A stretch of 51,278 bases of DNA from Candidatus Peribacteria bacterium. GTDB taxonomy: Bacteria > Patescibacteriota > Gracilibacteria > UBA1369 > UBA12463. Shown piece after piece: positions 1 through 51,278 of this stretch; the first letter of the stretch is position 1, and each line of letters starts with the position of its first letter. The position numbers and the translations under genes are program-made. The notes beneath the pieces are model-generated. The model ran no database searches and had not been told where the DNA came from. It saw only the letters and a program-made list of their open reading frames with translations. The stretch covers positions 1 to 51,278 of the forward strand of contig CALQZC010000003.1 of the NCBI GenBank assembly GCA_943349045.1, given 5' to 3'.

Positions 1-55
1 CGGCAATAGAAGAAATATTATTCCTGAAATCTTTGATAGCGATAGTTTTAGCCAT
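1..55 (-). CDS. Partial (runs off the left edge) Phd/YefM-like antitoxin N-terminus
   Basis: Reverse complement of 1-55 reads MAKTIAIKDFRNNISSIA..., resembling the N-terminus of Phd/YefM-type antitoxins; only 18 codons visible. Confidence 0.4.
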   Translation of the reverse strand, partial: MAKTIAIKDFRNNISSIA

Positions 56-218
56 ATAAAGTACGTTAAAATGTACACTTAAATGGTAACTCAAGATCAG
101 ATAAAAGTCAATATAGATACGAAATAGGGTGGCCAACCAAAGCTAAAACTCGCTCAAAGCTTGCTATAAAACAAGAAAATGGTAAAATGCAGACATAAAT
201 TTATTAATATTCCAAGCG

Positions 219-587
219 ATGGCAAAGAGAAATACGATTGAAAAACCAATAGAAATAAAGGATGAAGATGCACAAAACGCGATACAAACCTATGCAAATC
301 AAAAGTTTAATCATGGCATTGTAGTAGGAGCGACAATTACGAGCTTGATTGCAACATTCGGTATTGCAATCAAACAAGGAGTAAAACGACAATCAGGTTT
401 AAATGATGCCATCAGCTGTGTTGAATCCGAAGTGTATGTACAAAATTCAAAGGGCTGGGTAGGTCCTAAAAGAAGTGAGGAGGCTATTATTACTCAGTGC
501 GCCGAAAGCAGAACAGAAGCGCAGGCAGTTAGAGAGCACCGTATAGAAAATCCTACCATGAATGCTGTCCAAGCAGGTAGCAAATAG
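219..587 (+). CDS. Hypothetical protein with one predicted transmembrane segment
   Basis: 122-aa ORF with hydrophobic stretch GIVVGATITSLIATFGIAI; no recognised family. Confidence 0.6.
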   Translation: MAKRNTIEKPIEIKDEDAQNAIQTYANQKFNHGIVVGATITSLIATFGIAIKQGVKRQSGLNDAISCVESEVYVQNSKGWVGPKRSEEAIITQCAESRTEAQAVREHRIENPTMNAVQAGSK

Positions 588-637
588 GGATCGTCAGAAC
601 TTCCCTTCCGACCGACAATCCACTACACTACCCTCGC

Positions 638-2071
638 ATGAAACCCATTCGACTTTTTTTTGGCATCATCAAAGTACCGCTCGATTTTGCGCTTACCATA
701 GCGGCATTTTCGCTGGCGTTGAAGCTCAGAACCCTCCCCTACTTTGCGTCATTTCAAAACCCTTTTGATCTAACGACCCTTCCTTCACCAGAAGAGCTCA
801 CCACATTTACCCTCAAGTGTGCCTCGCTCCTCGTGGTAATTTTCGCGATGAACCAGATGTACTCATTGAAAGTTTCGCGACCACTCAGCCGTGACCTGGC
901 AAAAATGTTCTTCATCATCTTTGCGTGGATCATGATGATCATCGCCTACTTCTTTGTGATCAGAACATTTCCATTCTCGCGCCTCTTTCTCATCTACGCC
1001 ACCGTTCTCGCCGCCCTCTTTCTCACGTTCTATCGGGTCGTACTTCACCTCATCAAACAGGCACTCCTCCGACGCGGCATCGGACAGTATCGCATAGCCA
1101 TCATCGGAGAAAATGCATTCGCACAGGACTTCACGAAAAAAATTGCCAATCACATCGACTACAAACTCCTCGGATTTATTGGCGAAACATCGCGTCATGA
1201 AAATCGTCCAGACTTTCTCGGAACCATCGGAACTCTGAGAAGCACGATCGAAAAGCATAATATTGAACAGGTCATTCAGGCGGAAAATGTCAACAAATAC
1301 GGTCCGGATATTCTTGCGACCTGCCGAAGTATGCACGTGAAGTACACCTTCGTACCTGATCTCATGGAGGTACAACGCTCGAACGTTGAGATTTACACCA
1401 TGCGTGGAATTCCGCTTATTGAACTCAAACCTACGCCACTCGATGGCTGGGGAAAAGTCATGAAACGCACATTTGATATTATCGGCTCTACCCTGGGGCT
1501 CATCATCTGCACACCATTTTTTCTCCTCATCGCCATCGCGATCAAGATAGATTCACGGGGTCCCGTATTCTTCACAAAACTTGATGATGGCAAACCGGTA
1601 CTCCGAATTGGTCAGTACGGCACACGATTCAAATTTTACAAGTTCAGAACCATGCACCCAAACACCCACAATCAGCGCTACACCACACTCGCTGCGCATA
1701 ATCTTCGTAAAAACTCCCCTCTCGTAAAAATCAAGAATGACCCACGCATCACACGAGTCGGAAAACTCATGCGACGTCTCTCTATCGACGAACTTCCACA
1801 ACTCTGGAACGTCCTCATCGGCAACATGAGCCTCGTCGGTCCACGCCCTCACTTCCCCGAAGAGGTAGAAAAATATTCCCAAAGTGATCGCTTCGTCCTC
1901 GAGGCAAAACCGGGCATTACCGGCATTTCTCAAATCTCCGGCCGCTCCGATCTCGACTTCAAAGAAGAGGTCCACCTCGACACCTATTACATCCAGAACT
2001 GGTCCCTCGACCTCGACCTCAAAATCCTTTTCAAGACGGTGGGGATAGTACTACGAGGATATAAGGAGTAA
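638..2071 (+). CDS. Polyprenyl-phosphate sugar phosphotransferase (bacterial sugar transferase family, WbaP/WcaJ-like)
   Basis: N-terminal TM region, then [65 protein letters not shown] signatures. Confidence 0.9.
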
Positions 2072-2110
2072 ACTGACGAAGTCATACCCTATTTTTTTAC
2101 ACACGAATAT

Positions 2111-2644
2111 ATGAATACAAAGCTCAAGGCTTCAACGTACATCATCGCAACCCTCGCTGCCCTGGCAACAAATACCACAGCTTTCGCAGTCACCTCCTAC
2201 AAAGACATCAAGTCCTACAAGGATCAAAAGAGCTATATCGATTCTTTGAGTAGAAAATTGGACTCGACATACCGTGCTGAAAAAACAAAGGTAAAAACCA
2301 CGATAAATAAGCAGAAAAAAGCCTACAAGGATTACGCGAAGTCAAATCCCGACAATTCTGAAAAAGCAGAGCAAACGTATAAAGACCAAAAATCATATCT
2401 TGAGAACATTTTGGCAGAGGCGCAGACATCATATAAAGATCAGAAGTCGTATCTTCAAGAAATCCTGAGCGACTCGAAATCAAACAAAGAGGATATTGCG
2501 TATCTCCAGGAAAAAAGCCAAAAAGCCGAACAAACGTACAAGGATCAAATCACCTACAAGCAGGACGTGAAGTACAAATCAGATAAGTCCTACTCTGATA
2601 TGAAAGCATCGTTCACCAAGCCAAATACGAATAACGAAGACTAG
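2111..2644 (+). CDS. Secreted repetitive protein with [ST]YKDQ[KI][ST]Y repeats
   Basis: Signal-peptide-like N-terminus (MNTKLKASTYIIATLAALATNTTAFA) followed by repeated SYKDQKSY-like motifs and coiled-coil-like sequence. Confidence 0.75.
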   Translation: MNTKLKASTYIIATLAALATNTTAFAVTSYKDIKSYKDQKSYIDSLSRKLDSTYRAEKTKVKTTINKQKKAYKDYAKSNPDNSEKAEQTYKDQKSYLENILAEAQTSYKDQKSYLQEILSDSKSNKEDIAYLQEKSQKAEQTYKDQITYKQDVKYKSDKSYSDMKASFTKPNTNNED

Positions 2645-3690
2645 TCCCGCTCGTATTTTTCGATAAATGCTTCGTAAGATTCTGGTTGAAAAATATAGTC
2701 GTACGCTCCAACAAAATTGAGCTGTTCTCCGCCAAATCCAGATTTAAAAGCACTCAAACCGTGCCAGTCGTGAGTCTCATCTTTGAGCGATGGCGAGACA
2801 CCCCAAAAGTCATACTCCGTGCATGACTGCCGCTTAGCATCCATCATGATACTCCAATGCAATGCATAGGGCGCCATGAGGTTGCGATGCACATTTCCGG
2901 AAGCGCCATAAAGATACGTTGCTCTTTCGGCAAACGTCACCACAAGAGCACTTGCGAGCGACACACCTTCATGCTCCGCGATATAAAGCGACACACGATC
3001 TCCCATCGTCTTGAGAAGTATTTCAAAAAACTCGAGCGATTTTTTTTCAAAACCATCACGAATTGAAGTCTCTTCATACAAAGCATAAAACACACTAAGT
3101 TCATCAAAAGTGGCCTTCCTCACGATCACGCCTCGTTTTTCTGCCAAGCGAATATTGTATCGACACTTCTGTTTCATCTCAGCCAGAAGGGTCTCGGAAG
3201 ATTTTTGTAAATCAACCACACGAGTGTGCTTTGGCATGAGATTAAGAGGCGCCTTGCTCCAACCCAAAAGAAGCCAAGAAGGAAGTTCTTGAGTTCGAAT
3301 CTCCATCCGAATATGCGTCGTACGTATCTCCGGCGTCAGAGAAACAATTCGGTGAAGAGCAGTCTCAAGAGCTCGCCACTGCCAAAAAAGCATATCATGA
3401 TCGCTAAAGTTCATAACCGGACCCTCGGGAATATAGAGAAAATTCGTATCATTCGTACAGGAAAACTCATGGACAACACATCCTCCAACCAACTCCTGGG
3501 ACTTCAAGTCAAAAATACCGATTTTATATGTTTCCCAATGATCATGCTGTTTGAAATCCGCCCACGAAAACAACTGATGAAAGCCAGAAAATGAAGACCG
3601 AGCCACAAGCTCTTCCCACCTCGACTGAAGTTCTGGAGAAATGTATGCACAAAAATAAGACATCGAAGACATGCTAACAATAAAACCCAA
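2641..3690 (-). CDS. FemAB/FemX-like peptidyltransferase (GNAT-fold, peptidoglycan bridge family)
   Basis: LLAEMKQKCRYNIRLAEKRGV and C-terminal YDFWGVSPS...GLSAFKSGFGGE are typical of the FemAB family. Confidence 0.85.
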   Translation of the reverse strand: MGFIVSMSSMSYFCAYISPELQSRWEELVARSSFSGFHQLFSWADFKQHDHWETYKIGIFDLKSQELVGGCVVHEFSCTNDTNFLYIPEGPVMNFSDHDMLFWQWRALETALHRIVSLTPEIRTTHIRMEIRTQELPSWLLLGWSKAPLNLMPKHTRVVDLQKSSETLLAEMKQKCRYNIRLAEKRGVIVRKATFDELSVFYALYEETSIRDGFEKKSLEFFEILLKTMGDRVSLYIAEHEGVSLASALVVTFAERATYLYGASGNVHRNLMAPYALHWSIMMDAKRQSCTEYDFWGVSPSLKDETHDWHGLSAFKSGFGGEQLNFVGAYDYIFQPESYEAFIEKYERD

Positions 3691-3781
3691 CGGAATACAA
3701 GCCCTAAACCTTGTGTTTTGGCTTCAAGTAACCTAGAATACCTAGGCTTTTTAGCGAAACTTTGAACTTTACCAAAATCAC

Positions 3782-6358
3782 ATGCTCCGAAAAATTATTA
3801 ACGCTATTCTCGGCGATCCAAATGAGAAAGAGATTCGATCAATTCTTCCGCTCGTAGAGCGAACAAACGAGTGGTTTGAGAAGTACCAGACCGAGCTCAC
3901 GACAGACGAAGATTTTCCAAAAAAGACGGAGGAGTTCAAAGAGCGAATTGCCAACGGTGAGTCACTGGACAGTCTGCTTCCAGAGGCGTTTGGGCTGGTA
4001 AAAGCCGCCTGTGTGCGACTCTGTGGCCGAAGTTGGGATGTATCTGGCAATCCACAGGAGTGGGAGATGGTTCCGTATAACGTGCAAATTATTGGAGGAG
4101 CCGTCCTGCATCGTGGAAAAATTGCCGAGATGAAAACCGGTGAAGGTAAAACACTCGTCTGTACCTTTCCTGTCTATCTCAATGCGCTCAGTGGAAAAGG
4201 TGTCTGGGTGGTCACGGTCAACGATTACCTCGCGCGACGTGATGCTGAGTGGATGGGTGGACTGCATAAATTTCTCGGTCTCACTGTGGGAACGATTAGA
4301 CACGACCAGTCACACGAAGAAAAAAAACTCGCCTACGAGTGTGACATCGTCTACGGAACGAACAACGAATTTGGTTTCGACTACCTCCGTGACAACATGG
4401 CAACAAACAAAGAACAGATGGTACAGCGAGGTCTTAATTATGGGCTTATTGATGAGGTTGATTCGATCTTGATCGATGAAGCACGAACACCACTTATTAT
4501 TTCGGCACCGGCAGAAGAGTCTACCTCGAAGTACCAAGAATATGCTCAAATCGTAAAACAGTTAGAAAAAGATCGGGACTTTCTTCTCGATGAAAAAGTG
4601 AAAGCGGCATTTCTGACCGATGCTGGTATCTCACGACTCGAGGGCATTCTCGGTGTTGATAATATTTATACCGATGCCGGATTCTCGGAAGTTCATCACC
4701 TCGAGCAGGCGCTAAAGGCATATGCTGCCTACAAAAACGACGTCGACTATGTTGTGAAAGATGGAGAAATTCTGATCGTGGATGAGTTTACCGGACGTCT
4801 GATGTCCGGCCGCCGTTACTCAGATGGGCTTCACCAGGCGATCGAGGCAAAAGAAGGCGTCGAGATTAAACGTGAGAGCCGAACACTCGCAACCGTCACG
4901 CTGCAGAACTTTTTTCGACTCTTCAACAAACTCGCCGGTATGACCGGTACAGCGCAGACAGAAGCCGAGGAGTTCGTACAGATTTATGGACTGGAAACGA
5001 TCATCATTCCAACGTACCGACCAGTCAACCGCGATGATGTCACCGACGCGATCTTCAAAAATCAGCGTGGAAAATTTCTCGCAACCGTAGAGAAAATTAA
5101 AGAACTTCACCTGAAAGGTCAGCCAGTACTTGTCGGTACTATCTCTGTTGAGCGTTCAGAATTAATCAGTGAACTTTTGAAGCGTCAGGGAATTCCACAT
5201 AATGTTTTGAACGCGAAAAATCACGCGCATGAAGCGGAAATCGTGAAGAATGCCGGTCAACGAGGTGCTGTTACCATCGCGACCAATATGGCCGGGCGTG
5301 GCACCGATATCAAACTTGGCGAGGGCGTAGTAGAGCTCGGTGGCCTCTTCGTGCTTGGCACAGAACGTCACGAGTCGCGACGTATCGATAATCAGCTCCG
5401 CGGTCGATCTGGACGTCAGGGCGATCCAGGTACGAGTCAGTTTTTCGTCTCAATGGAAGACGACCTTATGCGACTTTTTGGATCAGATCGAGTCCAGCGA
5501 ATGATGGAGGCTCTGAAAATTCCAGAGGACATGCCAATCGAGAATCGGCTTATTTCTGGCGCTATCGAGAGTGCGCAAAAAAAAGTTGAAGGCCATCACT
5601 TCGATGTTCGTAAGCACCTCGTGCAGTATGACGATGTCATGAACATGCACCGTGAAATTATTTACAGCCGACGACGAAAAGTACTCTTCAGTGATGATAT
5701 CAAGAATGATGTTTTCCTGAGTATCAGCGAAGTTGCAGAAGGCATTGTTCGTAACTACACCGGCGTACTTCCACCAAATGAGTGGGACCTCGAGAAAATC
5801 GCCGAAGAAATTCGGGCGATCGAAGGCAGCCCTTCAAAACCGCTGACCGTTGAAGATATGAAGGGTGCGAGAACACCAGAAGAACTCGTAGAAAAAGTAA
5901 AAACCTATCTATTTGAGGAGTACGACTTTCGTGAAAAGAAACTCCCAAGCAGTGAAATCATGCGAAATGTTGAACGAAATATTTCACTTCGTATTGTCGA
6001 TGATCTCTGGATGGCACACATCGAAAACATGCAAGGCCTCCGCGAAGCAATCAGTCTCCGTGGCTATGCACAGCGCGATCCACTCATCGAATATAAACAG
6101 GAAGGATTCATGGCATTCGAAAAACTCCTCGCCAATATTCGATTCAACTGCGTGAACACGCTTTTCAAGATCGAGATTACCGTCACAAATCAAGAAGAGC
6201 TGGCCCCAAAACCGCCAAGAAAAATGATGACGAACGAGGCTCAGATCGAGTCAGTCATCTCTGGCGCCGTCCATAACGAACCAACCGTCGGCCGCAACGA
6301 CCCATGCCCATGCGGCAGCGGCAAGAAGTATAAGAAATGCCACGGCGCAGAAGCATAA
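3782..6358 (+). CDS. secA: Preprotein translocase subunit SecA
   Basis: [46 protein letters not shown] and C-terminal zinc motif [20 protein letters not shown]. Confidence 0.98.
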
Positions 6359-6369
6359 AAAATGACTCC

Positions 6370-6966
6370 ATGAAGGAAGCTCTCATCATTCACGGGTACA
6401 ACGGCACCAAAGATGGAAACTGGTTTCCATGGCTCAAGCACGAACTTGAACAGCTCAACTTCCACGTCGACTGCCCCCAGTTTCCCCACGCCGATGAACC
6501 GCAAGAACAAGAGTGGACACACACCATAAAAGAGCTCTGGAAGCCAGAAAATAAGCCATCACCAGAAACCACATTTCGAACCATCGTCGGGCACAGCCTC
6601 GGCGGAACCGAGGTTCTTCGCGCGCTCGAACTCGACTGGGCAACACCCATCGATCTTGCCGTAATCGTCGCCGCCACCAACAATGACTCGCGCCGTCCGG
6701 CGCTCGCCAACTTTTTCACCACACCCTTCGACTTCAAAAAAATCGCCCGCAACTGCAAAAAATTCATCCTGATTTTTTCCGACAACGACCCCCACATCAA
6801 CCTCGAAACCGGTCCCTACTTCCAACACCAGCTCAACTCTGAAGACTCACCAGCGGAACTCTTCATGCTGCACGAAGCCGGCCACCTCATGAAAAGCGAC
6901 GGCTACGAAGAGTTTCCGATGTTGCTGGAGCTGATTAAAAAGGCTTCATCCCAGCAAGCTAGTTAG
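6370..6966 (+). CDS. RBBP9/YdeN-like alpha/beta hydrolase
   Basis: MKEALIIHGYNGTKDGNWFPWLKHELEQ, GHSLGGTEVLRAL nucleophile elbow, C-terminal GHLMKSDGYEEFP; ATG at 6370 avoids overlap with secA. Confidence 0.85.
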   Translation: MKEALIIHGYNGTKDGNWFPWLKHELEQLNFHVDCPQFPHADEPQEQEWTHTIKELWKPENKPSPETTFRTIVGHSLGGTEVLRALELDWATPIDLAVIVAATNNDSRRPALANFFTTPFDFKKIARNCKKFILIFSDNDPHINLETGPYFQHQLNSEDSPAELFMLHEAGHLMKSDGYEEFPMLLELIKKASSQQAS

Positions 6967-7035
6967 CTTCAAAAAAATCCCTGTCTGCGCGTTTCCGCAT
7001 TTTATTCTAGAATTACTACATTAACTCGAGGTTCC

Positions 7036-8592
7036 CTAACTTCCATTAAACGTACTCGTAAGGCCTTCTTCTCGCTGTGCGGCAAGTCGATTACGCTCTT
7101 CTTTTACAGCTGGATCATTATCAACATAGTAAGAATGACAGATCTGAACCGCTTTTTTACGATTACTCTGATCAATCAAGTAGCTAATTCGAATCTGATT
7201 TTTTCCGTGAGAAACAGAGTAGATATTAATACCAAAGGCACCGAGTGTTGAAGAAATAGAACCAAGAACAGAAGGACGATCTTTAAGTTCAGTGCCAATA
7301 AATGAAAGAGCGGCAAATTTCTCCTTATCCCACTCGGTCTTCTGAACATCAAAACGCTCACCCTTCACTTCAATAGTTTTGCAACTATCAATTACCTCAC
7401 GAATCCGTAATCGAGTGGCCTGACGATCAGCAGCATCCTGAGGTAAAGGAATACTAAAAGTAATACTTGTACCCTCGCAGCAGATAAGATCAAGACTAAT
7501 ATTATGCTCTGCGAACTTCGCCGTAAGAACCGCTCCAAATCCAGGCTCATCAGCCATTTCAGGAATAGTAAATGTAAGGGCATCAACATAAGGATTCGTG
7601 ACAATATCCTTGAATAAATAACGAGTATCAACGGAACCCGTCGTAATATTGGTACCAAAATCAGGATCAAGGCGTTTTAAATTTCGAATTCGCACACCCA
7701 TGCCATTTTGAAGTGCATAAGAAAGTGCACGCACATTAATAATTCCGCTTCCAGCAGCGGCATTTTCAAGCGCCTCAGCAATAGAAACATCTTCATGAAG
7801 TCGAGGCTTGTTACCTGGCCCCAGATCCTTGGGATTCGCAGTATAGATACCATCAACATCCTTCCAGAATGTTGGATCTGGAGTGGTTTCACCAAGATCA
7901 CGAAGTGCCTGATTGACATTCGTACCCATAATATCACTATAACCACGCCCCTGATGCGGAACCATGCCACGGGGAGTTCCGCGCATATGACCGCCAAAAA
8001 TACGAATAACATCACTCTGAACCCTCTGAAGTGCCTGAATAATTCCGGCTTTTTTTGCAGCACTAACTCTTGTATTGGTAACTTCTCCGTGACTCAAAAG
8101 ATCCTGATCAGCTTGAACATTTTCAACATGAACCGCCTGCTTACCTTCTTGCTCAAGGTACATCTGTAAGAACGCCGCCGCCATATCTTCACCAAAACCA
8201 ATAATCTGATCTCGAATCTGAAAAGAGCCATCAACTGGCTTAAGAACACTGGAAACAGCCTTATGTGTCATCAGTGAGTGGCGAATAATATCAAAACTTG
8301 AGTTATATTTCTGTCGAACTCTTTCAGAAAAATCGCCCTGAAAAAACTTCTCAATCATCTCATGATGTTTTTGACCAACGGACTGAAAAGCTGCATCAAT
8401 ATCACTCTCTAAATAATGAGTACCACTCAATCTATCCATCGCGGCCGTAAGCATATTCGTTACTCCTTCAAAGGCAGAAACAACATAGACAATATTCCAG
8501 TTACGCTTTTCGAGAACACCCGTAAGGTTGCCAATAACATCGAGTTGAACCATATTGGCTCCTCCAATTTTATGAACAGTAGTAAGATTCAT
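7036..8592 (-). CDS. Aspartate kinase with C-terminal ACT domains
   Basis: N-terminal VHKIGGANM (variant of KxGG), VVSAFEGVTNML, GRGYSDIMGTNVNQAL, WKDVDGIYTANPKDL; C-terminal ACT-like repeats. Confidence 0.9.
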   Translation of the reverse strand: MNLTTVHKIGGANMVQLDVIGNLTGVLEKRNWNIVYVVSAFEGVTNMLTAAMDRLSGTHYLESDIDAAFQSVGQKHHEMIEKFFQGDFSERVRQKYNSSFDIIRHSLMTHKAVSSVLKPVDGSFQIRDQIIGFGEDMAAAFLQMYLEQEGKQAVHVENVQADQDLLSHGEVTNTRVSAAKKAGIIQALQRVQSDVIRIFGGHMRGTPRGMVPHQGRGYSDIMGTNVNQALRDLGETTPDPTFWKDVDGIYTANPKDLGPGNKPRLHEDVSIAEALENAAAGSGIINVRALSYALQNGMGVRIRNLKRLDPDFGTNITTGSVDTRYLFKDIVTNPYVDALTFTIPEMADEPGFGAVLTAKFAEHNISLDLICCEGTSITFSIPLPQDAADRQATRLRIREVIDSCKTIEVKGERFDVQKTEWDKEKFAALSFIGTELKDRPSVLGSISSTLGAFGINIYSVSHGKNQIRISYLIDQSNRKKAVQICHSYYVDNDPAVKEERNRLAAQREEGLTSTFNGS

Positions 8593-8674
8593 TTTTTCCT
8601 TTTATAGGAAACCTACATTAAAGAATCGGCTCCATGCCGTCAATATTGACCTATATAAAAAATCTGGGTCAGTC

Positions 8675-9673
8675 CTATTTCTTCCTCTCCCAATTCCACG
8701 CACTCTCGATAATATCACGCAGGGCGGCGCGTTTTGGCTCCCAGCCGAGGACTTCACGGGCCTTGGTACTATCGGCGACGAGGGCAACGGGATCGCCTTC
8801 ACGGCGAGGCTCTTCGACAGAAGGCAATTTTCCACCAACAACTTCTTCAGCCACAGACACGATATCGCGAACCGTAAATCCAGCTCCATTTCCCAAATTA
8901 AATACATCACTCGCACCGCCATCAAAAAGATATTTGAGAGCAAGGACATGCGCATCAACCAGATCATTCACATGAATGTAATCACGAACACAGGTACCGT
9001 CTTTTGTTGGATAATCAGCGCCATACATTTCGATACGAGGTAACTCCCCTTTCGCAACCTGGAGCACACGTGGAATCAAATGCGTCTCGTGTGGATGCCA
9101 CTCACCAATCTCACCCGAAGCATCGGCGCCCGCCGCATTGAAGTACCGCAACGCTACATAGTGAAAATCACGTCCCTCTTTATCTGACTCAATCTTCAAA
9201 CGTTTCTCAAACTCAAGTTTCGTCGTCCCATAATAATTCACCGGGTGGAGACTCGCGTCTTCGGAGATAGGAACCGTTTCTGGCTCACCATAGACCGCCG
9301 CCGTCGAGGAGAAAATGAAATATTTCACACCAAATTCTTCACAGATACGGAGTAAGCGTTCACCGCACACCACATTATTATAATAAAAATCCTCGCGCTC
9401 TTTCCCTGAAAGACCCGCTTCGATACGACCGGCAAAATGCATCACCGCGGTAATCGGCATACCTCGCTCTTTTTGCTGCTGGAAAAGATCCCGCATCAGC
9501 GCGGTATCACCAATATCCGTTTCAAAAAAATGTGCCTCAGGTGGCACGAACTCACGGTGGCCGCCTTTCAAATTATCAACCACCGTCACATCGTATGCTT
9601 CTTGCAAAAGCGCACGGACCGCATGTGATCCGATGTAGCCAGCTCCGCCGGTAACGAGAATATGCTGTTTCAT
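8675..9673 (-). CDS. galE: UDP-glucose 4-epimerase
   Basis: ILVTGGAGYIGSHAVRALL, SSTAAVYGEP, YYGTTKLEFEK, DGTCVRDYIHVNDLVDAH. Confidence 0.95.
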   Translation of the reverse strand: MKQHILVTGGAGYIGSHAVRALLQEAYDVTVVDNLKGGHREFVPPEAHFFETDIGDTALMRDLFQQQKERGMPITAVMHFAGRIEAGLSGKEREDFYYNNVVCGERLLRICEEFGVKYFIFSSTAAVYGEPETVPISEDASLHPVNYYGTTKLEFEKRLKIESDKEGRDFHYVALRYFNAAGADASGEIGEWHPHETHLIPRVLQVAKGELPRIEMYGADYPTKDGTCVRDYIHVNDLVDAHVLALKYLFDGGASDVFNLGNGAGFTVRDIVSVAEEVVGGKLPSVEEPRREGDPVALVADSTKAREVLGWEPKRAALRDIIESAWNWERKK

Positions 9674-9692
9674 ACATCATGCAAATCAAAAA

Positions 9693-12050
9693 CTACACCT
9701 CTTCTGGAACATCCGCCGGCACATCATTCACATAAATCTCACGAGCCTTCGCACCCTGAGAAGGGCCGATATACCCACGTTCTTCCATGACATCGAGAAG
9801 GCGTGCCGCACGCGCATAGCCTACTTTCAAACGTCGCTGCAGGAGACTCGCGGAAGCCTTTCGGCTCTCAATCACCAGCTTGATCGCTTCCAAAACCATC
9901 TGATCATCATCCATCGCATCTTCACTCGTCGCGTATTTAGAATCAGGAACACCCATCACGGATTCATCAGCAACCTTACGTGAGGTGACGCGCTCATCAT
10001 ATTGTGGTGGCATCGTGACCTTCGCATGATTCGTCACACGCTCAATTTCCGCAGTAGACACATAAATACCCTGGACACGAAGTGGCTTCGCCATGCCGCC
10101 TGGGAGATAGAGCATGTCACCCTTTCCAAGAAGATCTTCCGCACCAATGGCATCAAGAATCGTTCGCGAATCAATCGACGAACTCACCGCAAACGAAATA
10201 CGAGAAGGAATATTTGCCTTAATCAAACCAGTAATGACATCCACACTCGGACGCTGCGTCGCAATCACGAGGTGAATACCAACGGCACGCGCCATCTGCG
10301 CCAATCGACAGATTGAGGCTTCCACTTCACTCTTCGCCGTCATCATAAGATCAGCGAGCTCATCAATCACAATCACAATTTTTGGCAGACGCTCAGCGAC
10401 ATCGTCATCGCCAAGAGCCGCCATATAGTCCGCAAGGTTTCGCTGACGTGCTCCAGAGAGTAACTTATATCGTCGTGTCATCTCGGCAACGGCCCAGCGC
10501 AGCGCAATCGCCGCCTTCTCCGGCTCCGTAATCACCGGCGTGAGCAAGTGCGGAATTCCATTATAGAGATCGAGTTCCACGCGCTTCGGATCAATCATAA
10601 TCAACTTCAGCTCATCGGGCCCATTCTGATAAATAAGCGACATGAGTAGCGCATTCATGCCCACCGACTTACCCGAACCCGTGCTACCCGCGATCAGCAA
10701 GTGCGGCATCGCCGCCAAATCACCAATCACCGGTTTTCCGGAAACATCACGTCCAAGGGGGAAGCGCAAATTAGAATCCAGTTCCGAAAACTCTTTACTC
10801 TCAAGCATTTCCCGAAGGTGAACATTCGTTCGTTTTTCGTTTGGAATTTCAATACCGACGAGCGACTTTCCTGGAATCGGCGCCTCGATACGAACCGATT
10901 TCGCCGCAAGAGCAAGCGCCACATCGTTCTTCAGGTTTGTAATCTTGGAAAGCTTCACACCTTCGTGCGGTTTCAGGGTGTACTGGATAACGGTCGGACC
11001 CACATTGACCTCATGCATCACCACTTCGATACCGAATTGCTTCAATTTACTCCGAATTTTATCGGCATTATCTCGAAGCATCGACTCATCAACGCGACTC
11101 GACTTGGCGGCCGGCGCGAGAAGATCGAGCGACGGAAATTCCCAAAAAAATTCTTCCTCCACTATAACCTCACCCGTCTCTGGATCAATTTCCTCCGTCA
11201 CGGCATTTTCCGGCCTCACCTCTTTCAGCACAATATCCTCCTCGCCCTTATGTTCATTCATATCAATACTAATCGTCTTCACGCGCTCACGCTCCTCATT
11301 ATCACGATCGGCATCATACTTTCCACTCTGAACTTTTTTCGCAAGCTCGGTCAAAACCTCATCAGCGAGTTCATTTTTTCGAATAAAAATTTCTGGAATT
11401 TCGTCCTCATCCTGCTGTGAATCCTCTTCCTCCTCTTCTGCCGTCTCGACGATAACTTTTTTAATCGAAAGACTGCCACTGAAGAACGCAAAAATTTGGC
11501 TGAGTGAAACCTCAAAGGTCAGCATCAGTCCAATAAAAAACATGGAGATAAACATCACACTGGCACCAATATGGCCAATCTGAAGAACTTCACGGAAAAG
11601 GAAGTTTGTGACGAAACCGGTATAGCCGCCATACTGGCCAAGACTTGCGGTCGAGTGCAGCTCGCTAATATCAACCGACAGGTGAAAAATACTGAGAATA
11701 GACACCATAAGGGTCATCATGCCTACAATTCTCGCGAGCCCAAACTGAATTGATTTTGAGAAAAAAAGCATCACAGAAACGAAGGCTAAAAGAACCGGTA
11801 TACCATACACGCCCCAGCCAAGAACTGGCTTCAGTAAACCAACCCAAGCCTCACCAACCACACCAAAATTTCCCTGCAAACTCAGAATGGTAACCGTCGC
11901 AAAGAGAAAATAGATGATTGCCGAGATATCTCGCGCGACACTCGACTTCACCTCAAACGCCAGCGATCGCAACGCGCCTCGATTTTTTCGAGATCGAGTC
12001 TTGGTACCGCGCCGCTCTACCGATTGGGATCGTTTTCGTCGTTTAGCCAC
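9693..12050 (-). CDS. ftsK: DNA translocase FtsK/SpoIIIE
   Basis: N-terminal TM segments, Walker A LLIAGSTGSGKSVGMNALL, HLVIATQRPSVDVITGLIKANIP, C-terminal gamma winged helix. Track start is 12086, but GTG at 12050 (VAKRRKRSQ) looks better because a promoter-like TATACT lies between them. Confidence 0.93.
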   Translation of the reverse strand: MAKRRKRSQSVERRGTKTRSRKNRGALRSLAFEVKSSVARDISAIIYFLFATVTILSLQGNFGVVGEAWVGLLKPVLGWGVYGIPVLLAFVSVMLFFSKSIQFGLARIVGMMTLMVSILSIFHLSVDISELHSTASLGQYGGYTGFVTNFLFREVLQIGHIGASVMFISMFFIGLMLTFEVSLSQIFAFFSGSLSIKKVIVETAEEEEEDSQQDEDEIPEIFIRKNELADEVLTELAKKVQSGKYDADRDNEERERVKTISIDMNEHKGEEDIVLKEVRPENAVTEEIDPETGEVIVEEEFFWEFPSLDLLAPAAKSSRVDESMLRDNADKIRSKLKQFGIEVVMHEVNVGPTVIQYTLKPHEGVKLSKITNLKNDVALALAAKSVRIEAPIPGKSLVGIEIPNEKRTNVHLREMLESKEFSELDSNLRFPLGRDVSGKPVIGDLAAMPHLLIAGSTGSGKSVGMNALLMSLIYQNGPDELKLIMIDPKRVELDLYNGIPHLLTPVITEPEKAAIALRWAVAEMTRRYKLLSGARQRNLADYMAALGDDDVAERLPKIVIVIDELADLMMTAKSEVEASICRLAQMARAVGIHLVIATQRPSVDVITGLIKANIPSRISFAVSSSIDSRTILDAIGAEDLLGKGDMLYLPGGMAKPLRVQGIYVSTAEIERVTNHAKVTMPPQYDERVTSRKVADESVMGVPDSKYATSEDAMDDDQMVLEAIKLVIESRKASASLLQRRLKVGYARAARLLDVMEERGYIGPSQGAKAREIYVNDVPADVPEEV

Positions 12051-12146
12051 GTGAGGAGTATAGCAGTTTCTGGCTTGAGGGGACAAGAGGGCTGTATGTG
12101 AGACTTTTGAGAGTATTTTTCGGGAAAATTACTCGCTATTTTGCAC

Positions 12147-12300
12147 AGGAATTTCTACCACAATTATTCCCGATTCGCAACTGAGAAAACTGTTATTTTT
12201 GGCTTGTTTCAGGTAGTATTCAGATACATTCTGGTCGCGGCAATCAGGTCTCAGTATCGAAGAAAGGCCCGCAAATAACACTCCTCTTATTTGCTAACCT
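12147..12300 (+). ncRNA. Candidate structured leader RNA, copy A, upstream of the HNH gene
   Basis: Strongly similar to 50907-51078. Shared blocks include CCACAATTATYCCCGATYCGCAACT, ATTTTTGGCTT, GCGGCAATCAG, CAGTATC, GAAAGGCCCGCAAA and TTTGCTAACCT. Terminal stem GCAAATAA (12271-12278)/TTATTTGC (12287-12294), flanked by AAAGG/CCTTT. Confidence 0.7.
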
Positions 12301-12307
12301 TTTTTTT

Positions 12308-13183
12308 ATGATTGATCTCTCCGCGCTTTCCAACACCGAACTTCTCACCTTATGTAAGGAATATGGTCAGGCGACGCTCAGTTGGCGTCGTAAGTTTCTT
12401 GGACTTCTTCCGGAAGTACACAAAAGAAAATTGTATGAACAGGCTGGGTGCAGCTCAGTCATTGAGTTCGCACAAAAACTCGCAGGGATAAGCGAAGAAC
12501 GGGTTCGCCTCACCCTGAATCTCGAGAGACGTTTCGAAAATAAACCGGCCCTCCATGAAGCGCTCGTAAATGGTGAAGTGAGTATCAATAAACTCGCGAG
12601 AGTTGTCTCGATCGCGACGAAGGAAAATGCAGAAGAATTGGCGGAAAAGGTAAAAATCTTACCGCGAGAAGCACTAGAAACATGGGTACGAGATATAAAA
12701 ACAGAAGAATCAGCCCCTTGCAAGAACCAGGAATTATTTTCCGAAGGTCTGCACGTGCATAGCGACGCATCTCTTGGAGAGACTATAACAACGTTCCAGC
12801 TCACCCCGAAAGTCCAAAAAAAACTCCAAGAGCTCCACCAGAAAGGCATCGACATCAATGAGATCATTCTCAGTGCGATTGAAAATCGAGAACAGGAAAT
12901 CGAACAAGAAAAAGAAACCATCAGTAACGAGTGTCAGCCAACCACCTCCAGATATATCCCAGCAAAAACTCGGAAGATTCTCAAAAAAGAATATGGGAAC
13001 AAATGCTCCATCAAAACCTGCACCAAGCCATCAGAAGAGCTCCATCACTCACAACGTTTCTCCGTAGCAAAAACCCACGACCCAAAGTACCTCGCTCCGC
13101 TGTGTAAACCCCATCACACGCTGGCGCATCTGAAAGATCTAAAATATTACGCTGCAAAAAATGAACGGAAAAAAGGCTCATAG
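12308..13183 (+). CDS. DUF222-like HNH endonuclease family protein
   Basis: DUF222-like VNGEVSINKLARVVSIATKENAEELAEKVKILPREALETWVRD and C-terminal HNH region CSIKTCTKPSEELHHSQRFSVAKTHDPKYLAPLCKPHHTLAHL. Confidence 0.85.
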   Translation: MIDLSALSNTELLTLCKEYGQATLSWRRKFLGLLPEVHKRKLYEQAGCSSVIEFAQKLAGISEERVRLTLNLERRFENKPALHEALVNGEVSINKLARVVSIATKENAEELAEKVKILPREALETWVRDIKTEESAPCKNQELFSEGLHVHSDASLGETITTFQLTPKVQKKLQELHQKGIDINEIILSAIENREQEIEQEKETISNECQPTTSRYIPAKTRKILKKEYGNKCSIKTCTKPSEELHHSQRFSVAKTHDPKYLAPLCKPHHTLAHLKDLKYYAAKNERKKGS

Positions 13184-13620
13184 CGCAAAACTATGGAGCG
13201 CAATCGTTCAATATCTACCCCTTCGCCCTGAATTTCAGCTCGAAAACGTAAACTCAATGCAATGAGATCTGGCCCTAAAGAAGTACCACCACGTGGAGCA
13301 AGTGTTCGCAAATACTCAAGCATATCGTCCAAATCAGCACCCACGAGCTGTGGAAAACGGAATCCGACAACCATAGACAGATAAGCATTATATGGAGTAA
13401 ATGCTTTTGCAGCAGTCATAAGATTTCCTTTTGACGCGAGACGTGACGACTCATCTCCATAACGAACCATCTCATCATAGGAGTAAAAACTAGTTAAAAA
13501 AACCAGAAAATTATTCCAATAATCACGAATAATTCCATTCCGACCAACTTGAATAGCCACACGAATCTCTGGAGTCAAAAGCTCTCTAGGATCAAATTTT
13601 TGAGGGGGATCAGGGTTCAT
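13147..13620 (-). CDS. Hypothetical protein
   Basis: 157-aa ORF, convergent with and overlapping the HNH gene by 37 nt; no recognised family. Confidence 0.55.
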   Translation of the reverse strand: MNPDPPQKFDPRELLTPEIRVAIQVGRNGIIRDYWNNFLVFLTSFYSYDEMVRYGDESSRLASKGNLMTAAKAFTPYNAYLSMVVGFRFPQLVGADLDDMLEYLRTLAPRGGTSLGPDLIALSLRFRAEIQGEGVDIERLRSIVLRYEPFFRSFFAA

Positions 13621-13717
13621 AAAAAATACAAAAAGGTGGTTATAATAAGGTAATTCAGCTAGCAGATCAATGAATATTCATCTATAATCGGCCTCGAATA
13701 AGCCTTATAAAGCAACC

Positions 13718-15208
13718 ATGAGCACAACCGTCCGCACCCGCTTCGCCCCGTCCCCTACCGGCTATCTCCACGTTGGAGGGGCTCGAACTGCACTGTATGC
13801 GTACCTTTTCGCCAAAAAACTGGGTGGAAAATTCTTGCTCAGAATCGAAGACACCGACCAGAAGCGATTCGTCGAAGGCGCGATGGAAAATCTCATGAGT
13901 TCGCTCAAGTGGCTCGGCATCGAGTGGGACGAGGGTCCAGACCTTCCGGATAACGGCGGTCCACACGGTCCATACATCCAGTCACAACGAAACGACAAGT
14001 ATCGAGCAGCCGTCGACCAGCTCCTCACATCCGGCCACGCCTACAAGTGTTTCTGTACGCAAGAAGAGCTCGAAGAGATGCGACGAAAACAGGAAGCTCG
14101 TCACGAGGCACCGATGTACAACCGGAAGTGCTGTGCGCTCACCCCGGCAGAAGTCGAAGAAAAAATCGCCTCCGGCGTGCCCTTCGTAATCCGTCAAAAA
14201 ATTCCCGAAGGCATGGTCATCGTTGAAGATCTCATTCGTGGGAAAGTTCGATTCGATTCGAAGTCTATCGACGATCAGGTTCTCGTAAAATCTGATGGAT
14301 TTCCAACGTACCACCTCGCCAACGTCGTCGACGATCACGACATGGAAATTACCCACGTGATCCGTGGTGAAGAGTGGCTCCCTTCGACCCCGAAGCATAT
14401 TTGGCTCTACCAAGCCTTTGGATGGACACCACCCGAGTACGCACATCTTTCGCTCCTCTTGAACGCCGACCGCAGCAAACTCTCCAAACGACAGGGCGAC
14501 GTCGCCGTCGAAGAGTACATTCAAAAAGGATACATGCGCGAAGCCATCATCAACTTCATCGCCTTCCTCGGCTGGCACCCTGGAAAAGGTATTGAAAAAG
14601 AGATCTACTCCATCGAAGAACTCGTACAAGATTTTTCTCTCGAAAATGTTCACAAATCCGGCGCGATTTTTAATATAGAAAAACTCGACTGGTACAACTG
14701 GCAATGGCGTCGCCGAAAGTTTCTCGAGGCCGTCGAACATGATCCATCTGCGAGAACAGCGCTTATTATCGCCGAGTGCGATCAGTATCTCGCACCTGAA
14801 TATAAGAATAATTCCGAACTTCTCGCACGTGCGCTGAAAACCGTTGAAGAAAAAATCATCCAGAATCCAAAACCGGCGAACGACTACATCAAGTTTTTCT
14901 TTACAGCACCCGAGTTCAAACCAGAAATTGTCTACAGTGAAAAAATGAAAGTCGATGAAGCAATCGTGAAACAGGTCGTACCAGAAGTAACAAGTGCCCT
15001 CTCGGAAATTTCCGACTCCGACTGGACCGAAGAAAAAATCAAAGAAACCCTCATGGCAATCGTAGCAAAACTCGGTCTCAAAAACGGTCAGATCTTCTGG
15101 CCCATCCGCGCCATTCTCACCGGCGAACAATTTTCACCAGGCGTATTTGAGGTGGTGTGGGCACTGGGAAAGGAGGAGACAATGAAAAGGCTGAAGAACA
15201 TAGTATAA
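13718..15208 (+). CDS. gltX: Glutamyl-tRNA synthetase
   Basis: TRFAPSPTGYLHVGGARTALYAYLFAKK, LLRIEDTDQKR, KLSKRQGDVAV. Confidence 0.97.
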   Translation: MSTTVRTRFAPSPTGYLHVGGARTALYAYLFAKKLGGKFLLRIEDTDQKRFVEGAMENLMSSLKWLGIEWDEGPDLPDNGGPHGPYIQSQRNDKYRAAVDQLLTSGHAYKCFCTQEELEEMRRKQEARHEAPMYNRKCCALTPAEVEEKIASGVPFVIRQKIPEGMVIVEDLIRGKVRFDSKSIDDQVLVKSDGFPTYHLANVVDDHDMEITHVIRGEEWLPSTPKHIWLYQAFGWTPPEYAHLSLLLNADRSKLSKRQGDVAVEEYIQKGYMREAIINFIAFLGWHPGKGIEKEIYSIEELVQDFSLENVHKSGAIFNIEKLDWYNWQWRRRKFLEAVEHDPSARTALIIAECDQYLAPEYKNNSELLARALKTVEEKIIQNPKPANDYIKFFFTAPEFKPEIVYSEKMKVDEAIVKQVVPEVTSALSEISDSDWTEEKIKETLMAIVAKLGLKNGQIFWPIRAILTGEQFSPGVFEVVWALGKEETMKRLKNIV

Positions 15209-15221
15209 ATTATATATCCCT

Positions 15222-15737
15222 ATGAAAAACCTGCTTCGCACCATCATCATAAGTGTAACATCCGTAGCACTCATCATCCCATCCGCCTCCGCTATCGAAC
15301 TTCCAAAAGACTTCGAGTTTGCCACGCCCAAGCAGGTCATAAATTTCACAAAAACATACGGGAAAAATATTCACATTCCAGGATTCGAAAAACTCACGTT
15401 CAAATATCCAGTGAACTCGATGTACCTCGAGGAAGAACTGGGAGATACGAAACGTCTCACTATTCATAAGGGTGAAATAGGGAAAATTACCATTGTTCCA
15501 AAAAAAGATGCTTTCACCATAGACACATGGGGAGCTGGGTACTGCGTTGATTTCGAAGAAAAAGCAGAGGATGTCTTTGAGTCATGCATTATCGAAGAAC
15601 TCGACAGCATCATGTATCTACCACAAGAACAATACTTCATTGGAGAGTATCAGGTTTCTGTCTATTATCACGCCAAAGATACCAAGACAAAAAACCTCAT
15701 GAAAAAAGTGGCAAAATCCATCAAGGTCAGCAACTAG
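15222..15737 (+). CDS. Hypothetical secreted protein
   Basis: Signal-peptide-like MKNLLRTIIISVTSVALIIPSASA. Confidence 0.65.
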   Translation: MKNLLRTIIISVTSVALIIPSASAIELPKDFEFATPKQVINFTKTYGKNIHIPGFEKLTFKYPVNSMYLEEELGDTKRLTIHKGEIGKITIVPKKDAFTIDTWGAGYCVDFEEKAEDVFESCIIEELDSIMYLPQEQYFIGEYQVSVYYHAKDTKTKNLMKKVAKSIKVSN

Positions 15738-15748
15738 CAAAGCTGAAA

Positions 15749-15777
15749 TTTGACAGTCATCTAATTTTACCGTATAA
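15749..15777 (+). promoter_or_regulatory. Strong sigma70-like promoter
   Basis: TTGACA (15749-15754), 17-nt spacer, TATAAG (15772-15777). Confidence 0.6.
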
Positions 15778-16153
15778 GAGTCATCCGGTCAAAAAATGGC
15801 TTCATTCTGCTACGACCTGCTATTTTTTGCTCCTGTTCCTTTACAACAAGTAGAGTTTTGTATGATGGTACCAGCCGAAAAGCTTCTCTATGGAAGTAGC
15901 ACTTGGAACTGTGCAGAAAATCGTGCAGAGCACACAGAGTATTTTCTATAGAATTCCGAGTGTTCACGCCGTAGTAGAGGGGTCTTCATGACCCTCATGC
16001 TTCACGCATGTACCATTCGAAGTGCCCATCTTAGCGAGGCACGACAATTTTTCCATCAAAGCGGTGGATAAAAAGTCAAAGACGCTTTCCTGTCACCCGC
16101 GCATCTCGCGCAACACATGGGACGTGCTTCACAGCATCTCCCGGAGAATTCAC

Positions 16154-16735
16154 ATGTCTACTCTCGACTACACCACCCTCGTCGCCATGAGTTGCACCTG
16201 CCGCAACTCGTCCTCCATGTTCTCCAGCACGATCAGCGTCCTCGTGGCGCTGCTCACCAACAACCCGAACAAGATCAGCGAGGCTTACAGTGCCATCGCG
16301 GAAGACAAGAAGCGCATCGTGGAGGCGAAGGTCTCCGCTATCCAGCGCTATTTCCGCAACCCGCGGTACATCGGCCTGGAGCACCCCACCCGTATCTGGG
16401 GGGTCATCGTCAACAGCATCAAGGTCGCCGGCAATTCGCCCAACGTGACCAAGGAGCAGATCGAGCTCTTCACTTTCCCGGACAAGGAAGTGGTCCAGTA
16501 CTTCCAGGACCTCATCTGCGACCGCGGAATGTGTGAAGTGGTCAACAAGGCGTGCAACCAGCCCAGCAGCGACATCCGTATTCTGGGTGCCGTCGTGATG
16601 GCATCCGAACTCAACCTCGAACTGCTGAAGGCCATTGTCGCGTTCTTCGGCGAGGAAGGTCCCACCTCTCTCTCCGCGATCCCCGACGATGTACTCCGCG
16701 CCATCGATCCGCATCGCCTCGGCATGTCGGACTAA
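16154..16735 (+). CDS. Orphan protein in a GC-rich island
   Basis: In-frame ATG at 16154 gives MSTLDYTTLVAMSCTCRN...RLGMSD; strongly GC-ending codons (AAG, ATC, AAC, CTC), unlike its neighbours. The track starts earlier, at 16022. Confidence 0.65.
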   Translation: MSTLDYTTLVAMSCTCRNSSSMFSSTISVLVALLTNNPNKISEAYSAIAEDKKRIVEAKVSAIQRYFRNPRYIGLEHPTRIWGVIVNSIKVAGNSPNVTKEQIELFTFPDKEVVQYFQDLICDRGMCEVVNKACNQPSSDIRILGAVVMASELNLELLKAIVAFFGEEGPTSLSAIPDDVLRAIDPHRLGMSD

Positions 16736-17008
16736 CCAGTTCCCCAATTTCCCCGTAGCGAGGACTGACGCCAACTACAAACCAGGCGCCGGAAATCATA
16801 CGGGGAAAGCTTCTTCCACAACTTCTCGTTGCGACGGAGACACCACGACTTCTCGGTGTCATGAGTTGTAACGGGAAATTTCGACACACGGGGCTTATCT
16901 AAGGAGAAAAGCCACGAAAATGTGTGTCAAGGAAGGACACTTCGACCAAAACTCTACTTCTCTACTCCCACTTTCCCAAAGAAGTAGGGTATAAGGACAA
17001 AATGTTCT

Positions 17009-17044
17009 GGAGGAGCACATGACAACTTCGTCACGTGCTTCTCC
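17009..17044 (+). other. Strong hairpin at the right edge of the GC-rich island
   Basis: GGAGGAGCACATGAC (17009-17023), loop AACTTC, GTCACGTGCTTCTCC (17030-17044): 15-bp stem with one G.U and one A.C; no T-run follows. Confidence 0.6.
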
Positions 17045-17104
17045 CCTTCCTAAATTCACAAAAATTTCCTTCCCGAAAAAAATCTTCGGTGGTATCATCA
17101 TGCC

Positions 17105-17344
17105 GTGAAAACACCCCTCCTCATCTTGTGTATCATGACAGCACTTTTTGCAAGTGGCTGCAGCAAGCTTGAGGCTCTGAGAACAGATGTACAAAAGACA
17201 ACAGCCAATGTCATACAAGGAGCACAAAAAGAGGCAATAAAAGTACAAACCGGCATCGTAGAAACGAAACAGAACGTCGAACGAAAAATTCAGAAAGTCG
17301 AAAATCTCATCAACGCCGTCGACGACCTCAAAAAAGAGTTATAA
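17105..17344 (+). CDS. Small lipoprotein with coiled-coil-like C-terminus
   Basis: GTG start; lipobox-like LFASGCSK. Confidence 0.65.
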   Translation: MKTPLLILCIMTALFASGCSKLEALRTDVQKTTANVIQGAQKEAIKVQTGIVETKQNVERKIQKVENLINAVDDLKKEL

Positions 17345-17406
17345 AAAAGTTCTCCATGCTCATGGCATCGTAAGGGAGTTTTCACACCAACACCTTACCC
17401 ATTCCC

Positions 17407-18153
17407 ATGAAACCACTCAAAGTTCAGTTCCACGTGCACACGGCACAAGATCCGGTTGACCACCCAAAGCACACCGCCGAGCAAATGCTCGACATGGCTG
17501 CCGAAAAAAATTACGACGTCGTTTCTATCACCCATCACGACAGTTTTTTCTTCAATGACGATATAAAAGAGTACGCCGAAAAACTCGGTATTTTACTCGT
17601 ACCCGGAATTGAAAAAACAGTTTCTCGCAGACATGTACTCATTATCAACGCTACAAAAGACGCCGAAAGAATTAATAATTTTTACGATCTCTCAAAATAT
17701 AAAAAATCCCACCCAGACTGTCTCGTCATTGCCGCGCATCCGTATTACCCACGTGGATTCTGTCTCCAGGAAAAACTTCTCGAAAATATCAATCTCTTCG
17801 ATGCGATCGAGTACTCATGGTTCTTCACGGAAAAAATGAATATGTTTAATAAACAGGCAGAAGAAGTTGCAAAACTTCATAAAAAGGCCCTGATCGGCAC
17901 ATCCGACAATCACATCCTCCCCTACTTCGATCAAAATTTCTCACTCGTCTATGCCGAAAAAAACTGGCAAGCCATCCGCGAGGCCATTCTTGCAAACAAG
18001 TGCGAAATGAAACCAACTCCCCTCACCGGCAGCGAGTTCCTCAAACTCACCATGCAGATGATCTTCGAGTTCGATCTCCCCTTCCAGTTCCGCAGCCTGA
18101 AACAGAAGCTATCAAGCCTCAAAACAGATCATTTTATTGACAAAAATAAATAA
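17407..18153 (+). CDS. PHP-domain metal-dependent phosphoesterase
   Basis: VQFHVHTAQDP, VVSITHHDSFF, LVPGIEKT, IAAHPYYPRG, IGTSDNHILPYF: PHP metal-ligand pattern. Confidence 0.85.
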   Translation: MKPLKVQFHVHTAQDPVDHPKHTAEQMLDMAAEKNYDVVSITHHDSFFFNDDIKEYAEKLGILLVPGIEKTVSRRHVLIINATKDAERINNFYDLSKYKKSHPDCLVIAAHPYYPRGFCLQEKLLENINLFDAIEYSWFFTEKMNMFNKQAEEVAKLHKKALIGTSDNHILPYFDQNFSLVYAEKNWQAIREAILANKCEMKPTPLTGSEFLKLTMQMIFEFDLPFQFRSLKQKLSSLKTDHFIDKNK

Positions 18154-18192
18154 AGTAGTAAAATTAGCCCTTAGATATTTACACCACTCTCT

Positions 18193-18552
18193 ATGTTTGA
18201 TGCTGAACCAGATGACAAGGACGTAGTGCATGGATTTGAAGATTATGCCGTTGGTATGAGCGAGGTCGTTGACGATTCTGTCGATAGTTTTATTGTGACC
18301 GCACTCAAGAACCAAACAATCGGAGACCGTATTGAAAAATTCGCCCCAGGATTTAGAGATATGCCACAACATGCACAACGTAGGATTACAATGGAATATC
18401 TTAAAGAACAAAGAGCAAATGGAGAAAAACGATCCGAGGCAGAAGAGGCGGCAAAGGCTGCTGCAAGAGCTGCAAAAGATGCAGGCCCTACCATTGAATT
18501 CACGAAAGTAGCCGTCATCAATGATCTACACGCGGTATATGAACGGGTGTAA
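18193..18552 (+). CDS. Hypothetical protein
   Basis: 119-aa ORF; no recognised family. Confidence 0.55.
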   Translation: MFDAEPDDKDVVHGFEDYAVGMSEVVDDSVDSFIVTALKNQTIGDRIEKFAPGFRDMPQHAQRRITMEYLKEQRANGEKRSEAEEAAKAAARAAKDAGPTIEFTKVAVINDLHAVYERV

Positions 18553-18577
18553 AATTCAATGTCATAGATACAATAGA

Positions 18578-18609
18578 AACGTGTTACAATCCCAGTAGCA
18601 CGTTTTTTT
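18578..18609 (+). terminator. Rho-independent terminator
   Basis: AACGTGTTAC (18578-18587), loop AATCCCA, GTAGCACGTT (18595-18604), T-run to 18609; 10-bp stem with one G.U. Confidence 0.7.
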
Positions 18610-18625
18610 AATTGGTGCACAGAGA

Positions 18626-19645
18626 ATGAAAAATCTCATCGCTCGCATTATCGATCAAGCGCAAAAAAATCCACAACGGATCGTGTTTGCGGAGACCGAT
18701 GATCCACGCACTCTGCAGGCGATCGATTATCTCCACGATCACAAAATTATCACGCCAGTACTCATTGGGAGTAAGGAAAAAATCGCAGCCATAGCAGAAA
18801 AAAACAAGGTTAAGATGTCACTTGATGATCTTGATATTTTTGACAAAGATGCAGCAGGCTCAAAAGAAAAAATGGAAACCTACGCGCAAAAACTCTACGA
18901 ACGACGAAAAGAAAAAGGCATGACCATCGAAGAGGCACGAGAAAAAATGCAACTACCCGACTACATCGGATGCATGATGACTCACCTCGACGAGGTTGAT
19001 GGCATGGTCTCAGGCGCAACCTCGCACTCCTCAGATTTTCTCACACCGATTTTCCAGATCATCGGAACCAAAGAAAAATTTCACAAAGTATCCGGTGTGT
19101 TTTTCATGCTCATGCAGCAGCGATTCATGCTCTTCGCCGACTGCTCGGTAATCGTAAATCCGGACGCCCGTGACCTCGCGAATATTGCCTTGGATACGGC
19201 ACAAACTGCCCGTCGCTTCGGTATCGAACCTCGCGTGGCGATGCTCTCATTTTCGACACACGGCTCAAGCGCCGACGAATCAATTCAAAAAATTCCTGAG
19301 GCCATGAAACTGATTAAACAAGAAGATCCATCATTGATCATCGACGGAGAAATCCAACTCGATGCCGCCGTCGTTCCAGATATTGCCGCACGAAAATTTC
19401 CAGATTCACCTCTGCAGGGAAATGCAAATATCCTCATATTTCCAGACCTCAACAGTGCGAACATCGGATACAAACTCTGTGAACGGCTCGCAAAAGCTGA
19501 TGCCATCGGTCCAATACTTCAAGGCTTGCGTAAGCCAGTAAATGACCTCTCGCGCGGATGCGACTGGGAAGACATTGTCCATGTCGCCGCCATCACCGCC
19601 TGCGAAGCGATGTCCGCAGATTACGACACCAAAGAATACCAATAG
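18626..19645 (+). CDS. pta: Phosphate acetyltransferase
   Basis: VFAETDDPRTLQAIDYL, MVSGATSHSSDFLTPIFQIIG, NANILIFPDLNSANIGYKLCERLA. Confidence 0.95.
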   Translation: MKNLIARIIDQAQKNPQRIVFAETDDPRTLQAIDYLHDHKIITPVLIGSKEKIAAIAEKNKVKMSLDDLDIFDKDAAGSKEKMETYAQKLYERRKEKGMTIEEAREKMQLPDYIGCMMTHLDEVDGMVSGATSHSSDFLTPIFQIIGTKEKFHKVSGVFFMLMQQRFMLFADCSVIVNPDARDLANIALDTAQTARRFGIEPRVAMLSFSTHGSSADESIQKIPEAMKLIKQEDPSLIIDGEIQLDAAVVPDIAARKFPDSPLQGNANILIFPDLNSANIGYKLCERLAKADAIGPILQGLRKPVNDLSRGCDWEDIVHVAAITACEAMSADYDTKEYQ

Positions 19646-19665
19646 CCACTTCACCTCACTCACCC

Positions 19666-20838
19666 ATGCTCATTCTCGTCTTTAACGCCGGCTCATCGAG
19701 CCTCAAGTGTCAGCTCGTCGATACCAAGCGCGAAAAAATATTATTTTCCTCAATGGTCGATCGACTCGGCCATAAGAAATGTGAGTTCCGTATGGAAGTA
19801 GGCGCGAAAAAACTCACCACCAAGCCAAAAATCAAAACCATCTCGCAAGCCGTATCACTCACCTGCGAGTTTCTTTTCAGTCAGAAAATTTTCAAGAATC
19901 AGAAAATCGAAGCGATCGCTCACCGTGTCGTTCACGGTGGAGAGACCTACTATGAGCCAACGATCATCAACGCAAAAGTTCTCACAGAACTCACGAAACT
20001 CTACGCACTTGCCCCACTTCACAATCCTCCAAACGTCGAAGGTATCAAGGCAGCACAAAAGATATTCAAAAAACTTCCACAGATCGCCATATTCGATACC
20101 GGCTACTACAAAGACTTACCGATTCACGCCTATCTCTACCCCGTTCCGATCGAATGGCACGAAAAATTCGGCGTCCGACGCTACGGCTTTCACGGCATCA
20201 GTCACGAATACGTCACACAGATCGCGGTCAAAAAACTTCGCGGATTTCTCAGGCTCGGAAGCGCGAAAAACACTCGAGTCATCTCTTGCCATCTCGGAAA
20301 CGGTTGCAGTATTACCGCATCAATCAACGGAAAAGCACTCGATACCAGCATGGGTTTCACGCCACTCGAAGGCATTCCCATGGGAACACGCTCCGGAAAT
20401 ATCGATCCGGCACTCGTCCCCTACCTCGCGAAAAAACTCAAGATCACACCCGAAAAAGTCATCGACCTTCTCAACCGCGAGTCCGGTCTCAAAGGGCTCT
20501 CTGGAGTCTCAGGTGACATGCGCGACATTCGTGCCGGCAATCTAAAAAATAATCCCGCAACGCAGCTCGCCTACAATATCTACATCGACCGAATCGCCAA
20601 ATATATCGGCGGCTACACCACCGTTCTTGGTGGCCTCGACGCACTCGTCTTCACCGCTGGCGTCGGTGAAAATGCCACCTACCTTCAAAAAGACATCCTC
20701 AAAAAACTCGCGCACCTCACCAAATTCAAGACATTCATTATTCACACCCAGGAAGAGCTGCATATCGCAATGAAAGCAAAAGAGTTCATCAGCTTAAAGG
20801 AAGTCGAAATGCGTTCCCTTAAGCGGATTATCAGGTGA
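19666..20838 (+). CDS. ackA: Acetate kinase
   Basis: ATG at 19666: MLILVFNAGSSSLKCQL; AHRVVHGGE, YGFHGISHEYV, ISCHLGNGCSI, TRSGNIDPAL. Confidence 0.96.
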   Translation: MLILVFNAGSSSLKCQLVDTKREKILFSSMVDRLGHKKCEFRMEVGAKKLTTKPKIKTISQAVSLTCEFLFSQKIFKNQKIEAIAHRVVHGGETYYEPTIINAKVLTELTKLYALAPLHNPPNVEGIKAAQKIFKKLPQIAIFDTGYYKDLPIHAYLYPVPIEWHEKFGVRRYGFHGISHEYVTQIAVKKLRGFLRLGSAKNTRVISCHLGNGCSITASINGKALDTSMGFTPLEGIPMGTRSGNIDPALVPYLAKKLKITPEKVIDLLNRESGLKGLSGVSGDMRDIRAGNLKNNPATQLAYNIYIDRIAKYIGGYTTVLGGLDALVFTAGVGENATYLQKDILKKLAHLTKFKTFIIHTQEELHIAMKAKEFISLKEVEMRSLKRIIR

Positions 20839-23151
20839 AAGTTCTCCGCCCTTCTGGAGAATGGTTTTCACTGGCTTTCCTTGAGCATTGATGGCCTTAA
20901 TCTTCATAAGGTCAAAGAAGGCATCGTCAAGTGAGTCGTCGATGACACCCTGTGCCTTCAGTGAGAAGCACGTAGTGCTACCAGCATACATATCAACATT
21001 GGAGCTCATAGGAAATATGGCCGTATGCTTGCTCCATCCAGCCTTTTCAAGCAGGACAGAGAGTCCACTCGAAGTATCGATCTTTACAGTCTTAAAAGGT
21101 GATTGCTCACGAACTAGATGGTCAAAAGTTATCTCAGTAATTTGAGCATTTTCATTTGGCACGAGACAGAACTGATTCATCTCGACATACTCGCCTGGCT
21201 TCATCGTATCGAGATCAACAATTTTTGTATAAGGCGGTGGAATATTATTTGAGGATGTCTCAAAGATGCCTGACTGAGTAAAGACAGTGTCATTAAATAC
21301 GAGAGGAAGGGTAATAGGCTTTGAAGTTTTAGAAGCCGGAGTGAATGTCATGAGAGGAGCTGGCATACCAGATTTAATAGGAATACTTTTGCCATCCTGA
21401 ACGACAGTGAAGTCTTTACCATAGTTCACCGAAAGTGAGTTGATGACGGGCTGGATGTAATAAGAAGATTTTAGCGACTTCGGAAGCTCTAAGAGAGAAA
21501 AATAAACATTAAGCCCATTAGTAAATGCCGGAAGTTGAAGAGTAAAGGGTGTTTGAGGCATCACGACAATATCCTGAGGCTTATCATTCTGAAGTGAATT
21601 CGAAGAAGAAAAATGAGCACGTATTTTGAATGGCCCTTGGGCATTGCTCTTGAAAACCATCGACATGGGAAGAGGATTATATTTCATGGCATACGATGTG
21701 CTCTGATAATTTTTAAGATAAAGAGCAGCCAAAGGTTCTGGATTATTCGGAAGCTTCTCGTTGAGGGCGTCAATAGACTGAGTACCGCCATAGCTGTTGA
21801 AGTTAACCTCGAGAGCATTGAGATTGACGGCCAACTGAGTGACAGTATCGGCACCTTTATAGTTTTCTTCGCTGTCTTCAATTTTGTAATCTGGTGGGAA
21901 TAGAGGCTGTGGCTTACCAGAAACATCGAGCTGAATCGTTCCAAGAATACTAGAAACAAAAGGAGTTTGTGACTGGTCAGACTTTTCAGCTATCACCGCA
22001 CCATTACCTTTGATATTAGTAATTTTGAGAGTGTATGTTGCGCTATCAAGGGGAAGGTCGAGGTTAATGTTTGCCAAAAAATCAGTCATCGTATCGAGCT
22101 TGATATTCATGGGGATAGTCGTTGGCGTATTCGGCTGGAGAATAATCTGCTTCACTGGAAGTGTGAGCATATCATCTCCATAATCAAACTGGAGATCGTT
22201 CGAAGTAATTACCGTCGAATAAAGTTTCATTTTTACGGGTTTTGAGGCATTCGTCTTGAGCTCGATATCAAAACTATCAAGCTGATATGCATGAGCATAC
22301 ATGTTGTTTCCGTAAAACGAGAGGTTAACAAAAGGAGGATTATCCTTAGGCTTAAGCTCGTATGCCTGGATGGATGGAGCCTGATATTCGATAAGAAAAG
22401 GGCCCGGTTTTGCCGTGAAAAGCGTGAGAACTCCAAGACCATAATCACTATTGGCATTCTTCCCGGTTAACTGTTGTTTTATCCAGGTGTCAGTGAGACT
22501 TGTTTGAGAGAAGTAGACAGGTGTGTTGCTTCCTACGCCAAGGATGACAGGAATAATCCACTTACCTCCAGGTTTTATGCTCGTTGCCATGAGATTGAAC
22601 TTTCGGCAGTTGCCAGGTTCGATGCTGACCGGCTTATCGAGAATAATGTCATATATTTTCTGCTGATATCCACCAGTATTATACTTACCTTGAAGCATAT
22701 CCGTAATTTCGCTCTTCCAGAGCTGCTGTGAATCGAGATACGGAATGAACGAAAAATTCGCTTTTGCAAACATCTGGAATTTAATTCCAGTAATGGTAGA
22801 TGCTTTTTTCCCCGAAGCGCAAAATGTAAACTGTGTAAGAAGTGACTTTTTATCTTTAGAAACAGCGGTAACTTGCTCTGGAGTATAAGTATAGGACTTT
22901 GGACCTTCTTTGGTAATCATAAGCGAGTCGGGGGTATCGATGAGTCCTCCATAGACATTTCGAAGTGTATCCTTATTGAGATCCTGTGCAAGCCGTTTCA
23001 TGGCAGCCTCATCATTTCTCTGAGCTCGGAGATCTTTTGACTCAATGATATCAAATTGTCCAAGCAGATTGGTACCATTGACCGTTAGCGCAGCAATGAT
23101 GACAAAAACAATTGAACCAAGAATGAGATATTTTCGAGAAAAAGTATTCAT
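20794..23151 (-). CDS. Large signal-anchored extracellular protein (tandem paralogue 2)
   Basis: N-terminal single TM KYLILGSIVFVIIAALTVNG; C-terminus shares the pattern FK(T/D)(V/I)K...W(S/T)K...IF...FDLxxIxA...GxxPxKGxxxxF with the adjacent protein. Confidence 0.75.
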   Translation of the reverse strand: MNTFSRKYLILGSIVFVIIAALTVNGTNLLGQFDIIESKDLRAQRNDEAAMKRLAQDLNKDTLRNVYGGLIDTPDSLMITKEGPKSYTYTPEQVTAVSKDKKSLLTQFTFCASGKKASTITGIKFQMFAKANFSFIPYLDSQQLWKSEITDMLQGKYNTGGYQQKIYDIILDKPVSIEPGNCRKFNLMATSIKPGGKWIIPVILGVGSNTPVYFSQTSLTDTWIKQQLTGKNANSDYGLGVLTLFTAKPGPFLIEYQAPSIQAYELKPKDNPPFVNLSFYGNNMYAHAYQLDSFDIELKTNASKPVKMKLYSTVITSNDLQFDYGDDMLTLPVKQIILQPNTPTTIPMNIKLDTMTDFLANINLDLPLDSATYTLKITNIKGNGAVIAEKSDQSQTPFVSSILGTIQLDVSGKPQPLFPPDYKIEDSEENYKGADTVTQLAVNLNALEVNFNSYGGTQSIDALNEKLPNNPEPLAALYLKNYQSTSYAMKYNPLPMSMVFKSNAQGPFKIRAHFSSSNSLQNDKPQDIVVMPQTPFTLQLPAFTNGLNVYFSLLELPKSLKSSYYIQPVINSLSVNYGKDFTVVQDGKSIPIKSGMPAPLMTFTPASKTSKPITLPLVFNDTVFTQSGIFETSSNNIPPPYTKIVDLDTMKPGEYVEMNQFCLVPNENAQITEITFDHLVREQSPFKTVKIDTSSGLSVLLEKAGWSKHTAIFPMSSNVDMYAGSTTCFSLKAQGVIDDSLDDAFFDLMKIKAINAQGKPVKTILQKGGELSPDNPLKGTHFDFL

Positions 23152-23152
23152 A

Positions 23153-25468
23153 TTATTTGAAAATGTAAACAGGGCCTTTCACGGGGTTTTGTCCAAGGGG
23201 TAGAGACTTTACAAACACGGGAACGAGAGTACCTCCAGGAGTTTTTGCATCAATTTGAATAAGGTCGAACCAAATATCCTCGACTGGCTCAGCAGGATCC
23301 AGCGCAACAAGTTCATAGGACCAAGTTTCTTCATTGCCGTGAATAAATGGAGTGCTTGGCGTGAATATTGAGTTCTCTTTTGTCCAGTCGGCAGATTTCA
23401 AATAAACATTTGCATCTGATCTTTGAAGTTTAATATCTTTGAACGGGGACGTGTCACGAGCAAGATGTTTGTAGGTAACTCCGTGAATTTTTACATCTCC
23501 CTGCGCAAGGAAGTACGCCGTATTCATCGTGAAACCAGAGGTTTTGCCCTTCGGAAGATTTGCAATAGTGACAAGCTTTGAGGCACCCGAACCTCCACTT
23601 CCCCCTATATCGATAAAATTGAGGGTGGTTGGACCAATAGATACGATACCAAAGGAAAAAGGGAAGATAGCAGACTTATTAACCCACATTTCCTTATCGA
23701 AATCCCACTCCTGAATAAATTGAGGAATGGATTGGCCTTTCTTGTAACCATCTATATCAGTATTGAAGACTTGAACAAGGTTAGTAATTTTTGGCTTAAT
23801 ATGGTGGATAAATTTGGGATCTCCAGGGATATTTTCAGCCTTAATGTAAAGGTCCAAGAGGAAGAAATCGCTCAGTGTAACCACATCTCCCTTGGAAACT
23901 AACTCTGTAGCAATAAGGACGTTATTATTAAAAAACTTGAGCTTAAGAGGTTCCTTAAATGTTCCATCAAATTTAATGGAAAGGTCTTTAACGATAATGT
24001 TGTTTGAATCAGTCCCAGATACACTTGTTTTAATATAAGCAATTTTATAGGATCCCTCTTTGTTTATGCTATTTTGAGCGTCAGTAGAATCGATCCATTG
24101 CTTGCTGCCTTTGCTGGGGTGAGGGTAAATAAACGCAGCGGCTGTCAGGTTATCAACAATTGAAATTATCGTTGTATCAAGGGTTGCAAGATTAGTATCC
24201 AATGACCCATCAGTAACAACATCAACAACTTTGAAGTAAAAATTACCCTTAGTAGCCGGAGTGGATCCAACAGAGAGAATCTTAAGCACTGTCACCTGCC
24301 CATATGAAAGATTGACATTTAGAGGGATAGTTATTTCTTCGCCAGCTTTCATGGTAATACTCTGATCTGCAGGAGCGGGAGTGCCTGAGGAAGAGGTATC
24401 GGAATCCCAGGCATAGCTGCCGAGATTATTTGTATACCAGAGATATGGTTTTGGAGTTGAGGCCTTAATTTTAAACGTCATCGACTCGTAATCCTTCGTC
24501 ACAAGAGAGAGCTTCACGGAAGAGACCGAAGCTTTTCCAGTATTCGGTGTATAGATGGCATAACTGCCATAGAGAAAGTCACTTCCCGTAGCGTTTGCTT
24601 TATATGTCTTATTTTTCGGCTTATCAACGTTGGTAATGAATATTTTTTTATCTGGCTTGAAGGCAATATGGGTACCGACAATCAATGTTTCGTTATTGTT
24701 TCCAAGCCAGTCATTTGCCTGATTATTATATTGAACCTTAACATTAGCTTTGACGCCTACTAAGGAGATTCGCTGCCACTCAGCTTTGGCATCGACACTG
24801 GTAAGGCGCATGCCAACTTCAACGCAGCTATTCGCAAGAAGGAGATAGTTGTCGATGGTCATGAAGTCTCCAGACCAGTCTTGATGAATAGCGACATTGA
24901 GAGAGTCGGGTTTGCCAGTGATTTGAAGAAGGCCAACGCTTGAGTGATCAGATCCTTGCGACATAAATTTCACATTTCCAATCGTGACATCACTTGGGCC
25001 ACTCGCACAGAGGGTGTATTGATTAGCACTCAGTGACTGTTGCGGAGTGATACTCGAAGTTGTAGCCTCAGCAGTAGAAAGCATGACTTTCGATGGAGAA
25101 ACAGAGAGGATGGTCTTCGATAAACTCTCAAGTTTTTCTGCTTCTGCTTTTTGTTTTTCTTCTTCTTTCTTCGCGTCATCCTCTGCACTCGAAGTTATGA
25201 GATCGGTAGGAGGATATGGATTATCAGAAATTTTTCGCTGCCAATCGGCATCCGTATCGCGCATCTGCGCAACGTTATCAAGTCTATCATTACGAAGGTC
25301 TTCCAACCCCAAAGGAATATCGATATCTCGCTGAAAATCGCGAGATTCAAAGTCAAACTCGCCTTTAAAAAATTTTACCGGTGCACCAGATGCGACCAGG
25401 GCAATGATAATTACAGCAATGAGCCCGATAACCCCAATGAGATATTTGTTTTTTGGATGTCCTTCCAT
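23153..25468 (-). CDS. Large signal-anchored extracellular protein (tandem paralogue 1)
   Basis: N-terminal KNKYLIGVIGLIAVIIIALVASG anchor; paralogous N- and C-termini with 20794-23151; 1-nt intergenic gap. Confidence 0.75.
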   Translation of the reverse strand: MEGHPKNKYLIGVIGLIAVIIIALVASGAPVKFFKGEFDFESRDFQRDIDIPLGLEDLRNDRLDNVAQMRDTDADWQRKISDNPYPPTDLITSSAEDDAKKEEEKQKAEAEKLESLSKTILSVSPSKVMLSTAEATTSSITPQQSLSANQYTLCASGPSDVTIGNVKFMSQGSDHSSVGLLQITGKPDSLNVAIHQDWSGDFMTIDNYLLLANSCVEVGMRLTSVDAKAEWQRISLVGVKANVKVQYNNQANDWLGNNNETLIVGTHIAFKPDKKIFITNVDKPKNKTYKANATGSDFLYGSYAIYTPNTGKASVSSVKLSLVTKDYESMTFKIKASTPKPYLWYTNNLGSYAWDSDTSSSGTPAPADQSITMKAGEEITIPLNVNLSYGQVTVLKILSVGSTPATKGNFYFKVVDVVTDGSLDTNLATLDTTIISIVDNLTAAAFIYPHPSKGSKQWIDSTDAQNSINKEGSYKIAYIKTSVSGTDSNNIIVKDLSIKFDGTFKEPLKLKFFNNNVLIATELVSKGDVVTLSDFFLLDLYIKAENIPGDPKFIHHIKPKITNLVQVFNTDIDGYKKGQSIPQFIQEWDFDKEMWVNKSAIFPFSFGIVSIGPTTLNFIDIGGSGGSGASKLVTIANLPKGKTSGFTMNTAYFLAQGDVKIHGVTYKHLARDTSPFKDIKLQRSDANVYLKSADWTKENSIFTPSTPFIHGNEETWSYELVALDPAEPVEDIWFDLIQIDAKTPGGTLVPVFVKSLPLGQNPVKGPVYIFK

Positions 25469-25559
25469 GATATATTTTTATTTGAGTAAATTATAACATA
25501 AAATTGGAAAATGCGCAACAAAGCTTTATGCCTAAAGGAAAATACCGTAAAATAGCTTC

Positions 25560-26861
25560 GTGAAACAAACAACGACTCGTATAGCCATCATCGGTGGAGG
25601 GGCAGCAGGGCTTATGGCAGCAGCCACGCTCGCGGAGTCACCAACCGCATCAAATATGGAGATCCATCTTTTCGAAAAAAACTCCTACCTCGGGGCAAAA
25701 GTTATTATTAGTGGCGGCGGACGATGCAATGTCACCACCGGATCAGCGCTGACGAACCGTCGTCACGACATCGAGCAACTACTCACCAACTACCCACGCG
25801 GTGCCAAATTTCTCATGTCGGCGTTGTTTCGATGCCCGCCGCAGTCGGTAATAGACTGGTTCGAGTCGCATGGCGTTCCACTCAAAACAGAAGAGGATCT
25901 ACGAGTTTTTCCAATATCGGATAACGGAAAAGATATCGTCGGCGCTCTCGAACGAACCCTCAAGATCAACAACGCAAAAATACATCTGAACACCAATATC
26001 ACCTCGATAGAAAAAGTAAGCAATATATTCCGTCTGCATACTCGAGCTAGCAAGCTCGCCTCTTGGGGGCAGACCGGACACGAAGATTTCGACACCCTCA
26101 TTATCACCACCGGTGGAAACGCCTATCGCCACACCGGATCAACGGGCGACGGATATGCCTTTGCCAAAGCGCTGAATCACACCATTACCGAACTCGCTCC
26201 ATCACTGAGTTCATACATCACCGTCGAAAAATTTCCCGCAAAAATTTCTGGCGTCTCATTCAAAAAAGCAGGACTCACCCTGAAGACACCAACAGCCACC
26301 TACACCAGAACCGGCGCATTTCTCTTCACCCACAAAGGCATCACGGGCCCAGCCATCTTCGCCCTTTCAGGTATGGCCGCGTACGATACACCTACCAATG
26401 GCAATCCCCTTCATCTCACCATCAACTTCTTTCCCGACGAAACACAAGAAGAACTGGCAGCACGTTTCCAGAATCTCGCCAACACGCACGGAAAAAAACA
26501 ACTCATCAATTTTCTCGATATATTTCTCCCGAAATCCATGTGCGATATTTTCATCGACCTTGCGCAAGCACCACCAGATCTTTCGACGGGACAGCTCACC
26601 AAAGAGCTCAAAACCCGCATTCTCCAGCTCCTTCACGCCCTACCACTCACGATCATCAATAGAACTCCTGGTGACGAATTTGTCACGGCAGGTGGCGTGC
26701 CAACCTCAGAAGTAAACACAAATACCATGGAGTCAAAACTCCAGCCAAACCTCTACTTCGCCGGAGAAATTCTCGACATCGACGGATTCACGGGGGGCTT
26801 CAACCTCCAGGCCTCATGGGCCACCGGACGACTCGCGGGGGAAAGTATTGCAAGCAAATAA
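25560..26861 (+). CDS. BaiN/HI0933-like FAD-dependent oxidoreductase
   Basis: GTG start; IAIIGGGAAGLMAA, VIISGGGRCNVT, FVTAGGVPTSEVNTNTMESKLQPNLYFAGEILDIDGFTGGFNLQ. Confidence 0.93.
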   Translation: MKQTTTRIAIIGGGAAGLMAAATLAESPTASNMEIHLFEKNSYLGAKVIISGGGRCNVTTGSALTNRRHDIEQLLTNYPRGAKFLMSALFRCPPQSVIDWFESHGVPLKTEEDLRVFPISDNGKDIVGALERTLKINNAKIHLNTNITSIEKVSNIFRLHTRASKLASWGQTGHEDFDTLIITTGGNAYRHTGSTGDGYAFAKALNHTITELAPSLSSYITVEKFPAKISGVSFKKAGLTLKTPTATYTRTGAFLFTHKGITGPAIFALSGMAAYDTPTNGNPLHLTINFFPDETQEELAARFQNLANTHGKKQLINFLDIFLPKSMCDIFIDLAQAPPDLSTGQLTKELKTRILQLLHALPLTIINRTPGDEFVTAGGVPTSEVNTNTMESKLQPNLYFAGEILDIDGFTGGFNLQASWATGRLAGESIASK

Positions 26862-26869
26862 TAAAACAA

Positions 26870-27340
26870 CTACCCGTCATCACCTGGTCGATAGTCGGCA
26901 GGAGAGGTAACAGCATCGAGCTCCACTCTTGTAGAAACCATCGTGTCCTGTACAGTAAACAGATCCATGATTTGCGAAGATAGATTGATCGCAGCATTAT
27001 GAATCCATTGAATACGCAGATTTTTCTCGGCAATTGGCATCGGATGATGTTCAATATAGGCAAGAAAAAACAGATACGCCTGCCTTGCCTGTTCAATATA
27101 AGGAGCTGGGGACAAATTTTTTGTATCAATACCGAACTCAGCAGGGTTGAAACGAGGCGCCACATGAAATGTAAATGACTTCCATCCAGGATCAAGAAAT
27201 GCCGTCCGAAGAATTCGATGAAATTGGTTTGCATCTTGAGGAAGAACGAGGCTCTCTACATCTCCCCTTATTTCAGGACCAACCATCCTACCATCTTGTA
27301 CGGCATCACTATGAGACACATGTGAAGTACCTAGATCCAT
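26870..27340 (-). CDS. Hypothetical protein
   Basis: 156-aa ORF; no recognised family. Confidence 0.5.
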   Translation of the reverse strand: MDLGTSHVSHSDAVQDGRMVGPEIRGDVESLVLPQDANQFHRILRTAFLDPGWKSFTFHVAPRFNPAEFGIDTKNLSPAPYIEQARQAYLFFLAYIEHHPMPIAEKNLRIQWIHNAAINLSSQIMDLFTVQDTMVSTRVELDAVTSPADYRPGDDG

Positions 27341-27359
27341 AAAGAAAGGAAGTTAGAAG

Positions 27360-27746
27360 TTAAAGTGCTATCTCGGGAACCGTGTGTCGAAATTTCATAT
27401 GAGTTATCGCAGTAACCTTATATAATTCCAAAAGAGTCTGTATCGCAGATTCCACATGTTCAGTCGGCTCCGACCGGAGCTCCTGCAAAACAATATTAAC
27501 CATAACATGAACAACATCAGACAGGTTGTATATGATGCCCTCTCTATTAAGAAAACCAGTCACTTTGGTCAAATCGGGCACACCTTGAGGGCCAGCAACC
27601 TCAACGGCAGACAAAAAACGATTAGCAGCTCCTTCGATAACATCCATTACCTTAAGACGTCGAGTAGGAGGAACGCTACGAGAAAAAACAGGATCCTGTA
27701 CGCCTTCGTAAGGCGCCTGAGGACCACCTTTCGGGCCATCAAACAT
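27360..27746 (-). CDS. Hypothetical protein
   Basis: 128-aa ORF just upstream of 26870-27340 on the same strand. Confidence 0.5.
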   Translation of the reverse strand: MFDGPKGGPQAPYEGVQDPVFSRSVPPTRRLKVMDVIEGAANRFLSAVEVAGPQGVPDLTKVTGFLNREGIIYNLSDVVHVMVNIVLQELRSEPTEHVESAIQTLLELYKVTAITHMKFRHTVPEIAL

Positions 27747-27876
27747 AGAAATTGAGTTAGGGAACCTCTGACTGCGATCGGAGATATCATAGTGACTCTG
27801 AGCAGTTTATCCAACAACTTTTTCTTGACGGAGCGAAGAAGTTCATGGGAAACCCTATTCAGCTTCAAGTGAAGCA

Positions 27877-27905
27877 TTGCTCAAAGCTCAAGAATCTGGT
27901 ATAAT
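27877..27905 (+). promoter_or_regulatory. Extended -10 promoter for AMP phosphorylase
   Basis: TTGCTC (27877-27882), 17-nt spacer, TGGTATAAT (TATAAT 27900-27905). Confidence 0.65.
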
Positions 27906-27952
27906 AAAAGGAAGTAAAAAATCCATCAAAACACATATAACACCCCTTTCTC

Positions 27953-29428
27953 ATGATTCTCAAAGCCCGCAAAATTCCAATTAAAGTAGGAAACAAGTTT
28001 ATCATGGTGATAAATCAGCGAACGGCACACATGATAGATGTGCAGCCGGGCGATCGTCTTTCGGTAAAAAATGGGAGCAAGCGAATAACGTGTATCATCG
28101 ATGTGACAGAAAATGGTGAGTTCAAAGATAATGAAGCAGGACTCTACATTGAGACATGGAACCGATTAGGTGCCAAACACGGTGACAAACTATCGGTATC
28201 GCTCGCAGAAAAGCCGGCGGCCAATATGTATATTCGAGAGAAACTCGAGGGGGTTGAGTTGAACAAAGAAAAAATTGATGCGATCGTCAAGGACATTGTA
28301 AACGACGACCTCTCTGATGTTGAAATGACCTACTTCGTCTCTGCCTGCTACATTCATGGTCTCTCAGATGAAGAAACCACCAACCTCACAAAGTCAATTG
28401 CCGAGCACGGAAACCGCATTAAGGTGAATAAAAAAATCGTCGCTGACAAGCACTGTATCGGTGGTGTTCCAGGCAATCGAACCACGATGATTGTCATTCC
28501 GATTATCGCGGCTGCGGGTATTACGATTCCAAAAACATCATCCCGTGCGATCACCTCGCCATCCGGTACGGCTGATACGATGGAGGTCCTGTGTAACGTG
28601 ACAAACGACGCAAAGAAGTTGAAAAAAATTCTCGAGAAAGTTGGCGCATTCATCACGTGGGGAGGAGGCGTCGATCTCGCCGCTGCAGACGACCGACTCA
28701 TTCGTGTTCGTCATCCAATGAGCCTCGATCCAAAAGGCATGATGCTCGCATCAATTATGGCAAAGAAATACGCCGTCGGTTCGACGCATGTATTGATCGA
28801 TATCCCATATGGTCCTCAGGTAAAGACCAAAACACTCCAGAAAGCGAACGAATTGAAAAAAGACTTCGAGCGACTTGGAAAAATGCTCGGCATGACCGTA
28901 AAGGTCATCGCGACGGAAGGAAACGCGCCAATCGGCCGTGGAATCGGCCCAGTTCTCGAGGCTATCGACGTCATGCAGGTACTGGAAAATGATAAAAATG
29001 CACCAGCTGATCTTCGAAAAAAAGCCATCTATATGGCAGGTGAACTTCTCGAGCTCTGTGGAAAATCGAAAAAAGGCCAGGGGGGAAAGCTCGCAGCTTC
29101 GCTGCTCGCCTCAGGCGCGGCCCTCAAAAAAATGAATGACATTATTGACGCTCAGGGCCGCAAAAAACTCCCACCCGTCGGAAAACTCACGTATGCGGCA
29201 ATCGCAAAAAAATCCGGAAAAATTACCGCCATCGACAACAAGCTCATCTCACACGTTGCCCGCGTCGCAGGCGCTCCAAAGAACTCAGGAGCCGGTATCG
29301 CCATCAACAAAAATCTCGGTGACCGCGTCGTCAAGGGCGACACCCTTTACACTATTTACGCCGAAAACAAAGAGCGTCTGCATAACGCCATCGAGGAGTC
29401 GGGACGAAACGTTTACACGATTAATTAA
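27953..29428 (+). CDS. AMP phosphorylase (thymidine phosphorylase superfamily, archaeal/CPR type)
   Basis: Extra N-terminal domain preceding the phosphorylase fold; DKHCIGGVPGNRTTMIVIPIIAAAGITIPKTSSRAITSPSGTADTMEVLCNV. Confidence 0.9.
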   Translation: MILKARKIPIKVGNKFIMVINQRTAHMIDVQPGDRLSVKNGSKRITCIIDVTENGEFKDNEAGLYIETWNRLGAKHGDKLSVSLAEKPAANMYIREKLEGVELNKEKIDAIVKDIVNDDLSDVEMTYFVSACYIHGLSDEETTNLTKSIAEHGNRIKVNKKIVADKHCIGGVPGNRTTMIVIPIIAAAGITIPKTSSRAITSPSGTADTMEVLCNVTNDAKKLKKILEKVGAFITWGGGVDLAAADDRLIRVRHPMSLDPKGMMLASIMAKKYAVGSTHVLIDIPYGPQVKTKTLQKANELKKDFERLGKMLGMTVKVIATEGNAPIGRGIGPVLEAIDVMQVLENDKNAPADLRKKAIYMAGELLELCGKSKKGQGGKLAASLLASGAALKKMNDIIDAQGRKKLPPVGKLTYAAIAKKSGKITAIDNKLISHVARVAGAPKNSGAGIAINKNLGDRVVKGDTLYTIYAENKERLHNAIEESGRNVYTIN

Positions 29429-29432
29429 TACC

Positions 29433-30320
29433 ATGAAAACACCACACGCGACCCACAAAATGACCCACGCCGAGATCGTCAAAGGCATCAAGGAACTCAC
29501 CATCCAGGGCGCCGAACGAATCGCCATCGCCGCCGTCGATGCGCTTTCCCAGGTGATGGCCGCTACCAAAGATCCGAAGAAAATTCAGAAGGCCTACAAG
29601 GAACTCGTCGAGGCACGAGCCACCGAACCAGCGCTCAGAAATTCTCTGAATTACTGCATGGCGAATTTCAAAAAAGACAAGCACTGCGCAGAAACCGTCA
29701 AAAAACACTTCGAAGATTCTCAGAAAAAAATGGCTGAGTACGGCGCCAAGAAAATTCTCGATGGCATGATCGTTTTCACCCACTGCCACTCATCAACCGT
29801 TGAAAGTATTCTCATCGAGGCACATCGACAGGGTAAGAAATTCACCGTCTACAACACCGAAACCCGCCCACGATATCAGGGACGAAAAACCGCTACCGCC
29901 CTGGCAAAAGCAGGTATAAAAGTCGTCCACATGGTCGACAGCGCCGGCCGCACCGCCATGAAAAAAGCAGACATTTTTCTCTACGGCTGCGACTCACTTT
30001 CCAGTGAAGGAAAAACGATCAATAAAATCGGAACGGAGGCCCTCGCCGAGTTTTGCAACAAGGCACGCATCCCCGTCTACTGCTGCACGAACAGCTGGAA
30101 GTTCAATCCAGAAACGGTCTATGGCTTCGACGAAACTATCGAAGAGCGCGATCCAAAAGAAGTCTGGGAAGACGCGCCAAAGGGCGTCAAAATCTTCAAC
30201 CCAGCCTTCGAGGTCATCTCCCCCGACATCATCACCGGCGTCATCACCGAAATCGGCATCTTCAAACCCGAAAACATGGTGAATCGGATTGCTGTGGTAT
30301 ATCCTTGGTTGGTGAAGTAA
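29433..30320 (+). CDS. Ribose 1,5-bisphosphate isomerase (eIF2B-like family)
   Basis: ATG at 29433; IVFTHCHSSTVESILIEAHRQGKKFTVYNTETRPRYQGRKTA, VVHMVDSAGRTAMKKADIFLYGCDSLSSEGKTINKIGT. Confidence 0.88.
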   Translation: MKTPHATHKMTHAEIVKGIKELTIQGAERIAIAAVDALSQVMAATKDPKKIQKAYKELVEARATEPALRNSLNYCMANFKKDKHCAETVKKHFEDSQKKMAEYGAKKILDGMIVFTHCHSSTVESILIEAHRQGKKFTVYNTETRPRYQGRKTATALAKAGIKVVHMVDSAGRTAMKKADIFLYGCDSLSSEGKTINKIGTEALAEFCNKARIPVYCCTNSWKFNPETVYGFDETIEERDPKEVWEDAPKGVKIFNPAFEVISPDIITGVITEIGIFKPENMVNRIAVVYPWLVK

Positions 30321-30331
30321 AAAGCCTTGAT

Positions 30332-30359
30332 TTGATAGCACGGTTAGACGTGCTACAAT
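30332..30359 (+). promoter_or_regulatory. Promoter with a palindrome in the spacer, upstream of the dCMP deaminase gene
   Basis: TTGATA (30332-30337), 16-nt spacer, TGCTACAAT (TACAAT 30354-30359); inverted repeat TAGCACG-gttaga-CGTGCTA (30336-30355). Confidence 0.5.
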
Positions 30360-30366
30360 ACAGCCG

Positions 30367-30852
30367 ATGATCACCCCTGAAGACAGAAAATTTCTCGAGC
30401 TCCTGGACAAAGAAGAACCGAAGGCTAAGTGTCTGCGTGCCAAAATTAGCGCGCTTTTTGCCCGAAACGGAAAAGTCCTCGTGCAGCACAACAACGACTG
30501 GCACCAAGAGTACAACTGCAGCAAGATTGGCTGCATCCGTAATATCATGAATATTCCATCGGGCCACCAGCGAGAAATCTGCTATGGTGTCTGCGCCGAA
30601 CAGTGGTGTCTCGCCCTGGCAGCCGCCGACGGCATTTCCCTGAAAGGCTCCACCCTCTACGTCACCAAACACCCGTGCCGCATCTGCGCAAGCATGGTCG
30701 CCATCGCCGGCGTCACGCGTGTCGTCTACCAGGAAGGATATCCAATCGTTATGGAACAGTTCGATATTTTCAAATCGAAAGGCATTGAAGTTGAACAGGC
30801 AGAAGTCACCCCATTCAAGGATCCTGAAGCAAGCAAGACCCACAGCATCTAA
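30367..30852 (+). CDS. dCMP/cytidine deaminase family protein (ComEB-like)
   Basis: CAEQWCLALAAADGISLKGSTLYVTKHPCRICASMVAIAGVTRVVYQEGY; zinc-binding PCxxC. Confidence 0.88.
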   Translation: MITPEDRKFLELLDKEEPKAKCLRAKISALFARNGKVLVQHNNDWHQEYNCSKIGCIRNIMNIPSGHQREICYGVCAEQWCLALAAADGISLKGSTLYVTKHPCRICASMVAIAGVTRVVYQEGYPIVMEQFDIFKSKGIEVEQAEVTPFKDPEASKTHSI

Positions 30853-30858
30853 TCACCG

Positions 30859-31863
30859 ATGAAGCTTACCATCAACATTATTTCGGAGACGCCTTTTACG
30901 GTACAGGGACATGGAGTCCATACGGCGTTTGTTGAGGCGGTTGAGGCGTTCAAAAAAATTGGGCTCAATGTGCTCACCAACTCCAACGAACCATGCGATA
31001 TCATGCACGTGCACACAATCGGTCCGTACGCGCTCACTAAAATTCTCAGAAACAGAAAAAAATACAAAAAGCTCGTGATCACCGCACACGTGATTCCGGA
31101 CTCATTCGTCGGAAGCATCGTCGGAAGCAGATACTGGCTCCCGCTGGCACGACGGTATCTGAAGTTCTTTTATGGACTGGCAAATGCCATTATTGCAGTT
31201 TCACCAGATGTAAAAAAAGAGCTGGAAAAGATGCATATCGACAAAAAAATCTTCTTCATCCCGAATAGCGTCAACCCAGAAAAATTCAAACACAGCGATG
31301 AAGACCGTAAAAAAATCCGAACCAAACTCCACCTCAAACCAAAAGAGTTCGTCGTCATGAATACTGGCCAGATCCAGCCAAGAAAAGGGATTGAGAGTTT
31401 CGTTAACACCGCTCACGATTTGCCTGATGTTACCTTCATCTGGATCGGCGGTATGCCGTTCAAAAAACTCGCGGCCGACCACGTCGCCATGGAAAATCTC
31501 ATGAAGAACGCACCGAAAAATGTGATCTTTCCTGGCATCGTCCCGTACGAAGAAATGCCGGCCTACTACAGCGCCGGCGACGTGCTTTTCTTTCCATCGT
31601 ATCAGGAAAATTTTCCATTCAGCATTCTGGAAGCGGCAGCCGCTGGACTTCCCATTATTCTCCGTGACATCGATCTCTACCGTCCGATTTTTGGCGACAA
31701 CTACATAAAAGCAACCGATAGTACATTCACCGACGAAATTATACGACTCAAAAAAGACACACAACATTACAACGAATATAGGACGAAGTCCGGAGGAATC
31801 GCCAAACGCTACGACAGCACCACGACCGCACGAGAACTTCTAGAAATCTACAAAACCCTGTAA
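30859..31863 (+). CDS. Glycosyltransferase family 4 (GT-B fold)
   Basis: MNTGQIQPRKGIESFV, VIFPGIVPYEEMPAYYSAGDVLFFPSYQENFPFSILEAAAAGLPIILRD. Confidence 0.9.
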   Translation: MKLTINIISETPFTVQGHGVHTAFVEAVEAFKKIGLNVLTNSNEPCDIMHVHTIGPYALTKILRNRKKYKKLVITAHVIPDSFVGSIVGSRYWLPLARRYLKFFYGLANAIIAVSPDVKKELEKMHIDKKIFFIPNSVNPEKFKHSDEDRKKIRTKLHLKPKEFVVMNTGQIQPRKGIESFVNTAHDLPDVTFIWIGGMPFKKLAADHVAMENLMKNAPKNVIFPGIVPYEEMPAYYSAGDVLFFPSYQENFPFSILEAAAAGLPIILRDIDLYRPIFGDNYIKATDSTFTDEIIRLKKDTQHYNEYRTKSGGIAKRYDSTTTARELLEIYKTL

Positions 31864-31872
31864 GATACCCGC

Positions 31873-33033
31873 ATGCGCATCGCCATGTTCACCGACGTCT
31901 TTCCCCCTTCTATTAATGGAGTTGCCTCATCGATTCTGCTCCTCAGTAAAGAACTCGTAAAGCGGGGCCACTACGTTAAAATATTCACCCCATCAATAAA
32001 AAAAGGTCGCCTCACCAAGAAAAAACTAGAAGGCATTGAGGTCTCATACTGCAACTCTATCCCAAGTCTCCTCTACCCGGATATTAAGCTCGGACTCCCC
32101 TTTTATCCGAACACGGTCTATCAGCTCATGAAAGACAAGATTGATATCGTGCACTTTCACACGCCACTTTTCATGGGTGCCGCCGGAATTCTCGCCGCAA
32201 AAATGCTCAAAAAACCAATCGTCGGAACCTTCCATACCTACTTTATGGAACCAGAGTATCTCAAAGTTATTGGCCTGAATATGATGGGAAACACCGTTGA
32301 GAAAATGCTCGTCAAGCTCGGCTGGAAGTACGCAAACATGTATTACAACAGTGCCGATCTCGTCACAACCCCAACCGAAGAGACGAGAAAAATGCTCATA
32401 CATTACAAAATCAAACGACCAACACAAACAATCTCCAATGGCATTCGTCCGCCAACGCTTCCTCGCTCAGCGCTAACGCAACACCACACCAGTAAAACAC
32501 TTCTCTATGTCGGACGTCTCAGTAAGGAAAAAAATCTGGATATTCTCGTGAAGGCCTTCGGTCTCGTCCACAAAAAAAAACCGGCCTTTAAACTGATGAT
32601 TGTGGGCGACGGACCGTATGAAAAAAAGTTACGAGCGGTCGTCACCGAGCAGAAACTTGAAAAACAGGTGATCTTCAAAGGAAAAATTCCATTCGAAAAA
32701 CTCCTCAACTCAAATATCTACACGAACGCGGGCATCTTTATCACCGCATCCACCTCAGAAACTCAGGGACTCTCGATCGTGGAGGGCATGTCATACGGAC
32801 TGCCTGTCGTCGGTGTCGCAAAACGCGGTATCGCAGAACTGATCAAGGGAAACGGTCTTCCGTGTAAGACCGCCAACGCCAAAGAGATCGCCCGAAATAT
32901 TCTCACGATTATCAACTCACCCGAGCTCGCCAAAAAAATGTCACTCGAGTCTCTCCACCTCGCCAAAAAATACGCCATCAGCACCGTAACCGCCGAATTT
33001 GAAAAGGCCTACGAGAATCTAATTTTCAGATAG
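31873..33033 (+). CDS. Glycosyltransferase family 4
   Basis: MFTDVFPPSINGVASSILLLSKEL, LLYVGRLSKEKNLDILVKAF, TASTSETQGLSIVEGMSYGLPVVGV. Confidence 0.93.
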   Translation: MRIAMFTDVFPPSINGVASSILLLSKELVKRGHYVKIFTPSIKKGRLTKKKLEGIEVSYCNSIPSLLYPDIKLGLPFYPNTVYQLMKDKIDIVHFHTPLFMGAAGILAAKMLKKPIVGTFHTYFMEPEYLKVIGLNMMGNTVEKMLVKLGWKYANMYYNSADLVTTPTEETRKMLIHYKIKRPTQTISNGIRPPTLPRSALTQHHTSKTLLYVGRLSKEKNLDILVKAFGLVHKKKPAFKLMIVGDGPYEKKLRAVVTEQKLEKQVIFKGKIPFEKLLNSNIYTNAGIFITASTSETQGLSIVEGMSYGLPVVGVAKRGIAELIKGNGLPCKTANAKEIARNILTIINSPELAKKMSLESLHLAKKYAISTVTAEFEKAYENLIFR

Positions 33034-33035
33034 CA

Positions 33036-35072
33036 TTACATCTGTACCTCGTAAATCTTATTCGCGCCAAGAATATGCAACCGGCTCGTACTCTTGTCGA
33101 ATGAAACGTCTCGGATATCTTTCAGGCCATCGATCACAATCTGCTGCATATAGACCAGATGCTCGGTCTTCGGATCCTTATAGTACACAAACACCTTTCC
33201 GCCAGCACTATCGACCACAAACAGTGAGGTCATCTCAGCATCAGTGTAGACACGCGTCGGACCAACCATAGGGGTAAACGGCGCACGATCAATCTGAAGC
33301 GGCTGCTTCACTCCACCATAAAATCGGCTCAAAGAACCGTCACTATTCACCACAAAGACGCTCGAGTCGATCGTCAAGGCGACGCCATTTTTCACATCAC
33401 CTGCCGTTTTGTAACCCTCGGCCGTACCGAACGAGCCACGGCTCTTCACGTAAGGATATCTCCAAATTTGGTCAGATCCAGGATCAAGAATATAAATACG
33501 GCTTCCCCAATCGGTCATCTGGACACCCTTTCGGAATGAGCCTTCCTGCGCAGCCATTGGACGAATTGAACCATTCACAAGTTCATACACCTTACCACTC
33601 TTTGAGAAGAATACGGGGACCTCTTTTTCATCAAAATAGACAGAAGAGATCACGGGATCATTCGCCTCAAACTCGAGAGGTTTTTGAACCTTATCGAGCA
33701 CCACTTCAACCATCTTCTGGGCCTCGTACACGAAGAATCGATCTTTACCAGCAACCATACCAAGCGCATTACTGACGCCACCACTAGAAAGATCCACAAC
33801 CACCTTCGCATCCGAAACACGTCGAATATTATCGAGAAGTTCACGGGTTTTTTGAATTTGAGAAAGAATTTCGAGTGCTTTCGCGCGGTGATGAGATGTA
33901 TTCAGAACCTCTTTCGCCTTCGTTTCAGCAGCATCAAGAATGACGCCCGCTGCCGTCTTATCAGTTAATCCCCTACTCTCGGCGTCACTTACCATCTGTC
34001 GGGACTCCTGAAGTTTCGTATCAAGAGAGAGGAGCTCAGCATTTCGAACCTGACTTCCTCGAACAAACCAGATACCAAGAAGAAGGAGGAGAATAATTCC
34101 CACGAACGCAACAAGAATCTTATCCTTAGTCAAACCCTTATCCTGACTCAGACGATACTGAAATTCAGCACCAAAACGTCGAAGTGGTCCCGTCTTGGAA
34201 AAAAGATCGGCACCTTGAACCTTCTGGACAAGGAGGCCACCATACTTTCGAGCCTGCTGAAAAACTGGGCCAAATATCGCACCCCGCGGCAAGTAGGTCC
34301 GAGACGTATACTTTTTTTCAGCCAATCGACCCACGGGTTCATCATCTAGGGGATCTAATTCATCCTCTGCCAAGGTACTACTCGAGGCCAGCTCAGCAAT
34401 CAGTGCCTCCTCAGTGACGAGGGTTGTCCCAATACCGATGAGGCCAATTCGTCCAAGAATTTCACTCGACAACGCGTCACGAAGATCTGACAACGTACGA
34501 GCCACATTACTCGAGATGACCATACGGGAGAGATCAATTTTGGTAATATACCGAAGCAGACGAGTCGTTGAAAACAGGACAAAGTCCCCGGGCTCGAGCT
34601 CACCATTGGCAATACTCGTAAAAAGATCGCCCTCTTTATTATGGGGATCAGAGAGTCCCTCACTGACGATGCTCACGAAACGCTTCCGTATAAGGTACGC
34701 CTCACTGTCGCCGCACTGGCTCACATAGAGGGCTCCGTGCTCAACCGCTCCGACCACCGCGTGCATCACACCAATGTGCTTATTCAGCTTTCCCTTACGG
34801 AAGTCATGAAGTCGTCGATTGATACCCTTCAAGGCATTTTCAAAGCGCAAATAGCCCTCAAGGGCCATCTCCTCAAAAAAAATCGTTTTAAGCTCCTGAA
34901 AAATCGCCTCTCCGATAACCTCAGCCTCAGAAGCGTTATTTTGAATCTCTAAACAGAGGAAAACCTGACCGGCTGCCCCCCTATTTTCCTGAACTTCGTA
35001 CGTGTAATTCTCGAGAAAGCTTCCTTCATCTCGTCCTACAAAGAGAAATTCATAATTTGCCTTGAGAATCAT
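33036..35072 (-). CDS. PP2C-like domain, TM segment, beta-propeller-like extracellular domain protein
   Basis: N-terminal PP2C-like region (VSQCGDSEAYLIRK...ELEPGDFVLFSTTRL); TM LVAFVGIILLLLLGIWFV; C-terminal repetitive beta-rich sequence. Confidence 0.7.
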   Translation of the reverse strand: MILKANYEFLFVGRDEGSFLENYTYEVQENRGAAGQVFLCLEIQNNASEAEVIGEAIFQELKTIFFEEMALEGYLRFENALKGINRRLHDFRKGKLNKHIGVMHAVVGAVEHGALYVSQCGDSEAYLIRKRFVSIVSEGLSDPHNKEGDLFTSIANGELEPGDFVLFSTTRLLRYITKIDLSRMVISSNVARTLSDLRDALSSEILGRIGLIGIGTTLVTEEALIAELASSSTLAEDELDPLDDEPVGRLAEKKYTSRTYLPRGAIFGPVFQQARKYGGLLVQKVQGADLFSKTGPLRRFGAEFQYRLSQDKGLTKDKILVAFVGIILLLLLGIWFVRGSQVRNAELLSLDTKLQESRQMVSDAESRGLTDKTAAGVILDAAETKAKEVLNTSHHRAKALEILSQIQKTRELLDNIRRVSDAKVVVDLSSGGVSNALGMVAGKDRFFVYEAQKMVEVVLDKVQKPLEFEANDPVISSVYFDEKEVPVFFSKSGKVYELVNGSIRPMAAQEGSFRKGVQMTDWGSRIYILDPGSDQIWRYPYVKSRGSFGTAEGYKTAGDVKNGVALTIDSSVFVVNSDGSLSRFYGGVKQPLQIDRAPFTPMVGPTRVYTDAEMTSLFVVDSAGGKVFVYYKDPKTEHLVYMQQIVIDGLKDIRDVSFDKSTSRLHILGANKIYEVQM

Positions 35073-35183
35073 ACGGAGAAACTATACACAGCCATCCGCA
35101 GTAATTCAACATAATTCGTTGACACTGCCAGAAATCCAAGATAAGCTTACGCCGCATATTCGCAAGCCATAAACTCTTTTATC

Positions 35184-35312
35184 ATGCTGTCTAAACTTAA
35201 AAAGCGAAAACGAGCTCGAACACACGGCTTCTTGAAGCGTTCACGATCAGTAGGTGGCCGAAAGGTCCTCTCTGCTCGACGCGCAAAAGGAAGAAAGCGA
35301 CTTACTGTCTAA
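35184..35312 (+). CDS. rpmH: Ribosomal protein L34 (not in the ORF track)
   Basis: Translation [42 protein letters not shown]; position directly upstream of rnpA. Confidence 0.9.
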
Positions 35313-35313
35313 C

Positions 35314-35655
35314 ATGCTCGCAAAAGACCACCGCCTCAGCAAAAAAGACATTGAGTTACTTTTTAAGCAAGGTGAGGGTTTTCGTACTCCATTTGTCTTC
35401 TTCCGGACCCGACCGACAAATATACCAAGAGCACGCTTCTGTATTATTTTTACGAAAACGGTGAAAATGACGAGCATCGAGCGAAACCGAATACGAAGAC
35501 TGACGTATGGAGTCCTTCAGAAATATCTGGAAAAGTTCAGAACTCATCGGGACTACGCCGTAACGATCACGCCGAAACTCATCGAACAACCTCAAAAGAA
35601 ACGTCGAGAAATTCTCGAACAATCCCTCACTCCATTATTGTCACTCCATGGCTAA
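35314..35655 (+). CDS. rnpA: Ribonuclease P protein component
   Basis: MLAKDHRLSKKDIELLFKQG...ARFCIIFTKTVKMTSIERNRIRRLTYGVL; rpmH-rnpA-yidC context. Confidence 0.85.
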   Translation: MLAKDHRLSKKDIELLFKQGEGFRTPFVFFRTRPTNIPRARFCIIFTKTVKMTSIERNRIRRLTYGVLQKYLEKFRTHRDYAVTITPKLIEQPQKKRREILEQSLTPLLSLHG

Positions 35656-36892
35656 AAAAATCCTCCGCAACGTTCTCACCTTTCTCGCCATCTTTTTGGT
35701 GGTAAACGCCGCCTTCAGCTACTTCGCCGGACCATCTAAGGATACGAGTGGAACAGAGGCGCCGGTAAAAATCGTCATGAGCGATGACGAGTATGGTCGC
35801 GGAGCAAACGTCACCGCATCTCTGGAAAACAACACCGATAAGGACTTCACCATTCCAAACGACTGCCCAAGCGAGCCACTTGAGGTCATGAAGTATACCA
35901 ATAATCAGTGGGGAAAGGTCGAAGCACGACCAGAGGTAACCTGCGACGCAACCGAGAAAACACTCACTGTAAAAGCCAAAAGCAAGCTCGTGATCGACTA
36001 TGCAAACTGGAATCACGCCCTCTTCGGCGAAAACGGACGATATAAAGTAAGTATAAAACTTCCTGCAGCGGCAGGCGTCGAAGACGCCACCGAAAAAACA
36101 GTTGAGTCCCCTGAGTTCACCATCGTCAATCCAAGCATCTGGAGAACACTGTGGACCAGCGTCTTCTACCAGCCTATCTATAACGTACTCGTGTTCCTCA
36201 CCGCGAAAATTCCAGGTCACGACCTCGGGTTTGCCATTATTGCGCTGACGATTCTCATCCGACTTCTTCTCCTCGCACCGTCTCAAAAAGCGCTCAAGTC
36301 ACAGAAAAAAATGCAGGAGCTTCAGCCGAAACTCGAGGCCATCAAGGAAAAGCACAAAGGAAATCAACAGATGATCTCCGTGGAAACCATGGCGCTCTGG
36401 AAAGACAATAAAGTGAATCCATTCGGAAGCTGTCTGCCAATCTTGATTCAGTTCCCGGTATTAATTGCCCTCTTTTATGTGGTGCAGACCGGCCTAAACC
36501 CAGACAACGCCTACCTTCTCTATCCAGGATTCATCAGCGTATCGCTCAGTGATATTCACACGAATTTCTTCGGAATTCTCGAGCTCACGACGAGAAACAC
36601 CATCGTCCTTCCACTTATCGTCGGCCTTTTGCAATTCGTCCAGATGAAGATGACCCTGAAAAAAGCAGCTCCAGGAGCCAAAAAATCAGAAATGGAAATC
36701 GCAAACAGTATGATGATTTACGTCATGCCGGTGATGATCGCGCTCTTCACCGCCTCCGTTCCTGCGGGTGTTGGTCTCTATTGGGCGACCTCGACACTCT
36801 TCGGTATCGGACAACAGGCCTATGTAAACAAACAGACTGGCGGATCTTCAGGTCAAGATAACAACTCCGCAAAGCGCATTATCACGGTCTAA
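35648..36892 (+). CDS. yidC: Membrane protein insertase YidC/Oxa1
   Basis: LGFAIIALTILIRLLLLAPSQKALKSQKKMQELQPKLEAIKEKHKGN; NPFGSCLPILIQFPVLIALFYV. Confidence 0.95.
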   Translation: MAKKILRNVLTFLAIFLVVNAAFSYFAGPSKDTSGTEAPVKIVMSDDEYGRGANVTASLENNTDKDFTIPNDCPSEPLEVMKYTNNQWGKVEARPEVTCDATEKTLTVKAKSKLVIDYANWNHALFGENGRYKVSIKLPAAAGVEDATEKTVESPEFTIVNPSIWRTLWTSVFYQPIYNVLVFLTAKIPGHDLGFAIIALTILIRLLLLAPSQKALKSQKKMQELQPKLEAIKEKHKGNQQMISVETMALWKDNKVNPFGSCLPILIQFPVLIALFYVVQTGLNPDNAYLLYPGFISVSLSDIHTNFFGILELTTRNTIVLPLIVGLLQFVQMKMTLKKAAPGAKKSEMEIANSMMIYVMPVMIALFTASVPAGVGLYWATSTLFGIGQQAYVNKQTGGSSGQDNNSAKRIITV

Positions 36893-36933
36893 AAAACCTG
36901 CTATACTTACACCTACATCTTTATTTACTTCCC

Positions 36934-37443
36934 ATGGAACTCGAACGAATGATTCTGCAGACGCTAGAAGAATTCATGAAGCATCTCGGCATCGAGATGA
37001 CGAATGTCGAACTGACCAAAGAAGAAAACGGAACCTTCCGAGTGAACATCGAGGCAGAAAATGCCAATCAGATTATCGGCCACCACGGTGAAAACCTCAT
37101 CGCCCTTCAGCACGCCGTCAAACTCATCCTGTGGAGACAGATCGACAAAAACGCCGAGACGAAAAAGCTCGCACCAAACGAAGAAAATTTTTCTTTTGTG
37201 CTCGATATAGAAAATTACCGACGACGTCAGGAAGAAAATGTCATCATGATCGCCGAACAAAAAGCCGAGATCGTCCGAAAAACCCGAAAAAATCAGTCAC
37301 TTCCGCCGATGTCACCATACTTCCGACGTCTCATCCACATGCATTTTACCAAGCCTGAGTACCAGGATCTCGAGACCATCAGCCAGGGCGAGGGCGATGT
37401 TCGACAAGTCACCATCCGTTCCAAAGTTCTCATCGAAGAGTAG
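36934..37443 (+). CDS. Jag/KhpB RNA-binding protein (KH + R3H)
   Basis: IIGHHGENLIALQHAVKLI; R3H-like MSPYFRRLIHMHF...ETISQGEGDVRQVTI. Confidence 0.85.
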   Translation: MELERMILQTLEEFMKHLGIEMTNVELTKEENGTFRVNIEAENANQIIGHHGENLIALQHAVKLILWRQIDKNAETKKLAPNEENFSFVLDIENYRRRQEENVIMIAEQKAEIVRKTRKNQSLPPMSPYFRRLIHMHFTKPEYQDLETISQGEGDVRQVTIRSKVLIEE

Positions 37444-37452
37444 TATTTCTCT

Positions 37453-38415
37453 ATGACCACAAACATGGCCCCGAAACCCTGGATGCTCCTCGGCGTTCTC
37501 TTGCTGTCCACCACCATTTCTGCGATCGTTTCTGCAGGAACTCTTCCGGTGGAAGAGGAAAAGAAAGTATTCTTCTCCGATATTACCATCGGCTCTCCGT
37601 ATCTCGTACAACTCAAATATCTTCATACACAAGGCCTGATCGATGGCTACGAAAACGGCATGTTTCAACCAAAAAAACTGATCACTCGCGCCGAAGCCGC
37701 AACGATGCTCGAACGCGCACTCTTGGATGAAGAAACAAAATCTGACACGACCACGAGATTTTCTGATGTTCCACAAGATCACTGGGCACATGAAACCATC
37801 AGTCACATGGCAGAGAAGAAAATTATCAAGGGCTACAAAAATGAGGAATTTAAACCAAACCAAACAATCAACCGAGCCGAGGCGATCAAGATGGTGATTG
37901 TCGCCGAGCAGATAAAAAGTCCAAAACTCACCCTTCCTACCAACAGCAAAAGCTCATTCAAGGATATGAAAGGAACCGAGTGGTTCGCGCCGTACATCGA
38001 GGCAGCAAACAGCCGAACGATGCTCACCTACAGCACCAAAATGCTCATCTATCCTGCAGACCAGGTGACCCGCGGTGAGTTTGCCGATCTGGTCTACCGT
38101 GCGATCCGCACCCGCGAACCCGGCCACTTCTTCGGACGGGGAACCTACTACAGCGATTTCTTCGAAGGACGCGGAACCTCCGCCGGCGAAAAGTATCGCA
38201 AAGACGGCTACACCGCCGCGCACAAGACACTCCCCTTTAACACAAAAATAAAAGTCACCTACCTCCGCAACGAACAATCCGTCACGGTGCGCGTCAACGA
38301 CCGCGGCCCATTCACGCCAAGCATGGACGTCGATCTCACCCGTCGCGCCTTCAGTGACCTCGCCAATCCATCCGAAGGCATTATACCAATTGAATACGAA
38401 ATCGTGACCGAGTAA
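37453..38415 (+). CDS. SLH-domain protein with C-terminal RlpA-like double-psi beta-barrel
   Basis: SLH repeats (LHTQGLIDGYENGMFQPKKLITRAEAATML; HWAHETISHMAEKKIIKGYKNEEFKPNQTINRAEAIKM); RlpA-like GTYYSDFFEGRGTSAGEKY...TVRVNDRGPF...DVDLTRRAFSDL. Confidence 0.9.
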   Translation: MTTNMAPKPWMLLGVLLLSTTISAIVSAGTLPVEEEKKVFFSDITIGSPYLVQLKYLHTQGLIDGYENGMFQPKKLITRAEAATMLERALLDEETKSDTTTRFSDVPQDHWAHETISHMAEKKIIKGYKNEEFKPNQTINRAEAIKMVIVAEQIKSPKLTLPTNSKSSFKDMKGTEWFAPYIEAANSRTMLTYSTKMLIYPADQVTRGEFADLVYRAIRTREPGHFFGRGTYYSDFFEGRGTSAGEKYRKDGYTAAHKTLPFNTKIKVTYLRNEQSVTVRVNDRGPFTPSMDVDLTRRAFSDLANPSEGIIPIEYEIVTE

Positions 38416-38436
38416 ACTTGCCGCATAACCCTCACT

Positions 38437-38784
38437 ATGAACGAAGTTATCCTCCCAAAACGCAACGTCAAGATTCTCAACCGTGAGACTTTTTCGCGAG
38501 CAACCAACAAAACCATCACGATGTTGGTGCTCACCCTCGGTGCGATGATTATTATTCTGAGCGCCGTCTTTATCACGATGACAAGTGCCACTTCCCAAAA
38601 AGGCTACGAACTCAAACAGCTCCAGCTCGCAAACGAACAGCTCCAGCTCACCAGCGAAAAACTCCGCGGCGACGTCACCGAGTCCCGCTCCTTCACGAGC
38701 GTCGAAGAGACCGAAAAGGTCCAGGAAATGTCCCCTCCCGAGTTCAAAAAATATGTCACCAGCAAGAAAAGTGCCAAGAAATAG
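38437..38784 (+). CDS. Single-TM coiled-coil protein (FtsB/FtsL-like topology)
   Basis: TMLVLTLGAMIIILSAVFITMTSA TM followed by heptad-like QLQLANEQLQLTSEKL. Confidence 0.6.
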   Translation: MNEVILPKRNVKILNRETFSRATNKTITMLVLTLGAMIIILSAVFITMTSATSQKGYELKQLQLANEQLQLTSEKLRGDVTESRSFTSVEETEKVQEMSPPEFKKYVTSKKSAKK

Positions 38785-38803
38785 GCGAGAAATGAAGCTA
38801 GAA

Positions 38804-38832
38804 TTGACTTTCAACAACCTTCTGCCTATACT
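38804..38832 (+). promoter_or_regulatory. Promoter for tRNA-Glu
   Basis: TTGACT (38804-38809), 17-nt spacer, TATACT (38827-38832), 25 nt before the tRNA. Confidence 0.65.
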
Positions 38833-38857
38833 TCCCCAGCCTCAATACGCTCATCGT

Positions 38858-38932
38858 GGCGCCATCGTCTAATGGTTAGGACGCTACCCTTTCAAGGTGG
38901 AGATAGGAGTTCAATCCTCCTTGGTGCTACCA
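38858..38932 (+). tRNA. tRNA-Glu (anticodon TTC), CCA encoded
   Basis: GGCGCCATCGTCTAATGGTTAGGACGCTACCCTTTCAAGGTGGAGATAGGAGTTCAATCCTCCTTGGTGCTACCA folds as a cloverleaf; anticodon loop CTTTCAA. Confidence 0.95.
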
Positions 38933-38976
38933 AACACATGAGCGAAAGCGAATGTGCTTGTTCCCGTATTAAAAAT

Positions 38977-39747
38977 TTAAACCACATCTTTCAAAAGTTC
39001 ACGCAAGGCATCCTCCCACGTGACCATTCGCCTGAGCCGCTTTTCAAGTTCGCGCCGAAACAACCGGAATCGCGCAGCAAGCGCGCTATTCACAGGAAAT
39101 GAAAGGGTCTCACGCTGAGTGGAGAGTTGCTCAAGTTTTGAGGGTGCACTTGGTTGACTCATTATATTTTCATCTTCTAGACGAGTAATTTCGCCGGCGA
39201 AATTGTCAGCTTTATTTTCATCATTTTTTTGGAGTAAAGATGATTGAGAAATATTTTTAACAGGCTCGCAACTCACCTCAATCACCCCACTCAGTAAATT
39301 TTTCTGCTCTTCTCTATTCTGCCTACGCAAATCACGAACGTACACAATGAGTGCCGATCTCGACAGATCCCTCAGTAACCCCAGCCACTGTTCCTCATTA
39401 TTCGAGGTGACCAACGACAAAACGGCACGAATCTTTGACCAGCCAATCTCGCCCGAGTACAGGGCACGACGCATCAAGCGTAAATCGACGAGCTGTGCAT
39501 CAAGCCGTAAAACCTCTTCCACAAGAGGATATCCAATCCCACCAACCACCGAAGCAAAGTGGAAAATCGAAGAAAATTTCTTCACATCATACGCGCCTCG
39601 ACGCTCCACGAGAGGCAAGAGCCCAATAAACATCCGCCGAGATGTCACCGCAACACTCGCGAGCTGCCGACACCGCTCGAGGAGTTCGCGATCGCTCAGG
39701 TGTTCTGGATCTGTAGTAAGGAAACCAAGTTCGTTCATGGCGTACAT
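38977..39747 (-). CDS. DUF222-like protein without an HNH motif (paralogue of 12308-13183)
   Basis: SDRELLERCRQLASVAVTSRRMFIGLLPLVERR and YSGEIGWSKIRAVLSLVTSNNEEQWLGLLRDLSRSALIVYVRDL match the N-terminal/DUF222-like pattern; no CxxC/HH region. Confidence 0.65.
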   Translation of the reverse strand: MYAMNELGFLTTDPEHLSDRELLERCRQLASVAVTSRRMFIGLLPLVERRGAYDVKKFSSIFHFASVVGGIGYPLVEEVLRLDAQLVDLRLMRRALYSGEIGWSKIRAVLSLVTSNNEEQWLGLLRDLSRSALIVYVRDLRRQNREEQKNLLSGVIEVSCEPVKNISQSSLLQKNDENKADNFAGEITRLEDENIMSQPSAPSKLEQLSTQRETLSFPVNSALAARFRLFRRELEKRLRRMVTWEDALRELLKDVV

Positions 39748-39915
39748 ATAAAAACAGATGATGATTGCAAAAGTATCTCATGGATTTTTATGGCTTCCTA
39801 ATAACATTTTCCTAACAAAAAGCTTACACGGCGAAAAGATATACCATGAGACTCAAAAACATTATTATGGAGCTCTGTCCAGGGGTACATTCAGAAACAC
39901 TAATAACCAGTATAT

Positions 39916-40377
39916 TTATATAGCAGACAAAGATGGATGATTGATGAGGAGGACACGATCAATGGTGGCAATAGCTCCATCAGGGCCGTCAAGACTTGGG
40001 AAAATCCTATTATGAAGGAGGGGCCACGATGCAAACGAATGAGAAGAACATGAAATTTTAAATTGGGTTCGCTGTCCATCATACGGACGATGAATGGCGA
40101 TCTGAATACCAGGTTCACGAGTCGTCACAATATCACCATGAGGTTTATGACGATAAGCATCATTAAACTTCAATCGATCAGGTTTATTGGCTCGAGCATG
40201 AGCTACGCCAGTTTTTTCAAGGTCAAGAGCGCGAGTAAGGGCAGCCTTTATCATACGAAGCCCGGCCGCAACACCAGCCGAAGGCTTTTCTAGTTTTTTC
40301 GCCTCCAGTCGAGCCTGTCTACCAGTCAACTCAGCAACTCCCAAACCTACCAATCTATCAAGTTTCTTTCCATCCAT
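39916..40377 (-). CDS. Hypothetical protein
   Basis: 153-aa ORF; no recognised family. Confidence 0.5.
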   Translation of the reverse strand: MDGKKLDRLVGLGVAELTGRQARLEAKKLEKPSAGVAAGLRMIKAALTRALDLEKTGVAHARANKPDRLKFNDAYRHKPHGDIVTTREPGIQIAIHRPYDGQRTQFKISCSSHSFASWPLLHNRIFPSLDGPDGAIATIDRVLLINHPSLSAI

Positions 40378-40393
40378 AGTGGAATATAAAAGA

Positions 40394-41245
40394 CTAAGAA
40401 CTTTGCAATTTCAATATAAACCTTGCGCCCTTTCCACCAGATCCATTAAGCAAACCTCCATGTGGTTCGCACTCAATTGATCCACCCATCGCAGCCATTC
40501 GTTCGCGTGCATGAGCAAGACCCATGCCAGTCCCTTTCTCGCAACCACTCTTTCCCCACTCAAAAAGCTCGTTAACAATCTCATCACGAATACCAGACCC
40601 ATCATCAGAAACTTCCAAGATAACAACATCTCCTTCTTCTCGAGCACTCAAAATAAACGTATTAGCACAACCATGACGCCTACTATTTTTTGCCATATTG
40701 ATAAGTAAAAGCTCAAGAGAGGCGCTATGCATAAAAACAGTAGCATCTTGAGGATAATCTATAGTTAATCCATTATAATCTCCATCCTCAGACACGAAAC
40801 AATACTCCAGAGAAGGCACAATATGATTCACCAAATCCTTCAAAGAGCCTGGCTGCACATCAAGCACGACATCTTCCATCCAAAACTCCATCGCGTGCAA
40901 AACACAAAGCATACCTTGAAGAGCAGATCGAATACGTTCATACCATTTCGTGACCTGCTCAGGTTCATTATCTTGAATATCAAGATAAATTATATCCAGA
41001 GAACCCATCAGAGTATGGAACTGACCGAGCGCATCATGATCAAAAATTGCCTGAACGGAAAGACACTCTCGTCGAACATGTTTGATAACCGAAGCAATAG
41101 CACCAAATGTTTGACGCCAGACCTCGATATCCTGCACAGTCAACTGCTGAGTATCCGTCTGGATGATTTCTTGCTGAAGCTGTTCAAGGGCAGCCGTTTG
41201 AGCGAGAAGCGGTTCAACATATTCTTTGGGAATATTTGGGATCAT
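40394..41245 (-). CDS. Histidine kinase (HATPase_c), no sensor domain recognised
   Basis: FDHDALGQFHTLMGSL H-box-like; LELLLINMAKNSRRHG (N box), LEVSDDGSGIRDEI, GTGMGLAHARERMAAMGGSIE. Confidence 0.8.
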   Translation of the reverse strand: MIPNIPKEYVEPLLAQTAALEQLQQEIIQTDTQQLTVQDIEVWRQTFGAIASVIKHVRRECLSVQAIFDHDALGQFHTLMGSLDIIYLDIQDNEPEQVTKWYERIRSALQGMLCVLHAMEFWMEDVVLDVQPGSLKDLVNHIVPSLEYCFVSEDGDYNGLTIDYPQDATVFMHSASLELLLINMAKNSRRHGCANTFILSAREEGDVVILEVSDDGSGIRDEIVNELFEWGKSGCEKGTGMGLAHARERMAAMGGSIECEPHGGLLNGSGGKGARFILKLQSS

Positions 41246-41342
41246 GGAACAATGAGAAGAAGATGTGACTATAAGTGATTATGAAGATTTTTACAACAAA
41301 AGATCTTGACTCCCCAGTCTCGCTCTGGCAAAGTGTGCTCGC

Positions 41343-41369
41343 TAATTCATACCATTTTAGTATGAATTA
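41343..41369. promoter_or_regulatory. Perfect 10-bp inverted repeat upstream of rrf2-suf (candidate operator)
   Basis: TAATTCATAC-CATTTTA-GTATGAATTA, 42 bp before the rrf2 start. Confidence 0.65.
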
Positions 41370-41410
41370 AAGAAAACAGCTTCAGAAAGCGACAATTTAC
41401 CTGGAAAAAT

Positions 41411-41854
41411 ATGTTCCATCTCTCTCGAAAAGTCGACTACGGACTCCTGCTGCTCATCGAACTGGCCCAGAGCCAGCAGGCAGGCAACGAGCCAATTTCC
41501 CTCAAGGAGTTCGCAAAAAGCCGATTTATGTCATTTTTCTTCCTCCAGCGGGTAGCCTACGAGCTCCGCAAAAAAGGGCTCATTGAAGCCACGAGAGGAA
41601 AGAGTGGCGGCTACTTTCTCTCCAGAAATCCGAAAGAGATTAGCCTGAAAGAAATTTTTGAACTTCTCGAAGGTTCGGTCGCGATCATGCAAGGACTCGA
41701 AGTGAAAGAAAAACTCCCCTGCCTGAATGAAAAACTTTTCACCGCGCATCACGGACTTTCTCTTCTCAACAACGATCTAAAACAATCCCTCTCGCGAATT
41801 ACGCTCCAAGACTTTATATCTCCTAATACACGCCATGTCACAACTCGTCATTAA
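41411..41854 (+). CDS. Rrf2-family transcriptional regulator
   Basis: MFHLSRKVDYGLLLLIELAQ, SLKEFAKSRFMSFFFLQRVAYELRKKGLIEATRGKSGGYFLSRNPKEISLKEIFELLEG; followed by suf genes. Confidence 0.92.
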   Translation: MFHLSRKVDYGLLLLIELAQSQQAGNEPISLKEFAKSRFMSFFFLQRVAYELRKKGLIEATRGKSGGYFLSRNPKEISLKEIFELLEGSVAIMQGLEVKEKLPCLNEKLFTAHHGLSLLNNDLKQSLSRITLQDFISPNTRHVTTRH

Positions 41855-42596
41855 GAATCTTCACGCCTCGGTCGATAATAAAGAAATTCTCAAAGGAATT
41901 TCTCTCACCGTAAACTCCGGCGAAATTCACGCCATTATGGGTCCAAACGGATCAGGAAAATCCACGCTCTGCCATATTCTCATGGGTCACCCAAAGTATA
42001 CCATCACGAGCGGAACCATCGAGCTCGACGGCGTAAGTATTACCGAAATGGCACCCGATCAGCGCGCACAACTTGGCTTGTTCCTGAGCTTTCAGTACCC
42101 ACAGGAAATTCCTGGCGTGAAGTATACGAACTTTTTGCGACAGGCGAAGAATGCGTTATTGGCAGCTGCCGGTCAGCCAGCCGTAAAGATTCCAGACTTT
42201 CTCAAAACACTCAAAGAGAAAATCAAGATGCTGAAATTTCCAGAAGATTTCTTGAATCGCGCGGTGAACGAAGGATTTTCGGGTGGAGAAAAAAAACGTG
42301 CAGAGATTTTACAGATGGCCATATTTGAGCCAAAATTCGCGATTCTCGATGAAACCGACTCAGGTCTCGATGTCGACGCACTCAAGATCGTCGCAAAAGG
42401 CGCAGCATCCATCGCAAAAGAAACCCAGTGTGGCGTGCTTCTCATTACGCACTATCAAAGAATTCTCAACTACATCGAACCATCATTCGTACACATCATG
42501 TCAGAAGGACGCATCGTCAGAAGCGGCTCGATGGATCTCGTGCACGAAGTCGAGGCGAAAGGATATGAACCGTTTCTCGTAACCACCACCGTATAA
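41835..42596 (+). CDS. sufC: Fe-S assembly ATPase SufC
   Basis: [54 protein letters not shown]. Confidence 0.97.
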
Positions 42597-44011
42597 TGGC
42601 CACTCAACAACAGCAGGACATCACCAGCGAACTTACGGATTATCGTTATGGATTTCATGACGAAGAAAAATATGAGTTCAAGTCGGGGAAAGGGCTTACC
42701 GAAGAGACGGTACGTATGATCTCAGCATACAAAAAGGAGCCGCAGTGGATGCTCGATTTCCGTTTGAAGGCGTACAAAATTTACCGAGAAAAACCAATGC
42801 CAACCTGGGGAAGTCCATTCCTCCAGGATATCGATTTCGAAAATATTCACTACTACATCAAACCAACGGATCGTAAGTCACGCAACTGGGAAGACGTTCC
42901 GGCAGAGATCAAGTCGACGTTTGATAAACTCGGAATTCCCGAGGCCGAGCGAAAATTTCTCGCAGGTGTTGGCGCACAGTACGAATCAGAAACCGTCTAT
43001 CACTCACTTCAAGCGCATCTCGAAGAAAAAGGAGTGATCTTTGTCGATACCGATACTGCCGTACAAAAATATCCAGAACTTGTTCAGAAGTATTTTGCCA
43101 CGATCGTTCCACCGCGAGATAACAAACTCGCCGCGCTGAATTCCGCAGTATGGAGCGGTGGATCGTTCGTCTACATTCCAAAAGGCGTACATGTTGAACT
43201 GCCGTTGCAGGCCTACTTCCGTATCAACGCCGAGAACGCCGGACAGTTCGAGCGAACACTGATTATCGCGGAAGAAGGCTCATCAGTCCACTACACGGAG
43301 GGCTGCACCGCGCCAATTTATGCAACAGATTCTCTCCACTCAGCGGTCGTTGAAATCATCGTTCACAAAGATGCACGTGTCCAATACACCACCGTTCAAA
43401 ACTGGTCACGCAACGTCTTCAACCTCGTCACCAAGCGAGCCGTCGCTCACGAAAATGCCACGATGATGTGGCTCGACTGTAACATCGGATCGAAACTTAC
43501 GATGAAGTACCCAAGTATTTATCTCATGGGTAAAGGTGCACGCGGAGAAATTATGTCACTTGCCATGGCGAATAAGGATCAACATCAGGACGCCGGTGGA
43601 AAAATTTTCCATATGGCACCCGATACGTCATCAGTCATCAACGCAAAATCAGTGTCGCTGCGAGGTGGACGATCTTCATATCGAGGTATGTTGCAGGTCG
43701 CTCCAGGCGCAGAAAGAAGCCGTTCTCGAGTAACCTGTGACGCATTACTCCTCGACACGCAGTCCGCTACCGACACCTACCCAACCATGCAGATCGACGA
43801 AAATAATGTCGCCATCGCGCACGAGGCAACCGTCACAAAAATTTCCGAAGAGCAGCTATTCTATCTCATGTCACGAGGCCTCTCCGAACAGGAAGCAAGC
43901 AATATGATCGTCAACGGATTCCTCGCACCACTGATCAAAGAGTTCCCAATGGAATACGCACTGGAATTAAATCGATTGATCGCATTGGAAATGGAAGGCT
44001 CTGTAGGGTAA
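42596..44011 (+). CDS. sufB: Fe-S assembly protein SufB
   Basis: [55 protein letters not shown]-terminal [28 protein letters not shown]. Confidence 0.97.
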
Positions 44012-44026
44012 TTTTTCACCACCACT

Positions 44027-44668
44027 ATGACTCACACCACAATCACCATCCCCGCAAACACCAAGCAGCTTATCCTCCAGGACAAGCCAGAATCTCGAAA
44101 CATTATTCTCGAGGAAAATGCGGAGGTCCAGTACATTGTTTCATTCAAAAATGAAAAGCCAGAGGACAAAAGCATCATTACCTTTGAACTCAATGGCGAC
44201 CGCTCTCACGCTGAAATTTTCGGACTCTTCGCAGGAAAAAATAACGACCGGATGAGTTTCGAAACTCGAACCGTTCACAAAGGAAATAACACCTATGGCC
44301 ACGCAACCGTCAAAACACTTCTGAAAGACGAGGCGCAGTCAGACTACTTCGGACTCATCCGAATTGAAAAAGATACCACTCAGAGCGATGGGCATCTTTC
44401 GCACGACACGATGCTCCTCTCAAAGAAAGCAAAATCGAGATCAGTTCCTTCACTCGAGATCGAGGCAAACGATGTAAAAGCCGGACACAGCGCTTCAGTT
44501 GGCCAAGTTGACGAGGAAGCCATTTTTTATCTCCGCTCACGAGGACTCACCGAAGAGCAGGCACGCGAGCTGATGATCGACGGATTTTTTGAATCACTCC
44601 TCCTGCAAATTCCAGACGAATCCATGGCGTCACAACTTCGAGAATCACTCCAGCAATCACTTTCATAA
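44027..44668 (+). CDS. sufD: Short SufD-like protein
   Basis: SVPSLEIEANDVKAGHSASVGQVDEEAIFYLRSRGLTEEQARELMIDGFF; only 213 aa. Confidence 0.88.
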   Translation: MTHTTITIPANTKQLILQDKPESRNIILEENAEVQYIVSFKNEKPEDKSIITFELNGDRSHAEIFGLFAGKNNDRMSFETRTVHKGNNTYGHATVKTLLKDEAQSDYFGLIRIEKDTTQSDGHLSHDTMLLSKKAKSRSVPSLEIEANDVKAGHSASVGQVDEEAIFYLRSRGLTEEQARELMIDGFFESLLLQIPDESMASQLRESLQQSLS

Positions 44669-44687
44669 TTTCTTTACTCGTTCACTC

Positions 44688-45026
44688 ATGTTCACTCCTA
44701 CATTTCCCATCGAAGATCTCCCGTCTGGTAACAAAAAATGCACCACGATCAACGGGATCGAGCTCATGATCGTCAACGTCAATGGGAACGTCTACGCAAC
44801 ACAAAAAAGCTGCAGCCATGCACAGACCGATCTCAGCGAGGGAAATCTGGAAGGATGTATTATCGAGTGTCCGCTTCACGGAGCCATGTTTGACGTCACC
44901 GACGGACGAGTTCTCAGTCTTCCAGCCATCACTCCGCTCAAAACCTATCCAGCAAAAATTGAAAACGGCGTAATAATGGTCGATGTACCAGAACCAGAAT
45001 CTGCAACAGAACCAACCAATGCTTAA
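44688..45026 (+). CDS. Rieske-type [2Fe-2S] protein in the SUF operon
   Basis: CSHAQTDLSEGNLEGCIIECPLHGAMFDVTDG (CxH...CxxH); ATG at 44688. Confidence 0.9.
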   Translation: MFTPTFPIEDLPSGNKKCTTINGIELMIVNVNGNVYATQKSCSHAQTDLSEGNLEGCIIECPLHGAMFDVTDGRVLSLPAITPLKTYPAKIENGVIMVDVPEPESATEPTNA

Positions 45027-46263
45027 CTCACAGCAACTCAAAAAAGACTTCCCCATTCTCTCCCGCGTTATCAACGGAAAAAAACTGACATACCTGGATA
45101 ACGCATCCACCAGCCAGAAACCACAATCCGTCATCAGCGCCATCACCGACTATTACACGAACCACAACGCGAATATTCACCGTGCTGTCTACACCATTGC
45201 ACAAGAAGCAACGCTCGCCTATGAGAGCACTCGCGAAGCGGTAAAAGATTTTATCAACGCGCGCTCGGCAGAAGAAATTATTTTCACCCGCAACACGACG
45301 GAGTCGATCAATCTCGTTGCCTACGCCTACGCCGCAACAACACTTAAGCCAGGCGACAGCGTGATGGTTTCAGCACTCGAGCATCACAGCAACCTCGTTC
45401 CGTGGCAGGAGGTATGCCGAAAAACCGGTGCAACATTAAAAGTCATTCCCCTTTCAGGCGATCCGGAACTTCGGTACACCCTCGACTTCGAGTGGTTCCA
45501 AAAAAACATCGACGCCTCAGTAAAAATTCTCGCGATCACTCAGGCAAGTAATACAACGGGAACCATCGTACCAGTAGAAAAATTCATAGAAGTCGCGCGC
45601 GCGCATGGCGCAAAAGTGCTCATCGACGGCGCACAATCAGTCCCCCACATGCCAGTTGATGTTCAGCAACTTGACTGCGACTTTCTCGCATTTTCAAGCC
45701 ATAAAATGCTTGGACCAACAGGCGTAGGAGCTCTCTATGCGAAGAAAGAGCTTCTCGAGACGATGCCTCCGTTTCTCTTCGGTGGCGATATGATTCGCGA
45801 GGTTCATCAGCAAGAAGCGACCTGGAATGATCTCCCTTGGAAGTTTGAAGCAGGCACTCCAAACATCGCGGATGTGATCGCATTTCAAGAAGCGATCAAA
45901 TATCTACGAGCGATCGGAATGCAGGAAATTGCCGAACATGATCAAGAACTCGCACACTACGCAAAACAGCAACTCGAAGCCATTCCGCAGATCATCATTC
46001 ACGCGCCAAAAAACGCAAAACAGATGACTGGCATTATTTCATTTGAAATTCCAGGCGTTCATCCACACGACATTGCTGAGATTTTCAACAGCGACAATAT
46101 CGCGATTCGCGGTGGTCATCACTGCGCACAGCCGCTTATGGAAACGCTGAATATTCCCGCAACCGCACGCATGAGTTTCTACATCTACAATACCCAGGAG
46201 GACATCGACACGGCCATCGAGGCAATCAAAAAAGTCATAAAAATTTTTTCACCAAAGAAATAA
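45019..46263 (+). CDS. sufS: Cysteine desulfurase SufS
   Basis: LTYLDNASTSQKP, IIFTRNTTESINLVAYAYA, LDFLAFSSHKMLGPTGVGALYAK, IRGGHHCAQPLM. Confidence 0.96.
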   Translation: MLNSQQLKKDFPILSRVINGKKLTYLDNASTSQKPQSVISAITDYYTNHNANIHRAVYTIAQEATLAYESTREAVKDFINARSAEEIIFTRNTTESINLVAYAYAATTLKPGDSVMVSALEHHSNLVPWQEVCRKTGATLKVIPLSGDPELRYTLDFEWFQKNIDASVKILAITQASNTTGTIVPVEKFIEVARAHGAKVLIDGAQSVPHMPVDVQQLDCDFLAFSSHKMLGPTGVGALYAKKELLETMPPFLFGGDMIREVHQQEATWNDLPWKFEAGTPNIADVIAFQEAIKYLRAIGMQEIAEHDQELAHYAKQQLEAIPQIIIHAPKNAKQMTGIISFEIPGVHPHDIAEIFNSDNIAIRGGHHCAQPLMETLNIPATARMSFYIYNTQEDIDTAIEAIKKVIKIFSPKK

Positions 46264-46280
46264 TCTCACGACACTCAACC

Positions 46281-46655
46281 ATGGACATGTACGCAGAAAA
46301 CATCCTCGATCACTTCCAAAACCCACGGCATAAGGGAACGCTCAGTGCCGCGACTATTTCTGTTGAAGAAGTCAATCCTCTGTGTGGCGACAAGCTCTCG
46401 CTCGATCTCATCATAGAAAACGGTAGCATTAAAGACATGGCATTTTCCGGCTCCGGCTGCGCGATTTCGCAAGCATCTATGTCTATGGTTGCCGAAGAGC
46501 TTAATGGAAAATCTCTTGAAGAAGCTGAAAAGCTCAGTAAAGATACCATCTACGAACTCCTTGGTGTTCCGATTAGCCCCGCGCGCGTAAAGTGTGCCAT
46601 CCTCTCATATGCCCTCCTAAAAAAATCGCTCATACTTCTCAAACACCAATCATAA
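46281..46655 (+). CDS. sufU: SufU/IscU-like Fe-S scaffold or sulfurtransferase
   Basis: ILDHFQNPRHKGTL, NPLCGDKLSLDL, FSGSGCAISQASMSMVAEEL, RVKCAILSYALLKKSL. Confidence 0.93.
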   Translation: MDMYAENILDHFQNPRHKGTLSAATISVEEVNPLCGDKLSLDLIIENGSIKDMAFSGSGCAISQASMSMVAEELNGKSLEEAEKLSKDTIYELLGVPISPARVKCAILSYALLKKSLILLKHQS

Positions 46656-46656
46656 T

Positions 46657-47043
46657 ATGGCCACTAAAAAAACTTCACCAAAAAAAGTTACCGCTACACC
46701 ACCAGCCTACAAAACCGTTGACGAACAGTGCGCCGCCAACCCAGTCATTAAAAAAATCTACGAGGCTATCAACGAAATTATCGACCCAGAAATCGGCATC
46801 GGAATCGTCGATCTCGGCCTCATCTACGACGTCAAACTCAGCAAGCGTCACGCCGCCATCACCATGACGCTCACCTCAATGGGCTGCCCCGTCGGCCCCA
46901 TGATCGTCGAACAAATCGAGACCCTCGTCCCTCAAATGGTCTCCACCGACATCGACCACGCCGACACCCACATCGTCTGGGAACCCGCCTGGAACCCCGA
47001 AAAAATGAAACCAGAAATGAGAGATATGGTGTTTAATTTTTAG
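46657..47043 (+). CDS. sufT: SufT/MIP18 (DUF59) family protein
   Basis: IIDPEIGIGIVDLGLIYDVKLSKRHAAITMTLTSMGCPVGPMI...WEPAWNPEKM. Confidence 0.92.
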   Translation: MATKKTSPKKVTATPPAYKTVDEQCAANPVIKKIYEAINEIIDPEIGIGIVDLGLIYDVKLSKRHAAITMTLTSMGCPVGPMIVEQIETLVPQMVSTDIDHADTHIVWEPAWNPEKMKPEMRDMVFNF

Positions 47044-47963
47044 ATTCGAGAAACAATCAAAGGAACTATCTCTTTACGGAGCAAAACTCCTGATTTTTCT
47101 GCTACATTTTCATTAAATGTAACATCAAATACACGAGAAATAAGTGACTGCGTATGAGTATCATGAGACACAAATAAATTAAAATTTTTCTCCAGATCGA
47201 CAGATGTCAAAAAAACAAAATAGAGACCATGCTGCTGCTGGAAATCTCGAAGTACGCATAATACCGTATCTAAACACTGCTTCATTAAGGCCTTCAAACG
47301 AACAACCTCAAGTTGAGTTATGCCAAATTTTTTTGAGCCAAAGGTAAACTCTTTATAATCCGCAAGTAAAACTTTCCGAATATCCTTTTTAGCAGCTTCG
47401 GTCTTAGCAGTAAACATATCATAAATAAATCCATCTGGAATTTGAACCTGTTTTTCAAGCCAATCGGCTGCCTTCTTATCCCTTTCACTCGTTATGGAAG
47501 CCTTAAAATTCAGAGTATTAGAGTAAATAGCACCGTAGAGAAGAATTGCAGACCAAGAATCAATAGCAACACAAGCATCCTGATATTTTTCCACAATTTG
47601 TGTGGCAGCAGAGCCAACTTTCTCAATTTGTATTACCGCATGAGGAAAAAGTTCATTCGCCCTATGCAACTCACGATGATCAATCACTTCAGCAACATCT
47701 TCGGATCTAATAATACTAGGCATACCAAAAACATCGCTCGCATCTACAAGAACAAAAGAATCAAAATCCCCAGAAGGACTAAAAGAAATATCATAAATAT
47801 GAAAACGATCAATAAGGTACTGCGCTTCAGGATGAGGTTGACCAAAAATACCCTCAGTTGCATCCTTACCCTGTTTCGTGAGCAATCGGCTATAGGCATA
47901 TGCACAAGCTAATCCGTCGAGATCGGGATTTATTTTAGGGATAATAAGTATTTTATTGGGCAT
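47040..47963 (-). CDS. DHH-family phosphoesterase (PpaC-like)
   Basis: IIPKINPDLDGLACAYAYSRLL, FVLVDASDVFGM, EVIDHREL, KVGSAATQIVEKY. Confidence 0.8.
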   Translation of the reverse strand: MPNKILIIPKINPDLDGLACAYAYSRLLTKQGKDATEGIFGQPHPEAQYLIDRFHIYDISFSPSGDFDSFVLVDASDVFGMPSIIRSEDVAEVIDHRELHRANELFPHAVIQIEKVGSAATQIVEKYQDACVAIDSWSAILLYGAIYSNTLNFKASITSERDKKAADWLEKQVQIPDGFIYDMFTAKTEAAKKDIRKVLLADYKEFTFGSKKFGITQLEVVRLKALMKQCLDTVLCVLRDFQQQHGLYFVFLTSVDLEKNFNLFVSHDTHTQSLISRVFDVTFNENVAEKSGVLLRKEIVPLIVSRI

Positions 47964-48010
47964 ATATGACCAAGTATAAACTGAGAAAGTATCAAAGTCA
48001 TCCTAAGATA

Positions 48011-48976
48011 TCATTTGTCTGCATTTTTCGACAAAATATACCGCAATAAAACAGCAGCCGTACGGTCCTCCTGAACAGCGCCATTAAGGCAAAGAGCTTT
48101 GACTGCTTCATCCGTAAACCATTCTGGATGAGTATGCTCTCCTTCTTCAGTTTGAACACTTATTGGCCGTGAATCAATATCAGCCTGTATAGCATGAGCT
48201 AAATAATAATGAAGATCCCAGATAACCGTTGCACCGCATATAGAAAGGTGTAAAGGATGGAAAGCTTCAGGCGGAAGATTCAAAAGAGTTTCTTCTACTA
48301 ATTCTTTTCTTGCAGCCTCAGCTGCTTTTACATTTATGTCAAAATCCGGTCGATCTTTCATGGCAAGATACTCACCAAGAGAATCAAACACCTTACCGCC
48401 AGGAAGTCTATAATCCCAACTTGCCGTCTCTGATCGCCATTCTTTTGTAAGTAAAATTTTCTTACCATCCGTAACAAGAGTACGAACACCAGGAGATCGC
48501 TCTGCAAATTCAAACGTACTTTCTTTTCCATTAGAAAATCTAACCCGCTGCGTAGCAACTCGAATCAATCTACCACGATATTGCTCTCGAGAAGGCTCCA
48601 AAATTTCAACAGAAGCTCTTCGAGTTTGAGCAATCAGTTCTATAAGCCGAATAACTTCAGTGGGAACATTTGGCTCTAATTCGCCATGATTATTAACGAC
48701 AACATGAATATAGGGCAACATATTATCTGAAGAATCTTGAAGTCGATAAGCCACCTCATCAGGATGATCTGTAAATAAATCTGGAGATCTGTATTGCAAG
48801 CGAGCTGCCCTCACATCATCAGGCGCATAGATCCCAAGCATTAATGTGTTTTGCAATGCTCTTCGTGGCTCTATACTATCGAGATTATCATAAAGGGCAT
48901 TGTTACCGGAATAAACAGCAAGCCTATTAGAAGGAGTACAATGAAATCCATATCTTTCTTCGCGATCACCTTCCAT
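48011..48976 (-). CDS. C-terminal half of a PhnN/guanylate-kinase-like fold fused to a Nudix domain
   Basis: YAPDDVRAARLQYRSPD...DEVAYRLQDS, then Nudix-like DYRLPGGKVFD...AAEAARKELVEETLLN. Same frame as 49034-49288, separated by one TAG. Confidence 0.75.
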   Translation of the reverse strand: MEGDREERYGFHCTPSNRLAVYSGNNALYDNLDSIEPRRALQNTLMLGIYAPDDVRAARLQYRSPDLFTDHPDEVAYRLQDSSDNMLPYIHVVVNNHGELEPNVPTEVIRLIELIAQTRRASVEILEPSREQYRGRLIRVATQRVRFSNGKESTFEFAERSPGVRTLVTDGKKILLTKEWRSETASWDYRLPGGKVFDSLGEYLAMKDRPDFDINVKAAEAARKELVEETLLNLPPEAFHPLHLSICGATVIWDLHYYLAHAIQADIDSRPISVQTEEGEHTHPEWFTDEAVKALCLNGAVQEDRTAAVLLRYILSKNADK

Positions 48977-49033
48977 TTTCCGAACCCAATGTAACGCTAT
49001 TTCTCCACTATCAACTTTTGCTTGAAACTCAGC

Positions 49034-49288
49034 CTACTCAAGGTGTGTATTTTCAATAGTATTATCCTGTTTACGCTTTGGTCTCGTAATGTATCGCATA
49101 GGAACATGTACAAGACCCTTAAGAGCGACAGCCTGTCGAATAGCATCAGCAATGGTACTTTTACCAGAACAAGTAGAACCAACAACAGCTACGCTATCAA
49201 TCCTACCTAAATCACTGAGACGTTGTTCATCCTGAACACGAATGGATTGGGTAGCGGCAATAAAATTTCTAAGTGAATTCACTGACAT
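49034..49288 (-). CDS. N-terminal fragment of a PhnN/guanylate-kinase-like P-loop kinase
   Basis: VAVVGSTCSGKSTIADAIRQ Walker A and MRYITRPKRKQDNTIENTHLE*; in-frame continuation past the TAG is AEFQAKVDSGEIALHWVRKMEGDREERYGF. Confidence 0.7.
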   Translation of the reverse strand: MSVNSLRNFIAATQSIRVQDEQRLSDLGRIDSVAVVGSTCSGKSTIADAIRQAVALKGLVHVPMRYITRPKRKQDNTIENTHLE

Positions 49289-49433
49289 AATAAAGAAATG
49301 TATTAATCTTTCGAAATTTAATCTCTAGAGTGGCTAAATCTAGACAAAATCAGCTCAAAGGTCAACAGGAAAAAATATATTAGCTTCACGTAAGACAAAT
49401 AGTCTAAAATAGACAAAATTACAGATCACAATC

Positions 49434-50168
49434 ATGATTGAGAGTTTCGCAACAAACGTATACATTTTTTACACCGTTGCATTCCTCAGTTCCATTGCAT
49501 CAACGGCACTCGGCATTGGAAGTGGGATTTTGATACCACTTGCCGCACTCTTTTATGGCCCGAAAGAAAGCATCGGAATTATGACTCTTTATTTCTGCGT
49601 ACAAAATATAAACAAAATCATTCTCTTCAAAAAATACATACACTGGAAGATCGTAAAAAAAGTGGTAATCTGGGCTATTCCAGGCGCAATTGCAGGAAGT
49701 CTTCTTCTTACTTATATCCCGGAGGATTTTTTCAAAAAATTCCTGGCCATCGCTATGATTATGTATATCGCTAACGACATCATTCGAAAAAAATACAAAA
49801 AAACTGAAATTGAAGACGAAAAGAATATTCCAATTTTAGGAGTAGCGTACGGATTTTTCTCAGGACTCCTCGGAAGTGGAAACATCATTAAAGGTCCGTT
49901 ATTCACCTCTCTGGGACTCATAAAAGAAACCTACCTTGGAACCTACTCAATAACATCATTTCTCTTAAACATCCCAAAAGTTACCGTTTACACATTTTCA
50001 AATATCATAAACACATCAGTTCTTATTCAGGCACTTCCCTTCATCAGTATATCCATTATAGGAACTCAGATAGGGAAAAATTTCCTGAAGAGAATAAACA
50101 ACAACTTCTTTTATATTGCGATTAATATCTCATGTATCGTATCGGCACTACTTTTATTAGCGGAGTAA
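49434..50168 (+). CDS. TauE/SafE-family membrane permease
   Basis: Multiple TM segments; LSSIASTALGIGSGILIPLAALFYGPKESIGIMTLYF, GFFSGLLGSGNIIKGPLFTSLGL. Confidence 0.8.
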   Translation: MIESFATNVYIFYTVAFLSSIASTALGIGSGILIPLAALFYGPKESIGIMTLYFCVQNINKIILFKKYIHWKIVKKVVIWAIPGAIAGSLLLTYIPEDFFKKFLAIAMIMYIANDIIRKKYKKTEIEDEKNIPILGVAYGFFSGLLGSGNIIKGPLFTSLGLIKETYLGTYSITSFLLNIPKVTVYTFSNIINTSVLIQALPFISISIIGTQIGKNFLKRINNNFFYIAINISCIVSALLLLAE

Positions 50169-50171
50169 CAT

Positions 50172-50858
50172 CTAGGCCACCAAAGGGTCGTACCAAAGAA
50201 TTACATTTCCATTACTGACCATCTTGCTAAATTCCGGTTCCCCAATATCATGCTGCAATTCTTTTGCCAAGGGATGATCTGAGCCCAAGAGTATCTCTTG
50301 CGTTGCAGGAAAATACTTTCTCATATGCCCAATAATTGCAGGATTTTTTGTCACGGTCATAATGGGACAATCTGGATGATTTTCCAGCAAACACTGGACA
50401 GCAGCATTTTTAATTTTCGTATAATATCCCTTACCACGATACTCATCTAAAACTGTTCCCTTTGTCGTTCCATAAACCTCTCGCCCTTCCCATTCCATGC
50501 TTCTATAGAAACCAATAATACCGACCACTCGCCCATTGGATTTACCAATCATGAGCTCTCCATTTGCCAGTAATTTTCTGATTCTATTTTGATATCCTTG
50601 AATAAAATCGCGACGCGTATATCCGGGATAGACAAAATCTGCGATCTTGGAAATTATTTTCGCCTTACTCCTTACGGCCTGAATCGCGTCCTTAATTCCC
50701 ATTCGCGTTTTTTCCCATTTCACATCAAGTGAATCGAAGGTATTCGTCACAAGACTTTCAGCAAGTGCTGAGATATCCTGTTCTGTTAAATCTCCAGGCT
50801 GAGCGATACCAACTTCCAGTTCAGAAGTTTGGGATTCGGGATTGTTATGACTTTCCAT
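50172..50858 (-). CDS. GNAT-family N-acetyltransferase
   Basis: GRVVGIIGFYRSMEWEGREVYGTTKGTVLDEYRGKGYYTKIKNAAVQCLLEN. Confidence 0.75.
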   Translation of the reverse strand: MESHNNPESQTSELEVGIAQPGDLTEQDISALAESLVTNTFDSLDVKWEKTRMGIKDAIQAVRSKAKIISKIADFVYPGYTRRDFIQGYQNRIRKLLANGELMIGKSNGRVVGIIGFYRSMEWEGREVYGTTKGTVLDEYRGKGYYTKIKNAAVQCLLENHPDCPIMTVTKNPAIIGHMRKYFPATQEILLGSDHPLAKELQHDIGEPEFSKMVSNGNVILWYDPLVA

Positions 50859-50906
50859 GGATTGTAAATTAATCTATAAATTATAGCACATATGAGCAAA
50901 TTATTC

Positions 50907-51078
50907 CAGGAATTCTCCACCACAATTATCCCCGATCCGCAACTCAGAAAGTTGTCATTTTTGGCTTACTTAAGGTAAGATTCAAGCACATTTCAGATAG
51001 CGGCAATCAGCACAGTATCTCACCGGAAAGGCCCGCAAAACGCATACCAGACATCTGGTATCCCTATTTTGCTAACCT
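50907..51078 (+). ncRNA. Candidate structured leader RNA, copy B, upstream of the second HNH-family gene
   Basis: Similar to 12147-12300. Outer stem GCAAAA (51035-51040)/TTTTGC (51067-51072) with inner hairpin ATACCAG (51044-51050)/CTGGTAT (51055-51061) replacing copy A's simple loop. Confidence 0.7.
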
Positions 51079-51087
51079 CTCCTCCTT

Positions 51088-51278
51088 ATGATTGATACTG
51101 CGAACCTTTCTGACCTCGAACTCCTTACCCTCTGTCAGCAGTACGGCGAGGCCACGCTTATGTGGCGTCGCAAGTTTCTTGGACTTCTTCCAGAAGTGCA
51201 CAAAAGAAAACTGTATGAACAAAAAGGATTCACCTCCGTGTTTCATTTTGCAAAAGTTATGGCAGGCGTGAGTGAAGA
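51088..51278 (+). CDS. Partial DUF222-like/HNH-family protein (runs off the right edge)
   Basis: MIDTANLSDLELLTLCQQYGEATLMWRRKFLGLLPEVHKRKLYEQKGFTSVFHFAKVMAGVSEE is nearly identical to the N-terminus of 12308-13183. Confidence 0.8.
   Translation, partial: MIDTANLSDLELLTLCQQYGEATLMWRRKFLGLLPEVHKRKLYEQKGFTSVFHFAKVMAGVSE

Follow-up and report, generated by a model that had tools for sequence, protein, structure and literature searches.

A structured 5' leader with exchangeable stems upstream of a dispersed HNH-nuclease gene family in a Candidatus Peribacteria genome

Described systems and the setting of the HNH gene copies

A structured RNA located 5' of an HNH-containing protein is familiar from the HEARO, or omega, RNAs that precede IsrB and IscB in dispersed elements, and the leader reported here, which is linked to an HNH gene, structured, conserved and subject to copy-to-copy stem replacement, resembles them in being dispersed and in that position. 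It differs in having no Rfam match even at relaxed thresholds, and its protein, at 291 aa, combines a ParB/Noc-like helical domain with an HNH part, with no RuvC match by domain and fold searches. RNA structures also hide the start region of the phage homing-endonuclease genes I-TevI (T4) and mobE (Aeh1), and one is implicated for T4 segB (PMC3014915). Like those hairpins, which are predicted to cut initiation (PMC3014915), the leader places structure at the start region of a mobile endonuclease gene; here, in contrast, the setting is a bacterial chromosome with no Shine-Dalgarno (SD) site to hide, repression is a prediction, and a purine-pyrimidine stem is combined with a conserved core and replaceable peripheral stems. 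The HNH protein is unrelated to the phage homing endonucleases by the searches we made. As for attenuators of the intrinsic-terminator kind, a stem plus T run before the ATG is shared by a second type of leader (type-2, below) and by copies C1 and C24, whereas in copy A the GC stem plus T run is weak and in copy B it is absent, with no T run directly before the ATG. We found no paper combining Peregrinibacteria with HNH endonuclease, and none joining structured noncoding RNA, HNH endonuclease and candidate phyla.

The window, by which we mean the whole 51,278-nt stretch analysed, is contig C3, one of the 54 contigs of a 1.01-Mb genome, and holds two copies of the HNH gene on its forward strand. 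Copy A has a complete ORF (12308-13183) encoding 291 aa, with an N-terminal ParB/Noc-like domain and a C-terminal HNH, while copy B lies at the right edge, its ORF starting at 51088 and running off the contig (51088-51278, with an exact 119-base end common to contig C1). A distant third member of the protein family (38977-39747, minus strand) has no leader of the A/B type. Across the genome we counted 17 matches to the protein, and 42 of the 59 genomes searched had matches, this one counted; the named loci related to these copies belong to Peregrinibacteria and Peribacteria MAGs, and no virus-borne relative was seen in IMG/VR at the sensitivity used. Copy A lies between ftsK and a gene that we take by eye from its sequence to be gltX; in three congeners (G002, G003 and G004) these two genes are neighbours with no HNH gene between them. 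The insertion (12087-13717) comprises copy A and a 157-aa minus-strand ORF (13147-13620) with no Pfam match. Within the time span of the genus, copies are thus either mobile or lost, A having an empty site in three congeners. Modules also recombine between copies, since C16 is a mosaic whose leader core is 97% identical to that of A and whose ORF is 100% identical to that of B over its last 149 nt. The repeat at window 51130-51278 joins contigs C3, C16 and C1, and more than one copy could continue into C1.

Pfam and NCBIfam scans of the proteins taken singly gave nothing convincing, no Pfam family matched more than one of 41 homologs at E 0.01, and a PDB sequence search with the protein found no convincing relative. 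PHROG 22514 (phrog_22514, HNH endonuclease) was matched by 36 of the 41, and invariant residues C233, C238, H246, H247, C266 and H269 fit an HNH/zinc centre. The AlphaFold2 model was confident (mean pLDDT 91.6), and its closest solved folds were Noc and ParB DNA-binding domains (6y93, probability 1.00, TM normalised by target 0.63, although E was only 0.06), with weaker matches to HNH structures, IscB among them only weakly and to the HNH part. On this evidence the protein is probably a ParB/Noc-like site-binding domain joined to an HNH nuclease. It may be a homing endonuclease, given the HNH assignment by PHROG and fold and the empty site for A, homing itself being hypothetical.

Members and folding of the leader

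The original prediction took the DNA upstream of A and B to be two copies of one leader. They are indeed homologous, with 73% identity over leader plus ORF start and the core kept, and the further copies it suggested aligning exist: we aligned 14 leaders in all, eight from this genome and six from two congeners, every one directly upstream of an HNH-nuclease ORF and all with the invariant elements GCGGCA and GCCCGC at their core. From the 14 we built a covariance model (R1), with the variable P2 loops cut out, which recovered in 59 genomes exactly these leaders plus weak matches (best E 0.002), and in a 194-genome sample of the class only the eight of this genome, with none in the 193 others. 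We rejected the match in genome G039 (E 0.002) as chance, the stretch having an unrelated open frame, and likewise rejected a free mobile repeat, as there were no solitary copies. In Rfam release 15, the window gave only a tRNA at the gathering cut-off, relaxed thresholds near A and B gave only chance-level matches to animal snoRNA, lncRNA and miRNA models, and the other leader types had no match up to E 1. The result is an RNA motif without an Rfam match joined to an HNH family without a consistent Pfam match, in many copies among relatives in Peregrinibacteria and Peribacteria.

In copy B, similarity to A and C16 begins with conserved DNA (TTCTCCACCACAATTATCC..., 50910-50951), followed by a promoter, TTGTCA-18-TAAGAT (50952-50981), whose spacer contains the conserved TTTTTGGCTT; the spacer is conserved in copies A, B, C16, C2, C1, C24, C47 and C11. 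The corresponding promoter of A, CTGTTA-18-TAGTAT (12190-12219), was placed by alignment to B, a consensus scan having missed it. A CTTAC-TTAAG-GTAAG hairpin that had been proposed for B (at 50965-50979, one base off the earlier figure) falls in the promoter spacer and -10 and is absent from other copies; judging from where the promoter motifs lie it is probably outside the transcript, and we rejected it as an RNA stem. The putative leader RNA of B occupies about 100 nt (50988-51087, from an inferred transcription start; R1 match 50988-51085, 44.7 bits) and that of A 12224-12307 (R1 match 12224-12306, 57.1 bits).

Two helices, P1 and P2, characterize the leader. In P1 a purine tract pairs with the pyrimidine tract that precedes the start codon, and in all 14 copies the helix stops 0-6 nt short of the ATG. 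It encloses P2, which varies from copy to copy in sequence, length and inserted hairpin while its strands stay complementary. In B, P1 is GGAAAGG (51025-51031) with CCTCTCC (51076-51082), and P2 is GCAAAA (51035-51040) with TTTTGC (51067-51072), around an inserted hairpin ATACCAG-ACAT-CTGGTAT (51044-51061), all as previously described for P2 and its insertion. In A, P1 is 12259-12267 with 12298-12306, and P2 (12271-12278 with 12287-12294) is the 8-bp terminal stem with 8-nt loop (12271-12294) already noted there. Upstream of these, the GCGG of the invariant GCGGCA (51000-51003 in B, 12237-12240 in A) could form an early helix, P0, with the CCGC of GCCCGC (51033-51036 in B); both elements are invariant in the 14 leaders. 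B's minimum free energy fold also contains CAGTATC (51013-51019) paired to GATACTG within the ORF (51094-51100), a complementarity that some copies lack.

Joint folding of A and B, the test on which the original prediction was to stand or fall, found no shared structure above control by MAFFT and RNAalifold (z -0.8), and with four, eight and fourteen leaders the same procedure missed P1/P2, except partly in the set of four. This failure reflects stem-length differences, which misalign the variable stems, and not absent structure; we therefore replaced joint alignment folding with anchored single-sequence tests, in which the control was a shuffled segment between GCCCGC and the ATG. Folded alone, copy B reached -25.7 kcal/mol compared with -15.3 +/- 2.8 for dinucleotide shuffles (z -3.7). 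Its P1+P2 pairing was reached by 2 of 100 variable-part shuffles (that of A by none of 100), with 5.9 expected pairs each in P1 and P2 against 1.65 and 1.34 for shuffles. P1 and P2 were far above shuffles in 11 of the 14 leaders folded singly; in C1, C47 and C11 P2 forms and P1 does not. A stronger hairpin lies at the same place in C1, C24, C47 and C11, and resembles a terminator in C1 and C24.

All 14 leaders can accommodate P1, with two-sided changes from G-C to A-U in C1 and from A-U to G-C in B and the congener leader L064; between groups of copies a G/A shift in register on one strand is matched on the other. More than half of the copies have G.U pairs in P1, as would be expected of RNA. 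P1 strands paired better with their cognate than with swapped partners (P 0.003; 0.005 with nine representatives), and on the model-fitted alignment 4 of 12 modelled pairs had two-sided changes, a number equalled by 3 of 500 shuffles. Sliding the P1 partner columns by one (+1) scored equally well, so covariation, moderate for P1, does not fix the register in these homopolymer tracts. The idea that pairing outlives the stem change is supported by single folding, cognate pairing and two-sided pairs, with the P1 register left ambiguous. Compensatory change between A and B, also proposed, affects a single pair in each helix: A-U becomes G-C in P1, and U-A becomes A-U in P2. P1 of B also has one A.C mismatch. 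Overall, a structured 5' leader of the HNH gene family is well supported.

Function of the leader

Its position and the analogy with phage homing-endonuclease genes make repression of the nuclease the likeliest function, and we consider it reasonably probable that the leader is a cis-acting 5'-UTR that limits nuclease expression from this dispersed, multi-copy HNH gene. The promoter just upstream would give an RNA starting near ACATT and carrying the GCGGCA and GCCCGC core, and this RNA would fold into a long hairpin of two tiers, in which P1 surrounds P2 and a peripheral hairpin differs from copy to copy. The hairpin would end 0-6 nt before the AUG, P1 hiding the pyrimidine tract and the bases beside the start codon, and in an SD-less organism the hidden start region would keep initiation on the nuclease mRNA low. 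Consistent with this, the helix next to the ATG is predicted by folding in 11 of the 14 copies where it can be drawn. Counting against this explanation, AUG sequestration is incomplete in the predicted ensemble, where the AUG is unpaired about half the time in B (0.46) and mostly so in the congener leader L091, and GCGGCA is invariant yet unpaired in the final fold, a role for it being explained only if P0 or a protein uses it. Because single-genome paralogs have exchanged stems, the regulatory claim is directly testable.

What the leader would hide from the ribosome is a question raised by a lineage that hardly uses SD sites. B's CTCTCCTCC before the ATG had been read as an anti-SD-like tract standing in for an SD; the pyrimidine tract is there, as the 3' strand of P1, and an SD is missing, but the substitution itself is unsupported. 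Only 1 of 47 window genes checked had an SD-like motif (46 had none), and we rejected the missing SD as a peculiarity of the leader, its absence being the rule in this genome. A canonical 16S rRNA ends in GGATCACCTCCTTT, whereas the 16S fragment in this assembly (G000:C50:569-1185, L141), on a contig that presumably belongs to the genome, ends in GGAATACCTCTTTT, with CCUCU replacing CCUCC; given this end and the rarity of SD motifs, an SD is not expected here. An upstream ORF ending on the start codon, seen by eye in A, was not kept in B and was dropped.

The invariant core could instead belong to a two-state sensor resembling an attenuator or riboswitch, in which an early GCGG:CCGC pairing blocks P1 and the outcome depends on a ligand, on the speed of transcription or on a protein, possibly the HNH protein. 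GCGGCA and GCCCGC are invariant at a conserved spacing of 25-28 nt, and in 11 of 14 leaders P0 is the main pairing of the nascent 5' part (P 0.59-0.98), while in the full leader P1/P2 is favoured by 6-15 kcal/mol, which fits a kinetic switch of the core between GCGG:CCGC and P1/P2; some type-1 copies and all inspected type-2 leaders also end in a stem plus T run. P0 is not predicted, however, for B, C2 and C47 (P 0.03, 0.14 and 0.02), B and most P2 types have no T run, and the invariance of both P0 strands makes covariation uninformative on the switch. We regard a sensor as unlikely, if worth keeping in mind.

We give lower credence again, as an improbable reading, to the inverted repeats acting as DNA (an element end, an operator or a recombination site) with the RNA fold incidental. 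Copies are mobile or lost on the genus time scale, as the absence of A between ftsK and gltX in three congeners illustrates, and the sharing of leaders by A and C16 and of ORFs by B and C16 implies recombination between copies; but P1 retains G.U pairs, the pairing is confined to the interval between promoter and ATG, and we found neither a conserved 3' end after the HNH stop codon nor a repeat matching the leader at the ORF 3' end. A trans-acting or ribonucleoprotein partner of the nuclease, comparable to the RNA upstream of IscB/IsrB, would account for a small structured RNA always 5' of the HNH ORF with its own promoter, for peripheral stems that vary between copies and for type-2 leaders that resemble terminated small RNAs, but is very improbable given a similarity that begins upstream of the promoter with no guide-like variable 5' part, a protein with its own ParB/Noc-like DNA-binding fold and only a weak IscB match to its HNH part, and sister copies without this leader. 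Its strongest form, in which the leader is a functional RNA partner of an unnamed ParB/Noc-HNH nuclease family and exchangeable stems set specificity or regulation per copy, is scarcely to be expected; if true, it would be a second, independent kind of HNH-plus-RNA system.

Other leaders and LexA-type boxes on sister copies

Cis-acting control of the nuclease, the reading we prefer, is favoured by sister copies, in which tight control of the HNH gene appears to recur in unrelated ways, through other leaders and through LexA boxes. Congeners G001-G003 have a different leader, type-2, with GGAATAAGTCCT...AGGATTATTTC inside CGG/CCG and then a T run, found upstream of HNH ORFs at L065, L066, L067, L070, L071, L072, L076, L077, L081, L085 and L089. 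These leaders are terminator-shaped (GGAATAAGTCCTACAC ... AGGATTATTTC inside CGG/CCG), with variable inner hairpins, and are closed directly before the T run; RNAalifold recovered their inner helices and no two-sided changes. Two more types, seen by eye, lie ahead of HNH ORFs that follow folK or another shared gene, making at least four leader types by sequence within one genus, with folding examined for two. In several genomes (G000:C2, G004:C151, L060 and L062) an HNH gene, with one leader type or another, follows folK, a gene named by eye from its C-terminus, which suggests that this site is preferred by HNH genes.

Several paralogs and homologs carry TGAG-N6-CTCA instead of a leader. Its extended form, GGTGAG-N6-CTCACC, has 11 exact sites in this genome (L131-L140; G000:C1:14027, C1:52310, C2:25833, C15:8483, C16:14639, C23:11252, C31:8764, C41:5504, C42:4986, C45:1807 and C48:5661), and, in front of lexA (L136), recA (L137) and rmuC (L135), is flanked by TTGACG on one side and TATACT or TACAAT on the other, from which we judge it very probably the LexA/SOS box of this lineage. 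Box and leader occurred together in one of 63 copies (Fisher P 0.0014), a value confounded by phylogeny; because leaders are confined to one genus in the sample, this exclusion is not independent evidence. The several leader types and the LexA boxes point to repeated selection to keep the nuclease down. GGTGAG-N6-CTCACC was also seen near three HNH paralogs and near genes of the Bro-N type, named for the BRO family N-terminal domain.
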